The notes below the pieces were generated by a model. It had not been told where the DNA came from and did no database searches. It saw only the letters and a list, made by a program, of their open reading frames with translations. This document shows positions 1-64,000 of a stretch of DNA of 64,000 nt, piece by piece (positions within the stretch are counted from its first letter, which is position 1; every line of letters starts with the position of its first letter). The translations under genes were made by a program, and so were the position numbers. Source of the DNA: Microbacterium suaedae (GTDB taxonomy: Bacteria; Actinomycetota; Actinomycetes; Actinomycetales; Microbacteriaceae); NCBI RefSeq assembly GCF_003254645.1, contig NZ_PNFD01000002.1:124001-188000 (forward strand), written 5' to 3'.

Positions 1-621
1 GTCGTGGGCGGTGCGGTCGCCACGGACTTCGACGCACGCGCAGGGAATCAGCACGATCTGTGGTTGGTCGCTCCGCTGGTGCTCGCGGTGAGCTTCCTGG
101 TGCTCCTGATCCTGTTGCGCTCGATCGTCGCTCCGGTTCTGTTGCTCTTGGTGAACCTCGCCAGCGCGGTCGCCGCAATCGGCGCAGGTTCATGGCTGAG
201 TCGAGTCTTGTTCGACCAGCACGCACTCGATCTGCAGGTGCCGCTCCTGGCGTTCCTGTTCCTCGTCGCGCTTGGCATCGACTACACGATCTTCCTCGTC
301 CACCGTGCCCGAGCCGAGGCCGCGGCTCGTGGAACGCGGGAGGGGATGGTCCAGGCCATCTCCCACACGGGCAGCGTGATCACGAGCGCGGGTATCGTGC
401 TTGCAGCCGTGTTCGCCGCGCTCGGCGTGCTGCCACTGGTCACCCTCGGACAGCTCGGCTTGATCGTCGGATTGGGGGTGATCGTCGACACTCTGGTCGT
501 TCGCACGGTGATTTTGCCGGCGATCTTCGCTCTCGTCGGCGACCGCATCTGGTGGCCCGGAAAGCCGCGCCAGGGAGAATTGACGCATGAACCTCGTGAA
601 CGCGCCGTTGACGCGAGCTGA
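1..621 (+). CDS. MMPL/RND-family membrane transporter, C-terminal part (5' truncated by window edge)
   Basis: The frame is open from the first base, so the true start lies outside the window. The visible 206 residues carry about five hydrophobic segments (near residues 20-40, 43-65, 78-98, 120-150 and 152-175) and the sequence LGIDYTIFLVHRARAE, typical of the second transmembrane half of MMPL (mycobacterial membrane protein large-like) exporters. A polar cytoplasmic tail follows. MMPL proteins use the proton gradient to export lipids or other hydrophobic compounds; the substrate here cannot be told. The stop codon lies inside the start region of the downstream histidine kinase gene, and a perfect hairpin begins one base after the stop. 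Confidence 0.88.
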   Translation, partial: VVGGAVATDFDARAGNQHDLWLVAPLVLAVSFLVLLILLRSIVAPVLLLLVNLASAVAAIGAGSWLSRVLFDQHALDLQVPLLAFLFLVALGIDYTIFLVHRARAEAAARGTREGMVQAISHTGSVITSAGIVLAAVFAALGVLPLVTLGQLGLIVGLGVIVDTLVVRTVILPAIFALVGDRIWWPGKPRQGELTHEPRERAVDAS

Positions 622-1876
622 CACGGTGGGGCCGGCAGCCGCCGGCCCCACCGTGCGGGCCATGGAGATCGGCCAGCACCTCATTGCCGCCGTTCTCACC
701 CTGGTCGGTGTCATCCGCGCCATTGGCGACGGCACTCCGGTACCGGCGGCGATCATCGCGGGACTCGCGATCCTCGCCTGGCACACGGTCGGTACGATCC
801 TGCCGTCCCGCACCCGTTCCCGGCAGATCGTCGTGTGGTGGCTGATCGGGTTCGCAGTGGTATGGATCGCAGCGGTCTCGGTGTCCGCGGAGTTCGTGTG
901 GATCGCATTCCTGCTCTGGCTCCTCGCCGGGCACCTGCTCCCCGTCGTGTCGGGTCTGCTGTTCTCCGGGATCGTCTTGCTCGGAGTCATCGTCGCGCCG
1001 ATCCTGCACCACGGCACCACGAGCTATGCGAACGTGTTCGGTCCGCTGATCGGTGGGATCTTCGCGTTCGGGATCTCCCGCGGCTATCTCCAGCTTCTCC
1101 GGGAAGCGGCCGAACGCGAACGACTGGTCGCTTCTCTCAGACAGGCGCAGGGCGAGATGGCCGAACTCCAGGACGAGCTCGCACACGCCCAACGACAGTC
1201 CGGTGCTGTCGCAGAGCGCACCCGTATCTCCCGTGACATCCACGACACGATCGCCCAGGCGGTCTCATCGATCCGTCTTGTCGCGCATGCCGGTGTCGGA
1301 CGCACCACGGATCCCGTTGCCGCGCGCACTCTTGAACAGATCGAGACCCTGGCGAGCGACAGCCTCGCCGATGTGCGCCGAATCGTCGCCGCGCTCGTCC
1401 CCGCCGAGCTCGAGGACGACGCCCTCGCGGCAGCGCTCCGTCGCATGCTCGACCGCGCCCGCGATGAGGCCGGAATACATGCCGAGCTGCACGTTGACGA
1501 GGGGCTCCCAGCTCTGGCAACCGAGATCGAGGTCGCGCTGCTGCGCACCGCCCAGTCTGCGCTTGCGAACGTCCGGGTCCACGCCGATGCGAGCCGGGTC
1601 GTGATGAGCCTGGTCGACGCCGACACCGCCGTCAGGCTCGACATCATCGACGACGGCACCGGCTTCGACGTCTCCGCCTGGGAGAGGGCCACGGGGCCGG
1701 GAGCTGAGCCATCGAGTTTCGGACTGCGTTTCATGCGAGCACGGCTGCGCGAGCTCGGAGGCGGACTCGACGTCGAAAGCACGCCGGGGGAAGAGACCGC
1801 GATCTCGATCCACCTTCCGATTCGTCCCGACGCACCGTTCGCCGATACCGAGCCGAAAAGGCAGGAGACGTCATGA
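587..1876 (+). CDS. NarL/DesK-type sensor histidine kinase
   Basis: The N-terminal half (about residues 26-175) has six hydrophobic segments and no recognisable extracellular sensor domain. A short coiled coil follows, then a HisKA_3 dimerisation domain with the motif RTRISRDIHDTIAQ (phospho-acceptor His 219 counted from 587). A C-terminal HATPase domain has an N-box-like stretch at SALANVRVHA and a G-box at DIIDDGTGFD. The start at 587 is preceded by AGGGAG at good spacing and overlaps the MMPL gene. In-frame ATG 662 lies just after the hairpin but has no ribosome site, so 587 is preferred with some doubt. The response regulator follows with an ATGA overlap. The stimulus is unknown; linkage suggests control of the adjacent exporter. 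Confidence 0.85.
   Translation: MNLVNAPLTRADTVGPAAAGPTVRAMEIGQHLIAAVLTLVGVIRAIGDGTPVPAAIIAGLAILAWHTVGTILPSRTRSRQIVVWWLIGFAVVWIAAVSVSAEFVWIAFLLWLLAGHLLPVVSGLLFSGIVLLGVIVAPILHHGTTSYANVFGPLIGGIFAFGISRGYLQLLREAAERERLVASLRQAQGEMAELQDELAHAQRQSGAVAERTRISRDIHDTIAQAVSSIRLVAHAGVGRTTDPVAARTLEQIETLASDSLADVRRIVAALVPAELEDDALAAALRRMLDRARDEAGIHAELHVDEGLPALATEIEVALLRTAQSALANVRVHADASRVVMSLVDADTAVRLDIIDDGTGFDVSAWERATGPGAEPSSFGLRFMRARLRELGGGLDVESTPGEETAISIHLPIRPDAPFADTEPKRQETS
622..655 (+). terminator. Perfect 15-bp hairpin directly after the MMPL stop codon
   Basis: Bases 622-636 and 641-655 are exact reverse complements with loop AGCC. The position suggests an intrinsic terminator or attenuator for the MMPL gene, although no T-run follows. 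It also lies inside the first 25 codons of the histidine kinase if that gene starts at 587, where it encodes the palindromic peptide TVGPAAAGPTV. Confidence 0.65.
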
Positions 1877-2493
1877 CCCCGACGACCGTGCTTCTGGTCG
1901 ACGACCACCCTGTGGTCCGCAGCGGACTCCGTGCCGTCCTCGAGGTCGACACCGTGCACGTCGTCGGCGAAGCCGCGACCGGTGAGGAGGCTGTTGTCCT
2001 CGCCGACCATCTGCACCCCGACGTCGTGCTGTGCGATCTGCGTCTTGGGGCCGGTATCGACGGCATTCAGACAACCGCAGCGCTGCGCGCCCTGGATCCG
2101 GCTCCGGCTGTGCTCGTTCTGACCACCTTCGACCGCGACGCGGAGATCCTCGGTGCGATCGAAGCCGGTGCCTCTGGATACCTTCTCAAGGACGTCGCCC
2201 CGGACGTGATCGTCGACGGCATTCTCCGCGCTGCGAAGGGTGAGACGTTCCTCGCTCCCGACCTTGCCACCCGCGTCCTCAACGGATTGCGAAACCCACT
2301 TCCGAGACTCACATCCCGCGAGGTTGAGGTGCTGCGCCACATGGCCACGGGAGCGGCGAACAAGGACATCGCCCGTGCCCTATTCGTCACTGAGGCGACG
2401 GTCAAGAGCCACATTGCGCACATCTTCACCAAGTTCGACGTCGACAGCCGTTCTCGCGCGGTCCACCTCGCCCAGGAAACCGGTCTCATCTGA
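1873..2493 (+). CDS. NarL/FixJ-family response regulator
   Basis: A 206-residue protein with an N-terminal receiver domain (acidic pair D10/D11, phospho-acceptor D55 in VLCDLRLG, switch residues in VLTTFD, conserved Lys in YLLKDV). A C-terminal LuxR-type helix-turn-helix follows at about residues 145-205 (LTSREVEVLRHMATGAANKDIA, then VTEATVKSHI). It overlaps the kinase gene by four bases, so the two are translationally coupled partners. It would bind DNA when phosphorylated by the kinase; targets are not visible. The gene ends convergently with the DJ-1 family gene, about 48 bp away, with no clear terminator between them. Confidence 0.92.
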   Translation: MTPTTVLLVDDHPVVRSGLRAVLEVDTVHVVGEAATGEEAVVLADHLHPDVVLCDLRLGAGIDGIQTTAALRALDPAPAVLVLTTFDRDAEILGAIEAGASGYLLKDVAPDVIVDGILRAAKGETFLAPDLATRVLNGLRNPLPRLTSREVEVLRHMATGAANKDIARALFVTEATVKSHIAHIFTKFDVDSRSRAVHLAQETGLI

Positions 2494-2541
2494 CCCGCGC
2501 AGATCTCACCGCCCTCACTTGGCGTCTCGAGCGCGCCACGA

Positions 2542-3108
2542 TCACCCCTTCGGTGCGCGGTCCTCCAGCACCTCGAGGAATGCCTTCATCCACACGCCGT
2601 TGTCGGGCCATGCGCGGCCCGTCACGAGGTTTCCGTCGACGACGGCGCCACCGTTCTCGAAGATGCCACCGGCGGTCTCGACATCGACGGCCAGCTCGGG
2701 ATACGCCGACGAGGTGCGGCCCGTGAGTACCCCGGCGGCCGCCAGAAGCAGGGGACCGTGGCAGAGCGCGGCGACGGGAGCGTTCCGTTCGAAGAAGTGC
2801 CGCACGATGCGCTTGGCGTCCTCGTCGTTGCGGATGTACTCGGGAGCTCGCCCGCCGGGAACGACGATCGCGTCGTAGCCGGCGGGGTCGACGTCGGCGA
2901 ACGCGATGTCGGCCTCCCACGCGTGCCCCGGCTTCTCGGTGTAGGTGCCGAATCCATCCACGAAGTCGTGGACGACGAACTGAAGCGTGCGCTTGACGGG
3001 GGCGCCGATGTGCACCTCGTGGCCCGCCTCCTGCAGCCGGTGGTACGGGTAGAAGACTTCGAGTGTCTCGGCGGCATCGCCGGTGAGGATGAGGATCTTC
3101 TTCGACAT
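2542..3108 (-). CDS. DJ-1/PfpI family protein
   Basis: This 188-residue protein has the class I glutamine-amidotransferase-like fold of the DJ-1/PfpI family. The nucleophile elbow is AALCHGP (Cys 116), the partner acidic residue is Glu 17, and VVPGG is at 82-86. Members act as proteases, glyoxalase/deglycases, chaperones or hydratases; the exact activity cannot be assigned. Two adjacent ATG codons (3111 and 3108) follow AAAGGA. The second is chosen because it begins the conserved MSKKILIL strand and has better spacing. The divergent neighbour is an IclR regulator that starts about 125 bp away and could control it, but that is inference only. Confidence 0.88.
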   Translation of the reverse strand: MSKKILILTGDAAETLEVFYPYHRLQEAGHEVHIGAPVKRTLQFVVHDFVDGFGTYTEKPGHAWEADIAFADVDPAGYDAIVVPGGRAPEYIRNDEDAKRIVRHFFERNAPVAALCHGPLLLAAAGVLTGRTSSAYPELAVDVETAGGIFENGGAVVDGNLVTGRAWPDNGVWMKAFLEVLEDRAPKG

Positions 3109-3221
3109 CATCGTTCCTTTCGCTGGGGTGTTCACTCCAGCCTCCGGCACTGCGCTCTCTCGCCGCCAGCGTCGTTCTCACCATGCGCGAATCCGCAGCG
3201 CACGTGTGTCGCCGCGGTGCA

Positions 3222-3227
3222 TATGAT
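3222..3227 (+). promoter_or_regulatory. -10 box (TATGAT) of the leaderless IclR gene
   Basis: TATGAT lies six bases before GTG 3234. In actinobacteria this spacing places transcription start on the first base of the start codon. No good -35 box is seen. Confidence 0.6.
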
Positions 3228-3233
3228 GGCGAC

Positions 3234-4076
3234 GTGTCCACCCACAGTCGGGAGGCCCGCGACGCTGCGGGCATCGATGCTTCAGGCACGCCCACCGAGC
3301 GGGGCGGGATCCGGTCGGCTGAGCGCGCATTGCGTATGCTCGACGCCGTCGCCGCGGCGCCCGAGGGGATCACGGCATCGGGTCTCGCGCAATGCCTGGT
3401 TCTGTCGCAGGCGACCGTGTACCGGCTCCTCGCGAGCCTGCAGGAACGCGACTACGTGACGCGTACGGCGGACGCACAATACGTGCTCGGCCGCAGGGTG
3501 GACGAACTTGGTCGCGCCGTGCGCGCGCACCTCGTCGTCACGCCCCGGATCCGGGACATCCTCGCCGCCGTACGCGACGACGCCCGCACGCCCGTCTACC
3601 TGACGATGTTCCGCGGGGACGACATCGCGGTCGTCCACGTCGCTGATTCCACGGCGTTCCCACGGATCCGGCAGCTGCACGTCGGATTCGCCGACGTCGC
3701 GCATGTGACGGCCTTCGGCAAGATCATGCTCGCCGACCGCGATGATACGGGCGTGCGCCGCTTCCTCGAGCGGCACGGCGCACCGGCGGCGTCTGCGCGC
3801 TCTGTCACGGGGATCGCGCAGCTGACCGAGCAGCTCGACGAGGTCCGGGCGCTGCAGATCGCCGTCGAAGTCGAGGAGTACATGCCGAAGCTCGCGTGCA
3901 TCGCGGCTCCTGTGCGCTCCCGCTCCGGCCGGACGATTGGCGCGGTCTCCCTGTCGGCCTCAGTCGACCGGTTCGCCTCGCACGCGCACGAGCTCGAGAG
4001 GATCGCGCGCCGTGCGGCGTGGCGCGTGTCGGCGTCGTCGGGCACGCCGAGGCGCGAGCCAGCCCAGCAGTCGTAG
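3234..4076 (+). CDS. IclR-family transcriptional regulator
   Basis: A 280-residue protein with an N-terminal winged helix (RALRMLDAVAAAPEGITASG, then SQATVYRLLASL) and a C-terminal IclR effector-binding domain (about residues 90-260) ending in the SLSASVDRF region. GTG 3234 is chosen because a TATGAT box lies six bases upstream, which fits leaderless expression. An upstream in-frame ATG at 3183 would add 17 residues of low-complexity sequence and has no ribosome site. IclR proteins respond to small organic acids or aromatic compounds and often control adjacent catabolic genes. Nothing nearby identifies the ligand. Confidence 0.88.
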   Translation: MSTHSREARDAAGIDASGTPTERGGIRSAERALRMLDAVAAAPEGITASGLAQCLVLSQATVYRLLASLQERDYVTRTADAQYVLGRRVDELGRAVRAHLVVTPRIRDILAAVRDDARTPVYLTMFRGDDIAVVHVADSTAFPRIRQLHVGFADVAHVTAFGKIMLADRDDTGVRRFLERHGAPAASARSVTGIAQLTEQLDEVRALQIAVEVEEYMPKLACIAAPVRSRSGRTIGAVSLSASVDRFASHAHELERIARRAAWRVSASSGTPRREPAQQS

Positions 4077-4097
4077 CCGTCGATGCCTCGGCCGGTC

Positions 4098-4616
4098 TCA
4101 CCCGCGCCAGGTGACGAGATCCAGTCCCTGCTTCGTATCGGCGAGGGCGACCCAGCCCGTGGCGAATTGGTAGGTCATGCCGTATTCGCCCTCGTCGAGG
4201 TAGTGCACGATCTCCGGGTTCTCGGTGAGGTACACGTACTCGTCCTGCTCCTCGCGCAGCCAGCCGTTGTCCTCGAGGTACTGCTGCAGCTCGGTTGATT
4301 GTTCGGCCGAGACGGGAGCCCAGCCGTACATCTGCGCGATGTCGGTCCCGTGCTCGTAGTCGCCCCAGACGCACTGGATGCCGTCTGCCAACTCGTGTTC
4401 GCCGACGCGGAAGGTCTCGGATCTCGCGGTCCAGCCGAGCGATGCCAGCTCTTCCGAGAACGAGGGGCGGAGGATCGTCTCGCATGTCATCGAAGTAGGC
4501 GTCTCTTCGGCGGCGGGTTCCTCTTCAGGCGCCGGTCGAGTGCCTCCGCTGCAGGCCGTGAGCGTGAGAAGGGCAGCAAGCGCAGCCATGCCGGCAGTGA
4601 ACCGAGTCGCTGTCAT
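4098..4616 (-). CDS. Small secreted lipoprotein, unknown function
   Basis: A 172-residue protein that begins with a type II signal peptide: basic MTATR, a hydrophobic stretch, then lipobox LTACSGG. The mature part opens with a Pro/Glu-rich linker (about residues 28-42) followed by a small acidic globular domain rich in Trp and Tyr. I do not recognise a family with confidence. Its start codon overlaps the stop of the upstream HisN-type phosphatase gene by four bases (ATGA), so the two are cotranscribed. It is probably anchored to the outer face of the membrane. Confidence 0.82.
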   Translation of the reverse strand: MTATRFTAGMAALAALLTLTACSGGTRPAPEEEPAAEETPTSMTCETILRPSFSEELASLGWTARSETFRVGEHELADGIQCVWGDYEHGTDIAQMYGWAPVSAEQSTELQQYLEDNGWLREEQDEYVYLTENPEIVHYLDEGEYGMTYQFATGWVALADTKQGLDLVTWRG

Positions 4617-5422
4617 GGGGACTCCGAGGCGAGGACGCGGAGGACCTCGTCGTGCAGGGCACCGTTGGTGGCGAGGGCCGAGAGGGTGTCGAGGGCGTCG
4701 GATCCCTCGAACGAGGTGAATCGCCCGCCAGCCTCACGCACGATGGCGGCCGCGGCGGCGACGTCGTACTCCTTCACGTCGAACTCGCCGACGATCTCGA
4801 GGCGTCCTTCGGCGAGGAGCATGTACGACCAGACGTCGCCGTAGGCGCGATCGCGCCACACGCGCTCCTGGAGCGTGAGGAGCGCATCGAGGTGCCCGGC
4901 GTCGCGCCACTGCGCGATCGATTGGAAGCTGAGGGAAGCATCGTCGAGCGCCGCCACGTCGGACACCGCGATGCGACGCGGGCCGTCGTCGGTATCGGTC
5001 CAGGCTCCGAGCCCGTTCGCCGCCCACCAGCGCCGGCCGAACGCCGGCATGCTGACGACGCCGAGCGTGATGGATCCATCGACTTCGAGGGCGATCATCG
5101 TTCCCCATGCAGGGACGCCGCGGAGGAAGTTGGCCGTCCCGTCGATCGGGTCGAGGATCCACCGCCGCGATGCCGAAGCGGTCGCGCCGAACTCCTCGCC
5201 GAAGATCGCATCGCCCGGGCGTTCGGCCTCGATAAGAGTGCGGATCGCCCGCTCGGATGCGAGATCGGCTTCCGTGACGTGCGATCGGTCGGCCTTGCGG
5301 CTCACCTCGAGGTCCGCCGCATCGAACCGGGGCATCGTCTCGCCGTCGGCCGCATCGGCCAGACGCAGCGCGAAGGCGAGATCGTCGGCGAGGGACGGTG
5401 CACCGGCAGCAGGGAAGACCAT
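4613..5422 (-). CDS. hisN: Inositol-monophosphatase family protein, probably histidinol-phosphatase HisN
   Basis: A 269-residue protein of the Mg-dependent IMPase superfamily. The metal-site motifs are GEEFG (about residue 74), the signature WILDPIDGTANF and the C-terminal EYDVAAAAAIVREAGG. The sequence FLRGVPAWGTMIAL after the signature resembles actinobacterial HisN, which removes phosphate from L-histidinol phosphate in histidine biosynthesis. A general inositol phosphatase role is the alternative. Translation probably starts at ATG 5422, because a TAACCT box lies six bases before it; GTG 5425 would add one residue. A lipoprotein gene overlaps its 3' end. Confidence 0.78.
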   Translation of the reverse strand: MVFPAAGAPSLADDLAFALRLADAADGETMPRFDAADLEVSRKADRSHVTEADLASERAIRTLIEAERPGDAIFGEEFGATASASRRWILDPIDGTANFLRGVPAWGTMIALEVDGSITLGVVSMPAFGRRWWAANGLGAWTDTDDGPRRIAVSDVAALDDASLSFQSIAQWRDAGHLDALLTLQERVWRDRAYGDVWSYMLLAEGRLEIVGEFDVKEYDVAAAAAIVREAGGRFTSFEGSDALDTLSALATNGALHDEVLRVLASESP

Positions 5423-5428
5423 CACGCC

Positions 5429-5434
5429 AGGTTA
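5429..5434 (-). promoter_or_regulatory. -10 box (TAACCT) of the leaderless phosphatase gene
   Basis: Read on the minus strand, TAACCT is followed by six bases and then ATG 5422, so the transcript would begin at the start codon. Confidence 0.55.
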
Positions 5435-5475
5435 TCGGAGCGCAGGAGCGCGACCGTAAACGCTCAGCGGAAACA

Positions 5476-5509
5476 AGAGAAGGTCCGGAGGATTCTCCGG
5501 ACCTTCTCT
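5476..5509 (-). terminator. Intrinsic terminator of the tRNA-Lys gene
   Basis: A perfect 15-bp stem (5476-5490 with 5495-5509) with a 4-nt loop sits just downstream of the tRNA on the minus strand. The minus-strand tail after it reads TGTTTCC. Confidence 0.85.
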
Positions 5510-5511
5510 GC

Positions 5512-5587
5512 TGGTGCGCCCTCAGGGGCTCGAACCCTGGACCCACTGATTAAGAGTCAGTTGCTCTACCGACTGAGCTAAAGGCGC
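5512..5587 (-). tRNA. tRNA-Lys (anticodon CTT)
   Basis: On the minus strand the 76-nt sequence folds into a standard cloverleaf. The acceptor stem starts GCGCCTT and closes with AGGGCGC. The D-arm contains AGCTCAGTCGGTAGAGC, the anticodon loop is ACTCTTAAT with anticodon CTT, and the T-arm is CAGGG TTCGAGC CCCTG. The CCA end is encoded at 5514-5512. The gene stands alone, followed by a strong terminator. Confidence 0.97.
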
Positions 5588-5716
5588 ATGTTCCCGATCG
5601 AGGTGATTTCCTGCGTCGTGAACCGAGGAATTACATTACTCACTTCTCGCCATGCTCGCCAATCGGCGGTGGCTTCTCGGCGTGTCTGAGCGCACGCTGG
5701 ATGGATCGGGGGTCGC

Positions 5717-5722
5717 TACCCT
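5717..5722 (+). promoter_or_regulatory. -10 box (TACCCT) of the leaderless LacI gene
   Basis: TACCCT is separated from ATG 5730 by seven bases. No -35 box stands out. Confidence 0.55.
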
Positions 5723-5729
5723 GAAGGCC

Positions 5730-6758
5730 ATGCCGAGAACCAGGCCGCCGTCGATGGCGGACGTCGCCGCCGAGGCGGGCGTGTCCCACCAGACCGTCTC
5801 GCGCGTGCTCAACGGGCACGCCTATGTGCGCGACGACACCCGAGAGCGCGTGCTCGCCGCGATCCGTGCCCTCGGGTATCGCCCGAATCAGGCGGCGCGC
5901 ACGCTCGCGACGAGTCGCAGTGCGACGGTCGGCATCGTCACGACCGGCACGACGCACTACGGTCCGGCGAGCACGGTGCTCGCGATCGAGGAGGCGGCGC
6001 GCGCAGGCGGTTACTTCGTGTCGATCGCGGCCCTGGACTCTCGGGAGCCTGGGGCGGCGGCGGCCGTCCTCGACCAGCTCATCACGCAGGGCGTCGATGG
6101 GATCGTCGTCGTGGCGCCGCTCGTCGATGTCGCGCGCCTCGTAGACGAAGTGTCCCCGCGGATCCCGGTCGTCGTCGTGGCGGCGCGACGCGACGCTCCC
6201 GAAGATTCGCCCGTGCGCTACGTCGCGGTGGATCAGCGTGCCGGATCCGTGCGCGCGACGACGCATCTTGCGGATCTTGGGCACGAGCGCATCGCGCATA
6301 TCGAGGGGCCGACCGGGTGGTTCGATGCGATCGAGCGCTCGCGCGGATTCTCAGATGCGATCGATCGTGCGGGAGTGCAGGGCACGATCGTCCCCGCCCA
6401 GGGATGGAGTGCGCGGCACGGGTACGAGGTCGGTGTTCGTCTCGCGGAGGATGTGGGGCGCGGCCGGATCACAGCGGTGTTCGCGGGAAACGACTATCTC
6501 GCGCTCGGGGCGACGCGCGCGCTGTGGGAGCGGGGGATCCGCGTTCCGGAGGATGTCTCCATCGCGGGCTTCGATGACATCGACGGAAGTGGGTTCCTCG
6601 TGCCGTCGCTCACGACGGTGCGGCAGCCCTTCGCGCGTCTCGGTGCCGCTGCGGTGCGCGGGTTGATCGAGGCGTGGGACGGTGCCGAAGCGTCGGATGG
6701 TGCGACGATCGAACCCGAGGTCGTCGTCCGCGAGAGCACGGTGCCTCCGAGGGGATAA
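5730..6758 (+). CDS. LacI-family repressor, probable regulator of araBDA
   Basis: A 342-residue LacI/GalR repressor. The N-terminal helix-turn-helix is MADVAAEAGVSHQTVSRVLN, the hinge helix is YRPNQAARTLAT, and a periplasmic-binding-protein-like sensor domain fills the rest (about residues 62-335). ATG 5730 is chosen because it begins the DNA-binding domain and follows a TACCCT box by seven bases; an upstream in-frame ATG adds only unconserved residues. The recognition helix SHQTVSRV is close to that of E. coli LacI (SYQTVSRV), and a lac-like operator lies just downstream before araB. I therefore infer that it represses araB-araD-araA in response to L-arabinose or a derivative. Confidence 0.9.
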   Translation: MPRTRPPSMADVAAEAGVSHQTVSRVLNGHAYVRDDTRERVLAAIRALGYRPNQAARTLATSRSATVGIVTTGTTHYGPASTVLAIEEAARAGGYFVSIAALDSREPGAAAAVLDQLITQGVDGIVVVAPLVDVARLVDEVSPRIPVVVVAARRDAPEDSPVRYVAVDQRAGSVRATTHLADLGHERIAHIEGPTGWFDAIERSRGFSDAIDRAGVQGTIVPAQGWSARHGYEVGVRLAEDVGRGRITAVFAGNDYLALGATRALWERGIRVPEDVSIAGFDDIDGSGFLVPSLTTVRQPFARLGAAAVRGLIEAWDGAEASDGATIEPEVVVRESTVPPRG

Positions 6759-6774
6759 CCGGGTTCCGTCTCGG

Positions 6775-6794
6775 ATGTGTGAGCGCTAACATGT
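6775..6794 (+). promoter_or_regulatory. LacI-type operator covering the araB -10 box
   Basis: A 20-bp imperfect palindrome centred on GAGCGCTAAC, whose core is close to the ideal lac operator (TGTGAGCGCTCACA). It overlaps TAACAT (6787-6792), a likely -10 box for araB, so repressor binding would block the promoter. Confidence 0.7.
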
Positions 6795-6850
6795 CGAGGG
6801 CGCCCTACGTCGGGCGCACAGCGACGATGCGACGAAGGACGGAGCCGACG

Positions 6851-8464
6851 GTGGAGCAGCTGCACACGGACGATGCACGCGAGGCGATCCGAGGGGGCGA
6901 CACGGCGCTCGGGATCGAGCTCGGATCGACACGGATCAAGGCCTGTCTGACGACGCTCGGGGGCGAGGTGATCGCCGCCGGTGGTCATGAGTGGGAGAAC
7001 TCGCTCGAGAACGGGCTGTGGACCTATCCGCTGGACGCAGTGCACGACGGGCTCCGCGCCGCCTACGCGGACCTCGCGGCCGACGTCGAACGTCGCTTCA
7101 GCGTCTCACTCGACCGCGTCGGCGCGATCGGCGTCTCGGCGATGATGCACGGCTATCTCGCGTTCGACGCCGAAGGAAAGCTGCTCGTTCCGTTCCGCAC
7201 CTGGCGCAACGTCAACACCGCGCGCGCCGCGGCCGCGCTCTCGGACGCACTCGAGGTGAACATCCCGCTGCGGTGGTCGGTCGCGCATCTGCATCAAGCG
7301 GTTCTCGACGGGGAAGAGCACGTTGCGCGCGTGGACCGCGTCACGACCCTCGCGGGATACGTGCACGAGCTGCTGACGGGGGAGCGGATCCTCGGTGTCG
7401 GCGACGCGTCGGGGATGTTCCCGATCGACCCCGAGACGGGCGACTACGACGCGGGCATGCTCGCCGTCGCCGACGGGCTGATCCACGGCGCCGGCGCCGC
7501 GCATCTGCGCCTCGCCGATCTGCTCCCGCGCGTGCGCCGCGCGGGTGAGGCCGCCGGGCGACTGTCGGATGACGGTGCGCGCCTGCTCGATCCGTCGGGG
7601 ACGCTCGCGTCTGGCGCGGTGGCCGGACCGCCCGAGGGCGATGCGGGCACGGGCATGGTCGCGACGAACGCGGTCACGCCCCGCACCGGCAATGTGAGCG
7701 CCGGCACGAGCATCTTCAGCATGGTCGTGCTCGAGCGCCCGCTCGGATCGCGCCACGAGGAGATCGACATCGTCACGACCCCGGCGGGGGATCCCGTCGC
7801 GATGGTGCACTGCAACAATGGCGCGAGCGAGATCGGGGAGTGGGCCGGCGTCTTCCGCGAGTTCGCCCGCGCCCTGGGCGCCGAGGCCTCTGCGGACGAG
7901 GTCTTCACGGCTCTCCTTTCGGGCGCTCTCGAGCGCGGTGCCGACGACGGCCTGCTGGCGTACAACCACCTGTCGGGCGAGCCGATCGCCGGCCTCGACG
8001 AGGGGCGCCCCGTCATCGCCCGCACGCCGTCGTCGACGCTCAGTCTCGGCGGACTCATGCGCGCGCAGGTGCGTGGATCCTTCGCGACCCTGAGCCTCGG
8101 TATGCGCACGCTCGCGGACGAGGGCGTCGCGATCGATGACATGCGCGCGCACGGCGGCGTCTTCCGCACCGCGGGCGTCGCTCAGCGACTGCTGGCCGAG
8201 GCGCTCGGCGCCCCCGTGACCGTCGGTGAGACGGCCGGCGAAGGCGGGGCCTGGGGCATGGCGGTCCTCGCCGCATACACCCGCGCGTGCGCCGATTCCG
8301 AGCAGCCGGTTCTGGCCGACTGGCTGAACGAGCACATCTTCGCGGGTGACCAGACGACGACGATCGCGCCTGAGCCGGACGACGTCGCCGATCACGCCGC
8401 CTATCTGGATCGCTGGTCGGCGGGGCTCGCGATCGAGCGCGCCGCCGTGACGGCGATGCCCTGA
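6851..8464 (+). CDS. araB: FGGY-family sugar kinase, probable L-ribulokinase
   Basis: A 537-residue FGGY carbohydrate kinase with the N-terminal ATPase motif IELGSTRIKACL, the acceptor-site region MMHGYLAF, and a C-terminal ATPase lobe around ETAGEGGAWGMAVLAAY. The genes araD and araA directly downstream give the role: phosphorylation of L-ribulose with ATP. The sequence looks more like the xylulokinase-like kinases of some Gram-positive ara clusters than classical AraB, so function rests on context. GTG 6851 is chosen because GGAG lies six bases before it; ATG 6827 would add eight residues. A LacI-type operator and a -10-like box sit upstream. Confidence 0.85.
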   Translation: MEQLHTDDAREAIRGGDTALGIELGSTRIKACLTTLGGEVIAAGGHEWENSLENGLWTYPLDAVHDGLRAAYADLAADVERRFSVSLDRVGAIGVSAMMHGYLAFDAEGKLLVPFRTWRNVNTARAAAALSDALEVNIPLRWSVAHLHQAVLDGEEHVARVDRVTTLAGYVHELLTGERILGVGDASGMFPIDPETGDYDAGMLAVADGLIHGAGAAHLRLADLLPRVRRAGEAAGRLSDDGARLLDPSGTLASGAVAGPPEGDAGTGMVATNAVTPRTGNVSAGTSIFSMVVLERPLGSRHEEIDIVTTPAGDPVAMVHCNNGASEIGEWAGVFREFARALGAEASADEVFTALLSGALERGADDGLLAYNHLSGEPIAGLDEGRPVIARTPSSTLSLGGLMRAQVRGSFATLSLGMRTLADEGVAIDDMRAHGGVFRTAGVAQRLLAEALGAPVTVGETAGEGGAWGMAVLAAYTRACADSEQPVLADWLNEHIFAGDQTTTIAPEPDDVADHAAYLDRWSAGLAIERAAVTAMP

Positions 8465-8502
8465 GCTTCCGAAACTCGACACCCCACACACCAGGAGGAC
8501 GA

Positions 8503-9201
8503 ATGAACGCACCCGCACAGGTGCCGGCCGCGATGCGACAGGCGGTCGACGACGCGAAGGCGCGTGTCGCGCGCCTTCACGACGAGCTGCCCCGCTGGGA
8601 GCTCGTCGTCTGGACCGCCGGAAACGTCTCGGAGCGCGTGCCCGGCGTCGACGGTCATCCCGATCTGCTCGTCATCAAGCCGTCCGGCGTGCAGTATGAC
8701 GAACTCGACGCGGGCGCCATGGTGGTCTGCGACCTCGACGGCGCCCTGATCGAAGGCACACGCAATCCCTCGTCCGACACGGCCGCGCACGCGTACGTGT
8801 ACCGTCACATGCCCGATGTGCATGGCGTCGTGCACACGCACTCGACCTACGCGACCGCGTGGGCCGCGCGCGGCGAGGAGATTCCGTGCGTGCTGACGAT
8901 GATGGGCGACGAGTTCGGCGGTCCGATTCCCGTCGGGCCTTTCGCGATCATCGGCGACGACTCGATCGGTCGGGGCATCGTCGAGACACTGTCGGGTCAC
9001 CGCTCGACGGCCGTGCTCATGCAGAACCATGGCCCGTTCACGATCGGCGCGAGTGCGAAGTCGGCGGTGAAGACGGCCGTGCTGCTGGAGGAAGTCGCGC
9101 GCACGGTGCATATCTCGCGCCAGCTCGGCGAGCCCCTGCCGATCCCGCAGGAGGCCGTCGACTCCCTCTACGACCGATACCAGAACGTCTACGGCCAGTG
9201 A
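8503..9201 (+). CDS. araD: L-ribulose-5-phosphate 4-epimerase
   Basis: A 232-residue class II aldolase-family enzyme that converts L-ribulose 5-phosphate to D-xylulose 5-phosphate, the last step of the L-arabinose pathway. The zinc-binding His-x-His is in [12 protein letters not shown], a third His is in [10 protein letters not shown], and the phosphate-binding region TAGNVSER is near residue 42. The length matches AraD. AGGAGG precedes the ATG, and the gene sits 38 bp after the kinase and 22 bp before araA in one operon. Confidence 0.94.
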
Positions 9202-9223
9202 GGCCGCGAAAGGACCACGCACG

Positions 9224-10729
9224 ATGACCAAGCCCTATTCGGACAAGCAGGTCTGGTTCCTCACGGGAAGCCAGCACCTCTACGGCCCCGAGACGCTCGC
9301 CCAGGTGGCCGAGCAGTCGCAGGAGGTCGCGCGCACGCTCGACGCCTCCGACGAGATCCCCGCGCCCGTCGTCTGGAAGCCGGTCCTGACGGACGCGCAG
9401 TCGATCCGTCGGGCGATGCTCGATGCGAACGCCGACGACGACGTTCTCGGCGTCATCGTCTGGATGCACACCTTCAGCCCCGCGAAGATGTGGATCGCGG
9501 GGCTCGACGAGCTGCGCAAGCCCCTTCTGCACCTGCACACGCAGGCGAACGTCGAGCTGCCGTGGCAGTCGATCGACTTCGACTTCATGAACCTCAACCA
9601 GGCGGCGCACGGCGATCGCGAGTTCGCGTACATGGAGACGCGTCTCGGCAAGGCCCGCAAGACCGTCGTCGGGCACGTCAGCGACGACCGGGTCGTGGGT
9701 GAGATCGCGACGTGGCAGCGCGCGGCGGCCGGCGCGGCGGCGGCGCGCTCGATGAAGCTGTGCCGCTTCGGCGACAACATGCGCAATGTCGCGGTCACGG
9801 AGGGCGACAAGACGGAGGCCGAGCTGCGCTTCGGCGTCTCGGTGAACACGTGGGGCGTGAACGAGCTCGCCGAAGCGGTCGACGCTGTCTCGGAGGCGCA
9901 GGTCGACGAGCTCGTCGCCGAGTACGAGCGTCTCTACGACGTCGCGCCCGAGCTGCGCGCCGGGGGAGCGCGGCATGGATCCCTGCGCGACGCCGCGGCG
10001 ATCGAGGCGGGTCTGCGCGGGTTCCTCGAGGCGGGAGGCTTCGAGGCGTTCACGACGAACTTCGAAGACCTGGGATCGCTGAAGCAGCTTCCGGGGATCG
10101 CGGTGCAGCGGCTCATGGCCGACGGCTATGGCTTCGGTGCGGAGGGCGACTGGAAGACGGCCATTCTCGTGCGCGTCGCCAACGTCATGGGTGCCGGACT
10201 TTCGGGCGGCGCGAGCCTCATGGAGGACTACACCTACGACCTCACGCCGGGCGACGAGCGGATCCTCGGCGCCCACATGCTCGAGGTCGCGCCGTCGCTC
10301 ACGACTTCGCGGCCGCGCGTGGAGGTGCACGAGCTGGGGATCGGCGGCAAGGAGGATCCCGTGCGGCTCGTCTTCACGGCGGATGCCGGCCCGGCCGTCG
10401 TCGTCGCGATGAGCGATGTGCGCACGCGCTTCCGTCTCACGGCGAACGTCGTCGAGAACGTCGACGCGCCGGATCTGCCGAATCTCCCCGTCGGTCGCGC
10501 CGTGTGGCGTCCCCAGCCTGATCTGCCCACGAGCGCCGCGTGCTGGATGGCGGCGGGGGCCGCGCACCACACGGTCATGTCGACGGCCGTCGGCATCGAG
10601 GCGTTCCGCGACTTCGCGACGATCCTGGGCGTCGAACTCGTGACGATCGACGAGTCGACGACGGTGCACGGGTTCCAGAACGAACTGAAGTGGAACCAGG
10701 TGTACCACCACATCGCCGACGGGATCTGA
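9224..10729 (+). CDS. araA: L-arabinose isomerase
   Basis: A 501-residue cytosolic enzyme, the normal AraA length, that interconverts L-arabinose and L-ribulose using a divalent metal such as Mn. The N-terminus [14 protein letters not shown], the internal [14 protein letters not shown] and the C-terminal [10 protein letters not shown] and [21 protein letters not shown] segments are characteristic. AAAGGA precedes the ATG. It is the third gene of araB-araD-araA. The next gene downstream, the sugar-binding protein of an importer, has its own promoter region with operators. Confidence 0.96.
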
Positions 10730-10773
10730 CGCACAGACGCCGGCCGCGCGCGTCATCTTCCTCCACTCGGGGG

Positions 10774-10779
10774 TTGACA
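10774..10779 (+). promoter_or_regulatory. -35 box (TTGACA) before the arabinoside importer operon
   Basis: An exact TTGACA upstream of the binding-protein gene. The matching -10 is weak (around 10797-10809). The operator cluster begins just downstream of it. Confidence 0.5.
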
Positions 10780-10808
10780 TCGCGTGCGGTCGGCGTGAAA
10801 CTGTCATC

Positions 10809-10857
10809 TACAACGTTTACCTACAACGTTGTAATACTTCGGTTAGACAACGGTGTC
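10809..10857 (+). promoter_or_regulatory. Three tandem LacI-type operators (core ACAACGTTGT)
   Basis: The perfect palindrome TACAACGTTGTA lies at 10822-10833. A related copy ACAACGTTTA is at 10810-10819 and another, ACAACGGTGT, at 10847-10856. The spacings are 13 and 24 bp. The AACGTT centre is typical of LacI/GalR sites. The cluster lies between the -35 box and the binding-protein gene, whose operon ends in a LacI regulator gene. Confidence 0.75.
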
Positions 10858-10885
10858 TCACACCGCGAGAGGACTGAACACAGCC

Positions 10886-12226
10886 ATGAGGAAGCAACGA
10901 CTTCTCGCTGCAGGCGGCACGGTCGCCGTCGCCGCTGCGGCCCTGACCGCATGCTCCGGCGGCGCCGCCGAGGCCACATGCACGAACGAGATCAAGAAGG
11001 AAGACGCGACGCAGGTCTCCGTCTGGGCCTGGTATCCCGCGTTCGAACAGGTCGTCGACCTGTTCAACGAGACGCACGACGACATTCAGGTCTGCTGGAC
11101 CAACGCGGGCCAGGGGGCGGACGAGTACAACAAGTTCTCGACGGCGCTCGAGGCCGGCTCGGGTGCGCCCGACGTCATCATGCTCGAGTCCGAGCAGCTG
11201 CCGAGCTTCACGATCCAGGAGGGGCTTGTCGACCTGTCGGAGTACGGCGCCGACGAGATCGCGAGCGAGTACACGGAGGGCGCCTGGCAGGACGTCTCGA
11301 GCGGCGACGGCGTCTACGCCATCCCGGTCGACGGCGGCCCGATGGGCATGCTCTACCGCCAGGACATCTTCGACGAGTACGGCATCGAAGTGCCGACGAC
11401 GTGGGACGAGTTCGCCGATGCCGCACAGGCGCTGAAGGACGCGGGCGCCCCCGGCGTCCTTGCCGACTTCCCCGCGAACGGTGGCGCGTACACCTACGCC
11501 CTCATGGCGCAGGCCGGCGCCGAGCCGTTCAGCTACGACGCGAACAACCCCCAGCAGGTCGGGGTCGACGTCAACAGCGACGAGGCGAAGGAGGTCATGA
11601 GCTACTGGAACGACCTCGTCGAGAAGGACCTCGTCGCGACCGACGACGCCTTCACGGCCGACTACAACACGAAGCTCGTCGACGGCACCTACGCCGTGTA
11701 CGTCGCGGCGGCCTGGGGCCCCGGCTACCTCGGCGGCCTCGAGGACGCCGACGCTGAGGCGCAGTGGCGCGCGGCTCCGGTCCCGCAGTGGGATCCGAAC
11801 AACCCCGTGCAGATCAACTGGGGCGGATCGACGTTCGCCGTCACCACTCACACGCCCGAGGAGCGGCTCGAAGCCGCAGCCACGGTCGCGAAGGACATCT
11901 TCCGCACCGAGGAGGCGTGGCAGATCGGCATCGACGAGGCGGCGCTCTTCCCGCTGTGGAAGCCCGTTCTCGAGTCGGATGAGTTCGCACAGAAGGAGTA
12001 CCCCTTCTTCGACGGCCAGAAGATCAACGAGGACGTCTTCCTCGAGGCGGCCGCGGGGTACACCGGCTTCGGCTTCAGCCCGTTCCAGGTCTACGCCTAT
12101 GACCAGACGAACGAGCAGCTGTTCGCCATGACCGAAGGGGAGAAGGACGCCGCGACGGCGCTCGACGACCTGCAGGACGTGCTCGAGCAGTACGCGAACA
12201 ACCAGGGCTTCGAGCTCACCGAGTGA
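10886..12226 (+). CDS. ABC transporter sugar-binding lipoprotein (SBP family 1)
   Basis: A 446-residue extracellular solute-binding lipoprotein. The signal peptide runs MRKQRLLAAGG into lipobox LTACSGG (Cys about 23), and the mature protein resembles SBP_bac_1 oligosaccharide binders. ATG 10886 is chosen because it gives a normal-length signal peptide; GTG 10853 would add 11 residues and lies inside the third operator. The operon context (two permeases, then a cytosolic arabinofuranosidase) indicates arabino-oligosaccharides as ligand. A strong hairpin directly after the stop probably keeps this protein more abundant than the permeases. Confidence 0.92.
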   Translation: MRKQRLLAAGGTVAVAAAALTACSGGAAEATCTNEIKKEDATQVSVWAWYPAFEQVVDLFNETHDDIQVCWTNAGQGADEYNKFSTALEAGSGAPDVIMLESEQLPSFTIQEGLVDLSEYGADEIASEYTEGAWQDVSSGDGVYAIPVDGGPMGMLYRQDIFDEYGIEVPTTWDEFADAAQALKDAGAPGVLADFPANGGAYTYALMAQAGAEPFSYDANNPQQVGVDVNSDEAKEVMSYWNDLVEKDLVATDDAFTADYNTKLVDGTYAVYVAAAWGPGYLGGLEDADAEAQWRAAPVPQWDPNNPVQINWGGSTFAVTTHTPEERLEAAATVAKDIFRTEEAWQIGIDEAALFPLWKPVLESDEFAQKEYPFFDGQKINEDVFLEAAAGYTGFGFSPFQVYAYDQTNEQLFAMTEGEKDAATALDDLQDVLEQYANNQGFELTE

Positions 12227-12233
12227 CGTCCGA

Positions 12234-12270
12234 CGCGGGGACGGCTTCGTTCGGCGAGGCCGTCCCCGCG
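12234..12270 (+). terminator. Intercistronic 12-bp hairpin after the binding-protein gene
   Basis: Bases 12234-12245 pair perfectly with 12259-12270 around a 13-nt loop, eight bases after the stop codon. There is no T-run. Such hairpins after binding-protein genes act as partial terminators or block 3' decay and so raise binding protein over permeases. Confidence 0.65.
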
Positions 12271-12289
12271 GCGATTCCACGGAGACATC

Positions 12290-13210
12290 ATGACTACCGC
12301 CAACCTCACGGCTCCCGGGCGGAGCACGGGACGAGGCGGGTTGAAGCGACAGTGGTTCGGCTGGCTGTACGTCTCGCCCTTCCTCGTCATCTTCGCCCTG
12401 TTCCTCCTCATCCCGCTCGGCTACGCCTTCTGGATGAGCCTGTTCGAATCGACCCTCGCGGGCGGCGAGAAGTTCGCCGGGCTCGCGAACTACGCCCGGG
12501 CGTTCACGGATCCGCTCTTCCTCGAGGGCCTCGGTCGAGTGGCGCTGTACGGGATCGTCATGATCCCGATGCAGATGCTCGTCGCGCTCGTCGCGGCGCT
12601 CGTGCTCGACACCCTCGCGACGAAGCTCGCGAACCTCACGCGCCTGCTGATCTTCGTGCCGTATTCGATTCCGATCGTCATCGGCGCACTGATGTGGAGC
12701 TTCCTCTACAGCCCCCGATTCGGGCCGGCTGCGTCGATCTTCGGCCTGTTCGGGCTCGACGCCCCCAATCTTCTCGGGCCGGACACGATCTTCGGCGGCC
12801 TCGTCAACGTCGTGACCTGGCAGTGGTCGGGGTACTACATGATCATCATCTACGCGGCGCTGCGCTCGATCGACCCGTCGATCTACGAGGCCGCGCGCAT
12901 CGATGGCGCGAGCGGCCTGCAGACCGCGCTGCGCATCAAGGTGCCGATGATCTCGTCCTCGATGGTGATGGTGCTCACGTTCGCGCTCATCGGCACGCTC
13001 CAGTTCTTCACGGAGCCCGTCGTCCTGCGCGGCGTCGCGGAAGGATCCATCAACGCGTCGTACACGCCGAATATGTACGTGTTCGCGCTGGCGTTCAACT
13101 ACAGCCAATTCAACTACGCCTCGACGATCGCCTTCTCGCTCGGCCTGATCGTCTTCGTCGGGTCGTTCCTGTTCCTGTTCCTCACGCGTAAGCAGAGCGG
13201 ACTGAAGTGA
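12290..13210 (+). CDS. ABC sugar transporter permease, MalF/UgpA type
   Basis: A 306-residue membrane protein with six predicted helices; the first is near residues 25-50 and the last near 280-300. The cytoplasmic EAA loop YEAARIDGASGLQTALRIKVP marks contact with an ABC ATPase. It forms the channel together with the next gene product. It follows the binding-protein gene after a hairpin, and its stop overlaps the next start (TGATG). No ATP-binding subunit is encoded in this operon, so a shared MsmK-type ATPase from elsewhere is expected. Confidence 0.93.
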   Translation: MTTANLTAPGRSTGRGGLKRQWFGWLYVSPFLVIFALFLLIPLGYAFWMSLFESTLAGGEKFAGLANYARAFTDPLFLEGLGRVALYGIVMIPMQMLVALVAALVLDTLATKLANLTRLLIFVPYSIPIVIGALMWSFLYSPRFGPAASIFGLFGLDAPNLLGPDTIFGGLVNVVTWQWSGYYMIIIYAALRSIDPSIYEAARIDGASGLQTALRIKVPMISSSMVMVLTFALIGTLQFFTEPVVLRGVAEGSINASYTPNMYVFALAFNYSQFNYASTIAFSLGLIVFVGSFLFLFLTRKQSGLK

Positions 13211-14136
13211 TGTCGACGACAACGCGCACATCCGCGCACACGACCGTGACGGGCCTGCCGAAGCGGGCGGGCCGCCCGGCAGGAACGGGGCGCACCGGCG
13301 GACGGCGGATCGGATCCCACGTCCTCCTGATCATCCTCGCGATCTACTTCGTCATCCCTCTGTGGTGGCTTTTCGTCGCCGCGACGAAGTCGACGCCCGA
13401 GCTGTTCGGGACCGGGCCGTTCTGGTTCGGCGACATCACCCACTTCTTCGACAACATCGTCGGTCTCTTCACCGAGAAGGGCGGCGTCTACTGGCAGTGG
13501 ATGGGCAACTCGTTCCTGTACGCGTTTGGCGGCGGGATCGGCGCGACGATCCTCGCGGTTCTCGCTGGATACGGCTTCGCGAAGTACCGCTTCCGCGGTC
13601 GCGGCTTCGTCTTCGGCCTCGTGCTGGGTGCCATCATGGTGCCGCCGACGGCGCTCGCGGTGCCGACGTTTGTGCTTCTCAGCGACTACGGCATCATCAA
13701 CACGCCCTGGGCGGTCATCCTGCCTTCGCTGCTGAACCCATTCGGCGTCTACCTCATGCGCATCTACACGCAGGACGCCGTGCCCGATGAGATGCTCGAG
13801 GCCGCGCGGATCGACGGGGCGGGCGAGTTCCGCACCTTCTTCCAGGTCGCGCTGCCGCTGCTCCGCCCCGCGATCGTCACGGTGCTGCTCCTCGCAGTTG
13901 TCGCGGTGTGGAACAACTTCTTCCTCCCGCTCGTCGTGCTGACCGACGAGTCCCTCCTCCCGGTCACCGTCGGCCTGAACCGCTGGACGACGCTGTCGAA
14001 CGCCGGAGCCGGAGGCGAGCAGGTCTGGAACCTCATCACCTCGGGCGCCTTCGTCTCGATCGTGCCGCTGGTCCTGTCGTTCCTGCTGCTGCAGCGCTAC
14101 TGGCAGGGCGGGCTCGCCATCGGAAGCCTCAAGTAA
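13210..14136 (+). CDS. ABC sugar transporter permease, MalG/UgpE type
   Basis: A 308-residue partner permease with six predicted helices and the EAA loop LEAARIDGAGEFRTFFQVALP. ATG 13210 shares one base with the stop of the upstream permease, giving tight translational coupling; GTG 13207 would add one residue. It is followed 18 bp later by the GH51 arabinofuranosidase gene. Together with the lipoprotein and the other permease it would import arabino-oligosaccharides across the cytoplasmic membrane. Confidence 0.93.
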   Translation: MSTTTRTSAHTTVTGLPKRAGRPAGTGRTGGRRIGSHVLLIILAIYFVIPLWWLFVAATKSTPELFGTGPFWFGDITHFFDNIVGLFTEKGGVYWQWMGNSFLYAFGGGIGATILAVLAGYGFAKYRFRGRGFVFGLVLGAIMVPPTALAVPTFVLLSDYGIINTPWAVILPSLLNPFGVYLMRIYTQDAVPDEMLEAARIDGAGEFRTFFQVALPLLRPAIVTVLLLAVVAVWNNFFLPLVVLTDESLLPVTVGLNRWTTLSNAGAGGEQVWNLITSGAFVSIVPLVLSFLLLQRYWQGGLAIGSLK

Positions 14137-14154
14137 CACCTAAAGGAGACCTTC

Positions 14155-15675
14155 GTGCCTACCGCACACATGACCATCGATCCGCACTTCGCCATCGGGC
14201 GGATCCAGCGAAACCTGTTCGGCGGTTTCGTCGAGCACCTCGGCCGCCACATCTACACCGGTGTGTACGAGCCCGGCCACGCGACGGCCGACGCCGAGGG
14301 CTTCCGTCAGGACGTGATCGACCTCGTGCGCGAGCTCGGCGTTGCGACGATTCGCTACCCGGGCGGAAACTTCGTCTCGGGCTTCCGCTGGGAGGACAGC
14401 GTCGGCCCGCGCGAGCAGCGCCCGCGCCGACTCGACCTCGCCTGGCACTCGACCGAGACGAACGAGGTGGGCCTGCACGAGTTCTCGTCCTGGCTCGACA
14501 AGGTCGGCAGCGAGATGATGCTCGCGGTCAACCTCGGCACGCGCGGCACGCTCGAGGCGCTCGATCTGCTCGAGTACGCCAACGTCCCGGTGCAGACGGC
14601 CCTCACGGATCAGCGCGTCGCCAACGGCCGCGAGGATCCGTTCGGAGTGAAGATCTGGTGCCTCGGCAACGAGATGGACGGACCGTGGCAGCTCGGCCAC
14701 CGGAGCGCGGACGACTACGGCAAGATCGCGTCGCAGACGGCGAAGGCGATGCGCCAGGTCGACCCGAACGTCGAGCTCGTCGTGTGCGGTTCGTCGAGTG
14801 CGCACATGCCGACCTTCGGTGAGTGGGAGCGCGTCGTGCTGCACCACGCGTACGAGGATGTCGACTACATCTCGTGCCACGCGTACTACGAGCCTAAGGA
14901 CGGCGACCTCGATTCGTTCCTCGCATCGGCGGTCGACATGGACTGGTTCATCGACACCGTCGTGCAGACGGCCGACCACGTCGGAGCCGTCAAGGGGTCC
15001 GACAAGAAGATCAACATCTCGTTCGATGAGTGGAACGTCTGGTACCAGAGCCGCTTCCACGAGGTCGATCAGATCAGCGACATCGATGAGTGGCCCGTGG
15101 CGCCGCGCCTGCTCGAGGACATCTACTCGGTGATCGACGCCGTCGTCTTCGGCAACCTCATGATCTCTCTGCTCAAGCACGCCGACCGCGTCACGAGCGC
15201 CTCGCTTGCGCAGCTGGTGAACGTGATCGGTCCGATCATGACCGAGCCGGGCGGCATCGCCTGGCGGCAGACGACGTTCTTCCCGTTCGCCATCACATCG
15301 CGCCTCGCGCGCGGCGAGGCGCTCGAGCTCAAGCTCGACGCGCCGACGTACAAGACGGGCCGCTTCGGCGACGTGCCGCTCGTCGATGCGGTCGCGACGC
15401 GCGATGCCGAGACGGGGGAGGCGAGCGTGTTCCTCGTCAACCGCTCGCAGTCGGAGTCGATCGAGGTCTCGGTCGACATCGCAGGGCTCGGCGAGGTCTC
15501 GGTGCGCGAAACGCACACTCTCGCAGATGACGACATCCACGCGAAGAACACTCTCGAGGATCCGGAACGGGTTGCCCCGAAGGCGAACGACAGCGCTCGC
15601 GTCGCAGGCGGCGTGCTGACAGTCTCGCTTCCTCCGGTGTCGTGGACGGCGATCGGCCTCGCGCCGACGGAGTGA
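14155..15675 (+). CDS. Alpha-L-arabinofuranosidase, GH51
   Basis: A 506-residue cytosolic retaining glycosidase with no signal peptide. The acid/base Glu is E173 in WCLGNEMDGPWQ and the nucleophile is E292 in SFDEWNVWY, within a TIM barrel. A C-terminal beta-domain covers about residues 390-506. It releases terminal L-arabinofuranose from imported arabino-oligosaccharides, feeding AraA. The GTG start has AAGGAG six bases upstream. The gene belongs to the importer operon and is followed by a 16-bp hairpin. The common symbol is abfA, but I leave it unnamed because paralogues are frequent. Confidence 0.93.
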   Translation: MPTAHMTIDPHFAIGRIQRNLFGGFVEHLGRHIYTGVYEPGHATADAEGFRQDVIDLVRELGVATIRYPGGNFVSGFRWEDSVGPREQRPRRLDLAWHSTETNEVGLHEFSSWLDKVGSEMMLAVNLGTRGTLEALDLLEYANVPVQTALTDQRVANGREDPFGVKIWCLGNEMDGPWQLGHRSADDYGKIASQTAKAMRQVDPNVELVVCGSSSAHMPTFGEWERVVLHHAYEDVDYISCHAYYEPKDGDLDSFLASAVDMDWFIDTVVQTADHVGAVKGSDKKINISFDEWNVWYQSRFHEVDQISDIDEWPVAPRLLEDIYSVIDAVVFGNLMISLLKHADRVTSASLAQLVNVIGPIMTEPGGIAWRQTTFFPFAITSRLARGEALELKLDAPTYKTGRFGDVPLVDAVATRDAETGEASVFLVNRSQSESIEVSVDIAGLGEVSVRETHTLADDDIHAKNTLEDPERVAPKANDSARVAGGVLTVSLPPVSWTAIGLAPTE

Positions 15676-15685
15676 GTCGGTCCAT

Positions 15686-15728
15686 GAACACGGCCGGCGC
15701 GGGGGATACGCTCGCGTCGGCCGTGTTC
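15686..15728 (+). terminator. 16-bp hairpin after the GH51 gene
   Basis: Bases 15686-15701 pair with 15713-15728 (one G-U wobble) around an 11-nt loop. It may partly separate expression of the downstream oxidase and regulator genes. No T-run follows. Confidence 0.65.
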
Positions 15729-15759
15729 GACGTGTGAACACGGTGCGGAAGGAGACACC

Positions 15760-17016
15760 ATGAGCGGTGAGCGCAACTGGGCCGAGAACCTGGTCTATCG
15801 CGCGGAGAGGGTTGTGCGCCCCCGCACGATCGATGAACTGCGGGAGGTGCTGGCCTCCGGAGGGCCCGTGCGCGCCCTCGGCACCCGTCACTGCTTCAAC
15901 GACATCGCCGACACGACGGGGACTCTCATCTCGCTCGCCGACATGCCGCGCGAGATCGAGGTGTCGGGCGACACCGTGCGCGTGGCGGGCGGTGTCCGCT
16001 ACGGCGATCTCGCTCCCGTCCTGGAGGAGAACGGCCGGGCGCTCGCGACGCTCGCCTCGCTGCCGCACATCTCCGTCGCCGGCGCCGTCGCGACGGGGAC
16101 GCACGGATCCGGCGACCGCGTTCCCTCGCTCTCGGCCGCCGTTCGTTCGGTGACCCTCGTCACACCGGGCGGCGACGACGTCACGCTGACGCGGGACGAC
16201 GCCGACTTCGGCGGGGCCGTCGTGCACCTCGGTGCGCTCGGTATCGTCACGGCGCTCGAGCTCGACACGGAGCCGAGCTACGAGGTCGCGCAGTATGCGT
16301 TCGACGCGCCGCGGTGGGATGAGATCCTCGCCGACTACGACGCCGTCACGTCTCTCGGCGACAGCGTGAGCATCTTCACGACCTGGCGGGATCCGCAGGC
16401 AGCGGATCAGCTGTGGGTCAAGAGGCGCGTTCGCCCCGGCGGGGACGAGATCGATGATTCGATCATTTCGCGGCTCGGCGCGCGCGCAGCCGACGGACCG
16501 CGGCACCCGATCCCGGGCGTCGACGCCGAGGCGTGCAACGCGCAGGGCGGCGTCCCCGGTCCCTGGTTCGAGAGGCTTCCGCACTTCCGCATGGACTTCA
16601 CGCCGAGCGTCGGCGCGGAGCTGCAGAGTGAGTTCTTCGTCGCCCGCGCCGACGCCCCGGCGGCGATCGAGGCGGTGCGCGGCATCGCCGGTGTCGTCTC
16701 GCCGCTGCTGCACGTGTGCGAGATTCGCTCGATCTCGGCCGACGATCTGTGGCTCAGCCCCTCGTCCGGCCGCGACTCGGTCGCTCTGCACTTCACGTGG
16801 CGCCTCGACGAGCCGGCCGTGCGGGCGGCGCTGCCGACGCTCGAGAAGGCCCTCGCCCCATTCGATGTGCGGCCCCACTGGGGCAAGATCTTCACGATGC
16901 CGGGTGAAGAGGTCGCGGCTCGGTACCCGCGCTGGCACGACTTCCGCGCACTGCGCGCGAGGCTCGACCCGATGGACCGCCTGCAGAACGCGTACACGCG
17001 GCGTCTCGAGCTCTGA
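15760..17016 (+). CDS. Alditol oxidase-like FAD-linked oxidoreductase
   Basis: A 418-residue flavoprotein of the VAO/ALO family, the same length as Streptomyces alditol oxidase (AldO) as I recall it. The N-terminal FAD domain has GTRHCFNDIADT, where H44 is the expected covalent FAD attachment site, and VATGTHGSGD around residues 108-117. The C-terminal D-arabinono-lactone-oxidase domain ends with HWGKIF and the RLDPMDRLQN motif. Family members oxidise alditols such as xylitol, or sugar lactones, with O2, releasing H2O2. No signal peptide is seen. GGAAGGAG precedes the ATG. Its place between GH51 and the LacI gene suggests a substrate related to L-arabinose, such as arabinitol, but this is inference. 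Confidence 0.85.
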   Translation: MSGERNWAENLVYRAERVVRPRTIDELREVLASGGPVRALGTRHCFNDIADTTGTLISLADMPREIEVSGDTVRVAGGVRYGDLAPVLEENGRALATLASLPHISVAGAVATGTHGSGDRVPSLSAAVRSVTLVTPGGDDVTLTRDDADFGGAVVHLGALGIVTALELDTEPSYEVAQYAFDAPRWDEILADYDAVTSLGDSVSIFTTWRDPQAADQLWVKRRVRPGGDEIDDSIISRLGARAADGPRHPIPGVDAEACNAQGGVPGPWFERLPHFRMDFTPSVGAELQSEFFVARADAPAAIEAVRGIAGVVSPLLHVCEIRSISADDLWLSPSSGRDSVALHFTWRLDEPAVRAALPTLEKALAPFDVRPHWGKIFTMPGEEVAARYPRWHDFRALRARLDPMDRLQNAYTRRLEL

Positions 17017-17027
17017 GGAGGAGAGTC

Positions 17028-18032
17028 ATGGCGGTGACGCTGAAAGACGTGGCACGCAAAGCAGGCGTGTCGATCAAGACCGTTTCGAATGTGATCCACG
17101 ACTATCCGCACATCCGGGTCACGACGCGCGAGCGCGTCGAGCGCGCGATCGCCGAGCTCGGATACACGCCCAATCAGACGGCTCGGAACCTGCGCTCGGG
17201 GCGTACCGGAGTGCTGGCGCTCGCCGTGCCGGACCTGGCGCTCAGCTATTTCGCGGAGCTCGCGGCGAGCGTGATCGCTGCGGCGGAGGACCGCGGTTTC
17301 GCCGTGCAGGTCGAGCAGACCGGTGGCACGCGGGAACGCGAGATCGAACTCCTTCGCACGCCCCGGCTCCGGATGACGGACGGGGTGCTGTTCAGCCCGC
17401 TGGAGATGGGCCAGGACGATGCCGATTTCCTGAACGTCGACTACCCGCTTGTGCTGCTCGGCGAGCGGATCTTCGACGGCCCGACGGATCACGTGACGAT
17501 GCACAACGCCGAGGCGGCGCGTGCGGCGACGGAGTTCCTGCTCGATCGCGGTCGTCGTCGTATCGCGCTCATCGGCGCGCACGACGGCGAGATCATCGGA
17601 TCCGCGGGGCTGCGCCTCGCCGGATACCGCGAGGCGCTCGAGGCGCGGGGCGTGCCGCTCGACGACACGCTCGTGGCTTCGGCGGGCGAATGGCATCGCG
17701 TGGACGGCCAGAGGGCGATGCGAGAGCTGATCGCGCGCGGCGTGGACTTCGACGCCCTGTTCGCGCTCAACGATTCGCTCGCCTTCGGCGCCCTCCGCGC
17801 GCTCGAGGAGGCGGGCCGATCCGTTCCCCACGACGTCGCCGTGATCGGCTTCGACAACGTCGACGAGAGCGCTTACTCGATTCCGGCGCTCACGACGGTG
17901 GATCCGGGCCGCGAGTGGATCGCCCGCCGCGCCGTGGACGCGCTCATCGAGCGCATCGAGGATCCCTCGGCCGAACCGCGCACCATGCTCGCGGAGTTCC
18001 GGGTGGTCGAGCGCGAGTCGACGGGAGGCTAG
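17028..18032 (+). CDS. LacI-family repressor closing the arabinoside operon
   Basis: A 334-residue repressor with helix-turn-helix LKDVARKAGVSIKTVSNVIH, hinge YTPNQTARNLRSG and a sugar-binding sensor domain. It starts 12 bp after the oxidase stop with a strong GGAGGAG ribosome site, so it is the last gene of the importer-GH51-oxidase operon. The likely targets are the three ACAACGTTGT-type operators before the binding-protein gene, which would make the operon autoregulated. Its recognition helix (SIKTVSNV) differs from that of the araB-linked LacI protein, fitting the different operator sequences. Confidence 0.92.
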   Translation: MAVTLKDVARKAGVSIKTVSNVIHDYPHIRVTTRERVERAIAELGYTPNQTARNLRSGRTGVLALAVPDLALSYFAELAASVIAAAEDRGFAVQVEQTGGTREREIELLRTPRLRMTDGVLFSPLEMGQDDADFLNVDYPLVLLGERIFDGPTDHVTMHNAEAARAATEFLLDRGRRRIALIGAHDGEIIGSAGLRLAGYREALEARGVPLDDTLVASAGEWHRVDGQRAMRELIARGVDFDALFALNDSLAFGALRALEEAGRSVPHDVAVIGFDNVDESAYSIPALTTVDPGREWIARRAVDALIERIEDPSAEPRTMLAEFRVVERESTGG

Positions 18033-18035
18033 CGC

Positions 18036-18293
18036 CTACTTCCGTGCGGCGGCGGACGACTTGACGAAGCGGTCCTCGCGACCGGCGATCGGCGAGTCCT
18101 CGGCGACGGCACCCCCGCGGGACGCCTTGCGGATGTCGAGGATCATCCCGATGGACAGCGCGAACGAGATGCCCCAGCTGATCCACGCGAGCGCGACGCG
18201 CCACGTGAACGGCTGCGCGTCGGATCCCTTCAGCAGGGACCAGCCACTCGTGAGGGCGCCGATGATTCCCGTTCCCAGCAGGTACTTGCGCAT
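18036..18293 (-). CDS. Small membrane protein, unknown function
   Basis: An 85-residue protein with two hydrophobic segments (about residues 5-21 and 32-52), separated by a short polar loop with Trp residues, and a basic, Lys/Arg-rich C-terminal tail from about 55. I do not recognise a family. The ATG at 18293 is the only start that gives a plausible membrane protein; the longer open frame upstream runs antisense to otsA. It converges with the LacI gene (3 bp apart) and diverges from otsA, whose promoter lies between them. Confidence 0.65.
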   Translation of the reverse strand: MRKYLLGTGIIGALTSGWSLLKGSDAQPFTWRVALAWISWGISFALSIGMILDIRKASRGGAVAEDSPIAGREDRFVKSSAAARK

Positions 18294-18320
18294 GGGTCCA
18301 CCGTAGCGCGGATCCTCGCG

Positions 18321-18350
18321 TTGCCCCGCGAGCCCGGCCGTCACTAGGCT
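18321..18350 (+). promoter_or_regulatory. Promoter of otsA (TTGCCC, 18 bp, TAGGCT)
   Basis: A -35-like TTGCCC at 18321-18326 and a -10 TAGGCT at 18345-18350, followed by a short leader with GAAGGAG (18361-18367) before ATG 18372. Confidence 0.6.
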
Positions 18351-18371
18351 GGCCTCGTCAGAAGGAGCGCT

Positions 18372-19790
18372 ATGTCGCGAGCAGATCTTGTCGTCGTCGC
18401 CAATCGCCTGCCCGTGGACCGTGTCGACGGACCCGACGGAGAACCCGCCTGGCGCAGATCGCCCGGGGGGCTCGTCACCGCCCTCGAGCAGGTGATGCAG
18501 AGCCTCGACGGTGCGTGGGTCGGTTGGGGCGGGCAGCCCGATCTGCAGGTGGAGCCGTTCGAGTTCGACGACAACCTCCTTGTTCCCGTGTCGCTCAGCC
18601 GTGAAGATCTTCGCGACTACTACGAAGGATTCTCGAACGGCACGATCTGGCCGCTCTACCACGACGTCATCGCGGCCCCCGAGTTCAAGCGCTCCTGGTG
18701 GGATGCGTACGTGCGGGTCAATCGTCGCTTCGCGGAGGCCGCCGCCGAGCACGTGAACGACGGTGGCGTCGTCTGGGTGCAGGACTATCAGCTGCAGCTC
18801 GTGCCGCAGATGGTGCGGGAGTTGCGGCCCGATGTGACGATCGGGTACTTCCACCACATCCCGTTCCCGGCATATGCGCTCTTCGCGCAGCTCCCGTGGC
18901 GTCGCCAGGTGCTCGAAGGTCTGCTGGGGGCAGATGTCGTCGGCTTCCAGCGCGTTGCGGACGCCGGCAACTTCCAGCGCTCGATCCGTCGTCTGCTCAA
19001 CCATCCGACGAAGGGCGACACCGTCACGGTGCCGACGATCGACGACCAATCGCGAACTGTGATCGCGAAGAGCTATCCGATCTCGATCGACGCCGAGCAG
19101 TTCATCAAACTCGCCGAGCGTCCCGACATCATCGCGCGAGCGAAGGCGCTGCGCGAGCAGGTCGGATCCGACAAGCTCATGCTGGGCGTCGACCGGTTGG
19201 ACTACACGAAGGGGATCCGTCATCGCCTGAAGGCATACGGCGAGCTTCTTGCCGACGGGCGCATCAAGGGCCACGAGGCGACGCTCGTGCAGATCGCGAG
19301 CCCGAGCCGCCCGGGCGTCGAGGCGTATCAGGATCTGCGCGATGAGATCGAGAAGACCGTCGCGCGCATCAACGGCGACTACTCGACGGTCGAGAACACG
19401 GCGATCCGCTATCTGCATCAGGGCTACCCGCGGGAGGAGATGGTCGCGCTGTATCTCGCGGCCGACGTCATGCTCGTGACCGCTCTGCGCGACGGCATGA
19501 ACCTCGTCGCGAAGGAGTACGTCGCGGTCCGCGGCGACAATACTGGCGTGCTCGTGCTCAGCGAGTTCGCCGGGGCAGCGGATGAGCTCGGCAGCGCCCT
19601 GCTCGTGAACCCCCACGACATCGAGGGGATGAAGGACACGATGATGCGGGCCGTGCAGATGCCGGCCGCCGAGCAGGCTCGTCGCATGAAGACGATGCGC
19701 CGCAAGGTGCTCGACAACGACGTCGAGAAGTGGGGACGCGCCTTCCTCGACGACATCGACCAGCTGAGCCGGAAGAGGCTCCGGCCGTGA
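18372..19790 (+). CDS. otsA: Trehalose-6-phosphate synthase (UDP/ADP/GDP-glucose-dependent)
   Basis: A 472-residue GT20 glycosyltransferase that joins glucose 6-phosphate to a nucleotide-activated glucose to form trehalose 6-phosphate. Signature segments are VVVANRLPVDR at the N-terminus, the WVQDYQLQLVP and GYFHHIPFP region, GVDRLDYTKGIRHRL, and LRDGMNLVAKEYVA near the C-terminus. The GAAGGAG site is close to the ATG. The stop overlaps the GTG start of otsB. Trehalose made by this route is an osmolyte and stress protectant. Confidence 0.96.
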   Translation: MSRADLVVVANRLPVDRVDGPDGEPAWRRSPGGLVTALEQVMQSLDGAWVGWGGQPDLQVEPFEFDDNLLVPVSLSREDLRDYYEGFSNGTIWPLYHDVIAAPEFKRSWWDAYVRVNRRFAEAAAEHVNDGGVVWVQDYQLQLVPQMVRELRPDVTIGYFHHIPFPAYALFAQLPWRRQVLEGLLGADVVGFQRVADAGNFQRSIRRLLNHPTKGDTVTVPTIDDQSRTVIAKSYPISIDAEQFIKLAERPDIIARAKALREQVGSDKLMLGVDRLDYTKGIRHRLKAYGELLADGRIKGHEATLVQIASPSRPGVEAYQDLRDEIEKTVARINGDYSTVENTAIRYLHQGYPREEMVALYLAADVMLVTALRDGMNLVAKEYVAVRGDNTGVLVLSEFAGAADELGSALLVNPHDIEGMKDTMMRAVQMPAAEQARRMKTMRRKVLDNDVEKWGRAFLDDIDQLSRKRLRP

Positions 19791-20572
19791 CGACGGCCGC
19801 CGCGGCAGGGGACGCGCGGCTCGACGCGCTCGTGGACGCCGAACGGATCCTGGTCGCGCTCGACTTCGACGGCACGCTCTCTCCGCTCGTTACGGATCCC
19901 ATGGCGGCGCGCGCGACGCCCGAAGCCTCGGCGGCGATCGCGGCTCTCGCCGAGGCGCGCGCGACGACGGTCGCGCTCGTGTCGGGGCGCAGCCTGCGGG
20001 ACCTCCGCGTGATCGCCGAGCATCGCGACGACTCATCCATATGGCTCGCCGGATCGCACGGCGCCGAGCACTGGCGTCCCGCGGGAGCGCCGAGCGTGGA
20101 CGGCGAAGACCGACGTATCGACGCGGAGCAGGCGGACGCGATCCTCTCCGCCGTCGTAGACGCCGTCGCGAGGTTCGACGGGGCGTGGATCGAAGACAAG
20201 CAGTTCGGATTCGCCCTGCACACGCGTACGTCCCCCGAGGGGGTCGAGCAGCCCGCGCAGGACGCGGTGGACGCCGTGATGCGTGCACGCGCGCCGGAGT
20301 GGCGCCGCCGCGAGGGAAAGCACGTCCTCGAGTTCGCATGGCGGCATGAGGGCAAGGACACGGCGGTCGCCGAGCTGCGGCGCGCGAGTCGCGCCGACGC
20401 CGTGCTCTTCGCCGGCGACGACGTCACCGACGAGGACGCCCTGCGCTCGCTCGACGAGGGCGATCTCGGGATCCGTGTGGGCGCGGGGGAGACGGCCGCT
20501 GACGTCACCGTCGCGGACATCTCCGAGCTCGCCCGGCTGCTGTCTGAGCTGGCTGTGCGGCGCGGACGCTGA
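19787..20572 (+). CDS. otsB: Trehalose-6-phosphate phosphatase
   Basis: A 261-residue HAD-superfamily phosphatase that converts trehalose 6-phosphate to trehalose. The catalytic motif I is LDFDGTL near residue 26, motif II includes VALVSGRS, a conserved Lys lies in REGKHVLEF, and motif IV is FAGDDVTDEDA. GTG 19787 overlaps the otsA stop by four bases (GTGA), so the two are translationally coupled. The 145-bp gap after it holds the ilvD promoter. Confidence 0.95.
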   Translation: MTTAAAAGDARLDALVDAERILVALDFDGTLSPLVTDPMAARATPEASAAIAALAEARATTVALVSGRSLRDLRVIAEHRDDSSIWLAGSHGAEHWRPAGAPSVDGEDRRIDAEQADAILSAVVDAVARFDGAWIEDKQFGFALHTRTSPEGVEQPAQDAVDAVMRARAPEWRRREGKHVLEFAWRHEGKDTAVAELRRASRADAVLFAGDDVTDEDALRSLDEGDLGIRVGAGETAADVTVADISELARLLSELAVRRGR

Positions 20573-20705
20573 GTCATCGCCGGTCGACACGCCGGGACTC
20601 GCCGCTGTGCTCACGGAGGGGGCTCCAGGTCGAGCATCCTGACCGCGTCGTGCGTCAGGCGCTTCGCAGAACGCGCGCCGGTTCGGGGCCTCGCCGGACT
20701 GGGAA

Positions 20706-20711
20706 TAGACT
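20706..20711 (+). promoter_or_regulatory. -10 box (TAGACT) of leaderless ilvD
   Basis: TAGACT is followed by six bases and then GTG 20718, so the transcript probably starts at the start codon. Confidence 0.6.
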
Positions 20712-20717
20712 GCGAAC

Positions 20718-22427
20718 GTGAGTGAGAACGTACCTGCGGGAATCGATATCAAGCCGCGCAGTCGCGTGGTCACCGACGGCATTGAGGCGACGACCTCGCG
20801 CGGCATGCTCCGCGCCGTCGGCATGGGCGACGACGACTGGGAGAAGCCCCAGATCGGCATCGCGTCGAGCTGGAACGAGATCACCCCCTGCAATCTTTCG
20901 CTCGACCGCCTCGCGCAGGGCTCGAAGGAGGGTGTGCACGCAGGCGGCGGCTACCCGCTGCAGTTCGGCACCGTGAGCGTCTCCGACGGGATCTCGATGG
21001 GGCACGAGGGAATGCACTTCTCTCTCGTGAGCCGCGAGGTCATCGCCGACAGCGTCGAGACCGTCGTCATGGCCGAGCGCCTCGACGGCACCGTGCTGCT
21101 GGCGGGCTGCGACAAGTCGCTCCCCGGCATGCTCATGGCCGCCGCTCGTCTCGAGCTCGCGAGCGTCTTCGTGTACGCCGGCTCCATCGCACCCGGCTGG
21201 GTGAAGACCGAGGACGGCACCGAGCGCACGATCACGATCATCGACTCGTTCGAGGCCGTCGGCGCCTGCAAGGCGGGCCAGATGAGCGAAGCCGATCTCA
21301 AGAAGATCGAGTGCGGATTCGCGCCGGGTGAGGGCGCGTGCGGCGGCATGTACACGGCCAACACGATGGCCTGCATCGCCGAGGCCCTCGGCATGAGCCT
21401 TCCGGGCTCGTCGACGCCGCTCAGCGCCGACCGCCGGCGCGACATGTACGCCCACCGCTCGGGCGAGGCCGTCGTCGAGATGCTGCGCAAGGGCATCACC
21501 ACGAAGGACATCCTCACGAAGAAGGCGTTCGAGAACGCCGTCACGGTCGCGATGGTCCTCGGCGGATCCACGAACGCGGTTCTTCATCTCCTCGCGATCG
21601 CGAAGGAGGCGGGCGTCGAACTCACGCTCGACGACTTCCGCCGCATCGGCGAGCGGTCGCCGCACCTCGCGGACGTGAAGCCCTTCGGGCAGTTCGTCGC
21701 GCAGGACTTCGACCGCGCCGGTGGCATGCCCGTCGTCATGAAGGCTCTGCTCGACGCCGGCCTCCTGCACGGAGATGCCCTCACGGTCACGGGAAAGACG
21801 CTCGCCGAGAACCTCGCCGAGCTCGACCCCGAGCCCCTCGACGGCACGGTCGTGCGCGACCTCGACGACCCGATCCACGCCACGGGCGGTCTCACGATTC
21901 TCGACGGCTCGCTCGCCCCTGACGGCGCCGTCGTCAAGACGGCCGGCTTCGACGCCGAGGTCTTCGAGGGCCCGGCGCGCGTGTTCGAACGCGAGCGTGC
22001 GGCGATGGATGCCCTGACGAATGGCGAGATCAAGGCGGGCGATGTCGTCGTGATCCGCTACGAGGGGCCGAAGGGCGGGCCCGGGATGCGCGAGATGCTT
22101 GCGATCACGGCCGCCATCAAGGGCGCGGGGCTCGGCAAGGATGTACTACTCTTGACGGACGGTCGATTCTCCGGCGGCACAACCGGCCTGTGCATCGGCC
22201 ACATTGCACCCGAAGCGGTGGACGCAGGTCCGATCGCCTTCGTGCGCGATGGCGATCCGATCAGGGTCGATGTCGCCGCTCGCACTCTCGACCTACTCGT
22301 CGACGAGGCTGAGCTCGCCTCCCGCCGTTCCGGCTGGGAGCCGCTGCCCCCGCGATACACCCGCGGCGTTCTCGCCAAGTACGCGAAGCTCGTGCGTTCC
22401 GCCGCCGTGGGCGCGATCACCGGTTGA
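20718..22427 (+). CDS. ilvD: Dihydroxy-acid dehydratase
   Basis: A 569-residue iron-sulfur enzyme of valine, leucine and isoleucine synthesis that dehydrates 2,3-dihydroxy acids to 2-oxo acids. Cluster ligands are expected in [14 protein letters not shown] and [13 protein letters not shown]. The C-terminal [11 protein letters not shown] and GHIAPEA segments are typical. GTG 20718 is chosen because TAGACT lies six bases before it and no ribosome site is present. It starts the ilvD-ilvB-ilvN-ilvC group; ilvB begins about 45 bp downstream. Confidence 0.96.
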
Positions 22428-22471
22428 TCCGCCCCGTGTCGACGTCACGCCGAACCGACCAGGGAAGCACC

Positions 22472-24277
22472 ATGCCCGCAGATCCCCTCACCGCCGTTCC
22501 TCGGCCCCCCGCAACGTCCACCGCCAATCCGCCCGTCCTCACGGGCGCGGAGGCCGTCGTCCGCTCGCTCGAGCTGCTCGGCGTCGACGACGTCTTCGGG
22601 CTTCCGGGTGGCGCGATCCTGCCCGCCTACGACGCGCTGATGGGGGCGCACACGCTCAATCACGTCCTCGTGCGGCACGAGCAGGGCGCAGGCCACGCGG
22701 CCGAGGGATACGCGGCGGCGAGCGGTCGCGTCGGCGTCGCGATCGCGACCTCCGGCCCCGGCGCGACGAACCTCGTCACGGCGATCGCCGACGCCCACAT
22801 GGACTCGGTGCCGATGGTGGCGATCACGGGCCAGGTCTTCTCCTCGCTCATGGGAACCGACGCGTTCCAGGAAGCCGACATCGTGGGCATCACGATGCCC
22901 GTCACGAAGCACTCGTTCCTCGTGAAGCGGCCGGAGGATATCCCGCGCGCGCTCGCGCAGGCGTTCGAGATCGCGAAGACGGGCCGTCCCGGCCCCGTGC
23001 TCGTCGACATCACGAAGGACGCCCAGCAGAACGAGGCGCCGTTCATCTGGCCGCCGAAGTTCGACCTGCCGGGCTACCGCCCCGTCACGAAGGCGCACGG
23101 CAAGCAGATCCAGGCGGCGGCGTCGCTCATCGCGCAGGCCAAGAAGCCCGTCCTGTACGTCGGCGGCGGAGTGATCCGGGGCAAGGCCGCAGAACAGCTG
23201 CGCACCTTTGCCGAGACGACCGGCGCGCCCGTCGTCACGACGCTCATGGCTCGCGGCGCGTTCCCCGACTCGCACGAGCAGCACCTCGGTATGCCGGGAA
23301 TGCACGGATCCGTTCCGGCCGTGCTCGCGCTGCAGGAGAGCGACGTGCTCGTCTCGCTCGGCGCGCGCTTCGACGATCGCGTGACCGGCAAGGCGGCGCT
23401 CTTCGCACCGGACGCGAAGGTCATCCACGTCGACATCGATCCTGCCGAGATCGGCAAGATCCGCGAGGCCGAGGTGCCGATCGTGGGCGATGTGCGGGAG
23501 GTGCTCGTCGACCTCGACACCGCCTACCGTTCGACCGTCGCGGGCGAGCGCCCCGACTTCGCCGAGTGGTGGCAGTACCTGAAGGGGCTGCGCGACCAGT
23601 ACCCGCTCGGGTACACCGAGCCGACCGACGGCCTGCTCGCACCGCAGCACATCATCTCGCGCATCGGCGAGCTGACGGGGCCGGAAGGCGTGTACGTCGC
23701 GGGCGTCGGACAGCACCAGATGTGGTCGGCGCAGTTCATCAAGTACGAGCGCCCCAACTCGTGGCTCAACTCGGGCGGCGCCGGCACGATGGGCTACTCC
23801 GTGCCCGCAGCTATGGGCGCGAAGGTCGCCCAGCCGGATCGTCCCGTGTGGGCGATCGACGGCGACGGCTGCTTCCAGATGACGAACCAGGAGCTCGCCA
23901 CCTGCGTGCTCAACGAGATCCCGATCAAGGTCGCGATCATCAACAACTCGTCGCTGGGCATGGTGCGCCAGTGGCAGACGCTGTTCTACGACGGTCGCTA
24001 CTCGCACACCGATCTCAACACGGGCCACGACTCGAAGCGGATCCCCGACTTCGTGAAGCTCGCGGACGCCTACGGCTGCCTCGCGATCCGTGTGGAGCGC
24101 GAGGACGAGATCGACGACGCGATCCGTCTCGCCCTCGAGACGAACGACCGCCCCGTCGTGATCGACTTCGTCGTCTCGAGTGATGCGATGGTGTGGCCGA
24201 TGGTGCCGCAGGGCGTGAGCAACAGCTATATCCAGTACGCGCGAGACCACTCGCCTGCGTTCGATGAGGAGGCCTGA
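22472..24277 (+). CDS. ilvB: Acetolactate synthase, large catalytic subunit
   Basis: A 601-residue thiamine-diphosphate and FAD enzyme that condenses two pyruvates, or pyruvate and 2-oxobutyrate, in branched-chain amino acid synthesis. The catalytic Glu is in [15 protein letters not shown], a FAD-domain segment is [12 protein letters not shown], and the ThDP motif is [14 protein letters not shown] with [12 protein letters not shown] after it. ATG 22472 begins after an AGGGAAGC-like site and gives the normal N-terminus; an upstream in-frame ATG adds 16 unconserved residues. The regulatory subunit gene follows after 7 bp. Confidence 0.95.
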
Positions 24278-24284
24278 GCACATC

Positions 24285-25857
<1,573 letters not shown>

Positions 25858-25871
25858 TCCCTGAACGAAAG

Positions 25872-25904
25872 CGGCCCCGCACCGAGTTGATCGGTGCGGG
25901 GCCG
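25872..25904 (+). terminator. Intrinsic terminator after ilvC
   Basis: A perfect 14-bp G+C-rich stem (25872-25885 with 25891-25904), loop GTTGA, followed by TTTCGT. Confidence 0.9.
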
Positions 25905-26008
25905 TTTCGTGTCGTGACGTCAGCAGCGCCGGCTGGTCTTTGGGAAGGTCGCGGTGTCGACGAGCAAGACGGCGACTCTGGCCTCAGCGCGACGCCTCTC
26001 GGATAGCG

Positions 26009-26788
26009 TCAGCGAGCCGGACGCGTCTCGACGAAGAGCTCGAACGTGGTCCCGACGCCCGCGGGGATCGCGTCGAGATAGGCGCGGTAGGGAAAGACGA
26101 AGCCCGCGGGCTGGTAGCCGTACGAATCTTCGGCGCAATCGAAGACCTCGCCATCCTCACCGCGGATGACGACGGTCGTGTCGAGCCAGTGCTCGCGCTC
26201 GTCCGTGCCCGAAACGTGCGTGATCTCGCCCTGCAGCTGCGCGTCGGCTTCACCACGCTCGATCCGCAGCGGCGACAGCTCGATCCGCCCGAACTCGGTC
26301 TCGGGAACCGCACGGGCGTGCCGAGGGTCGAGGTGCGCGGCCACGCGAGGATGATCGATGTCGAAGACCTCAGCGAGGTCGGCCGTCGCGAGGTTGCGCC
26401 CGGGACGGAGCGTCGTGCGGCAGGTGTTGGACTCGACGACGGCTCCGGTCAGATCCGTGACCTGGAACACGACATCGACCTGCTCGTACACCGTGCCGTT
26501 CTCGGGCATCTCGATGACCACGGCGGCGTAGACGTCCCCGGCGAGGGGCTCCTGATAGATCGAGAACTCCCGCAGCGTGTGCGCGGGCAGATCGGCTCCC
26601 GGAGGCTCGATCGGTGACCCCGCCGAACCGACGCGGAGCCCACGTCTGCCGAAGACGGCGTAGACGATCGCCGCGATCCCCAGGACGAACAGGGGAACCT
26701 CGACGATCAGGGTCGTGTGGAGGGCGGCGACCACCGCGATCGCGGCGATGCCGGCCAGCGCGATGAGCAGTCTCGTGCTCGTCTTCAT
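26009..26788 (-). CDS. Membrane-anchored protein with an extracytoplasmic beta-rich domain, unknown function
   Basis: A 259-residue protein with two adjacent hydrophobic segments at the N-terminus (about residues 5-25 and 28-48) and a polar domain of about 190 residues. ATG 26788 is chosen because AAGGAG lies just before it; ATG 26803 adds five residues. The polar domain aligns by eye with the C-terminal domain of the protein at 28196-29461: shared patterns include LATA followed by an acidic stretch, a P-x-x-EFG segment, and LQGE/LSGE-ITH/VTS. It lies 21 bp after the small membrane protein gene at 26810-27166, which matches the other half of that larger protein. Confidence 0.78.
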   Translation of the reverse strand: MKTSTRLLIALAGIAAIAVVAALHTTLIVEVPLFVLGIAAIVYAVFGRRGLRVGSAGSPIEPPGADLPAHTLREFSIYQEPLAGDVYAAVVIEMPENGTVYEQVDVVFQVTDLTGAVVESNTCRTTLRPGRNLATADLAEVFDIDHPRVAAHLDPRHARAVPETEFGRIELSPLRIERGEADAQLQGEITHVSGTDEREHWLDTTVVIRGEDGEVFDCAEDSYGYQPAGFVFPYRAYLDAIPAGVGTTFELFVETRPAR

Positions 26789-26809
26789 GATTCTCCTTGG
26801 CATATCGCG

Positions 26810-27166
26810 TCAACCGGTCTGGCCGAGGACGAAGAAGAACAGTGCGACGGCACCGACCGAGAGGAGGAGGACGATCGCGTCGAGCACGATCGCCGAGATG
26901 GCCCATCCGCGACCTCGCGCCCGTCGAGCGAGGCACACGATGGCGACGATGAGGCTCGCGACGCTGAAGATGCTTCCCGCGATCGCGGCGAACGGCGCGA
27001 AGAGCATCCAAGCGAGTGGGGCCCAGCCCGAGTCGTCCACGGGGAAGAACGCGAGGAGCGCGATTGGGGGAAGCAGGAACCCGAGCAGGGCGAGGACGAA
27101 GGAGGTGAGGGCGAGCTTCCTGCCGCCGGGCCTCCGGGGCGTGGGGACGAGGGTGGGATCGGTCAT
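26810..27166 (-). CDS. DUF4190-like small membrane protein
   Basis: A 118-residue protein with a short Pro-rich N-terminus (TDPTLVPTPRRPGG) and three hydrophobic helices (about residues 17-40, 50-80 and 88-112), with a basic RRARGRG turn before the last helix. The helix pattern matches DUF4190-type domains, and the KLALTSFVLALLGFLL and AISAIVLD segments resemble the membrane domain of the protein at 28196-29461. GAGAGG lies eight bases before the ATG. It is the first gene of a two-gene operon with 26009-26788. Confidence 0.78.
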   Translation of the reverse strand: MTDPTLVPTPRRPGGRKLALTSFVLALLGFLLPPIALLAFFPVDDSGWAPLAWMLFAPFAAIAGSIFSVASLIVAIVCLARRARGRGWAISAIVLDAIVLLLSVGAVALFFFVLGQTG

Positions 27167-27244
27167 GTCGGTCGCCTCTCTCGGGCGTCGTAGGTTCGTG
27201 GGGCTTGTATCGCTTGTTGGCGCGGACGCCTACTGTGTCGGAGC

Positions 27245-27601
27245 ATGAAGTCCGTTCATCGCGCGGAGTTCCGCGCACTTCTTGAAGAGCACCGCGAGTC
27301 CGTCATGCGCGCCCGGCGACGAGGCGGGGAAGATCTCGACGAGCTGGCGGAGGCACGCTCGGCCGCGACCGCCGACGACGAGCACGATCCGGAGGGGGCG
27401 ACGCTCTCTGATGAATGGTCGCGGCTGACGGGGATCGACGCGGAGGCTCGCGCTGAACTGCTCGCGATCGATGCAGCCCTCGCTCGTCTGGACGACGACA
27501 CATACGGCATCTGCGTGTCGTGCGGGCGGCGGATCCCCGTGGCGCGCCTGCGCGTGCGGCCCACGGCGACGATGTGCGTCGACTGCGCCGCGGCGCAGTG
27601 A
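27245..27601 (+). CDS. DksA/TraR-like C4 zinc-finger protein
   Basis: A 118-residue protein with a helical, acidic N-terminal half (coiled-coil-like, about residues 5-80) and a C-terminal zinc finger CVSC-(17 residues)-CVDC in the order GICVSCGRRIP and TATMCVDCAA. This is the DksA/TraR fold, whose members bind RNA polymerase through the secondary channel. The family includes short actinobacterial proteins of unknown role. A TACTGT box lies eight bases before the ATG and no ribosome site is seen, so the gene may be leaderless. Confidence 0.85.
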   Translation: MKSVHRAEFRALLEEHRESVMRARRRGGEDLDELAEARSAATADDEHDPEGATLSDEWSRLTGIDAEARAELLAIDAALARLDDDTYGICVSCGRRIPVARLRVRPTATMCVDCAAAQ

Positions 27602-27696
27602 ATCCGTTCTCCACAGATCTCGGGAATCCGCGATATCCATCCACAATCGGGGGTTCCGGCCGGGTGGCGTCGGCCTGACTCGGTCAGGCTTGCGTC

Positions 27697-28155
27697 ATGA
27701 CTCATGACAAGACGCTTGAATTCTTCCGCGGTCGCCCTCTCACCGACGATCGCGAGCTCTCTCGCCTCGTGGCGGCCCTTCTTGACGAGGCGATCACCGA
27801 CCGCGTATGGCTTCTCCTCCTCGACGACGAGATGCGATGGACCGAGGTGGTGATTCCGATCGACGAGCTCCCTGTCGACGCCTCGGAGGTCGTTGCGATG
27901 CCGAGCGGCGGGCCGATCGAGGCGGCTGCGATGCTCGGCTCCCGGGTAGCGGACATCGTGCGACAGACGCCCGTCGCGTCGGTCATCGTGGTGTGGGAGC
28001 GCCCGGGGGCGTCGGGGGCTCGGGCAGACACCCTCGCCTGGGCAGACGCGATGCGCGCCGCCTTCGTCGAGTCGCCGGATGCGCTGCGCGCGCAATTGGT
28101 GTTGACCGATGAAGGTGCGCATCTCCTTGGGGCTCCCGTGCGTCGGGCGGCGTGA
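27697..28155 (+). CDS. Hypothetical cytosolic protein, 152 residues
   Basis: I do not recognise a family. The protein has no signal peptide or membrane segment. It is mostly alpha/beta, with a patch WLLLLDDEMRWTEVVIPID near residues 47-65 and a hydrophobic strand VASVIVVWERPG near 109-120 flanked by acidic residues. A CAGGCT box lies six bases before the ATG, close to the leaderless promoters elsewhere in the window. It follows the zinc-finger gene by about 95 bp and converges with the gene at 28196. Confidence 0.75.
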   Translation: MTHDKTLEFFRGRPLTDDRELSRLVAALLDEAITDRVWLLLLDDEMRWTEVVIPIDELPVDASEVVAMPSGGPIEAAAMLGSRVADIVRQTPVASVIVVWERPGASGARADTLAWADAMRAAFVESPDALRAQLVLTDEGAHLLGAPVRRAA

Positions 28156-28164
28156 GGTGTGTCT

Positions 28165-28194
28165 GGGCCCGCCCGCGGCGAGGTGCGCGGGCCC
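28165..28194. terminator. Short hairpin between convergent genes
   Basis: An 8-bp stem GGGCCCGC / GCGGGCCC with a 14-nt loop lies between the stops at 28155 and 28196. It may serve both strands, but it is weak. Confidence 0.45.
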
Positions 28195-28195
28195 G

Positions 28196-29461
28196 TCAGA
28201 ATCCGGGCTGGACGTAGGCCTCGTAGGTGGCGTCATTCGGAATCTCGAGGAACGAATCGATCGTGAAATCGGCGGTTCCGCCTGCCGGGAGGGTCTCGAT
28301 GACGCCCCATTCAAGCCCGATCGGGTCGCCTCCTGCATCGCGGAAGAGGATGTCGATCTCGACGTAGTTGCGGTCTTCCGGAGTCGTCGACGTCACCTCA
28401 CCCGACAGGGCCGTGGTGAATTCGTCGGCTTCTCGCGTGACATCCCCGATCGAGACCGCGCCGAACTCCGACGCGGGGATCGGGTCGGAACCGTACGTCT
28501 CCGCGACAGCGACGTCGAGCTGAGCGACCTCGTCGATGGCAATGTCGATGAAGTTCGCGGTCGCGAGCGCCGGGCCGTCCGGTGTGACGGTGATGATGTC
28601 GTACTGGGTGTCGAGGATCTGGCCGGCGTCGTCGAGCAGATCGATCGTGACCTCGAGTTCCGGGTAGACGAGCTCGTCGCTGCCGCTTTCGACGAGAACG
28701 GTCGCGTACGTGAGGAAGTCGTCACTCCAGAGGGTCTGCTCGGTCACCTCGACATCGGCCGAAGCCGCCCCAAGGCCGGGCACGCTCTCGGTCGCGCCGT
28801 CCTCGGCGCCGCCTTCGGGGGATCCGAACTCGGGGTTCTCATCGAAGAGCTCGGGATTGTCTTCGATGAATCCGTCGAGGTCGCCCGAGACCGAGGAGAA
28901 GGCGGCGATGATCGAGATCGTCAGGAAGATCATCCCGATGCCGATCAGAGTGCCGATCCCGGAAACGATGAGCGCGGCGATGCTCATTCCCTTGCCCGCT
29001 GCCTTCTTGACGAGCGCGACGATCGCCAGAACGAGCGCGACGACCGTGATGACGACGCCGAGGAACGCCGCGAAGGGGATGAAGCAGAGGAGTGCACCGA
29101 CGATCGCCAGGACGAGAGCCGCGATCGCGAGACCCTTGCCGCTCTTCTGGGGCGCCCCGGGGACAGGGGGAGCGCCGGGAGGCGGGACGGGCGCACCGGG
29201 CGAGCCGTAGGCGGCTCCGCCGTACGGATCAGAGCCTGCCGTGCCGGGGTAGCCGTAGCCGGGCTGCGGGACACCGCTCTGCTCGTACGGCGGGGCCGGC
29301 TGCTCGTAGCCCGGCGTTGCGGGGGCGGCCGGCTGCTGCGGCTCCTGCGCAGGCTGTGGCTCCTGCGGCGGCTGCGGGGCCGCCGACTCAGGACCGGCGG
29401 ATGGCGCAGGCGGAACCGGCGGTTGCGCGTTGGGGTCGTCGGGGTGATTGCTGTCGGACAT
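28196..29461 (-). CDS. DUF4190-containing membrane protein with Pro-rich N-terminus and extracytoplasmic domain
   Basis: A 421-residue protein in three parts. Residues 1 to about 130 are a Pro/Gln/Gly/Tyr-rich cytoplasmic tail with repeats such as PPQEPQPAQEPQQ. About 135-225 is a DUF4190-like membrane domain (GLAIAALVLAIVGALL, then GKGMSIAALIVSG). About 260-421 is a beta-rich domain. The membrane part resembles the product of 26810-27166 and the last part that of 26009-26788, so this gene looks like a fusion of those two. AGGAG precedes ATG 29461. Function unknown; such proteins are common in actinobacterial envelopes. Confidence 0.82.
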   Translation of the reverse strand: MSDSNHPDDPNAQPPVPPAPSAGPESAAPQPPQEPQPAQEPQQPAAPATPGYEQPAPPYEQSGVPQPGYGYPGTAGSDPYGGAAYGSPGAPVPPPGAPPVPGAPQKSGKGLAIAALVLAIVGALLCFIPFAAFLGVVITVVALVLAIVALVKKAAGKGMSIAALIVSGIGTLIGIGMIFLTISIIAAFSSVSGDLDGFIEDNPELFDENPEFGSPEGGAEDGATESVPGLGAASADVEVTEQTLWSDDFLTYATVLVESGSDELVYPELEVTIDLLDDAGQILDTQYDIITVTPDGPALATANFIDIAIDEVAQLDVAVAETYGSDPIPASEFGAVSIGDVTREADEFTTALSGEVTSTTPEDRNYVEIDILFRDAGGDPIGLEWGVIETLPAGGTADFTIDSFLEIPNDATYEAYVQPGF

Positions 29462-29663
29462 GGTGCTCCTGGAGATCGGTCGTACACGTGTCGTATGCCG
29501 GGGGAGCACACCACGCGACCGGGACATGGCCGCGTGGGTTCACGCGCCTCATCAGCGTACCGATCTCCTCGCGCCCTCGTGAGGGGGAGAACTGCCCATG
29601 CGCGGTGCTCCTCAGAGACTCGAGATCCCTCTTGCCGCCTGTGATCGGACGGCATCGATCTGG

Positions 29664-29669
29664 TACCCT
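29664..29669 (+). promoter_or_regulatory. Candidate -10 box (TACCCT) of rpsA
   Basis: TACCCT preceded by TGG lies about 170 bp before the rpsA start. The 29462-29840 region holds this promoter, the start region of the minus-strand gene at 29461, and a long rpsA leader; no other gene is seen there. Confidence 0.45.
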
Positions 29670-29776
29670 TGACTGTCACGCGTGCGCGCGTCGGCGCGGC
29701 GTGCCTGCGGGCGGGCCGTCAAGACTGCCGCGTGATGTTGAAAACCCCATCCAACCGCCTCGGCTCCTCCACAGCT

Positions 29777-29795
29777 GCCGGTGCACGGCACCGGC
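29777..29795 (+). other. Hairpin in the rpsA 5' leader
   Basis: GCCGGTGC pairs perfectly with GCACCGGC around a 3-nt loop, about 45 bp before the rpsA start. The leader is followed by a weak ribosome site (GAAGG far from the ATG). Confidence 0.5.
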
Positions 29796-29840
29796 CGGAT
29801 CCGCAGGCCCGACGTACAACCCCTGAAGGCAAACCACTAC

Positions 29841-31298
29841 ATGACTAACGCAACGACCGCCTCGGCCACCACGCAGGTCGCGATCAACGACATCGGCTCT
29901 GCTGAGGACTTCCTGGCCGCGGTCGAGAAGACTCTCAAGTTCTTCAACGACGGCGACATCATCGACGGCGAGATCGTCAAGATCGACCGCGACGAGGTTC
30001 TGCTCGACGTCGGATACAAGACCGAGGGTGTCATCCCCTCGCGCGAGCTCTCCATCAAGCACGACGTCAATCCTGACGACGTCGTCCAGGTGGGTGACCA
30101 CATCGAGGCCCTGGTTCTCCAGAAGGAGGACAAGGAAGGCCGTCTGATCCTGTCGAAGAAGCGCGCTCAGTACGAGCGTGCCTGGGGCGACGTGGAGCAG
30201 ATCAAGGAGAACGACGGTGTCGTCAAGGGCACGGTCATCGAGGTCGTCAAGGGCGGCCTCATCCTCGACATCGGCCTCCGCGGCTTCCTGCCGGCTTCGC
30301 TCATCGAGCTCCGTCGCGTCCGCGACCTCACGCCGTACCTCGGCCAGGAGCTCGAGGCGAAGATCCTCGAGCTCGACAAGAACCGCAACAACGTGGTCCT
30401 GTCGCGCCGTGCCCTCCTCGAGGAGACGCAGTCGGCCACCCGCGCCCAGTTCCTCAACGGTCTGCACAAGGGCCAGGTCCGCAAGGGCCAGGTCTCGTCG
30501 ATCGTCAACTTCGGTGCCTTCGTCGACCTGGGTGGCGTGGACGGCCTCGTGCACGTCTCCGAGCTCAGCTGGAAGCACATCGACCACGCCAGCGAGGTCG
30601 TCGAGGTGGGCCAGGAGGTCACCGTCGAGGTTCTCGAGGTCGACCTCGACCGCGAGCGCGTCTCGCTGTCGCTCAAGGCGACGCAGGAAGACCCGTGGCA
30701 GGTCTTCGCCCGCACGCACCAGATCGGTCAGATCACGCCCGGCAAGGTCACGAAGCTCGTTCCGTTCGGCGCGTTCGTCCGCGTCGCGGACGGCATCGAG
30801 GGCCTCGTGCACATCTCCGAGCTGTCGCACAAGCACGTCGAGATGGCCGAGCAGGTCGTCTCGGTGGGCGAGGAGCTGTTCGTCCGCGTCATCGACATCG
30901 ACCTGGACCGCCGCCGCATCTCGCTGTCGCTCAAGCAGGCCAACGACATGGTCGACCCGAACGGCACCGAGTTCGACCCGTCGCTCTACGGCATGACGAC
31001 CGAGTACGACGAGAACGGCGAGTACAAGTTCCCCGAGGGCTTCGACCCCGAGACCAACCAGTGGCTCGAGGGCTACGACGAGGCTCGCGAGGCTTGGGAG
31101 CAGGAGTACGCTCAGGCTCAGGCTCGCTGGGAGCAGCACAAGGAGCAGGTCGCCAAGGCCATCGAGGCCGAGGCGAACGCCGAGGAGGCTGCACCGGCTG
31201 GCGCAGCCAGCAGCTTCTCGACGGAGACCGGCGGCGCCGGTGCTCTCGCCGACGACGAGGCTCTCGCGGCGCTCCGCGAGAAGCTCGCCGGCAGCTGA
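29841..31298 (+). CDS. rpsA: 30S ribosomal protein S1
   Basis: A 485-residue actinobacterial-length S1 with four OB-fold S1 repeats: about residues 32-105, 120-190, 205-280 and 290-365. The third and fourth carry the well conserved GAFVDLGGVDGLVHVSELSW and GAFVRVADGIEGLVHISEL motifs. A disordered acidic, Gln/Ala-rich tail follows. It binds mRNA leaders and helps initiation on structured or weakly Shine-Dalgarno-led messages. ATG 29841 is chosen at the conserved MTNAT start. A 170-nt leader with a hairpin suggests regulated translation, as known for S1 in other bacteria. A terminator follows 22 bp after the stop. Confidence 0.96.
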   Translation: MTNATTASATTQVAINDIGSAEDFLAAVEKTLKFFNDGDIIDGEIVKIDRDEVLLDVGYKTEGVIPSRELSIKHDVNPDDVVQVGDHIEALVLQKEDKEGRLILSKKRAQYERAWGDVEQIKENDGVVKGTVIEVVKGGLILDIGLRGFLPASLIELRRVRDLTPYLGQELEAKILELDKNRNNVVLSRRALLEETQSATRAQFLNGLHKGQVRKGQVSSIVNFGAFVDLGGVDGLVHVSELSWKHIDHASEVVEVGQEVTVEVLEVDLDRERVSLSLKATQEDPWQVFARTHQIGQITPGKVTKLVPFGAFVRVADGIEGLVHISELSHKHVEMAEQVVSVGEELFVRVIDIDLDRRRISLSLKQANDMVDPNGTEFDPSLYGMTTEYDENGEYKFPEGFDPETNQWLEGYDEAREAWEQEYAQAQARWEQHKEQVAKAIEAEANAEEAAPAGAASSFSTETGGAGALADDEALAALREKLAGS

Positions 31299-31320
31299 AC
31301 CACGGCTGACTGACAGCAGA

Positions 31321-31352
31321 ACGGGCCGGATCCCCTCGGGGGTCCGGCCCGT
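31321..31352 (+). terminator. Intrinsic terminator after rpsA
   Basis: ACGGGCCGGA pairs with TCCGGCCCGT, extended inwards by TCCCC/GGGGG pairs, and is followed by TCTGTG. Confidence 0.85.
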
Positions 31353-31394
31353 TCTGTGTGCGCCAAGCGACGCGTTGCCGTTGTCGTCGAGAAG

Positions 31395-31447
31395 AGCCGG
31401 ATCCGCGGAACGGAATGCGGGCTCAGGGACGCGCCGCGGATCCGGCT
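31395..31447 (-). terminator. 14-bp inverted repeat after the GH30 gene
   Basis: Bases 31395-31408 and 31434-31447 are perfect reverse complements separated by 25 nt, 18 bp past the GH30 stop on the minus strand. Both arms contain GGATCC. It is probably the terminator of that gene. Confidence 0.6.
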
Positions 31448-31464
31448 CAGGAGAGCGGAAGAGA

Positions 31465-34400
31465 TCAGCCGCAGGCGAAGCCCTCATACGGCGCAACCGA
31501 GATCTCCTGCTGCCGCTCGCCGTCAGTTCGCACCGTAGCGACGATCTCGGCTTCGCCGGCCGCGGTCTCGCTCGTTCGCGTCCGGAAGGCAGCCGAGGCG
31601 CTGTCTCCGGGGGCGACGGTGTCGAACATCTTCTCGCCGAACGCGGTGCGCACCTCGATATCCACAGGAGAGTTGCCGACGTTCGTGGCCGTCACGGTCA
31701 GCACGCTGTTCGAACCGAGGCAGCGGTTCGACGTCGTCGCAGTGATGGCCGGATCCGCTTCGAAGGCCACGCGCACCGTCGACTCGCTCGTTACGGATCC
31801 GTCGGCGGACGTCACCGTGACGCGCCCGATCCAGCTGTTCTCCTCGGACGGCTGCACGACCTCCGCAGTTGCCTCCTCATCCACGGTGAACGCCTGCACG
31901 AACGGGACGGATCCCTTCGGCGCCGTCACCTCGTACGACGTCCCGTCGATGGCGAACCCCGGCACTGTCGCACCGGAGACGCGCAGGTCGGCGAGCGCCG
32001 CCTCCGACGCGGGGGCCGCCACTCGTTCGAACAGCTCGACCTCCGACACGATCATGTGCATGCCCTCGGCCGCGTGCAGGACGAATCGCACACCGGTTGC
32101 CCGCATGGCCGGAAACTCGGCTGTCACGACGGGCGCACCGACGCTCGGTGAATCGACGGCTTGCGGTTCCTCCCAGCCGGGCGCCGGCGTCCACTCGCCG
32201 TTCGTATCACGTAGCTCGACCGTCATCGTCTCGGCCCAGCTTGCGCGCCCGTCGCGCCAGAAGCGCATCGTGGTCTGTTCGAGTTCGCGCGCCTCAAAGG
32301 AATACGTGAGAGTGCTCGTGCTCTCCTGGGCGCTGCCAGACCAGTTCGACCATCCCTTGTCATCGCGGACGCCGTTGAGCGTGCGCTCTGCGGGATAGCC
32401 GGGCTCGGCAAAGCTCGCCTCGACCGCGACGCCGCCGTCTGCGGCGAAGCTGCGCAGTGTGCCCTCGGTGACGATCACCGTGAGACGCGCAGCGAGGTCA
32501 TCGCCATCCGCCCGGGCCGTTCCGGAGACCGTCACCGAACCTGCAGATGCGAGCGCGCTCTCGTCGAATGACGACCAGCTCCACTCGACGGGCACGTCGA
32601 ATGCGTTCTCGGATGCGCCGACGCGGGCCGGGACCTCGGCTGGTGCCGCGATCTTCACAGCGTTGAGGCTCGCGCCCTCCGCCACCGTGACCGAGACGGG
32701 ATCCGTCGCCGTCAGGCCGCCGACATCGACGCGCGCGACGACGGTGAACTGCTGGCCGAACAGGTCGACGGCGGTTCCCGGAACCTCGACGCGGCCCTCG
32801 GAATCCCAAGCAGATGCGTCCGGCATGTCCCAATCGACCTGAACGCTCGCACCCGTGCCCCACGCGTACTGCGAGGGGACGGTGTCGGGGAGAACGGGCG
32901 CGATGCCCGCCGTGGTGCGGGCGGGAATCGTGGCTCCATCGATGGGGGCGAGGTCGCGGGGTGTCCATGCCTGATTCGCGCCGTCGTTCGATCCGTAGAC
33001 GCCGACCGATGCGCCCTCGTCGGTGGATTGCCCGCCGACCTCGAGCGCGAGGGCGAGCGATTCGTTCACGAAGGAGAACGTCTTCCCGTCGGTCGTGTTG
33101 ACTATCCAGCGCGTCTCCGGATCTTCGGAGGCAGTGGCGGGATCCATGTCGCGCAGATCCGTCCCGGCGCTCGTTGCTCCGAGGATCCGTCCGTCGCCGT
33201 TCTCGAAGACGACGCGCTGCGTCGCGCTCCGCTCGCCGACGGCGGCTTCGTGGATCGTCCACTTCTGTGCCGATGCGGTGCTCTCCTCGTCGGCGAGAGT
33301 CGCGATGCTCGTCGCCGCGTTCGTGCCGCCCGCGGTAAGCGCCTTGCCGCTCTGGGCGCCGACGAGCTGGTAGCTGCGGCCGTTCTCGACCGCGGGGGCA
33401 TCGGCGGAGACGCCGGAGATGCCGTCGATGACGAACGTCGTGACCGACTTCGCCGGAACCGTGAGCGTCGCCGAGGCGGATCCGCGATCAACCGCGACGG
33501 GGGTCCCTTCGACGAGGGAGTTGGCGGTCGGTTCGTCAGCCGATGGCGCCTCGGTGGTGACGACGGGCGTCACCGTCGCGCCGTCCGCGATCTCGCCGAA
33601 CCCGGAGAGGTCGAGCGTGACGGAGGCGCCGTCCGTTCCCGTGTTGCGGTGAACGATCGTGGCGCCGGTGCCGTCGCCTCGGACGGCCGCCGTGCTCGAG
33701 GGGTCGTCAACCGCGACGAGGTGATCGCCCTCCTGAATGAACTTCGTGAAGTTGCGGATCGTGTTGAACTTCGAGTTCGTCTCGACGCCGCACGCGTCCA
33801 CGGCTGAGGAGTCGCCGCCTGCGTCGGCGACGCGGCGTGCGGACTTCCACACCGTCTCGCCGTTCTCCTCGTACGGCTCGCAGTCGAGGTCGATGAAGAC
33901 GGAGCCCCAGTTGAGGTTCTCCCCCTGCGGCTGCATGTTGTAGAGGTCTTCGACGGGCTGCCACAGCACCCACGCCGTCGGCTCGAGCTCGCGCAGATCG
34001 TCCATGATCCGTCCCGCGATGCCGAGGCCGTTCTCGATGTTCACGGCATCGTATCCGTCGACCCAGCTTCCTTCGATCTCGCTCATCCACAGCGGGGTGT
34101 CCGCCTGCTTCGCGAGGTCGCGCACGACGAGACGTCCGTCTGTGCCGTAGGTGTGCACGTTCATGCGGCCGACGCTCTCGCGCGTCTCGGTCGGGTAGGC
34201 CGCCCAGTTCGTTGCGAAGATTCCGGGGTTCGTCTCGTCCATCGCCGCGATTTCGGCGTCGGTGTCGGCGCCCTCCAGGGCGTCGGCGAGCGCTCCTACA
34301 ACGTCGACCTGGCGCTCGGGGCCGACGTGCATGCCCTCCTGGCGTCCGCCGACCGGCACGCCGTTCTCGAGCTGCGTGCCCCAGTAGTTCGTGTTCGGCT

Positions 34401-35124
34401 CGTTGAAGGGATCGATCGTCTCGACCTGGATCCCGTGCTCGGCTTCGAGCGACTCCGTGACGTTCACGAGGTACTGTGCGAACGCCGCGTCAGCCTCCGG
34501 CTTCAGCTGCTCGGCGTTCGGGTCGAAGCCGCCCGATACGTAGCCGCTCTCGGTCATGAAGTACGGCGCCGAGTTCGCGAAGGTCTCCCAGTGCGTGATC
34601 CGGTCGTCGGCGACGAGCCGATCGACCCACCAGCGCTGGGTCTCGTCGGCGTCGCTGTCGTAGTGCGCGGGATCAGCCGCGTCGAATGCCTCCAGCACCG
34701 CGTCGCGCTCGGCGTACGTCGTGGCCGCACCGCCGTACCTGCCTGCGGAGCCGTCGGGATCCGCCGCCCACCAGCCTTCGACGGCACCGCCCGCGCGCAG
34801 GTAATCATCGACGTCCGAGGCGCTTCCGCCGCCGATGTTGTACCGAGCGATGTTGAGGTCGAGGCCGTCCTCGCCGAACACGGCTTGGTACAGCTGCTCG
34901 CGCAACTGCTCGGGGTAGTCGCCGGTTGCGTTGGCGAACCAGACGAGGCTCGTGCCCCAGCCCTCGAACTCCTCGCCCGCGTAGCCCGGATTCGGGGTGA
35001 TCGTGACAGAGCGCTCGGCGGCCAGGGCCGTGCTGACCGTCGGCAGAGCGACCAGCCCGCCCGCGACGAGTGCGGCACCCGTCGTGACCGCCGCGGCGCG
35101 TCGGAATGTGTGCGATGTCGGCAT
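31465..35124 (-). CDS. Secreted multidomain GH30 glycosidase, probable endo-beta-1,6-galactanase
   Basis: A 1219-residue exported enzyme. A signal peptide covers residues 1 to about 36 (cleavage near ALA-A). The GH30 catalytic region (about 38-580) has the acid/base E242 in DPFNEPN and likely nucleophile E349 in WMSEIEG. FEGWGTSLVWFANATG near the N-terminus is typical of the beta-1,6-galactanase-like subfamily. A ricin-like carbohydrate-binding module (about 583-720, with AQKWTI and NQAWTP) follows, then two bacterial Ig-like repeats (733-890), a discoidin-like module (893-1034) and Ig-like C-terminal domains. No LPxTG or S-layer anchor is seen. It would cut arabinogalactan-type side chains outside the cell. 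ATG 35124 lies nine bases after AGGGG. Confidence 0.88.
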   Translation of the reverse strand: MPTSHTFRRAAAVTTGAALVAGGLVALPTVSTALAAERSVTITPNPGYAGEEFEGWGTSLVWFANATGDYPEQLREQLYQAVFGEDGLDLNIARYNIGGGSASDVDDYLRAGGAVEGWWAADPDGSAGRYGGAATTYAERDAVLEAFDAADPAHYDSDADETQRWWVDRLVADDRITHWETFANSAPYFMTESGYVSGGFDPNAEQLKPEADAAFAQYLVNVTESLEAEHGIQVETIDPFNEPNTNYWGTQLENGVPVGGRQEGMHVGPERQVDVVGALADALEGADTDAEIAAMDETNPGIFATNWAAYPTETRESVGRMNVHTYGTDGRLVVRDLAKQADTPLWMSEIEGSWVDGYDAVNIENGLGIAGRIMDDLRELEPTAWVLWQPVEDLYNMQPQGENLNWGSVFIDLDCEPYEENGETVWKSARRVADAGGDSSAVDACGVETNSKFNTIRNFTKFIQEGDHLVAVDDPSSTAAVRGDGTGATIVHRNTGTDGASVTLDLSGFGEIADGATVTPVVTTEAPSADEPTANSLVEGTPVAVDRGSASATLTVPAKSVTTFVIDGISGVSADAPAVENGRSYQLVGAQSGKALTAGGTNAATSIATLADEESTASAQKWTIHEAAVGERSATQRVVFENGDGRILGATSAGTDLRDMDPATASEDPETRWIVNTTDGKTFSFVNESLALALEVGGQSTDEGASVGVYGSNDGANQAWTPRDLAPIDGATIPARTTAGIAPVLPDTVPSQYAWGTGASVQVDWDMPDASAWDSEGRVEVPGTAVDLFGQQFTVVARVDVGGLTATDPVSVTVAEGASLNAVKIAAPAEVPARVGASENAFDVPVEWSWSSFDESALASAGSVTVSGTARADGDDLAARLTVIVTEGTLRSFAADGGVAVEASFAEPGYPAERTLNGVRDDKGWSNWSGSAQESTSTLTYSFEARELEQTTMRFWRDGRASWAETMTVELRDTNGEWTPAPGWEEPQAVDSPSVGAPVVTAEFPAMRATGVRFVLHAAEGMHMIVSEVELFERVAAPASEAALADLRVSGATVPGFAIDGTSYEVTAPKGSVPFVQAFTVDEEATAEVVQPSEENSWIGRVTVTSADGSVTSESTVRVAFEADPAITATTSNRCLGSNSVLTVTATNVGNSPVDIEVRTAFGEKMFDTVAPGDSASAAFRTRTSETAAGEAEIVATVRTDGERQQEISVAPYEGFACG

Positions 35125-35183
35125 CGACACCGTCCCCTTTCTTCGTCGAAAGCGTCGCCACGGGAACCGAGGCGACGCGGAAG

Positions 35184-35189
35184 ACACTA
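35184..35189 (-). promoter_or_regulatory. -10 box (TAGTGT) of the GH30 gene
   Basis: Read on the minus strand, TAGTGT lies about 60 bp before the start codon, just downstream of an operator-like palindrome. The whole 35125-35456 stretch holds this promoter, the operator and the promoter of the lipoprotein gene at 35457; I see no further gene in it. Confidence 0.5.
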
Positions 35190-35191
35190 CA

Positions 35192-35205
35192 TGTTTGCGC
35201 AACCA
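35192..35205 (-). promoter_or_regulatory. LacI-type operator in the GH30 promoter
   Basis: TGTTTGCGCAACCA is a 14-bp near-palindrome (two paired mismatches) with centre TTGCGCAA. It sits where the -10/-35 spacer of the GH30 promoter should be, so binding would repress. It differs from both operators of the arabinose island. Confidence 0.55.
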
Positions 35206-35443
35206 TCGCGGAAGGGGTGGGCGGTAGGGGCACGATCGAGTACTTCGCTTCGGCGCTCGAGGTTTGGGACGCGAAGGGGCGCGCCGTTCGTTCGGAGATG
35301 TGCCCGAACGACGGATCCCGACGCGGGGACGAGTCCGTCGAATCGGCAATTCTCCGGCGTTGTGGCTCGGGCGAGGGCAGTCGAGGGCGGGACCGCCCGC
35401 GCGGGGCTGTGGATAACTTTCTTCACCCTCACGCGGATTCCTC

Positions 35444-35449
35444 TACGGT
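35444..35449 (+). promoter_or_regulatory. -10 box (TACGGT) of a leaderless lipoprotein gene
   Basis: TACGGT is followed by seven bases and ATG 35457. Confidence 0.5.
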
Positions 35450-35456
35450 GATCGAC

Positions 35457-35951
35457 ATGCTTCGCCCCACCGCCGTATTCGCCGCTCTGGCGATCGCCCC
35501 CCTCGTCCTCGCCGCGTGCGCGGGGGTGTCTGAACCTGAACCCGAATGGACTGAGGAAGAGGCCTACGCCGCGGCAGAGGAGACGTTTCGGGGGTATTGG
35601 GCGCTGGATTTGCGCGCAGAGAAAAGCGAGGAACGTCCATTCGTTACGGCCGAGTTCTTTCGCGACATCGTAGAACCGGCCTCGAACCTTGGCGAAGAGA
35701 TTGACATTGAGGTTCGAGGAGAATCGCTGATTTCCTCATTCGATTCGTCGGGATTCAGGATCATTGGGGACACAGCAGTTGTCGAAGCGTCGGCTTGTAT
35801 TGACGCTTCTTCCTATGAGGTCAACGTGGGCGGTGAAGGGTGGAAAGCACCGCGGGAGGACCCGACCTACGAAGTTGTGATGCTGTTTGAGTCGGTGGAT
35901 GGCGAGATGCTTGTCGCAGATTTCAATGAGGCGGTGAGTGACTCTTGCTGA
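35457..35951 (+). CDS. Small secreted lipoprotein, unknown function
   Basis: A 164-residue protein with a lipoprotein signal (MLRPTAVFAALAIAPLVLAAC, lipobox LAAC at Cys 21) and an acidic mature domain with a conserved-looking EEAYAAAEETFRGYWAL helix near residues 34-50. I do not recognise a family. Base use differs from its neighbours: codons such as TTT, GAA, GAT, ATT and AAA are frequent between about 35590 and 35940, so local G+C is clearly lower. The next gene starts inside its 3' end (7-bp overlap), suggesting a two-gene unit. Confidence 0.75.
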   Translation: MLRPTAVFAALAIAPLVLAACAGVSEPEPEWTEEEAYAAAEETFRGYWALDLRAEKSEERPFVTAEFFRDIVEPASNLGEEIDIEVRGESLISSFDSSGFRIIGDTAVVEASACIDASSYEVNVGGEGWKAPREDPTYEVVMLFESVDGEMLVADFNEAVSDSC

Positions 35952-36832
35952 GAGCGTCGCTATCCCTGTCTCTCGCGATCTTTCTACTGCCAGGTACTCA
36001 TGCAGACTCCGACGGAATCGGCGCGATGTCATGTACGCCGCGGGAGGTCGCAAACGGCCTCTGCAACGGTGGGGGAGAAGACCGCCTCGATATCGGCGAT
36101 ACGGAGCGGCGCGATCCGCAGCCCGCCCCGAATCCCGCCCCGAACCTCGCGCCCAACCCCGGTCTTCCCGCGCCGATCGGAGGGCCTGGCGACGCTCTGC
36201 CACCGGTGTTAGACGAGAACGGGGGATGGCAGTGTCTCGATCCCGGCGACGTGCCTCTGGGAAACGAATGCCCGAGCGAACCGTCGCCGGTGCCCGAAGA
36301 ACCGGATCCCGAGGACCCGTTCGTTCCCGAGATCCCGCCCATCGTGGCCGAGGACATCGCCTCTTTCGCGCCACGTCCGACTCTGCCGATCATCGAGCCG
36401 CACGGAGTCGCGATCATGCGCGCTCCCATGAATGTCGCCGTGTCGACGTCGACGCACACCGTGGGCGGCGAACTGTTCGATCTGCCGATGTCCGTCACCT
36501 TCACGCCGGCGTACGCGACCATCGACTACGGCGACGGCACCGTCGTCGATGTCCCGGCCGCGGCAGCCACCTGGGCGGAGCTCGGCCAGCAGCAGCTCAC
36601 GCCGACTGAGACGAGTCATACGTACGGCGCGCGCGGCGTTGTGACCGTCACGGTCGATGTCGCCTACGCGGCGATGGTCGACTTCGGCCGGTGGGGCGTG
36701 TTCCCTGTGAACGGATACATCGTCTCGCAGGGCGACGGCGTTGAGGTGCGCGTCTACGAGAAGCAGTCGTTCCTCGTCGGCAGCACCTGCGAAGAGAAGC
36801 CGTCCTCGCCTGGCTGTGCGCCGATCACGTGA
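35945..36832 (+). CDS. Secreted PKD-like protein with Pro-rich spacer
   Basis: A 295-residue protein read from a TTG codon at 35945 that overlaps the lipoprotein stop. A signal peptide covers residues 1 to about 20, followed by a Cys-containing segment, then a Pro/Asn-rich spacer (QPAPNPAPNLAPNPG, about 58-75) and a second Pro/Glu spacer. A C-terminal beta-domain has IDYGDGTVVDVP and SHTYGARGVVTVTVDV, which resembles a PKD fold. Six Cys residues are consistent with an extracellular protein. The last 79 bp overlap, tail to tail, with the FAD-binding protein gene on the other strand. Role unknown; a surface or adhesion-type role is possible. Confidence 0.72.
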   Translation: MLRASLSLSLAIFLLPGTHADSDGIGAMSCTPREVANGLCNGGGEDRLDIGDTERRDPQPAPNPAPNLAPNPGLPAPIGGPGDALPPVLDENGGWQCLDPGDVPLGNECPSEPSPVPEEPDPEDPFVPEIPPIVAEDIASFAPRPTLPIIEPHGVAIMRAPMNVAVSTSTHTVGGELFDLPMSVTFTPAYATIDYGDGTVVDVPAAAATWAELGQQQLTPTETSHTYGARGVVTVTVDVAYAAMVDFGRWGVFPVNGYIVSQGDGVEVRVYEKQSFLVGSTCEEKPSSPGCAPIT

Positions 36833-39078
36833 TGCGACGTGAACGAGCTCGACGAGAGGCTGTCCTCATCGCGGGATCGCACTCCGTCGTCCCCTCGATC
36901 GCGAGGCCGATGGTTGCGTGGGTCGGGGGCCGAGCGCTCCGCGAACCCGGCGAGCACGCTGCGGGCGATCGCGTCGGTCTCGCGCAGCAGATTCGCGTCG
37001 GCGCCCGGCATCGGGCTGATCAAGGTGTCATGACGCGTCTCGTTCAGAGGGATCCCCGCTGCGTGCACCGCCTCATCGACGGATCCGTCGACGTGCACGA
37101 GCCGGCCCGTCGCCGGATCCACGTCGATCCCGCCCGTGCAGATCGTGCCGCCGTCGCGGGATCGTACTTCGAATGCACGCGCGCGGCCCGCCTCGACAAG
37201 GGAGCGCACGAGCGGATCCGTCGAGGCCGACACATCGTGCGCATGCATCCACGCGTCGACGAGCACGGGTGCCCGCACTTTCGAGCCTGGAACCGCCTCC
37301 GACGTCGCGACGAAAGACCAGCGTTCGGGCTCCGCGGGCTCGTCCCTCGATTGCAGACGCTCCGGGAGGTCATCGCGATGCCGGTTCGCGCTACGCGCCT
37401 GCTCCGCGCCCGTAGCTCTTGTGTGGTCGAAGACGATGGCGGTCTCGGTGCCGCGCGGACGCTCCGCCCGGACCGTTCCGGCGGGGCCGAGGAAGCGCAC
37501 GACGCCCGCCTGCGCGAGGGCGAGCAGTTGGCGGTTGCGGAACGCGGGAGGTCCCGAACCTGCCATGCCGCCCACCGCGAACAGGGTGCGGAAGCCCGAG
37601 GAGCGCGACTCGGCGTCGAAGCCCCCGAACGCCCCGATCCGGCTCGCGAACGCCCGGGCGGCGGACACCGACCACAGCGCCGCTTTCACGGGAGAATCGG
37701 CTCCCTTCTCGGCCTCGGTGAGGTCGCGCGAAATGAAGTCCTCGACCCATGTCTGGAACTCCGCGGGGGAGGCGAACGTACGACCGCGTCCCGGGAACAG
37801 CTCCGCCTCGGCGTCGAACGCGTCTTCCGGGGATCTCAGGAACGGGATCGTCGCGTCGGCGAGGGCGGGCACGGATCCCTCAGCCGCGTCGATCGATTCG
37901 AGCGCGCCGGGCAAGTCGACCGCGTCGGGCTCGACACGATCGAGCGTCGTGAGATACGCGACGTATGCGTCCTTGAGGATCAGCGGCCACAGCTCGGCAT
38001 CGAAGTCGATCGGGCGCGGTCGAGTCGCCCAGTCGACGGACGCCAGATACGGCCGGATCGGGGCCGGAGGAAGCCCGCCGTACACCGACTTCGCGCGATA
38101 CGGAACCCCGCGATACGACGTCACGTGCAACACCGGCTCGGCGCCCGAGGGAGCGTAGCGCAGGCCGTCCCCGTCGTCGACGAAACGGCCGCCGCGCCCG
38201 ACGGTGACGAGCGCCATCGCGTCGAAGAAGCCCATTCCGAGGCCGCGGACGATGGCCGGAGCACCCGCAGGAACTTCGACGAACGCCTGATCGATCGGGC
38301 TGCCCGGGCGCACCCACACCAACCCCGAATCGGCAGAGATCGCGCGCGCGATCTCTGCATCGCCGCCGCGCGGCGCATTGTCGAGCCATCCCGGTGCGAG
38401 GACGACAGCATCGGCCGCGATCCTCTCGCCCGAGGCCAGCTCGAGCGACTGTCTGCCGCCGTCTTCGGTGAGCGCGACGACGCGATCCGTCCGCGTGGCG
38501 ACGTGGACGCCTGCGCACTCGGCTCTCCGTTTCGCCCAGGCGAAGCACCACAGCAGATACTCGCCGAACAGCGCGCGGCTCGGATGCGAGCCGGGGCGCT
38601 GGGCCGAGATCTCGTCTCGGAACTCGTCGACGAGGCCGTCGCGCACCGGAACCTCCCGGAAGGCGGCGCGGGTGGGGTCCGGAGCCGGCGGTGCGCAGGA
38701 GCGGCGCGACGTCTCGGCCGGGAAATCGCTCAACGCGTCCGGCCAGACGTCCTCGCAATGCACCCCGGGCACGCGCGACGCGCGGTCACGATGGCTGTCC
38801 CAGGCGAGCCGACACCACTCGTGCAGCGTCGGCCCGGGGATGACGGGGCCCTCCATCGTCACGGATGCATCGGTGAACATCGTCACTGCGCCCGCGAGCG
38901 TGTTCATGCACATCTCGCGTGTCTGGTCCGTGCGCCACACGCGCCCCGCACCGGGCTGCACGTCGTCGATCACGATGATCTCGAGCCCGTCCGCGGCCGA
39001 CACGTTCGCCGCGATCCGCTCGACGATCGACACGGCGCGTGGGCCGCCTCCGACGAGAGCGATGCGGCGAGACCTCAT
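36754..39078 (-). CDS. FAD/NAD(P)-binding protein (NAD_binding_9 family)
   Basis: A 774-residue flavoprotein-like protein. The N-terminal Rossmann motif is IALVGGGPRAVSIVERIAAN and a second conserved stretch is VVLAPGWLDN near residue 225. The order matches the NAD_binding_9 group of actinobacterial FAD/NAD(P)-binding proteins, whose reaction is mostly unknown. The likely end of the conserved domain is near residue 712 (ARSVLAGFAERSA). The final 62 residues are low-complexity (Arg/Asp, then Ser-rich), and the last 26 codons run antisense to the neighbouring gene, which suggests the original stop was lost. No Shine-Dalgarno stands out. Confidence 0.82.
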   Translation of the reverse strand: MRSRRIALVGGGPRAVSIVERIAANVSAADGLEIIVIDDVQPGAGRVWRTDQTREMCMNTLAGAVTMFTDASVTMEGPVIPGPTLHEWCRLAWDSHRDRASRVPGVHCEDVWPDALSDFPAETSRRSCAPPAPDPTRAAFREVPVRDGLVDEFRDEISAQRPGSHPSRALFGEYLLWCFAWAKRRAECAGVHVATRTDRVVALTEDGGRQSLELASGERIAADAVVLAPGWLDNAPRGGDAEIARAISADSGLVWVRPGSPIDQAFVEVPAGAPAIVRGLGMGFFDAMALVTVGRGGRFVDDGDGLRYAPSGAEPVLHVTSYRGVPYRAKSVYGGLPPAPIRPYLASVDWATRPRPIDFDAELWPLILKDAYVAYLTTLDRVEPDAVDLPGALESIDAAEGSVPALADATIPFLRSPEDAFDAEAELFPGRGRTFASPAEFQTWVEDFISRDLTEAEKGADSPVKAALWSVSAARAFASRIGAFGGFDAESRSSGFRTLFAVGGMAGSGPPAFRNRQLLALAQAGVVRFLGPAGTVRAERPRGTETAIVFDHTRATGAEQARSANRHRDDLPERLQSRDEPAEPERWSFVATSEAVPGSKVRAPVLVDAWMHAHDVSASTDPLVRSLVEAGRARAFEVRSRDGGTICTGGIDVDPATGRLVHVDGSVDEAVHAAGIPLNETRHDTLISPMPGADANLLRETDAIARSVLAGFAERSAPDPRNHRPRDRGDDGVRSRDEDSLSSSSFTSHHVIGAQPGEDGFSSQVLPTRNDCFS

Positions 39079-39120
39079 CTCCCCATTCTCGCGCCGATTG
39101 CTAGGGGGCGCATGTCGCGC

Positions 39121-39624
39121 TTAGGACGGTTGTGCAGGCATCGCTCGCGGGCGGGACCGGCCGGCGAGCGCGGCGACCGGCATCGCCGCGATGGCCAAGG
39201 CGCTCGCGACGTACAGGACTGCACTCCCTGCGGCGTGGTCCCCGCCGCTGATGAGGAATGCATCGGCCAGGGCCATCCCAGGGCCGAACGAGGCCATGAA
39301 GTACGCGGGCGCCCCCGCGGCGACGACACCCAACAAGAACACTGCAACCGTCCGTGCGTCGGTGAACACCCCGCGCGCCGCGAGGACGACGACGACAGCA
39401 GCGATCGCGGGGCCGATGCCCAGAAAGATGAGAACGGGCATCACCGCGAGATGCTCGCCGGCCGCCTCTGCTGCGGACCGGATCTGCGCGAGATCCTGGC
39501 CAGGGATCGCAGCCAGGGGATTCCAGACAAGGATCTGCACCGCGGCGACGACGGCATATGCCACGATGAGCGCCGTGCCGCCGAGCGCGGTGACGACCGT
39601 CCGTGTGCGCGAGGTGCCGACCAT
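39121..39624 (-). CDS. Four-helix membrane protein, unknown function
   Basis: A 167-residue protein with four hydrophobic segments (about residues 10-35, 58-84, 91-112 and 130-155) and a short basic C-terminus. There is no signal peptide cleavage site and no family I can name. It is divergent from coaE, 50 bp away, and lies 42 bp upstream of the FAD-binding protein gene on the same strand, so the two may be cotranscribed. Confidence 0.72.
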   Translation of the reverse strand: MVGTSRTRTVVTALGGTALIVAYAVVAAVQILVWNPLAAIPGQDLAQIRSAAEAAGEHLAVMPVLIFLGIGPAIAAVVVVLAARGVFTDARTVAVFLLGVVAAGAPAYFMASFGPGMALADAFLISGGDHAAGSAVLYVASALAIAAMPVAALAGRSRPRAMPAQPS

Positions 39625-39662
39625 TCGGTCAGTGTCTCACGACACCCCGCGACGGCGCCCGC

Positions 39663-39668
39663 TACCCT
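39663..39668 (+). promoter_or_regulatory. -10 box (TACCCT) of leaderless coaE
   Basis: TACCCT, six bases, then ATG 39675. Confidence 0.6.
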
Positions 39669-39674
39669 GACGGC

Positions 39675-40283
39675 ATGCCACTCATCGCCCTTACCGGCGG
39701 GATCGCGTCGGGAAAGTCGACGATCGCGCGGCGACTCGCCGAGCACGGCGCCGTCGTCGTCGACGCGGACCAGACGGTGCGCGATCTGCAGCGGCCCGGT
39801 CTTCCCGTGTTCGACGCCATCGTCGATGCGTTCGGTACGGCAGTCGTCGCGGACGACGGATCTCTGGATCGTGCCGCTCTGGGCGCCATCGTGTTCGCAG
39901 ACGCCGAACATCGCGAACGACTCAACGCGATCGTGCATCCCGCCGTGCGCGACGAGACGCAGCGTCGGTTCCGCGAGGCGTTCGCCGCGGATCCGCGCGC
40001 CGTCGTGGTCTACGACGTACCCCTGCTCGCCGAGGCCCGCGGCACGGGGGAGTGGGACCTCGTCGTCGTTGCCCACGCGCCGGCCGAGGCGCGCATTCGG
40101 CGCATGGTCGCAGACCGGGGTATGACGCGCGAGGACGCGGCGGCCCGCGTGCGCAGTCAGGTATCCGACGACGAGCGACTCGCGCTCGCCGACGTCGTGA
40201 TCGACACGAGCGGTTCCCTCGAAGAGACCCTGCATCAGGCGGACCTTCTGTGGACGCGTCTCGATGTCAGTGGTCCGCAATAG
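39675..40283 (+). CDS. coaE: Dephospho-CoA kinase
   Basis: A 202-residue P-loop kinase that phosphorylates dephospho-CoA in the last step of CoA synthesis. The Walker A motif is LTGGIASGKST at residues 6-16, the conserved VVDADQTVRDL follows, and VVYDVPLLAE is near residue 115. ATG 39675 is chosen because TACCCT lies six bases before it. It is followed 9 bp later by uvrB, the common actinobacterial order, but uvrB has its own -10 box inside the coaE 3' end. Confidence 0.95.
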   Translation: MPLIALTGGIASGKSTIARRLAEHGAVVVDADQTVRDLQRPGLPVFDAIVDAFGTAVVADDGSLDRAALGAIVFADAEHRERLNAIVHPAVRDETQRRFREAFAADPRAVVVYDVPLLAEARGTGEWDLVVVAHAPAEARIRRMVADRGMTREDAAARVRSQVSDDERLALADVVIDTSGSLEETLHQADLLWTRLDVSGPQ

Positions 40284-40286
40284 CCT
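40281..40286 (+). promoter_or_regulatory. -10 box (TAGCCT) of leaderless uvrB
   Basis: TAGCCT overlaps the coaE stop codon and lies six bases before ATG 40293. Confidence 0.6.
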
Positions 40287-40292
40287 GGACTC

Positions 40293-42380
40293 ATGCAGAC
40301 GACACGCAGCGTTCGCCCCTTCGAGGTGGTCAGCGAGTACAAGCCCTCCGGCGATCAGCCGAAGGCGATCCGCGAGCTCGCAGACCGCATCAACGCCGGC
40401 GAGACCGATGTCGTCCTGCTCGGCGCAACGGGCACGGGCAAGTCGGCGACGACGGCGTGGCTGATCGAGCAGATCCAGCGCCCGACGCTCGTGCTGGCGC
40501 ACAACAAGACGCTCGCCGCTCAGCTCGCCAATGAGTTCCGTGACCTGCTGCCGCATAATGCCGTCGAGTACTTCGTGTCGTACTACGACTACTACCAGCC
40601 CGAGGCCTACGTGCCGCAGTCCGACACCTTCATCGAGAAAGACAGCTCGATCAACGCCGAAGTCGAACGATTGCGGCACTCTACCACGAACTCACTTCTC
40701 AGCCGCCGCGACGTCGTCGTCGTCAGCACCGTGTCGTGCATCTATGGCCTCGGATCCCCCGAAGAGTACCTGCGTTCGCTCGTTGCCCTGCAGGTCGGAG
40801 AGCGCTACGACCGCGACGCGCTCATCCGGCAGTTCATCAACATGCAGTACAACCGCAATGACGTCGATTTCTCGCGAGGCAACTTCCGGGTGCGAGGCGA
40901 CACGATCGAGATCATTCCCGTGTACGAGGAGTACGCGATCCGGATCGAGCTGTTCGGCGACGAGATCGAGGCGATCCAGAAGCTGCATCCCCTCACAGGC
41001 GACGTCATCGAGAAGCTCGACGCGGTCGCCGTGTTCCCGGCGACGCACTATGCGGCCGGCGCCGACACGGTCGCCCGAGCGATCAAGACGATCGAGGTCG
41101 AACTCGCCGAGCGACTTGCCGAACTCGAGGGGCAGGGCAAGCTGCTCGAGGCCCAGCGCCTGAAGATGCGCACGACGTTCGATCTCGAGATGCTGCAGCA
41201 GATTGGCTTCTGTTCGGGGATCGAGAACTACTCGCGTCACCTCGACGGGCGCGAGGCGGGCGAACCACCGCACACTCTGCTCGACTTCTTCCCCGACGAC
41301 TTTGTCATGGTGATCGACGAGTCCCACGTCACGGTGCCGCAGATCGGCGCCATGTATGAGGGCGACGCCTCGCGGAAGCGCACCCTCGTCGAGCACGGCT
41401 TCCGGCTGCCGAGCGCGCTCGACAACCGTCCTCTTCGATTCGACGAGTTCAAGGAGCGCATCGGCCAGTCGGTCTACCTCTCGGCCACGCCGGGCCGATA
41501 CGAGATGGGCATCGCCGACGGCGTCGTCGAGCAGATCATCCGCCCGACGGGCCTCGTCGATCCTGAGGTCGTGCTCAAGCCCACCCAGGGACAGATCGAC
41601 GATCTCCTCGAGGAGATTCGCATACGCGCTGAGAAAGACGAACGCGTGCTCGTCACGACCCTCACGAAGAAGATGGCCGAGGAACTCACCGACTTCCTCG
41701 ATGAGCACGGCGTGCGTGTGCGATACCTCCACAGCGACGTCGATACCCTGCGCCGCGTCGAGCTGCTCACCGAGCTGCGCCAGGGCGTCTACGACGTGCT
41801 CGTCGGCATCAACCTCCTTCGCGAGGGCCTCGACCTGCCTGAGGTCTCGCTCGTCGCGATCCTCGACGCCGACAAAGAGGGGTTCCTCCGCAGCGACACT
41901 TCGCTCATCCAGACGATCGGCCGCGCCGCGCGCAACGTCTCGGGCCAGGTGCACATGTACGCCGACACAGTCACGAAGTCGATGCAGCGGGCCCTCGACG
42001 AAACGAACCGGCGCCGCGAGATTCAGGTCGCCTACAACACCGAGCACGGCGTCGATCCGCAGCCGCTGCGCAAGAAAATCGCCGACATCACCGATGCGCT
42101 CGCGCAGGAGGAAGCCGACACCGCCGAGCTCCTCGGCAAGCGCAAGAGAGATCCTCGCGTCAAGGACGGCGGCCGCGGTCGCGCCGCGACGCCCGTCAAG
42201 AAGCACGAGGGGATTGCGGCCGAGGGCGCGGAGCAGCTTGAAGAGACCATCGCCGATCTCACGCAGCAGATGGTCTCCGCGGCCGAAGAGCTCAAGTTCG
42301 AGCTCGCCGCTCGCCTGCGCGATGAAGTGAAGGACCTCAAATCGGCGTTGCGACAGATGGAGAAGGCCGGACACGCGTAG
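40293..42380 (+). CDS. uvrB: Excinuclease ABC subunit B
   Basis: A 695-residue nucleotide-excision-repair helicase that verifies damage after loading by UvrA. Walker A is [16 protein letters not shown] near residue 45, the beta-hairpin is [12 protein letters not shown], the DEAD-like box is VMVIDESHV, motif V/VI covers [18 protein letters not shown] and QTIGRAARN, and a C-terminal UVR domain (about 655-690) contacts UvrC. The start lacks a ribosome site but has TAGCCT six bases upstream. No LexA box is evident near it. Confidence 0.97.
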
Positions 42381-42422
42381 GTCTGGAAGCGAGTCGGTGC
42401 GAGACGTGAAGAGGGCGGCGTG

Positions 42423-43148
42423 ATGGGCGCGGATCCGGACACGACGGTGCGGTCGCGACGCCGGTCGTCCCGGCTCGCGATGCTCGTTGGCGGGAGCTTT
42501 CTCGTCGTCATTGCCGCTGCCGGGTGGCAGGGGCGTCCGCTCTTCACACCGCCCGTCCTCGAGTGGCAGGACGACGTCGAGCTGCCCACGCAGCAACCTG
42601 TCTCACCCCCGAGCCTTCCCGCCAGCGACAACGACCCGGTCTTCGATCTCTCCGAGATCTTCGCTCCCGGATCGGTCGGCCGCATCGTGCTCTTCACGGT
42701 GCTGGCGATCGTCGGGGCGGTGCTCTTGTCTCTCCTGCTGCGATGGCTCATCCGGCGACGCCCTCGGGCTCGCCGCGGCGGTGCCGATGTCGAGGCGATC
42801 GGATTCTCCGAAACGCCGTCCCCGGTCGTGCAGGCGCCTGTCGTCCGCCGCGGCATCGACGGTGCCCTCGCGAGAATCGATGATGCGCGACCGCCGGGCG
42901 ACGCGATCGTCTCTGCCTGGGTCGGCCTTGAGGAGGCCGCCGAAGACGCCGGACGCGCGCGAGGTGTGTCCGAGACGCCCGCCGAGTTCACGGCACGGAT
43001 CCTCGGCGAGCGCGTGGGGGCGGACGACGAGCTCCGAATCCTCCTCGGTCTCTACGAGCGCGTGCGATTCGGCGGATACGACGCGACCGATGCCGACCGA
43101 GCGGCGGCACGGCACAGTTTGGCGAGGATGCGGGAGGTGTGGAGGTGA
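42423..43148 (+). CDS. DUF4129-containing membrane protein
   Basis: A 241-residue protein with two membrane segments (about residues 20-36 and 84-108), an intervening Pro-rich extracytoplasmic loop, and a cytoplasmic C-terminal DUF4129 domain (about 160-235) with ETPAEFTARIL and LLGLYERVRFGG. ATG 42423 is used; GTG 42420 would add one residue. It opens an operon of five genes joined by 4-bp overlaps: this gene, 43145, MoxR, DUF58 and 45827. DUF4129 proteins regularly accompany MoxR ATPases and DUF58 proteins; their joint role is probably envelope protein assembly. Confidence 0.85.
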   Translation: MGADPDTTVRSRRRSSRLAMLVGGSFLVVIAAAGWQGRPLFTPPVLEWQDDVELPTQQPVSPPSLPASDNDPVFDLSEIFAPGSVGRIVLFTVLAIVGAVLLSLLLRWLIRRRPRARRGGADVEAIGFSETPSPVVQAPVVRRGIDGALARIDDARPPGDAIVSAWVGLEEAAEDAGRARGVSETPAEFTARILGERVGADDELRILLGLYERVRFGGYDATDADRAAARHSLARMREVWR

Positions 43149-43636
43149 CGCGGGGCGTTCTGCTTCGTGCGGCCGCGCTGGGTGGCGGCGCGGTCGTCGT
43201 GTTGCTCCTGATCGGCGTCGAAGCCTCGTTCGCGGTCGGTTGGGGAGCGCTCGTCGCCGTCATCGATCTCGGGGTCGCGCATGCGCGTCGCGCCGATGCT
43301 CCGCTGCCGATCCGGCTCGATGTCCGGCACCCGGACGTCGGGCATCGAAGCGATACCCGGGCCTTCGCGTGGTCTGTCGAAGACCGCACGGGTGATGTGC
43401 GGTCGTCCGCACGCATGCGCGTGCGGGAGCTCGTGCGCCGGGTGCTCGAGTCTCGAGGAATCGCTTTCGACGACCCCGACCGGAGAGACGACATCGCACG
43501 GATCGCCGGTCCCGCCGCGCTGCGCCTTGTGGATGCGCAGCCGATCACTCTCACGCACGTCGACGAAATCCTCAGCCACATCGAACAGACGCAGCGGATG
43601 GCCGCCGCGCACCCCGACGAGAAGGAGCACGAATGA
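43145..43636 (+). CDS. Membrane protein of the MoxR/DUF58 operon
   Basis: A 163-residue protein. Two hydrophobic stretches lie at about residues 5-22 and 26-44, followed by a soluble helical domain (about 60-163) rich in Arg and Asp. GTG 43145 overlaps the upstream stop (GTGA) and follows a GGGAGG site. No named domain is recognised, but position between DUF4129 and moxR is conserved in many actinobacteria, so it likely belongs to the same complex. Its stop overlaps the moxR start (ATGA). Confidence 0.78.
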   Translation: MTRGVLLRAAALGGGAVVVLLLIGVEASFAVGWGALVAVIDLGVAHARRADAPLPIRLDVRHPDVGHRSDTRAFAWSVEDRTGDVRSSARMRVRELVRRVLESRGIAFDDPDRRDDIARIAGPAALRLVDAQPITLTHVDEILSHIEQTQRMAAAHPDEKEHE

Positions 43637-44589
43637 CCGACGTCGCCGGTCCCGCCCGCACGATCCTCGAACGCGTCCGCACGGTCGTCGTCGGAATGGA
43701 CGAGCCCCTTGAGATCGCGCTCGCCTCCCTTCTCGCGGGCGGGCACGTGCTGTTCGAAGACGTTCCCGGGCTCGGCAAGACCCTTGCGGCGCGCAGTATC
43801 GCGAGCGCGATCGGGCTCGAGTTCCGGCGCCTGCAGTGCACCCCCGACATGCTTCCCGGCGACGTCACGGGATCGTTTGTCTATGAGCCGGGAAGCGGCG
43901 ACTTCACCTTCCGCGAAGGCCCGCTGTTCACAGGGCTGCTGCTCGCCGACGAGATCAACCGCACGACCCCCAAGACGCAATCAGCTCTTCTCGAGGCGAT
44001 GGCCGAGCGTCAGGTCACGGTCGAAGGCCGGCGGTTCCCGCTTCCGGCGCCTTTCCACGTCATCGCCACCTCGAACCCCATCGAATACGAGGGGACGTAC
44101 GCCCTTCCTGAGGCGCAGCTCGATCGATTCATGGTGCGCCTCGGTGTCGGCTATCCATCGGCCCGGAACGAGGCCGACATCCTGCTGAGGCGCGTCGCGC
44201 GCCGGACCGAGGCGGCTGATGTCGAACCCGTCGTCGATGTGGCCGCGTTCCGCGCGCTGCAGAGCGAGGTCGAGTCGCTGCACGTCGACGCCGACATCGT
44301 CCGCTACTGCGTCGATCTCACCCGCGCCACGCGCGACGACCCCGACGTCGCCGTCGGGGCCTCGCCGCGTGGCTCCCAGGCGCTGCTGCTGGTCGCGCGC
44401 GCACTCGCCGCGATGGATGGCCGTGAATACGTGCGCCCTGACGACGTCAAGCGCGTCGCCGTGCCCGTCCTCGCGCACCGGCTCACGCTCACGACCCGCG
44501 CGTGGGCGGCGGGAGCCTCGCCAGCGCACATTGTCGACCGCATCGTCCCGCGGGTGGCGGTGCCGCCCACAGTGGAGTCCGCGGCGTGA
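43633..44589 (+). CDS. MoxR-family AAA+ ATPase
   Basis: A 318-residue AAA+ ATPase. Walker A is LFEDVPGLGKTLAA near residue 40, Walker B is LLADEINRTTPKTQSALLEAM, sensor 1 is HVIATSNPIEYEGTYALPEAQLDRF, and an AAA lid domain follows. MoxR proteins act as chaperones that mature VWA or DUF58 partners. Partner genes are on both sides, with ATGA and GTGA overlaps indicating fixed stoichiometry. Confidence 0.95.
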   Translation: MTDVAGPARTILERVRTVVVGMDEPLEIALASLLAGGHVLFEDVPGLGKTLAARSIASAIGLEFRRLQCTPDMLPGDVTGSFVYEPGSGDFTFREGPLFTGLLLADEINRTTPKTQSALLEAMAERQVTVEGRRFPLPAPFHVIATSNPIEYEGTYALPEAQLDRFMVRLGVGYPSARNEADILLRRVARRTEAADVEPVVDVAAFRALQSEVESLHVDADIVRYCVDLTRATRDDPDVAVGASPRGSQALLLVARALAAMDGREYVRPDDVKRVAVPVLAHRLTLTTRAWAAGASPAHIVDRIVPRVAVPPTVESAA

Positions 44590-45830
44590 GACAGGGGCGG
44601 GTTGCGTCCGGCGTCGCCGCTGGCGCGATCGTCGCGTTGCTCGTCGCGACGTTTGGGTTGCTGACGTCCCGCGCCGACGTCGCGGCACTCGGACTCCCCG
44701 TCGCGCTGAGCGCCGCGTTCGCCGTTGCGCGCGGACGGACGACGGTCGAGCCTCGCGTCCTCCTCGGCGAGCCGACGCGAAATGCGAATGACGAAGTCGT
44801 CACCTCGGTGAGTGCCGAGGCTGCGGGCGAAGCCGTCCACGTCGTGGTCTCGCTCGCCCGGACGGCTCCGCGCCACGTGGTGCTCGCGCCGGGCGAACGG
44901 GTCGACGCGCGCAGTCGTCCGCGGCACTCCGGTCCGTGGATCCCCGTCGAGGCGACGGCGCGCGTCGTCGATCTCGGTGCGGGCGACGCCGGCCCGCACA
45001 CGGCGCCGCAGAGGGTCCGCGACGCGGTCGCCCCGTCCGCGCCTCCGCTCGCGGCGCTGCCCGTCCCGACGAGCCTCACCGGACTGCACGGCAGCCATGC
45101 GGGGCGCCGAGCGGGGCAGGGCGGCGACTTCCGCGACATCCACCCTTTCGCCCCAGGCGACGAGCTGCGCCGCGTCGACTGGAAGGCGACCGCCCGGCTC
45201 GCCCGCCGGCCGGGCGAGCTGTTCGTCCGCCGCGTCGATGCCATGAGCGATGCTTCGCTCGCGATCGTCGTGGATGCCTCTGTCGACATCGGCGAAGTGG
45301 TCGGCACGTGGGCGACGGGCGACCCCGAGAGAAGTGGAACGACGTCGCTCGACCTCGCGCGCGAAGCGGCGCGATCGATCTCCGCGGCAGGCATCGCGGC
45401 GGGGGATCGCGTCGGACTCGTCGAACTCGGGCACGGTGGGCGCATCGTGCGCTCGGGATCCGGCGCGCGGCAGCTCGCGCGCCTCGTGCACGAGATCTCC
45501 GCGATCGAGCCGCGCGAGGCGTCCGCGACGATGCGGGTGCCACCCGTCGAGCGCGGCGCGATCATCTATCTCGCCTCGACCTTCCTCGACGCCGAGATCG
45601 CCGACCTCGCGCTGGAGTGGGCCGCCGTCGGCCATCGCGTCGTCGCGATCGACGTGCTGCCCCTTCTCGATGCGTCCCGTCTCGGCGCCGCCGAGGGGAT
45701 CGGGCTGCGCCTCGTGCAGGCCGGCCGTGAGGAGACGTTCCGGTCCCTCCGGCACGCGCGCGTCGACGTCGTCCGCTGGCAGGGCAACGGCGCACAGGAT
45801 GTCGAACTGATCGCGAGGAGGCCCGCATGA
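44586..45830 (+). CDS. DUF58 domain protein
   Basis: A 414-residue protein. Two N-terminal hydrophobic segments (about residues 5-25 and 30-45) anchor it to the membrane. The DUF58 motif is FAPGDELRRVDWKATARL (about residues 191-208), and a VWA-like domain with ALAIVVDASVDIGEV (about 223-237) follows. GTG 44586 overlaps the moxR stop. DUF58 proteins are the usual MoxR client, with a metal-dependent adhesion-type fold; the biological target is unknown. Confidence 0.9.
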   Translation: MRQGRVASGVAAGAIVALLVATFGLLTSRADVAALGLPVALSAAFAVARGRTTVEPRVLLGEPTRNANDEVVTSVSAEAAGEAVHVVVSLARTAPRHVVLAPGERVDARSRPRHSGPWIPVEATARVVDLGAGDAGPHTAPQRVRDAVAPSAPPLAALPVPTSLTGLHGSHAGRRAGQGGDFRDIHPFAPGDELRRVDWKATARLARRPGELFVRRVDAMSDASLAIVVDASVDIGEVVGTWATGDPERSGTTSLDLAREAARSISAAGIAAGDRVGLVELGHGGRIVRSGSGARQLARLVHEISAIEPREASATMRVPPVERGAIIYLASTFLDAEIADLALEWAAVGHRVVAIDVLPLLDASRLGAAEGIGLRLVQAGREETFRSLRHARVDVVRWQGNGAQDVELIARRPA

Positions 45831-46330
45831 GCGCCGCGCACCGCCTCCGCACCCCGCCGTGGCTCCCCGGCATCGCGCCGCGTGTCGGGCTTGCGCTCGC
45901 CGCATCCGCGGGAGGCCTGCTCAATGACGTGGCGCTCTGGCAGGTCACCTCTGTGCTCTGCGGCCTGCTCGCCGCGGTCGTCCCATCCGCGCGCACCGGG
46001 TATCTCGTGATCGGACTCGTCGTGATGGGTCTCCTTCAGCAGGATCCGTCCGTCGGGCGGACGTGTGCGGCCGTCCTCGTCGTGCATATGATCCACGTGC
46101 TCACCTCGGTGAGCCTCGTGGTGCCTTTCCGCGCTCGGATCACGCTGCGCGCGGCCAGGCCCGGGGCGATCCGCTTCCTGGGGGTGCAGCTGATCGCGCA
46201 GGCGGCTGCGATTCTCGCTGTCGCGATTCCCACGGGACCAGGTCTCGCATGGTTCGCACCCGTCGGGGCGGTGGCGCTCGGTGTCGTCGCTGTGGTCTTC
46301 CTCTCTCGGCTGCGCGAGGGGGCTGGCTGA
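45827..46330 (+). CDS. Integral membrane protein closing the MoxR/DUF58 operon
   Basis: A 167-residue protein with about four hydrophobic helices (about residues 20-45, 48-75, 85-104 and 120-160). I do not recognise a domain. The ATG overlaps the DUF58 stop by four bases. The next gene, uvrA, has its own promoter 75 bp downstream. Confidence 0.78.
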   Translation: MSAAHRLRTPPWLPGIAPRVGLALAASAGGLLNDVALWQVTSVLCGLLAAVVPSARTGYLVIGLVVMGLLQQDPSVGRTCAAVLVVHMIHVLTSVSLVVPFRARITLRAARPGAIRFLGVQLIAQAAAILAVAIPTGPGLAWFAPVGAVALGVVAVVFLSRLREGAG

Positions 46331-46359
46331 GGGTTCTTCGAGTTCTCTGTGCGAATCTC

Positions 46360-46375
46360 TCGAACAAATGTCCAG
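46360..46375 (+). promoter_or_regulatory. Candidate LexA (SOS) box before uvrA
   Basis: TCGAAC-AAAT-GTCCAG: the left half matches the actinobacterial LexA half-site (TCGAAC) exactly, while the right half matches GTTCGA at three of six positions. It lies at the -35 position for the TAGACT box of uvrA. Confidence 0.5.
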
Positions 46376-46392
46376 TTGTCGGTGATCCGCCC

Positions 46393-46398
46393 TAGACT
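46393..46398 (+). promoter_or_regulatory. -10 box (TAGACT) of leaderless uvrA
   Basis: TAGACT, six bases, then GTG 46405. Confidence 0.6.
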
Positions 46399-46404
46399 TG
46401 TCGC

Positions 46405-49335
46405 GTGCCGATCATCCCCGTGAAAACCGACCAGAAGATCACCGTGCGTGGAGCGCGCGTGCACAACCTCAAGAACGTCGATCTCGAGGTCCCGCGCGAC
46501 TCGATGATCGTGTTCACGGGTCTCAGCGGATCGGGCAAGTCGAGCCTCGCCTTCGACACGATCTTCGCCGAGGGGCAGCGTCGCTACGTCGAGTCGCTCA
46601 GCGCCTACGCCCGCCAGTTCCTCGGGCAGGTCGACCGCCCCGATGTCGACGCCATCGAGGGGCTCAGCCCGGCTGTGTCGATCGACCAGAAGTCGACCAA
46701 CCGCAACCCGCGCTCGACGGTCGGGACGATCACCGAGATCTACGACTACATGCGCCTCCTCTGGGCGCGCATCGGCATCGCCCACTGCCCGAGCTGCGGG
46801 GAGCGCATCGAGCGGCAGACCGTGCAGCAGATCGCCGATCAGCTCGTCGAGCTGCCCGAGGGTACGCGTTTCCAGATCGTCGCGCCTGTCGTCAGCCAGA
46901 AGAAGGGTGAGTTCGTCGACCTCTTCCAGGAGCTCGGTTCGAAGGGCTTCTCGCGCGCAATCGTCGATGGTGAGCTCATCCAGTTGTCTGAGCCGCCGAA
47001 GCTCAAGAAGTCGTACAAGCACGACATCTCCGTCGTCGTCGACCGCCTCGTCGCGCGCGGCGAGGGCATCGTCGACCGCATCACCGACTCGGTCGAGACG
47101 GCGCGCGACCTCGCGGGCGGTGTCATCCAGGTCAACCTCGTGGACGAAGAAGGCGACGACGCCTGGCAGTCGTTCAGCGAGAACCTCGCCTGCCCGAACG
47201 GGCATGCGCTGCAGCTGACCGAGATCGAGCCGCGCACGTTCTCCTTCAATGCTCCGTTCGGCGCGTGCCCCGCCTGCTCGGGCCTCGGCACGAAGATGTC
47301 TGTCGATACCGACCTCATGCTCGCCGACGACGAGCTCTCGATCGCCGAGGGCGTGATCATCCCGTGGACGACGCAGGGCAAGGGGCTGTTCCAGTACTAC
47401 GAGCGGCTGCTCGAGGGCCTCGCCGCCGACCTCAGCTTCTCGTTGCACACGCCGTGGGCCGCGTTGCCTGAGGTCGTGCGCGAGGCGGTTCTCTACGGCC
47501 AGGACTACAAGGTGAATGTCCGCTACAAGAACCGCTGGGGTCGCGAGGTCCGGTACGCGAGCGGATTCGAGGGTGTCGTTCCCTACATCGAGCGCCAGTA
47601 TGCGCAGGCCGAGTCCGACACCCAGCGCGCCCGCTGGGCCGACTATCTGCGTGAGATCCCCTGTTCTGTCTGCAACGGGGCCCGGCTCAAGCCCGAGGTT
47701 CTCGCTGTCACGGTTGCAGGTCGGTCGATCGCCGAGGCCGCCGACCTGAGCCTCGACGAGTCGATGGAGCTCGTGAACTCGATCGAGCTCACCGACCGTG
47801 AGGCGATGATCGCCGCTCAGGTGCTGCGCGAGATCCGGGTGCGGCTCGAGTTCCTGCTGCGCGTCGGGCTCGACTATCTGACTCTCAGTCGGTCCGCCGG
47901 GTCGCTCTCGGGTGGCGAGGCGCAGCGTATCCGCCTTGCGACGCAGATCGGAACTGGCCTGACGGGCGTGCTCTATGTGCTCGATGAGCCCTCGATCGGC
48001 TTGCATCAGCGGGACAATCGCCGCCTCATCGAGACGCTCGAGGCGCTGCGCGACCTCGGCAACACTCTCGTCGTCGTCGAGCACGACGAAGAGACGATCG
48101 AGTCGAGCGACTGGGTCGTCGATATCGGTCCACGCGCAGGTGAGGGCGGGGGAGAGGTCATCCACTCCGGCCCATACGCCGAGCTGGCGAACGAGGAGCG
48201 CTCGATCACGGGCGACTACCTGTCGGGCCGACGGGAGATCCCCACGCCCGCGAAGCGTCGCAAGATCGATCGGAAGCGCATGCTGCGCGTGGTCGGCGCG
48301 CGCGAGAACAACCTCCGCGAGGTCGACGCCGACATCCCGCTCGGCGTCTTCACGGCCGTCACGGGGGTGAGCGGATCCGGCAAGTCGACGCTCATCAACG
48401 ACATCCTGTTCGAGGTGCTCGCGCAGAAGCTCAACGGCGCGCGCACCGTCCCGGGCAAGCACAAGCGCGTGACGGGCCTCGAGCATCTCGACAAGGTCGT
48501 CCACGTCGACCAGGCGCCCATCGGCCGCACGCCGCGCTCGAACCCGGCGACGTACACGGGCGTGTTTGACCGAATCCGCACGCTGTTCGCCGAGACCCCC
48601 GAGGCGAAGGTCCGCGGCTATCAAGCCGGTCGGTTCAGCTTCAACGTCAAGGGCGGGCGCTGCGAGGCCTGCTCGGGCGACGGCACCCTGAAGATCGAGA
48701 TGAACTTCCTGCCGGATGTGTACGTCGACTGCGAGGTCTGCGAGGGCAAGCGCTACAACCGCGACACATTGCAGGTTCACTACAAGGGCAAGAACATCGC
48801 CGAGGTGCTCGAGATGTCGATCGCCGAGGCGGCCGAGTTCTTCGAACCGATCCAGGCGATCCACCGCTACATGAAGACGCTGGTCGACGTTGGTCTCGGA
48901 TACGTGCGGCTTGGGCAGGCTGCGACCACGCTGTCGGGCGGTGAGGCTCAGCGCGTCAAGCTCGCCACCGAACTGCAGAAGCGCAGCAAGGGGCGCAGCG
49001 TCTACGTGCTCGACGAGCCGACGACGGGTCTGCACTTCGAAGACGTGCGCAAGCTGCTGGAGGTGCTGAACGGACTCGTCGAGAAGGGCAACACGGTCGT
49101 GGTGATCGAGCACAACCTCGACGTCATCAAGTCGGCCGACTGGATCATCGATCTCGGCCCCGAGGGCGGATCCGGTGGCGGCATGATCGTCGCGACGGGA
49201 ACGCCTGAGCAGGTCGCGAAGCACGAGACCAGTCACACGGGCGCCTTCCTCGCGGAGACGCTCGGATACGTCGACCGGCGTCGCGCCGGGGCGTCGGCGA
49301 CGGGCGACCGGGCGGCCGCGGCACGGGCGAGGTAG
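46405..49335 (+). CDS. uvrA: Excinuclease ABC subunit A
   Basis: A 976-residue ABC-type damage sensor of nucleotide excision repair. Two Walker A motifs are [14 protein letters not shown] and [13 protein letters not shown], and signature motifs [16 protein letters not shown] and [15 protein letters not shown] are present. Zinc modules include CPSCGE, the variant first module CPNGH/CPACSG (the second Cys replaced, as I recall from other actinobacteria), and CEACSG/CEVCEG. GTG 46405 follows TAGACT by six bases with no ribosome site. A candidate LexA box suggests SOS control. uvrC follows after 3 bp. Confidence 0.97.
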
Positions 49336-49338
49336 TCG

Positions 49339-51246
49339 GTGGCCGAGCACCTTCCGTACAAGCCGAAGCCGGGGGAGATCCCGACGAACCCCGGCGTCTA
49401 CCGCTTCCTCGACGCCGACGGGCGCGTGCTCTACGTCGGCAAGGCGAAGAATCTGCGTCAGCGGCTGTCGAACTACTTCGCGCCGCTGCGAACTCTGCAT
49501 GAGCGCACGCGACGCATGGTCACGACCGCCGTGAAGGTCGAGTGGACGGTCGTCCCGACCGACGTCGATTCCCTGCAGCTCGAGTATCAGTGGATCAAGG
49601 AGTTCGACCCACCGTTCAACGTCAAGTACCGCGACGACAAGTCGTATCCGTTTCTCGCCGTCACGCTCGCCGACGAGGCGCCGCGCGTCATGGTCACGCG
49701 CAATCGGCGGATCCGCGGGGCGAAGTACTTCGGGCCCTATCCGAAGGTGTGGGCCGTGCGCGACACGATCGACCTCATGCTCAAGGTGTTCCCGATCCGC
49801 ACCTGCAGCGATTCGTCGTACAAGCGCGCCATGCAGACGGGCAAGCCGTGTTTCCCCGGGCAGATCGGCAAGTGCGGCGGGCCATGCTCGCAGAGAGTGA
49901 CGATCGACGAGCATCGGGCGATCGTCGACGACTTCGTGGCCTTCATGCAGGGCGGCGACGAACGCTTCACCCGTGAGCTCACGGCGCAGATGAAAGAGGC
50001 CGCGGCCGCCCTCGATTTCGAGCTCGCCGCGCGATATCGCGACCAGCTCGAGTCGATCGATGCCGTGCTCACGAAGAGCGCGCTCGTGCTGCCCGAGAAG
50101 GCCGATGCGGATCTCTTCGGCATCGCCGAAGACGAGCTCGACGCCGCCGTGCACGTGTTCATCGTGCGCGGTGGCCGGGTGCGCGGCGTCTCGTCACACA
50201 CGATCGACAAGGAACTCGACATCTCGGGCGGCGAACTCGTCGACCAGGTGCTGCAGCGCGCCTACGGCGAGGCCTCCGGTGCCGATGTGCCGCGGCACGT
50301 GATCGTGCCGACTCTGCCGCCGGCGCACGACGAACTCGAGCAGTTCCTCCGTGAGCGGCGCGGGGCGAAGGTCGAGATCCAGGTCGCGCAGCGTGGGCAA
50401 CGCGCCGAGCTTATGCGCAGCGCGAGCCTCAACGCACAGCAGGCTCTCGTGCGCCACAAGTCGAAGCGCACGAGCGACTTCGCGACCAGGTCGCAGGCTC
50501 TCGCCGATCTCCAGGACGCCCTGGGAATGAACGAGGCGCCCCTGCGTATCGAGTGCTACGACATCTCCCATCTGCAGGGCACGAACGTCGTCGGTTCCAT
50601 GGTCGTCTTCGAAGACGGTCTGCCGCGCAAGGACCAGTACCGGTCGTTCTCGATCGCTTCGACGACCGACGACACCGACAGCATCCGTCAGGTGCTCACG
50701 CGCCGCCTCGCTCATCTCGACGAGCCGGAGGAGCCGACCGTCGACGCGGTGGAGCTCGCGACGCGCGACGAGGACGGCGTCGTCACCGAGACGAACACAC
50801 GGCGCCGATTCTCGTATCCGCCGCAGCTACTGCTCGTGGATGGCGGCCAGCCACAGGTGAACGCGGCGGCCCGGGCGCTCCGCGAATCGGGGCGCTCCGA
50901 CATCGCGCTCGCCGGCATCGCGAAGCGTCTGGAAGAGCTCTGGCTGCCCGACGACGATTTCCCCGTGATCCTGCCGCGCTCCTCTGAGGCCCTCTATCTC
51001 GTGCAGCGACTGCGCGACGAGGCGCACCGTTTCGCGATCCGCCACCAGCGATCGCGAAGAAAACGCGACATCCGCAGCGTGCTCGGCGACGTGCCTGGTC
51101 TCGGTGACGCCCGCATCAAGGCGCTTCTGCGGCACTTCGGATCCGTTGCGGCGCTGCGGCAGGCGACTGTTCCGCAGCTTCAGGAGCTGCCGGGCATCGG
51201 CCCGAGGCTTGCCGAGACGATCCACCAGACGCTGGCCCGTGGGTGA
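49339..51246 (+). CDS. uvrC: Excinuclease ABC subunit C
   Basis: A 635-residue repair endonuclease that makes both incisions beside a lesion. The N-terminal GIY-YIG nuclease is [20 protein letters not shown], a UVR domain is near residues 205-240 ([21 protein letters not shown]), the RNase H-like 5'-incision domain includes [20 protein letters not shown], and C-terminal helix-hairpin-helix motifs lie in [16 protein letters not shown] and [16 protein letters not shown] 49339 is 3 bp from the uvrA stop, so it is cotranscribed with it. rapZ follows, the standard actinobacterial order. Confidence 0.97.
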
Positions 51247-51266
51247 ATCGGGCCACGTGCACCCGA

Positions 51267-51272
51267 TAGTGT
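51267..51272 (+). promoter_or_regulatory. -10 box (TAGTGT) of leaderless rapZ
   Basis: TAGTGT, seven bases, then GTG 51280. Confidence 0.5.
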
Positions 51273-51279
51273 GGCGAAT

Positions 51280-52158
51280 GTGACCGACGAAAGCGATACC
51301 AGGGGAGAGATCCTGATCGTGACCGGCATGTCCGGCGCAGGGAGATCCACGGTCGCGAACGCGCTCGAGGATCACGGGTGGTATGTCGTCGACAACCTCC
51401 CGCCGCAGATGCTGCAGCCCCTGTTCGAGCTCGCTGGACGCGTCGGAGAGCAGATGCCGCGCGTCGCGGCCGTCGTCGACGTTCGTGGCGGCGGAATGTT
51501 CGCCGAGCTTCCGGCGGCCGCGCAGCAGCTGCGCGACGCGAACAATCTGCGCATCGTCTTCCTCGACGCAAGCGACGAGGTGCTCGTCCGCCGGTTCGAG
51601 CAGGTTCGACGCCCGCACCCTCTGCAGGCAGACGGCACTCTTCTGGACGGGATCCGGGAGGAGCGCCGTCAGCTGCAGGCCGTGCGCGAGCGCAGCGACG
51701 TGACGATCGATACGTCGAATCTCAACGTCCACCAGCTTGCGCGCCGCACGGCCGACCTCTTCGAGGACGACGATGCCCCCCGCCATCGGGCGACGATCCT
51801 CAGCTTCGGGTTCAAATACGGACTCCCCGCCGACGCCGACCTTGTGGCCGATATGCGGTTCTTGCCGAACCCGTTCTGGGACGACGAACTGCGTCACCTG
51901 ACGGGCGAAGACGAGAAGGTGCGAGACTTCGTGCTCGCGCAGCCGGGGGCTTCGGAGTTCCTTGAGGCGTATGCCGAGGCGATCAAGCCGGTGCTCGAGG
52001 GATACCAGCGCGAGAACAAGAATCACTCGACGATCGCGATCGGCTGCACGGGCGGCAAGCATCGTTCCGTCGCCATGTCGCTCGCCCTCGGCTCGCTTCT
52101 GGGTGGTCTGCCCGGGGTCCAGGTGCGCGTACGACATCGCGACCTCGGCCGCGAGTGA
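51280..52158 (+). CDS. rapZ: RNase adapter RapZ (YvcJ family P-loop protein)
   Basis: A 292-residue nucleotide-binding protein with an N-terminal Walker A motif VTGMSGAGRSTVANALED and a C-terminal domain with GFKYGLPADADLVADMRFLPNPFW and IGCTGGKHRSV. In E. coli RapZ controls amino-sugar RNA decay; in actinobacteria it hydrolyses nucleotides and its exact role is less clear. GTG 51280 is chosen because TAGTGT lies seven bases upstream; an earlier GTG at 51271 lies within that box. whiA follows, as usual. Confidence 0.94.
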   Translation: MTDESDTRGEILIVTGMSGAGRSTVANALEDHGWYVVDNLPPQMLQPLFELAGRVGEQMPRVAAVVDVRGGGMFAELPAAAQQLRDANNLRIVFLDASDEVLVRRFEQVRRPHPLQADGTLLDGIREERRQLQAVRERSDVTIDTSNLNVHQLARRTADLFEDDDAPRHRATILSFGFKYGLPADADLVADMRFLPNPFWDDELRHLTGEDEKVRDFVLAQPGASEFLEAYAEAIKPVLEGYQRENKNHSTIAIGCTGGKHRSVAMSLALGSLLGGLPGVQVRVRHRDLGRE

Positions 52159-52229
52159 CGCCGGGCCTGCACCTCTTTCATAACCCGATCCGCTGGGAGT
52201 TCGGCCACGGCTCGGCAGAGGGCGGCCGG

Positions 52230-52259
52230 TAGGCTGGGACACCCGCTCTGAGCCAGAGC
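52230..52259 (+). promoter_or_regulatory. whiA promoter (-10 TAGGCT) and leader hairpin
   Basis: TAGGCT at 52230-52235 would start a leader of about 45 nt that contains the small hairpin GCTCTG-AGC-CAGAGC (52245-52259) before a GAGGAG ribosome site. Confidence 0.5.
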
Positions 52260-52286
52260 GTGACGCCTTTTCGAGTGAGGAGATCC

Positions 52287-53267
52287 GTGGCACTGACCGC
52301 CGAAGTGAAGGCCGAGCTCATCGCCGTGCGCGACCCGCGCCCGAGCGTGAGAGTCGCCGAGACGACCGCGCTTCTGCGCTTCGCCGGAGGCCTGCACTCC
52401 ATCGCGGGACGCGTCGCCGTCGAGGCCGAGGTCGATGATCGGCGCCTCGCGCTGCGGACGGCACGCGACATCGCCGAGATCTACGGCGTGCGCCCCGAGC
52501 TCGCGCACATCCAGGCTTCCGGTGCGCGCGAGGGCGAGCGATTCGCCGTGCGCATCGTCAAGGGCGGCGAGACGCTCGCCCGGCAGACCGGCCTGCTCGA
52601 CATGCGCCGCCGCCCCGTGCGCGGCCTGCCGAACAAACTCACCACCGGCAATCAGGAAGATCTCGCCGCCGTCTGGCGCGGAGCCTTCCTTGCCTCGGGA
52701 TCCGTCTCTGAACCGGGTCGCTCGGCTTCTCTCGAGGTCTCCTGCCCCTCCGGTGAGGCCGGCATGGCGCTCGTCGGTGCAGCCCACCGGATCGGGATCG
52801 CCGCCAAGCAGCGCGAGGTGCGAGGCGTTCCGCGCGTGGTCATTCGCGACGCAGAGGCGATTCGCGGCATGCTTCTCGCGATGGGCGCGTCCTCCGCAGC
52901 CGAGAGCTGGGATGAGATGCGTCAGCGCCGCGAGGTGCGCGCGGGCGTGAACCGTCTGGTGAACTTCGACGACGCGAATCTGCGTCGGTCCGCGCAGGCT
53001 GCTGTCGCGGCGTGCGCACGCGTCGAGCGCGCCCTCGAGATCCTCGGTGAGGACGTCCCCGACCATCTCAAGCAGGCCGGCGAGCTGCGCCTTGCGCACC
53101 GCGACGCGAGCCTCGACGAACTCGGCCACCACGCGGATCCTCCGCTCACGAAGGACGCCGTCGCCGGTCGGATCCGTCGCCTTCTCGCGATGGCCGACAA
53201 GCGCGCGACCGCCGAGAAGATCCCGGGAACGGAGTCGGCCGTTCCGCCGCAGGCTGAGGGCGCCTGA
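52287..53267 (+). CDS. whiA: WhiA sporulation/cell-division regulator homologue
   Basis: A 326-residue DNA-binding protein. The N-terminal LAGLIDADG-homing-endonuclease-like domain (about residues 20-200) includes [13 protein letters not shown] and [13 protein letters not shown]-terminal helix-turn-helix covers about 230-305 ([22 protein letters not shown] and [25 protein letters not shown]). In Streptomyces it drives sporulation septation; in non-sporulating actinobacteria it is retained near rapZ with cell-division or general roles. GTG 52287 follows GAGGAG. Confidence 0.95.
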
Positions 53268-53334
53268 GCCACCTCGGACGGGCCTTCGCGGTCACGAGTT
53301 GTCACGCGCGTGTGCCCTCCGCCGCTCGCGTCAC

Positions 53335-53340
53335 TAGGAT
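53335..53340 (+). promoter_or_regulatory. Candidate -10 box (TAGGAT) of sodA
   Basis: TAGGAT about 65 bp before ATG 53405 would give a leader of about 58 nt. No fitting -35 box is seen. Confidence 0.45.
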
Positions 53341-53404
53341 GAGATCGTCCGCTCGGATCGCGGCATGCGATACCGAGGATCCGGCACGAAAGAGAAGGCG
53401 ACTG

Positions 53405-54031
53405 ATGGCCAAGTACACTCTTCCCGAACTCACCTACGACTACGGCGCTCTCGAGCCGCACATCAGCGGCCGCATCATGGAGCTGCACCACTCGAAGCAC
53501 CACGCCACGTATGTCGGGGGCGCCAACACGGCTCTCGAGCAGATGGCCGAGGCTCGCGAGACGGGCAACTTCGGCGCCATCAACAAGCTCGAGAAGGACC
53601 TTGCGTTCAACCTCGGCGGACACACGAACCACTCGATCTTCTGGACGAACCTCACGCCGGAGGGGCAGGAGCGTCCCGAGGGTGAGATCGCCGCGGCGAT
53701 CGATGAGCACTTCGGATCGTTCGAGGGCTTCCAGGGTCAGTTCACCGCCGCCGCGCTCGGGATCCAGGGCTCCGGCTGGGCCGGCGTCTTCTGGGACTCG
53801 ATTGGTCAGAACCTCATCATCCAGCAGTTCTTCGACCAGCAGTCGCAGTTCGCTGCCGGCACGGTTCCGGTCCTGCTGCTCGACATGTGGGAGCACGCCT
53901 TCTACCTCGACTACCAGAACGTCAAGGCCGACTACGTCAAGGCGTTCTGGAACATCGTCAACTGGGACAACGTGACCGAGCGCTTCAACACGGCTCGCGA
54001 GAAGACCTCGGGCCTTCTGGTCGCGAACTGA
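53405..54031 (+). CDS. sodA: Superoxide dismutase, Mn/Fe type
   Basis: A 208-residue cytosolic enzyme that converts superoxide to O2 and H2O2. The metal ligands are in [15 protein letters not shown] (His 27 region), [10 protein letters not shown], and [12 protein letters not shown] (Asp and His). The sequence does not settle manganese versus iron; manganese is most likely. GAAGG precedes the ATG. It lies between whiA and gap, and a long imperfect hairpin ends its transcript. Confidence 0.96.
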
Positions 54032-54037
54032 CGCATG

Positions 54038-54074
54038 GGCCGGGTCGTCGGAGTGCGGATCCGATGGCCCGGCT
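54038..54074 (+). terminator. Imperfect 15-bp hairpin after sodA
   Basis: Bases 54038-54052 pair with 54060-54074 (a few G-U pairs) around a 7-nt loop, six bases after the sodA stop. Confidence 0.6.
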
Positions 54075-54133
54075 CGTCCCACTTTCACCCAGCACCACCC
54101 ATCAATCGCCTCGGCACGAGGCAGACACAATAG

Positions 54134-55147
<1,014 letters not shown>

Positions 55148-55183
55148 TCCGGCTCCGCGAGCCGCATCACCACATCCGATGAT

Positions 55184-55232
55184 CGAACGCCCGTCCGCAC
55201 CGCGATCCGCTTCGCGGGCGGGCGGGCGTTCG
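55184..55232 (+). terminator. 15-bp hairpin between gap and pgk
   Basis: Bases 55184-55198 pair with 55218-55232 (one G-U) around a 19-nt loop. No T-run follows, so it may be a partial terminator or a mRNA stabiliser. Confidence 0.6.
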
Positions 55233-55249
55233 CTGCAGATTGGCGAGAA

Positions 55250-56454
<1,205 letters not shown>

Positions 56455-56464
<10 letters not shown>

Positions 56465-57243
56465 CCCGTACCCCGCTGATCGCGGGCAATTGGAAGATGA
56501 ACCTCGACCACCTGCAGGCGGTCGCCCTCGTGCAGAAGCTCCACTGGAGCCTCAAGGACGCATCGCACGATTTCGACGACGTCGACGTGACGCTGTTCCC
56601 GCCGTTCACCGATCTGCGCAGCGTGCAGACGCTGCTCGACGCCGACAAGATCCCGTTCGGCCTCGGCGCACAGGACCTGTCGACGCAGGACTCGGGCGCC
56701 TACACGGGTGAGGTCTCGGGCGCGTTCCTCGCCAAGCTGAACTGTGGATCCGTCATCATCGGCCACTCGGAGCGCCGCGAGCACCACGCCGAGACCGACG
56801 AGGTCGTGAACGCGAAGGTCACGGCCGCCCTCCGGCACGGTCTCGTGCCCGTGATCTGCATCGGCGAGACGAGCGAGGATCTCGAGAAGCACGGCGCGAG
56901 CGCCGTCCCGGTGGCGCAGCTCGAGAAGGCGCTCGACGGCGTCGCGAGCGACGCCGAGATCGTCGTCGCGTACGAGCCGGTCTGGGCGATCGGGTCGGGA
57001 CAGGCGGCGACGCCCGAGCAGGCTCAGGAGGTCTGCCAGAAGCTGCGCGAGGTCATCCGCGCGAAGCTGGGCGATGCCGCGGCCGACGCGACCCGCGTGC
57101 TGTACGGCGGATCCGTCAAGTCGAACAACATCGCCTCTTTCATGCGCGAGCCCGACATCGACGGCGCGCTTGTCGGCGGCGGAAGCCTCAAGGTCGACGA
57201 GTTCAGCTCGATCATCCGCTTCCAGAAGCACGTCGGCGTGTGA
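56455..57243 (+). CDS. tpiA: Triosephosphate isomerase
   Basis: A 262-residue TIM-barrel enzyme. Catalytic Lys is in AGNWKMN (about residue 14), the electrophilic His is in IGHSERR, and the catalytic base Glu is in VAYEPVWAIGSG. The phosphate loop is VLYGGSVKSNN. ATG 56455 is chosen because GGAGG lies seven bases before it; ATG 56461, two codons later, is possible. It overlaps the pgk stop. Confidence 0.96.
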
Positions 57244-57300
57244 ATCGACGGGCGGATCCGGCTTCGCCGTCCGCCTGATCGAGCCGTCTTTTCCCTCGTG

Positions 57301-57328
57301 TGCCGTCGCAAGTTTTCCTGCGGCGGCA
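57301..57328 (+). terminator. Hairpin between tpiA and secG
   Basis: TGCCGTCGCA pairs with TGCGGCGGCA (one G-U) around AGTTTTCC, 57 bp after the tpiA stop. It overlaps the upstream side of the secG promoter. Confidence 0.45.
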
Positions 57329-57337
57329 CACGGCACG

Positions 57338-57343
57338 TATACT
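57338..57343 (+). promoter_or_regulatory. -10 box (TATACT) of secG-rbpA
   Basis: TATACT about 50 bp before the secG start, with no good -35 box. Confidence 0.5.
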
Positions 57344-57393
57344 GAGGGTTTGTGCGGCCGCCCAAGCGGCGCACGACGGAAAGGCCACACCGC

Positions 57394-57642
57394 GTGCAGA
57401 TTCTCGAGTTCATCCTGCAGGTCCTGCTCGGCATCACGAGCCTCCTGCTCACGCTGTTCATCCTCATGCACAAGGGTCGCGGCGGCGGCCTGTCCGATAT
57501 GTTCGGTGGCGGGATGTCGCAGGCCGTGAGCTCATCGGGCTCGGCCGAGCGTATGCTCAACTACCTCACGATCATCCTCGCGCTCGTGTGGTTCCTGTCG
57601 ATCGTCGGCCTCGGCCTCATCACGAAGTTCCAGGTGCTCTGA
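57394..57642 (+). CDS. secG: Preprotein translocase subunit SecG
   Basis: An 82-residue membrane protein with two transmembrane helices (about residues 1-24 and 55-78) and the Gly-rich cytoplasmic loop HKGRGGGLSDMFGGG, typical of SecG. It supports SecYEG protein export. GTG 57394 is chosen because it begins the first helix and an AAAGG site lies upstream. Its stop shares one base with the start of rbpA. Confidence 0.95.
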   Translation: MQILEFILQVLLGITSLLLTLFILMHKGRGGGLSDMFGGGMSQAVSSSGSAERMLNYLTIILALVWFLSIVGLGLITKFQVL

Positions 57643-57995
57643 TGGCAGGCGGCGCGAGCGCGATCCGCGGGACGCGGGTCGGATCCGGCCCCATGGGCGA
57701 GCAGGACCACGGTCACCAGGCCGACCGTACTGCTGTGTCTTACTGGGACGCCGAGGGCAATGAGGTCGTCAAGTACTACGCGGCCGACATCTCCGAGGAC
57801 GAGATCCCCGAAGTCGTCGATCACCCGAAGTCGGGTCTCCCGGCCGGGCGCGACAAGAACGACCCGCCGGCGCCCGAGAAGTTGCAGGCGTACAAGTCGC
57901 ATCTCGAGTACGTCAAGGAGCGTCGTTCGGACGATGAAGCCGACGAGCTTCTCGAAGATGCGCTGAAGAAGGTCCGCGAGAAGCGCGGAGAGTGA
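57642..57995 (+). CDS. rbpA: RNA polymerase-binding protein RbpA
   Basis: A 117-residue actinobacterial transcription factor that binds the primary sigma factor and stabilises the promoter open complex. The conserved RGTRVGSGP lies near residues 9-17, the core domain is around RTAVSYWDAEGNEVVKYYA, and the C-terminal sigma-interaction region covers PAPEKLQAYKSHLEYVKERRSD. The ATG overlaps the secG stop (TGATG). A strong terminator follows. Confidence 0.95.
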   Translation: MAGGASAIRGTRVGSGPMGEQDHGHQADRTAVSYWDAEGNEVVKYYAADISEDEIPEVVDHPKSGLPAGRDKNDPPAPEKLQAYKSHLEYVKERRSDDEADELLEDALKKVREKRGE

Positions 57996-58005
57996 TCCTC
58001 TCGTG

Positions 58006-58039
58006 ACGAAGTGCCCCGCCGTTCGGCGGGGCACTTCGT
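58006..58039 (+). terminator. Intrinsic terminator after rbpA
   Basis: A perfect 15-bp stem (58006-58020 with 58025-58039), loop GTTC, followed by CGTTTCG. Confidence 0.85.
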
Positions 58040-58071
58040 CGTTTCGTGGGCCAGTCTCACAATCATTACTC

Positions 58072-58100
58072 TTGACTTATATAAGCATTGAGTGAAGGAT
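58072..58100 (+). promoter_or_regulatory. ArsR-gene promoter with operator palindrome
   Basis: The -35 TTGACT (58072-58077) is 17 bp from AAGGAT (58095-58100). The perfect palindrome CTTATATAAG (58076-58085) sits in the spacer and is a likely binding site for the ArsR protein itself. Confidence 0.6.
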
Positions 58101-58107
58101 ATGAGGC

Positions 58108-58527
58108 ATGCACGCGTTCGATGTACTCGGCGACCCGATCCGGCGACGCATTCTTGAGATCGTCGCCGAGGGCGAGGTTCCCGCGGGAGAGGTCGCACGT
58201 GTGGTCCGTGAGGAGTTCGGAATCAGCCAACCGGCCGTGTCACAGCACCTGCGGGTGCTGCGTGAGAACGGATTCGCGTCGGCCCGTGCCGAAGGCGCGC
58301 GGCGACTGTACTCGGTAGACGCACGAGGCGTGCGTGACGCGTACGAATGGCTCTCAGGATTCGAACGATTCTGGATTCCCCGCATGGCAGCGCTCGACAC
58401 CGAGCTCGCTCGCGGACTTCGGGGGCGTCGGCACGTGATGCACGAGGCAGGATCCGGTGAGGACAGCCGTCCTCTCGGCAGCGAGGCGGCCGCGGCCGTC
58501 GATACAGAAGGTGAGACAGATGGTTGA
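58108..58527 (+). CDS. ArsR-family transcriptional regulator
   Basis: A 139-residue winged-helix repressor with HAFDVLGDPIRRRILEIV at the N-terminus and recognition helix SQPAVSQHLRVLRENG, followed by a wing with RRLYSVD. No metal-binding CxC motif is seen, so it is likely of the non-metal, SRPBCC-linked type. AAGGA precedes the ATG at good spacing. Its stop overlaps the start of the SRPBCC gene by 8 bp. It probably represses the pair through the palindrome in its promoter. Confidence 0.92.
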   Translation: MHAFDVLGDPIRRRILEIVAEGEVPAGEVARVVREEFGISQPAVSQHLRVLRENGFASARAEGARRLYSVDARGVRDAYEWLSGFERFWIPRMAALDTELARGLRGRRHVMHEAGSGEDSRPLGSEAAAAVDTEGETDG

Positions 58528-59182
58528 CGTTGACGCACAGATCGCCGCCGTATCACGCGCGTATCGCACCGAGTCGGACGACGGCGAGGAGATGCACGTG
58601 CAGTCGGTCGCGCAGGAATACGCGAGCGGCATCGACGACGTGTGGGACGCTGTCACGTCGTCGGAACGGATTCCGCGCTGGTTCCTGCCCATCACCGGCC
58701 AGCTTCGGGTCGGCGGCCGCTATCAACTCGAAGGCAACGCCGGCGGTGAGGTGCTCGAGTGCGATCCGCCCGTCGATGGACGTGGGCGGTACCGGGCTAC
58801 GTGGGAGTACGGCGGTGGCGTGTCGTGGATCGTCGTCGAGCTCGAGGACATCGGCGAAGGAGCCACCCGCGTCGAGTTGACGCACTTCGCCCGCACCGCA
58901 GACATCCCCGACACGATGTGGGACCAGTTCGGGCCGGGGGCAACAGGTGTCGGCTGGGACGGAGGACTGCTCGGACTCGCTGTGCACCTGCGCGGCGACG
59001 GCACCTTGTCTCCCGTGAACGTCAAGGACTGGGCCGCCACAGATGACGGCAAGCGCTTCTACCGCGGCGCCGCTGACGGCTGGGCTCAGGCGCACGCGGC
59101 GTCGGGCGTCGAGCACGGGAAAGCACGCCGCGCCGCCGATGCGACGTATGCGTTCTATACGGGAGCGGATGCTGCCAGCTGA
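58520..59182 (+). CDS. SRPBCC (AHSA1/START-like) domain protein
   Basis: A 220-residue cytosolic protein with an AHSA1-type ligand-binding domain covering about residues 25-190: EYASGIDDVWDAVTSSERIPRWFLPI at the start, then LRVGGRYQLEG, and a C-terminal helix with WDGGLLGLAVHLRG. The ligand is unknown; the ArsR-AHSA1 pairing is very common. ATG 58520 overlaps the ArsR stop. A strong terminator follows. Confidence 0.9.
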   Translation: MVDVDAQIAAVSRAYRTESDDGEEMHVQSVAQEYASGIDDVWDAVTSSERIPRWFLPITGQLRVGGRYQLEGNAGGEVLECDPPVDGRGRYRATWEYGGGVSWIVVELEDIGEGATRVELTHFARTADIPDTMWDQFGPGATGVGWDGGLLGLAVHLRGDGTLSPVNVKDWAATDDGKRFYRGAADGWAQAHAASGVEHGKARRAADATYAFYTGADAAS

Positions 59183-59193
59183 CGGTCGAGACA

Positions 59194-59229
59194 CGAAGAT
59201 CCCCTCTCCATCAGGAGAGGGGATCTTCG
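59194..59229. terminator. Bidirectional terminator between convergent genes
   Basis: A perfect 16-bp stem (59194-59209 with 59214-59229) with loop ATCA lies between the SRPBCC and pgl stops, so it can serve both strands. Confidence 0.85.
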
Positions 59230-59238
59230 CGGGCGAAG

Positions 59239-59970
59239 TCAGCCCGCCGCGGTTTCGTCGGCGAAGACGATCGTCTCGAGCAGTCCGTGCGCCGTCGACG
59301 CGGGCGCCGTGTCGGGATCCGGACCGCGGCGGATCTTCTCGACAGCCTCGGCCTTGTCGGAGCCGGCGACGACGAGCCACACTCGTGCCGATGCGTTGAT
59401 GACCGGCAGCGTGAATGTCACGCGCTCGGGCGGCGGCTTCGGCGAGTTCCGCACGGGCAGCACGACGGCGTCTGTGGCATGGATCTCGTCGCGGCCGGGG
59501 AAGAGCGATGCGATGTGCGCGTCGGGGCCGACGCCGAGAAGGCACACATCGAACGCGGGGAAGGCCCCGCGTTCGTCTCCGAACGCGGCGAGTTCGTCCG
59601 CGTACGCGCGCGCTGCGTCGTCGAGGGATCCGTCCTCTGACGCCCACGGCTCGTGCACATTCACATCGGGGATGTCGAGCGCGTCGAGGAGCGCTTCCCG
59701 CGCCTGACGCGAATTCCGTTCGCCATCGGCGCGGGGCACGAAGCGCTCGTCGCTCCACCAGAAGTGCACGCGCGTCCACGCGACCTCGTCGCGCGCGTCA
59801 TGCTCCGCCACGGCGGCGAGCGTCGCGATGCCCATCGAGCCGCCCGTGAGCGACACGTGCGCCTCACCGCCCTCGGTGGTCAGCGGCTCGAGCTCACGGA
59901 TCAGGCGATCCGCGACGTGCGCAGCGAGGTCCGCTTTGTCCGGGCGGACGACGAACTGCGGCGCCGTCAT
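59239..59970 (-). CDS. pgl: 6-phosphogluconolactonase
   Basis: A 243-residue enzyme of the NagB/RpiA/DevB superfamily that opens 6-phosphogluconolactone in the oxidative pentose-phosphate pathway. Conserved segments are HVSLTGGSMGI near residue 38, VHFWWSDERFVP, LLGVGPDAHIASLFPG and the C-terminal IRRGPDPDTAPAS. It is the last gene of the tkt-tal-zwf-opcA-pgl operon; ATG overlaps the opcA stop (ATGA). Confidence 0.94.
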   Translation of the reverse strand: MTAPQFVVRPDKADLAAHVADRLIRELEPLTTEGGEAHVSLTGGSMGIATLAAVAEHDARDEVAWTRVHFWWSDERFVPRADGERNSRQAREALLDALDIPDVNVHEPWASEDGSLDDAARAYADELAAFGDERGAFPAFDVCLLGVGPDAHIASLFPGRDEIHATDAVVLPVRNSPKPPPERVTFTLPVINASARVWLVVAGSDKAEAVEKIRRGPDPDTAPASTAHGLLETIVFADETAAG

Positions 59971-60953
59971 GCCTGCTCCTCGGTGGTGGTGGGGTCCTCA
60001 TCCGCCGCGGCCGCGGCGCCCGGCTCGACGGGCCGCGACAGGGCCGTCCAGCCGTCGGTAATGACCCGCCCGTAGAGGCGATCCGGGTCGAGTCGCCGCA
60101 GTTCCTCCGCGAGGCACTCGCGCAGCGAGCGACGGGGGAGAAGCAGATCATGGTCGGGCTGGCCGGGCTGCGTGAGCACGGCGTGCGTCGACGACCGACG
60201 CTCGAGGACGATGTCGCCCGAGGCGCGCTCGAGGCGCACTGAGCGGATCCCGTGATCCCAGTCGCTCGGGCGTTCGTACTGCCACTCGACCGGGACGTCG
60301 AGCGCGAGACCGAGCCAGGCCGCGAGCAGGGCGGTCGACGGCGACGAGCTCGCGCCGCAGACGCGCACGGCCGTGACTGGCTCGTACGGCGGCTGGTCGA
60401 GCACGGCCGCGAGATGCTCCCGCCAACGGGTGAGGCGCGTCCACGCGAGATCGGTGTCGCCGGGGCGATACGTCTCGTCGAGCCGCTGCAGCCGCTCGGC
60501 GGCCTGCGTTGACGTCGACGAGTCGGTGATGCGTCGCTGAGCGATGCGGCCGAGCGGGTCGAGCCCGGGCGCCTCGGGTGCCGTCTCGGGCCACCAGACG
60601 ACGACGGGAGCGTCGGGGAGCAGCAGACCCGTGACGAGCGACTCGGCGTTGTTCGCCGCCTCGCCATGGGCACGGAGAATGACGACCTCGCTCGCGCCGG
60701 CGTCTCCGCCCACCCGGATCTGCGCGTCGAGACGCGAGGCGTCGTCGGGATGTGTCACGAGCACGATGACGCGCATCGGATGCTCGCGCGAGGCGTCGTT
60801 CGCAGCCTCGATCGCCTCCTCGACGGGGCGGTGGTCGCTCTTGATGATGAGCGTCAGCACACGCCCGAGGGCGACGGCGCCGCCCTCCTCGCGCACGGAG
60901 ACAAGTCGCTTCGCGACCGTGCTGACGGTGGTCTCGTTCAGGTCGATGATCAC
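59967..60953 (-). CDS. opcA: Glucose-6-phosphate dehydrogenase assembly protein OpcA
   Basis: A 328-residue protein found in cyanobacteria and actinobacteria that activates or stabilises glucose-6-phosphate dehydrogenase. The conserved N-terminus is VIIDLNETTVSTVAKRLV; the middle has PDAPVVVWWPETAPEAPG and RITDSSTS, a typical OpcA pattern. An acidic, Ala-rich C-terminal tail follows. GTG 60953 overlaps the zwf stop (GTGA). Confidence 0.94.
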   Translation of the reverse strand: MIIDLNETTVSTVAKRLVSVREEGGAVALGRVLTLIIKSDHRPVEEAIEAANDASREHPMRVIVLVTHPDDASRLDAQIRVGGDAGASEVVILRAHGEAANNAESLVTGLLLPDAPVVVWWPETAPEAPGLDPLGRIAQRRITDSSTSTQAAERLQRLDETYRPGDTDLAWTRLTRWREHLAAVLDQPPYEPVTAVRVCGASSSPSTALLAAWLGLALDVPVEWQYERPSDWDHGIRSVRLERASGDIVLERRSSTHAVLTQPGQPDHDLLLPRRSLRECLAEELRRLDPDRLYGRVITDGWTALSRPVEPGAAAAADEDPTTTEEQA

Positions 60954-62497
60954 GGGCGCCTCCAGACGCGTCCATCCTCGGCGAGCAGCGCGTCGGCAGA
61001 CGGCGGGCCCCACGAACCGGGATCGTATTGCTCGAGCGGCTCGTCGAGAGACGCCCAGTATTTCTCGATCGGGTCGAGGATGCGCCAGGACAGCTCGACC
61101 TCCTCGTGTCGGGGGAAGAGGGGCGGATCCCCGAGCAGGACGTCGAGAATCAGTCGCTCGTAGGCCTCGGGGCTCGCTTCGGTGAAGGCGTGACCGTATC
61201 CGAAGTCCATCGTCACGTCGCGCACGTGCGTGCCGTTGCCGGGCACCTTTGAGCCGAACCGCAGGGTCACGCCCTCGTCGGGCTGTACGCGGATGACGAG
61301 GGCGTTCTGTCCGAGCTCGGACGACTGTCCGCGCGAGAACAGGTGCTCGGGCGCCTTCTTGAACACGACCGCGATCTCCGTCACGCGGCGGCCGAGGCGC
61401 TTGCCCGTGCGCACGTAGAACGGCACGCCTGCCCAGCGGCGCGTGTCGATCCCGAGCTTGATAGCCGCGTACGTCTCGGTCGCGGACTGCGGGTTCATGC
61501 CCTCCTCGTCGAGGAAGCCCGTCACCTCCTCGCCGCCCTGCCAGCCGCCCGCGTACTGTCCTCGCGCGGTGGCCTTCGAGAGGTCATCGGGCAGCCGAAC
61601 GGCGGCCAGGACCTTCTCCTTCTCGGCGCGCAGGTGCTCGGCCGAGAGGCTGATGGGCTCCTCCATCGCCGTGAGGGCCAACAGCTGCAGCAGGTGGTTC
61701 TGGATGACATCGCGGGCCGCGCCCACGCCGTCGTAGTATCCGGCGCGGCCGCCGACACCGATGTCCTCGGCCATCGTGATCTGCACGTGGTCGATGTGAT
61801 TGCGGTTCCAGATCGGCTCGTACAGCTCGTTCGCGAAGCGCATCGCGAGGATGTTCTGCACGGTCTCCTTGCCGAGGTAGTGGTCGATCCGGAAGATCGC
61901 GTCGCTCGGGAAGGCCGCCTCGAGAGAGTCGTTGAGCTCGCGCGCCGACTCGAGATCGTGGCCGAACGGCTTCTCGATCACGACGCGTCGCCACGCGTCG
62001 CCGTCGGCGTTCTCATCGACCAGGCCCGAGCTGAGCAGCTGCTGCGCGACGACATCGAACGCCTTGGGCGGGATCGAGAGGTAGAACGCGTGGTTGCCCA
62101 TCGTGCCGCGGTCGCGGTCGAGGTCGTCGACGGTCTGCCGCAGGCGGGCGAAGGCCTCGGGGTCGTCGAACGCGCCCTGGACGAAGCGGATGCCCTGGGC
62201 GAGCTGCTGCCACGTCTCCTCGCGGAACTCAGTGCGCGCGTGCTTCTTGACGGCGTCATGGACGACCTGGGCGAAGTCCTGGTCCTCCCAGTCGCGGCGG
62301 GCGAAGCCGACGAGCGCGAATCCGGGCGGGAGAAGACCGCGATTGGCGAGGTCATAGACGGCCGGCATGAGCTTCTTACGGGAGAGGTCTCCCGTCACGC
62401 CGAAGATGACGAGCGCGCTCGGCCCGGCGATGCGGTTGAGACGGCGGTCGTCGCTGTCGCGCAGCGGATTGACGCCGCGCTGGATGGAAGCAGGCAT
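60950..62497 (-). CDS. zwf: Glucose-6-phosphate 1-dehydrogenase
   Basis: A 515-residue enzyme catalysing the first step of the oxidative pentose-phosphate pathway. The NADP-binding site is IFGVTGDLSRKKLMPAVYDL, the substrate-binding motif is RIDHYLGKETVQN, and the C-terminal GKRLGRRVTEIAVVFKKAP is typical. AGGGA lies just before the ATG. It is followed by opcA with a 4-bp overlap. About 120 bp upstream is tal, with a hairpin between them. The gene pgi, often between tal and zwf in relatives, is absent here. Confidence 0.96.
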   Translation of the reverse strand: MPASIQRGVNPLRDSDDRRLNRIAGPSALVIFGVTGDLSRKKLMPAVYDLANRGLLPPGFALVGFARRDWEDQDFAQVVHDAVKKHARTEFREETWQQLAQGIRFVQGAFDDPEAFARLRQTVDDLDRDRGTMGNHAFYLSIPPKAFDVVAQQLLSSGLVDENADGDAWRRVVIEKPFGHDLESARELNDSLEAAFPSDAIFRIDHYLGKETVQNILAMRFANELYEPIWNRNHIDHVQITMAEDIGVGGRAGYYDGVGAARDVIQNHLLQLLALTAMEEPISLSAEHLRAEKEKVLAAVRLPDDLSKATARGQYAGGWQGGEEVTGFLDEEGMNPQSATETYAAIKLGIDTRRWAGVPFYVRTGKRLGRRVTEIAVVFKKAPEHLFSRGQSSELGQNALVIRVQPDEGVTLRFGSKVPGNGTHVRDVTMDFGYGHAFTEASPEAYERLILDVLLGDPPLFPRHEEVELSWRILDPIEKYWASLDEPLEQYDPGSWGPPSADALLAEDGRVWRRP

Positions 62498-62574
62498 ATT
62501 TCCCTAGGGTCGCGGAATGGCGATGCAGACTCGTGAGAGAGGATCGGCGGCGCGTGGGCGGTCGCCGGACGGCA

Positions 62575-62607
62575 CCGGGCCTTCCGCAGCTTTCGCGGAA
62601 GGCCCGG
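62575..62607 (-). terminator. Hairpin after tal
   Basis: A perfect 13-bp stem (62575-62587 with 62595-62607) with a 7-nt loop lies 9 bp past the tal stop on the minus strand. No T-run follows, so readthrough to zwf is possible. Confidence 0.65.
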
Positions 62608-62616
62608 CTGAGGGGA

Positions 62617-63723
62617 TCAGCGCGCCGACTCGAGCGCGTCGGCGACCGTCTTCTGGAGGTCGTGCCACGAGGCGACGAACTTCTCGACGCCCTCGTCCTC
62701 GAGCACCTGTGTGACGTCGGCGAAGTCGACGCCCACAGCGGCGAGCTTCTCGAACACGCCGTGCGCGTCGGCGTAGTTCGGCGTCACGGCGTCGCCGGCG
62801 ATCTCGGCGTGGTCGTGCGTGGCCTCGAGCGTCTTCTCGGGCATCGTGTTGACGGTGCCCTTCGCGACGAGCTCGGTCACGTACAGCGTGTCGGGGAGCG
62901 ACGGATCCTTCACACCCGTCGACGCCCACAGCGGACGCTGCACGTTCGCGCCGGCGGCGACGAGGTCGGCGGCACGCTGCTCGGCGAACTTCTTCTCGAA
63001 CAGTTCGTACGCGAGGCGGGCGTTCGCGACGCCGGCCTTCGACTTCAGCGACAGAGCCTCGTCGGATCCGATCGCGGAGAGGCGCTTGTCGACCTCCGTG
63101 TCGACGCGCGACACGAAGAACGAAGCGACGGAGTGGAGCGTCGACAGATCGAGTCCCGCCTCCCGAGCCTTCTCCAGTCCCGCGAGGTAGGCGTCGATGA
63201 CCTCGGCGTAGCGCTCGAGGCTGAAGATCAGCGTCACGTTGACGCTGATGCCCGCGCCGATCACCTCGGTGATCGCGGGCAGGCCCGCCTTGGTCGCCGG
63301 GATCTTGATGAGGGCGTTCTCGCGGTCGACGCGGGCCCACAGATCCTTGGCCTGCGCGACCGTGCCGACGGTGTCGTGTGCGAGATCAGGGGAGACCTCG
63401 ATCGACACGCGGCCGTCGAGCGTCCCGGTCGAGTCGTACACGGGGCGGAAGATGTCGCACGCGTCGCGCACATCGTCCGTCGTGATGGCGAAGATCGCGT
63501 CGTCGGTCGTCGCGTTCTCGTTCGCGAGGGCCGACACGGCGTCGGCGTACGACGCGCCGTTCGACAGCGCGCCCGCGAAGATCGTCGGATTGGTCGTCAC
63601 ACCCGTCACGCTGCGCGAGGTGATGAGCTCCGACAGATTGCCGGACGTGATGCGGTCACGCGAGAGGTCGTCGAGCCAGATGCTGACGCCTTCGGCGGCG
63701 AGCTGTGCGGTGGGGGAGGTCAT
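62617..63723 (-). CDS. tal: Transaldolase
   Basis: A 368-residue class I aldolase of the non-oxidative pentose-phosphate pathway. The Schiff-base Lys is in [15 protein letters not shown] near residue 139. [24 protein letters not shown] near the N-terminus and [19 protein letters not shown] are typical of the actinobacterial type. GGAGAA precedes the ATG. The ATG overlaps the tkt stop (ATGA). Confidence 0.96.
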
Positions 63724-64000
63724 GCGTTCTCCTTCAGGGTCTCGCGTGCGGCCTGGGCGACCGCGTCGGACGTGATACCGAACTTCTCGAACAGGGTCTT
63801 GTAGTCGGCGGAGGCGCCGAAGTGCTCGATCGACACCGAGCGGCCGCGGTCGCCCACGATGCCGCGCCACGGGGAAGCGATGCCGGCCTCGACCGACACG
63901 CGTGCCGTCACCGACGAGGGCAGGACGCTCTCGCGGTACTCGGCGCTCTGCTCGGCGAACCACTCGAGCGACGGTGCCGACACGACGCGGGCGTTCACGC
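63720..64000 (-). CDS. tkt: Transketolase, C-terminal part (5' truncated by window edge)
   Basis: The visible 93 residues belong to the C-terminal domain of transketolase: [17 protein letters not shown], then [40 protein letters not shown], and a final helix. The N-terminal thiamine-binding domains lie outside the window. It is the first known gene of the minus-strand pentose-phosphate operon, and its stop overlaps the tal start. Confidence 0.93.

Follow-up and report, generated by a model that had tools for sequence, protein, structure and literature searches.

The window, by which we mean the whole 64,000-nucleotide stretch of Microbacterium suaedae DNA that was analysed, carries an ordinary one-piece membrane protein (P0003) and, beside it, a rare and strongly changed two-gene version of it (P0002 and P0001) that looks like a local offshoot. 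On our best reading, the pair arose locally when the neighbouring fused gene was duplicated and split, and it then diverged fast. A preliminary description of this DNA had treated the arrangement as a Rosetta-stone case; that inference is weaker than claimed, because the anchor is also found by itself or joined to different ectodomains, and FxLYD pairs also occur as lipoproteins.

Table 1. Features of the split pair, the fused gene and their surroundings, in window coordinates.
Feature	Position	Strand	Description	Basis
Terminator-like hairpin	25872..25904		14 pairs; between convergent ends of ilvC and P0001	
P0001	26009..26788	-	259 aa; N-terminal two-helix hairpin and tandem FxLYD-like domain	
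P0001 residues 72-257	26018..26575	-	tandem FxLYD-like domain	profile match, alignment, model
P0001 residues 7-46	26651..26770	-	hydrophobic hairpin; flanks MKTSTR and FGRRGLR, basic at both ends	sequence
Shine-Dalgarno-like AAGGAG	26793..26798	-	4 nt 5' of the P0001 ATG at 26788	sequence
TGA stop of P0002	26810..26812	-	in frame with P0001	sequence
P0002	26810..27166	-	118 aa; three-helix anchor of the P0003 kind, short basic N-terminus	
P0003	28196..29461	-	fused protein, 421 aa	
P0003 residues 334-421	28199..28462	-	second FxLYD repeat	NF038353 best stretch 349-412; fold model
P0003 residues 236-333	28463..28756	-	first FxLYD-like repeat	fold model; half-versus-half profile match; within outer profile
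P0003 residues 191-235	28757..28891	-	acidic linker	sequence; partly low pLDDT
P0003 residues 109-190	28892..29137	-	three-helix anchor, sub-threshold DUF4190	anchor profile, fold model
P0003 residues 1-104	29150..29461	-	Pro-rich N-terminal tail (predicted cytoplasmic)	sequence

All three open reading frames were found on the minus strand (Table 1), bearing out the earlier recognition of two adjacent genes and a single gene. P0002 and P0001 are separated by 21 nt and lie in one reading frame with a single TGA between them, and both show a coding-like GC content by codon position; given the spacing, they are probably co-transcribed as one transcript. The shared frame and the lone TGA would also fit a single protein made by read-through of that codon, which we regard as very improbable and reject on two grounds: P0001 has its own ribosome-binding-like site and ATG, and the charge pattern speaks against it, since the strongly basic RDMPRRIMKTSTR would end up outside after three helices. 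The Pro-rich tail that the preliminary description had given to P0003 is present and predicted to be cytoplasmic, but it stands at the N-terminus.

By sequence comparison, the outer domains of P0001 and P0003 are homologous, and so, separately, are the membrane parts of P0002 and P0003. For the outer domains, BLASTP gave 42.7 bits at 28% identity over 134 columns (E 4e-9), and a search of the host genome with P0003 matched P0002 (5.7e-7) and P0001 (3.9e-6) as separate places. A profile of 19 relatives that excludes both P0001 and P0003 (17 of them fused proteins, the others a lipoprotein and a fragment of an interrupted gene, chosen by phmmer with the outer part of P0003 as query) matched P0001 at 48.7 bits (E 1.9e-14), spanning profile positions 4-168 of 170, as compared with a maximum of 6.9 bits and a best E of 0.13 among 500 shuffles of P0001 residues 51-259 scored with the same profile. 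The similarity between the P0001 outer domain and the C-terminal domain of P0003, on which the earlier proposal hung, is thus significant. A DUF2125 match to P0001 (E 0.0054, 16.7 bits) fell below the cut-off of 24.2.

The outer domain is a tandem FxLYD-type domain. NF038353 (FxLYD) matched P0003 at 33.0 bits (E 4.1e-8, cut-off 23), with its best stretch in the second repeat, as well as 17 of the 18 rows of alignment A1 at E up to 1 (best 5e-10). P0003 is a member by score; only one of its stretches passes by itself, so that its first repeat is recognised from profile and fold evidence; P0001 gave no NF038353 match at E up to 10, hence none at 23 bits, and is tied to the family only through its relatives, by way of the 19-row profile. 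Within the outer domain the first and second halves are homologous to each other, as indicated by hhalign of the halves of alignment A2 (probability 88, E 3.2e-6, 40 columns), for which 30 column shuffles reached a best E of 0.083. The outer part of P0003 was modelled as two beta-sandwiches, the best of five models having a mean pLDDT of 70.5 and the other four 52.7-56.8. The second repeat (model 244-330) matched a domain of the GH2 enzyme 6d50, which we take to be that enzyme's Ig-like domain, with Z 10.0 and rmsd 2.1 over 84 residues, so that the model points to a whole-domain Ig-like beta-sandwich fold for this repeat. The P0001 model is weak (mean pLDDT 60.8), and its agreement with that of P0003 is not independent because the P0003 outer part was the sole other row of its alignment; the alignments used for structure prediction consisted of window sequences and L103 only. 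The top Foldseek rows (protein 4.2, factor XIII, STT3 and AglB domains, GH2 enzymes, arrestins, RbmA and a WxL-binding protein) were set aside as shared beta-sandwich folds that are uninformative on function, given their whole-model TM of 0.07-0.24 and large rmsd. A PDB sequence search with the outer profile returned six chains at E up to 10 and no credible relative, the best of them, a fructose 1-phosphate kinase (E 0.011), being rejected as not credible.

For the membrane parts, BLASTP of P0002 against P0003 gave 45.4 bits at 29% over 103 columns (E 4e-11). A profile of 57 anchor regions, the P0003 anchor itself among its rows, matched P0002 at 35.3 bits (E 3.1e-10; best single stretch 30.7), and 300 shuffles reached at best 9.5 bits for the whole sequence and 13.0 for a single stretch. 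Hence both alignments put forward in the preliminary description, of the membrane parts and of the outer domains, hold up. Its label of DUF4190-like for P0002 does not: P0002 and P0003 score 15.7 and 16.8 bits with PF13828, below the gathering cut-off of 35, and are not formal members of DUF4190, with which they have in common a three-helix anchor, a basic loop before helix 3 and weak matches. A literature search found no papers on DUF4190 or FxLYD.

There is no similarity between P0001 and P0002 (E 24). MAFFT aligns the P0001 hairpin (residues 7-46) with anchor helices 1-2, but this identification was rejected, as the hairpin scored 2.2 bits against the fused-anchor profile, below many shuffles. 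The hairpin has no demonstrated source, which counts against the derivation from the fused gene that we favour. Because P0001 has this extra two-helix segment, the pair does not correspond to the fused protein simply cut in two; the earlier claim of the same parts in the same order stands as to homology and order and gives way at the hairpin.

The anchor looks promiscuous and, judging from its matches, behaves as an interchangeable module. Ten proteins with other ectodomains match the anchor profile at E 3.6e-11 or better; they were picked from the search matches for having another C-terminal part. The comparison extends to DUF2510/DUF4352-type membrane proteins of the genus, which have the same kind of anchor with a different C-terminal part: DUF2510 is above cut-off in three of the ten and DUF4352 appears only below threshold, in two. 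They differ from P0003 in that none of the ten, picked as they were for that, matches the FxLYD profile. At the orthologous site, two genomes (G360 and G099) have the anchor alone, without an ectodomain, and a third (G148) has another ectodomain on it. Conversely, lipoprotein-like proteins in three genomes carry the FxLYD pair, and reading 6.5-8 kb around each of these genes revealed no separate frame for an anchor.

These occurrences bear on the classical Rosetta-stone reading, in which P0002 and P0001 would assemble into one membrane complex equivalent in function to P0003, its FxLYD pair lying outside. The two proteins do match non-overlapping parts of P0003 and not each other, they stand in the order of the fused gene only 21 nt apart, and fused copies are common across the genus. 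However, promiscuous parts confound fusion-based predictions of interaction and are a known cause of false ones, as a published account states (PMC2248599), and the anchor and the FxLYD pair are each found apart from the other; moreover, the split form does not recur in other genomes among the 366 of the genus, and P0001 has an anchor of its own whose basic residues predict a cytoplasmic domain. We consider this reading unlikely. The operon layout makes a P0002-P0001 complex plausible, but such a complex is not established by the Rosetta-stone argument from which the preliminary description had predicted it.

By the positive-inside rule, basic flanks predict the cytoplasmic side of a membrane segment. 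The P0001 hairpin has two K/R before it and three R after it, whereas in 49 of the 63 fused anchors the 20 residues that follow helix 3 are free of K/R (mean 0.3, some up to 3), and the P0003 linker has none there together with eight D/E. The P0001 outer domain (residues 71-259) contains two Cys and 15 Arg, against no Cys in all 65 other rows and, for K+R, 15 against a mean of 6.0 (sd 2.5, max 12). In relative terms its K+R content is 7.9%, compared to 1.6% in P0003 and 8.3-12.6% in six cytoplasmic proteins of the window. The separate two-helix anchor of P0001 with its basic flanks, the two Cys and the higher Arg content lead us to predict that the P0001 outer domain is on the cytoplasmic side, in contrast to P0003, whose FxLYD repeats we infer to lie outside the membrane. 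Composition does not settle the membrane side, because an exported glycosidase within the window has 5.8% K+R (and 0.34% Cys). The two P0001 cysteines might also be joined in a disulphide, as would suit a domain outside the membrane.

P0003 itself is an unexceptional representative of a family of surface proteins that is common in the genus Microbacterium. Comparing split and fused forms across genomes, a check that the preliminary description had proposed, we found the fused form in 62 of the 71 copies outside the own genome (366 genus genomes searched), while the two-gene form was seen only in the own genome, apart from one stop-codon break (G225). One named locus came out of the P0003 search, Candidatus Microbacterium stercoravium DXAM01000050.1. 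The P0002/P0001 pair is absent from all 12 loci (11 genomes) at which ilvC and the next gene are readable, and the split form looks derived because of this absence; at these loci at most 273 nt separates the matched end of ilvC from that of the next gene, as against 1387 nt here. One reading of 29 loci used the 11 with ilvC beside a 152-aa gene, the other 18 showing the 152-aa gene only.

Fused-gene copies are interrupted by TAG in G225 and by TAA in G347, and partial frames occur in G208 and G339. Together with the very long P0001 branch and the lack of a close match to the pair in the other genomes of the 366 searched, this would suit a broken copy without function that is heading to loss. 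Yet neither frame is interrupted and the GC pattern of both is that of coding DNA; P0001 is matched by almost the full length of the outer profile and is preceded by a ribosome-binding-like site of its own. We consider such decay unlikely.

We infer the local origin of the pair from the positions of the closest relatives of its two halves. P0002 matches at E up to 1e-4 were found in four of the 366 genus genomes: P0003 in the own genome (1.9e-6), the anchor-only orthologues at the P0003 locus in G360 (2.2e-5) and G099 (2.6e-5), and another protein in G145 (9.8e-5). The P0001 outer domain groups with P0003 at support 100/82, a grouping that the tree tool flagged as a meeting of long branches; the P0001 branch measures 3.13 against a median of 0.16, its composition is odd, and holding P0001 with L102 instead was not rejected (p-AU 0.179). 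Without P0003, P0001 sits at the midpoint root with no close sister, and in a quick tree of this kind its nearest relative by path length is L098, a fused orthologue at the P0003 locus. The motif P-x-x-EFG is common to P0001, P0003 and the G098 protein, and is in none of the other 13 rows of alignment A2. The trees leave out L089 and L104 (duplicates of L092 and L138), L094-L096 (partial), L134-L137 (weak or partial) and the interrupted G347 copy; the identical rows L124 and L125 are both kept in trees and counts. Horizontal transfer of the pair from an unsampled relative, rather than an origin from the neighbouring gene, is improbable in our view: no orthologue of P0002/P0001 was found in the genus genomes searched, the divergence is strong, and a neighbour-like codon pattern is compatible with a related donor, but the nearest relatives of both halves are at the P0003 locus or its orthologues, with the reservation that the tree involves long branches.

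Local copying and fission, the explanation to which we give a modest preference, would run as follows. P0003 combines a Pro-rich cytoplasmic tail, a three-helix anchor, an acidic linker and two Ig-like FxLYD repeats that would lie outside. The fused gene would have been copied in this lineage, broken between anchor and ectodomain, and then changed rapidly; P0001, with a hairpin anchor of its own, would have its FxLYD pair turned to the cytoplasmic face, and P0002 would be left as a three-helix anchor and nothing more. The membrane helices of the two may still bring them together, although the fused protein is no proof of this. More tentatively, the fission may have moved a tandem Ig-like domain from outside to inside, a two-helix hairpin replacing the odd-numbered anchor and cytoplasm-typical Cys and Arg being gained, while the outside sister was kept 1.4 kb away, where it serves as a ready-made control. 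At the cell envelope the fused protein may serve as a passive scaffold or binding module, and the pair would be a diverged, possibly repurposed or decaying derivative of it.

The locus offers a small and testable example of how a fusion/fission pair could lead the customary inference of interaction astray, and possibly a case of a domain changing membrane side after fission. At the site downstream of ilvC, the same anchor carries FxLYD repeats, another ectodomain or none, depending on the species. This variation speaks for a construction of these poorly described surface proteins from exchangeable parts.

P0003, a fused protein with a Pro-rich tail, a three-helix membrane anchor, an acidic linker and two FxLYD repeats, matched both members of the nearby gene pair by BLASTP, at E 4e-9 for P0001 (an FxLYD-like domain protein with a hairpin of its own) and E 4e-11 for P0002 (a three-helix anchor protein); P0001 and P0002 compared directly gave no match. 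A profile of 19 relatives built without P0001 and P0003, most of whose members were first found with P0001 as query and admitted on their match to P0003, recovered P0001 at E 1.9e-14 (profile positions 4–168 of 170), while the best of 500 shuffles reached only 0.13. Similarly, a profile of 57 anchor regions scored 35.3 bits against P0002; shuffling its membrane stretch gave at best 9.5 bits, with one shuffle carrying a single stretch at 13.0 bits. The P0001 hairpin scored 2.2 bits against this anchor profile, which is chance level. The likeness of the split and fused proteins noted in the preliminary description was thus right and reflects homology beyond chance.

The FxLYD model NF038353 matched P0003 above cut-off in its second repeat, and matched 17 of the 18 rows of alignment A1 with E values of 1 or lower. 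Support for a first, weaker repeat comes from a comparison of the two halves of the family alignment (E 3.2e-6, against 0.083 for the best of 30 column shuffles) and from the fold model, in which AlphaFold predicted two beta-sandwiches (best model mean pLDDT 70.5, with block means of 73–90 from model residue 151 onward; remaining four models 52.7–56.8). The modelled second repeat of P0003 resembled an Ig-like domain found in 6d50, a GH2 enzyme (Z 10.0, 2.1 Å over 84 residues). For P0001, the predicted strand order was similar (best pLDDT 60.8). The anchor resembles DUF4190, but scores below its cut-off.

Within the pair, a single TGA separates P0002 from P0001, both genes being in one frame; the P0001 ATG is preceded by an AAGGAG of its own, and a terminator-like hairpin of 14 pairs lies 3′ of the gene. 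The names ilvC and rpsA are our own assignments from sequence. The 152-aa protein had no Pfam match. The one relative with a name, Candidatus Microbacterium stercoravium, has a similar gene order and an RpsA 99.6% identical to that of the window over the 271 residues available, which makes Microbacterium the probable genus.

Features of the window around the split and fused genes
Feature	Coordinates	Strand	Description
P0001	26009-26788	minus	259 aa, between ilvC and rpsA
P0002	26810-27166	minus	118 aa, between ilvC and rpsA
DksA/TraR zinc-finger protein gene	27245-27601	plus	between the pair and P0003
Gene for 152-aa protein	27697-28155	plus	between the pair and P0003
P0003	28196-29461	minus	421 aa, between ilvC and rpsA
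Long protein	31465-35349	minus	GH30-type, Big_4 and ricin-type lectin domains; sub-threshold F5/8 C match

Among 366 genomes of the genus, the outer profile matched at least 73 places, spread over 68 genomes; in a 398-genome family sample it matched at least the own genome and G456, which belongs to another genus. Up to nine and eight candidates per genome were scored, respectively, so weak copies may be missed. Outside the own genome, 62 of 71 genus places were single frames with two or more hydrophobic segments among the 230 residues that precede the FxLYD match (G156 and G064 are included although partial matches). Two copies (G066, G187) were lipoprotein-like, with a hydrophobic segment and lipobox pattern, as was a third in G456; reading 6.5–8 kb around each of these three revealed no anchor in a frame of its own. 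The lipoprotein-like proteins of the three genomes, at L093, L097 and L138, have a lipobox pattern and the same two FxLYD domains. The other places comprised one copy broken by a TAG between anchor and ectodomain (G225), one with an internal TAA (G347), two partial frames (G208, G339), one running to the contig end (G326) and two weak copies without clear anchor (G205 second place, G067). In G225 (L139, 1300–2700) the TAG sits in the linker of a gene fused in relatives; by eye, the second half has no start codon directly after it.

With the 152-aa gene as locus marker (67 of 325 genus genomes, E up to 1e-8), the best 29 loci were read; the 11 also containing ilvC, plus L147/L103, gave 12 loci in 11 genomes (G360 twice). 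L103 and L147 have identical match coordinates and are apparently one stretch. At each of the 12, no more than 273 nt separated the matched end of ilvC from that of the following gene (dksA-like or 152-aa), and the P0002–P0001 pair was present at none; rpsA fell inside the stretch read at four (G098, G099, G156, G360). The P0003 site held a fused FxLYD gene at five loci (G098, G172, G361, G269 and G326, the last cut by the contig end), an anchor alone at two (G099, G360) and an anchor with a different ectodomain at one (G148); at four, the anchor match was absent in the part read (~1.5 kb). The fused gene is therefore common at this site, its ectodomain can be lost or exchanged there, and within what was searched only this species has the pair. 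The G148 gene (L158, 1966–3417, minus) carries its ectodomain, for which Pfam gave no match with an E value of 0.5 or lower, on an anchor of the P0003 kind. The P0003 orthologues at L103/L147 (1141–1767) and L148 (1168–1797) have a short acidic tail beyond helix 3, lack the FxLYD domain and have the next gene close behind. At several loci the 152-aa gene neighbours the anchor/FxLYD gene; at some of these the dksA-like gene lies between the two.

Of 366 genomes, four had a P0002 match with an E value of 1e-4 or lower; the matches were P0003 in its own genome, two anchor-only P0003 orthologues and one other protein. The P0001 ectodomain grouped with P0003 (support 100/82), so that each of the two halves leads back to the neighbouring gene. 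Without P0003 in the tree, L098 was nearest to P0001 by path length, yet P0001 had no close sister. A derivation of the pair from P0003, as the sequences suggest, is not secure: the P0001 branch is long (3.13), the tree software cautioned that this grouping joins long branches, and another placement was not rejected (p-AU 0.179).

In P0003 and P0002, basic residues precede helix 1 and occupy the loop from helix 2 to helix 3, but do not follow helix 3, so their N-terminus is predicted inside and their C-terminus outside; the FxLYD domains of the lipoprotein-like relatives are also predicted outside. The two helices of P0001 are flanked by basic residues on either side, and therefore both ends are predicted inside, which would place its domain on the inner side of the membrane. 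This domain has 15 K+R (maximum 12 in other rows) and two cysteines against none in 65 other rows; the cysteines could form a disulphide, with the domain outside.

The preliminary description had taken the split and fused forms as a Rosetta-stone case predicting one complex. The homology holds but does not establish such a complex: the anchor appears to be a promiscuous module, the two-gene form is rare and seems to be derived, and its topology, as predicted, appears to differ from that of the fused form. The most interesting possibility is that the FxLYD domain may have switched membrane side after fission.
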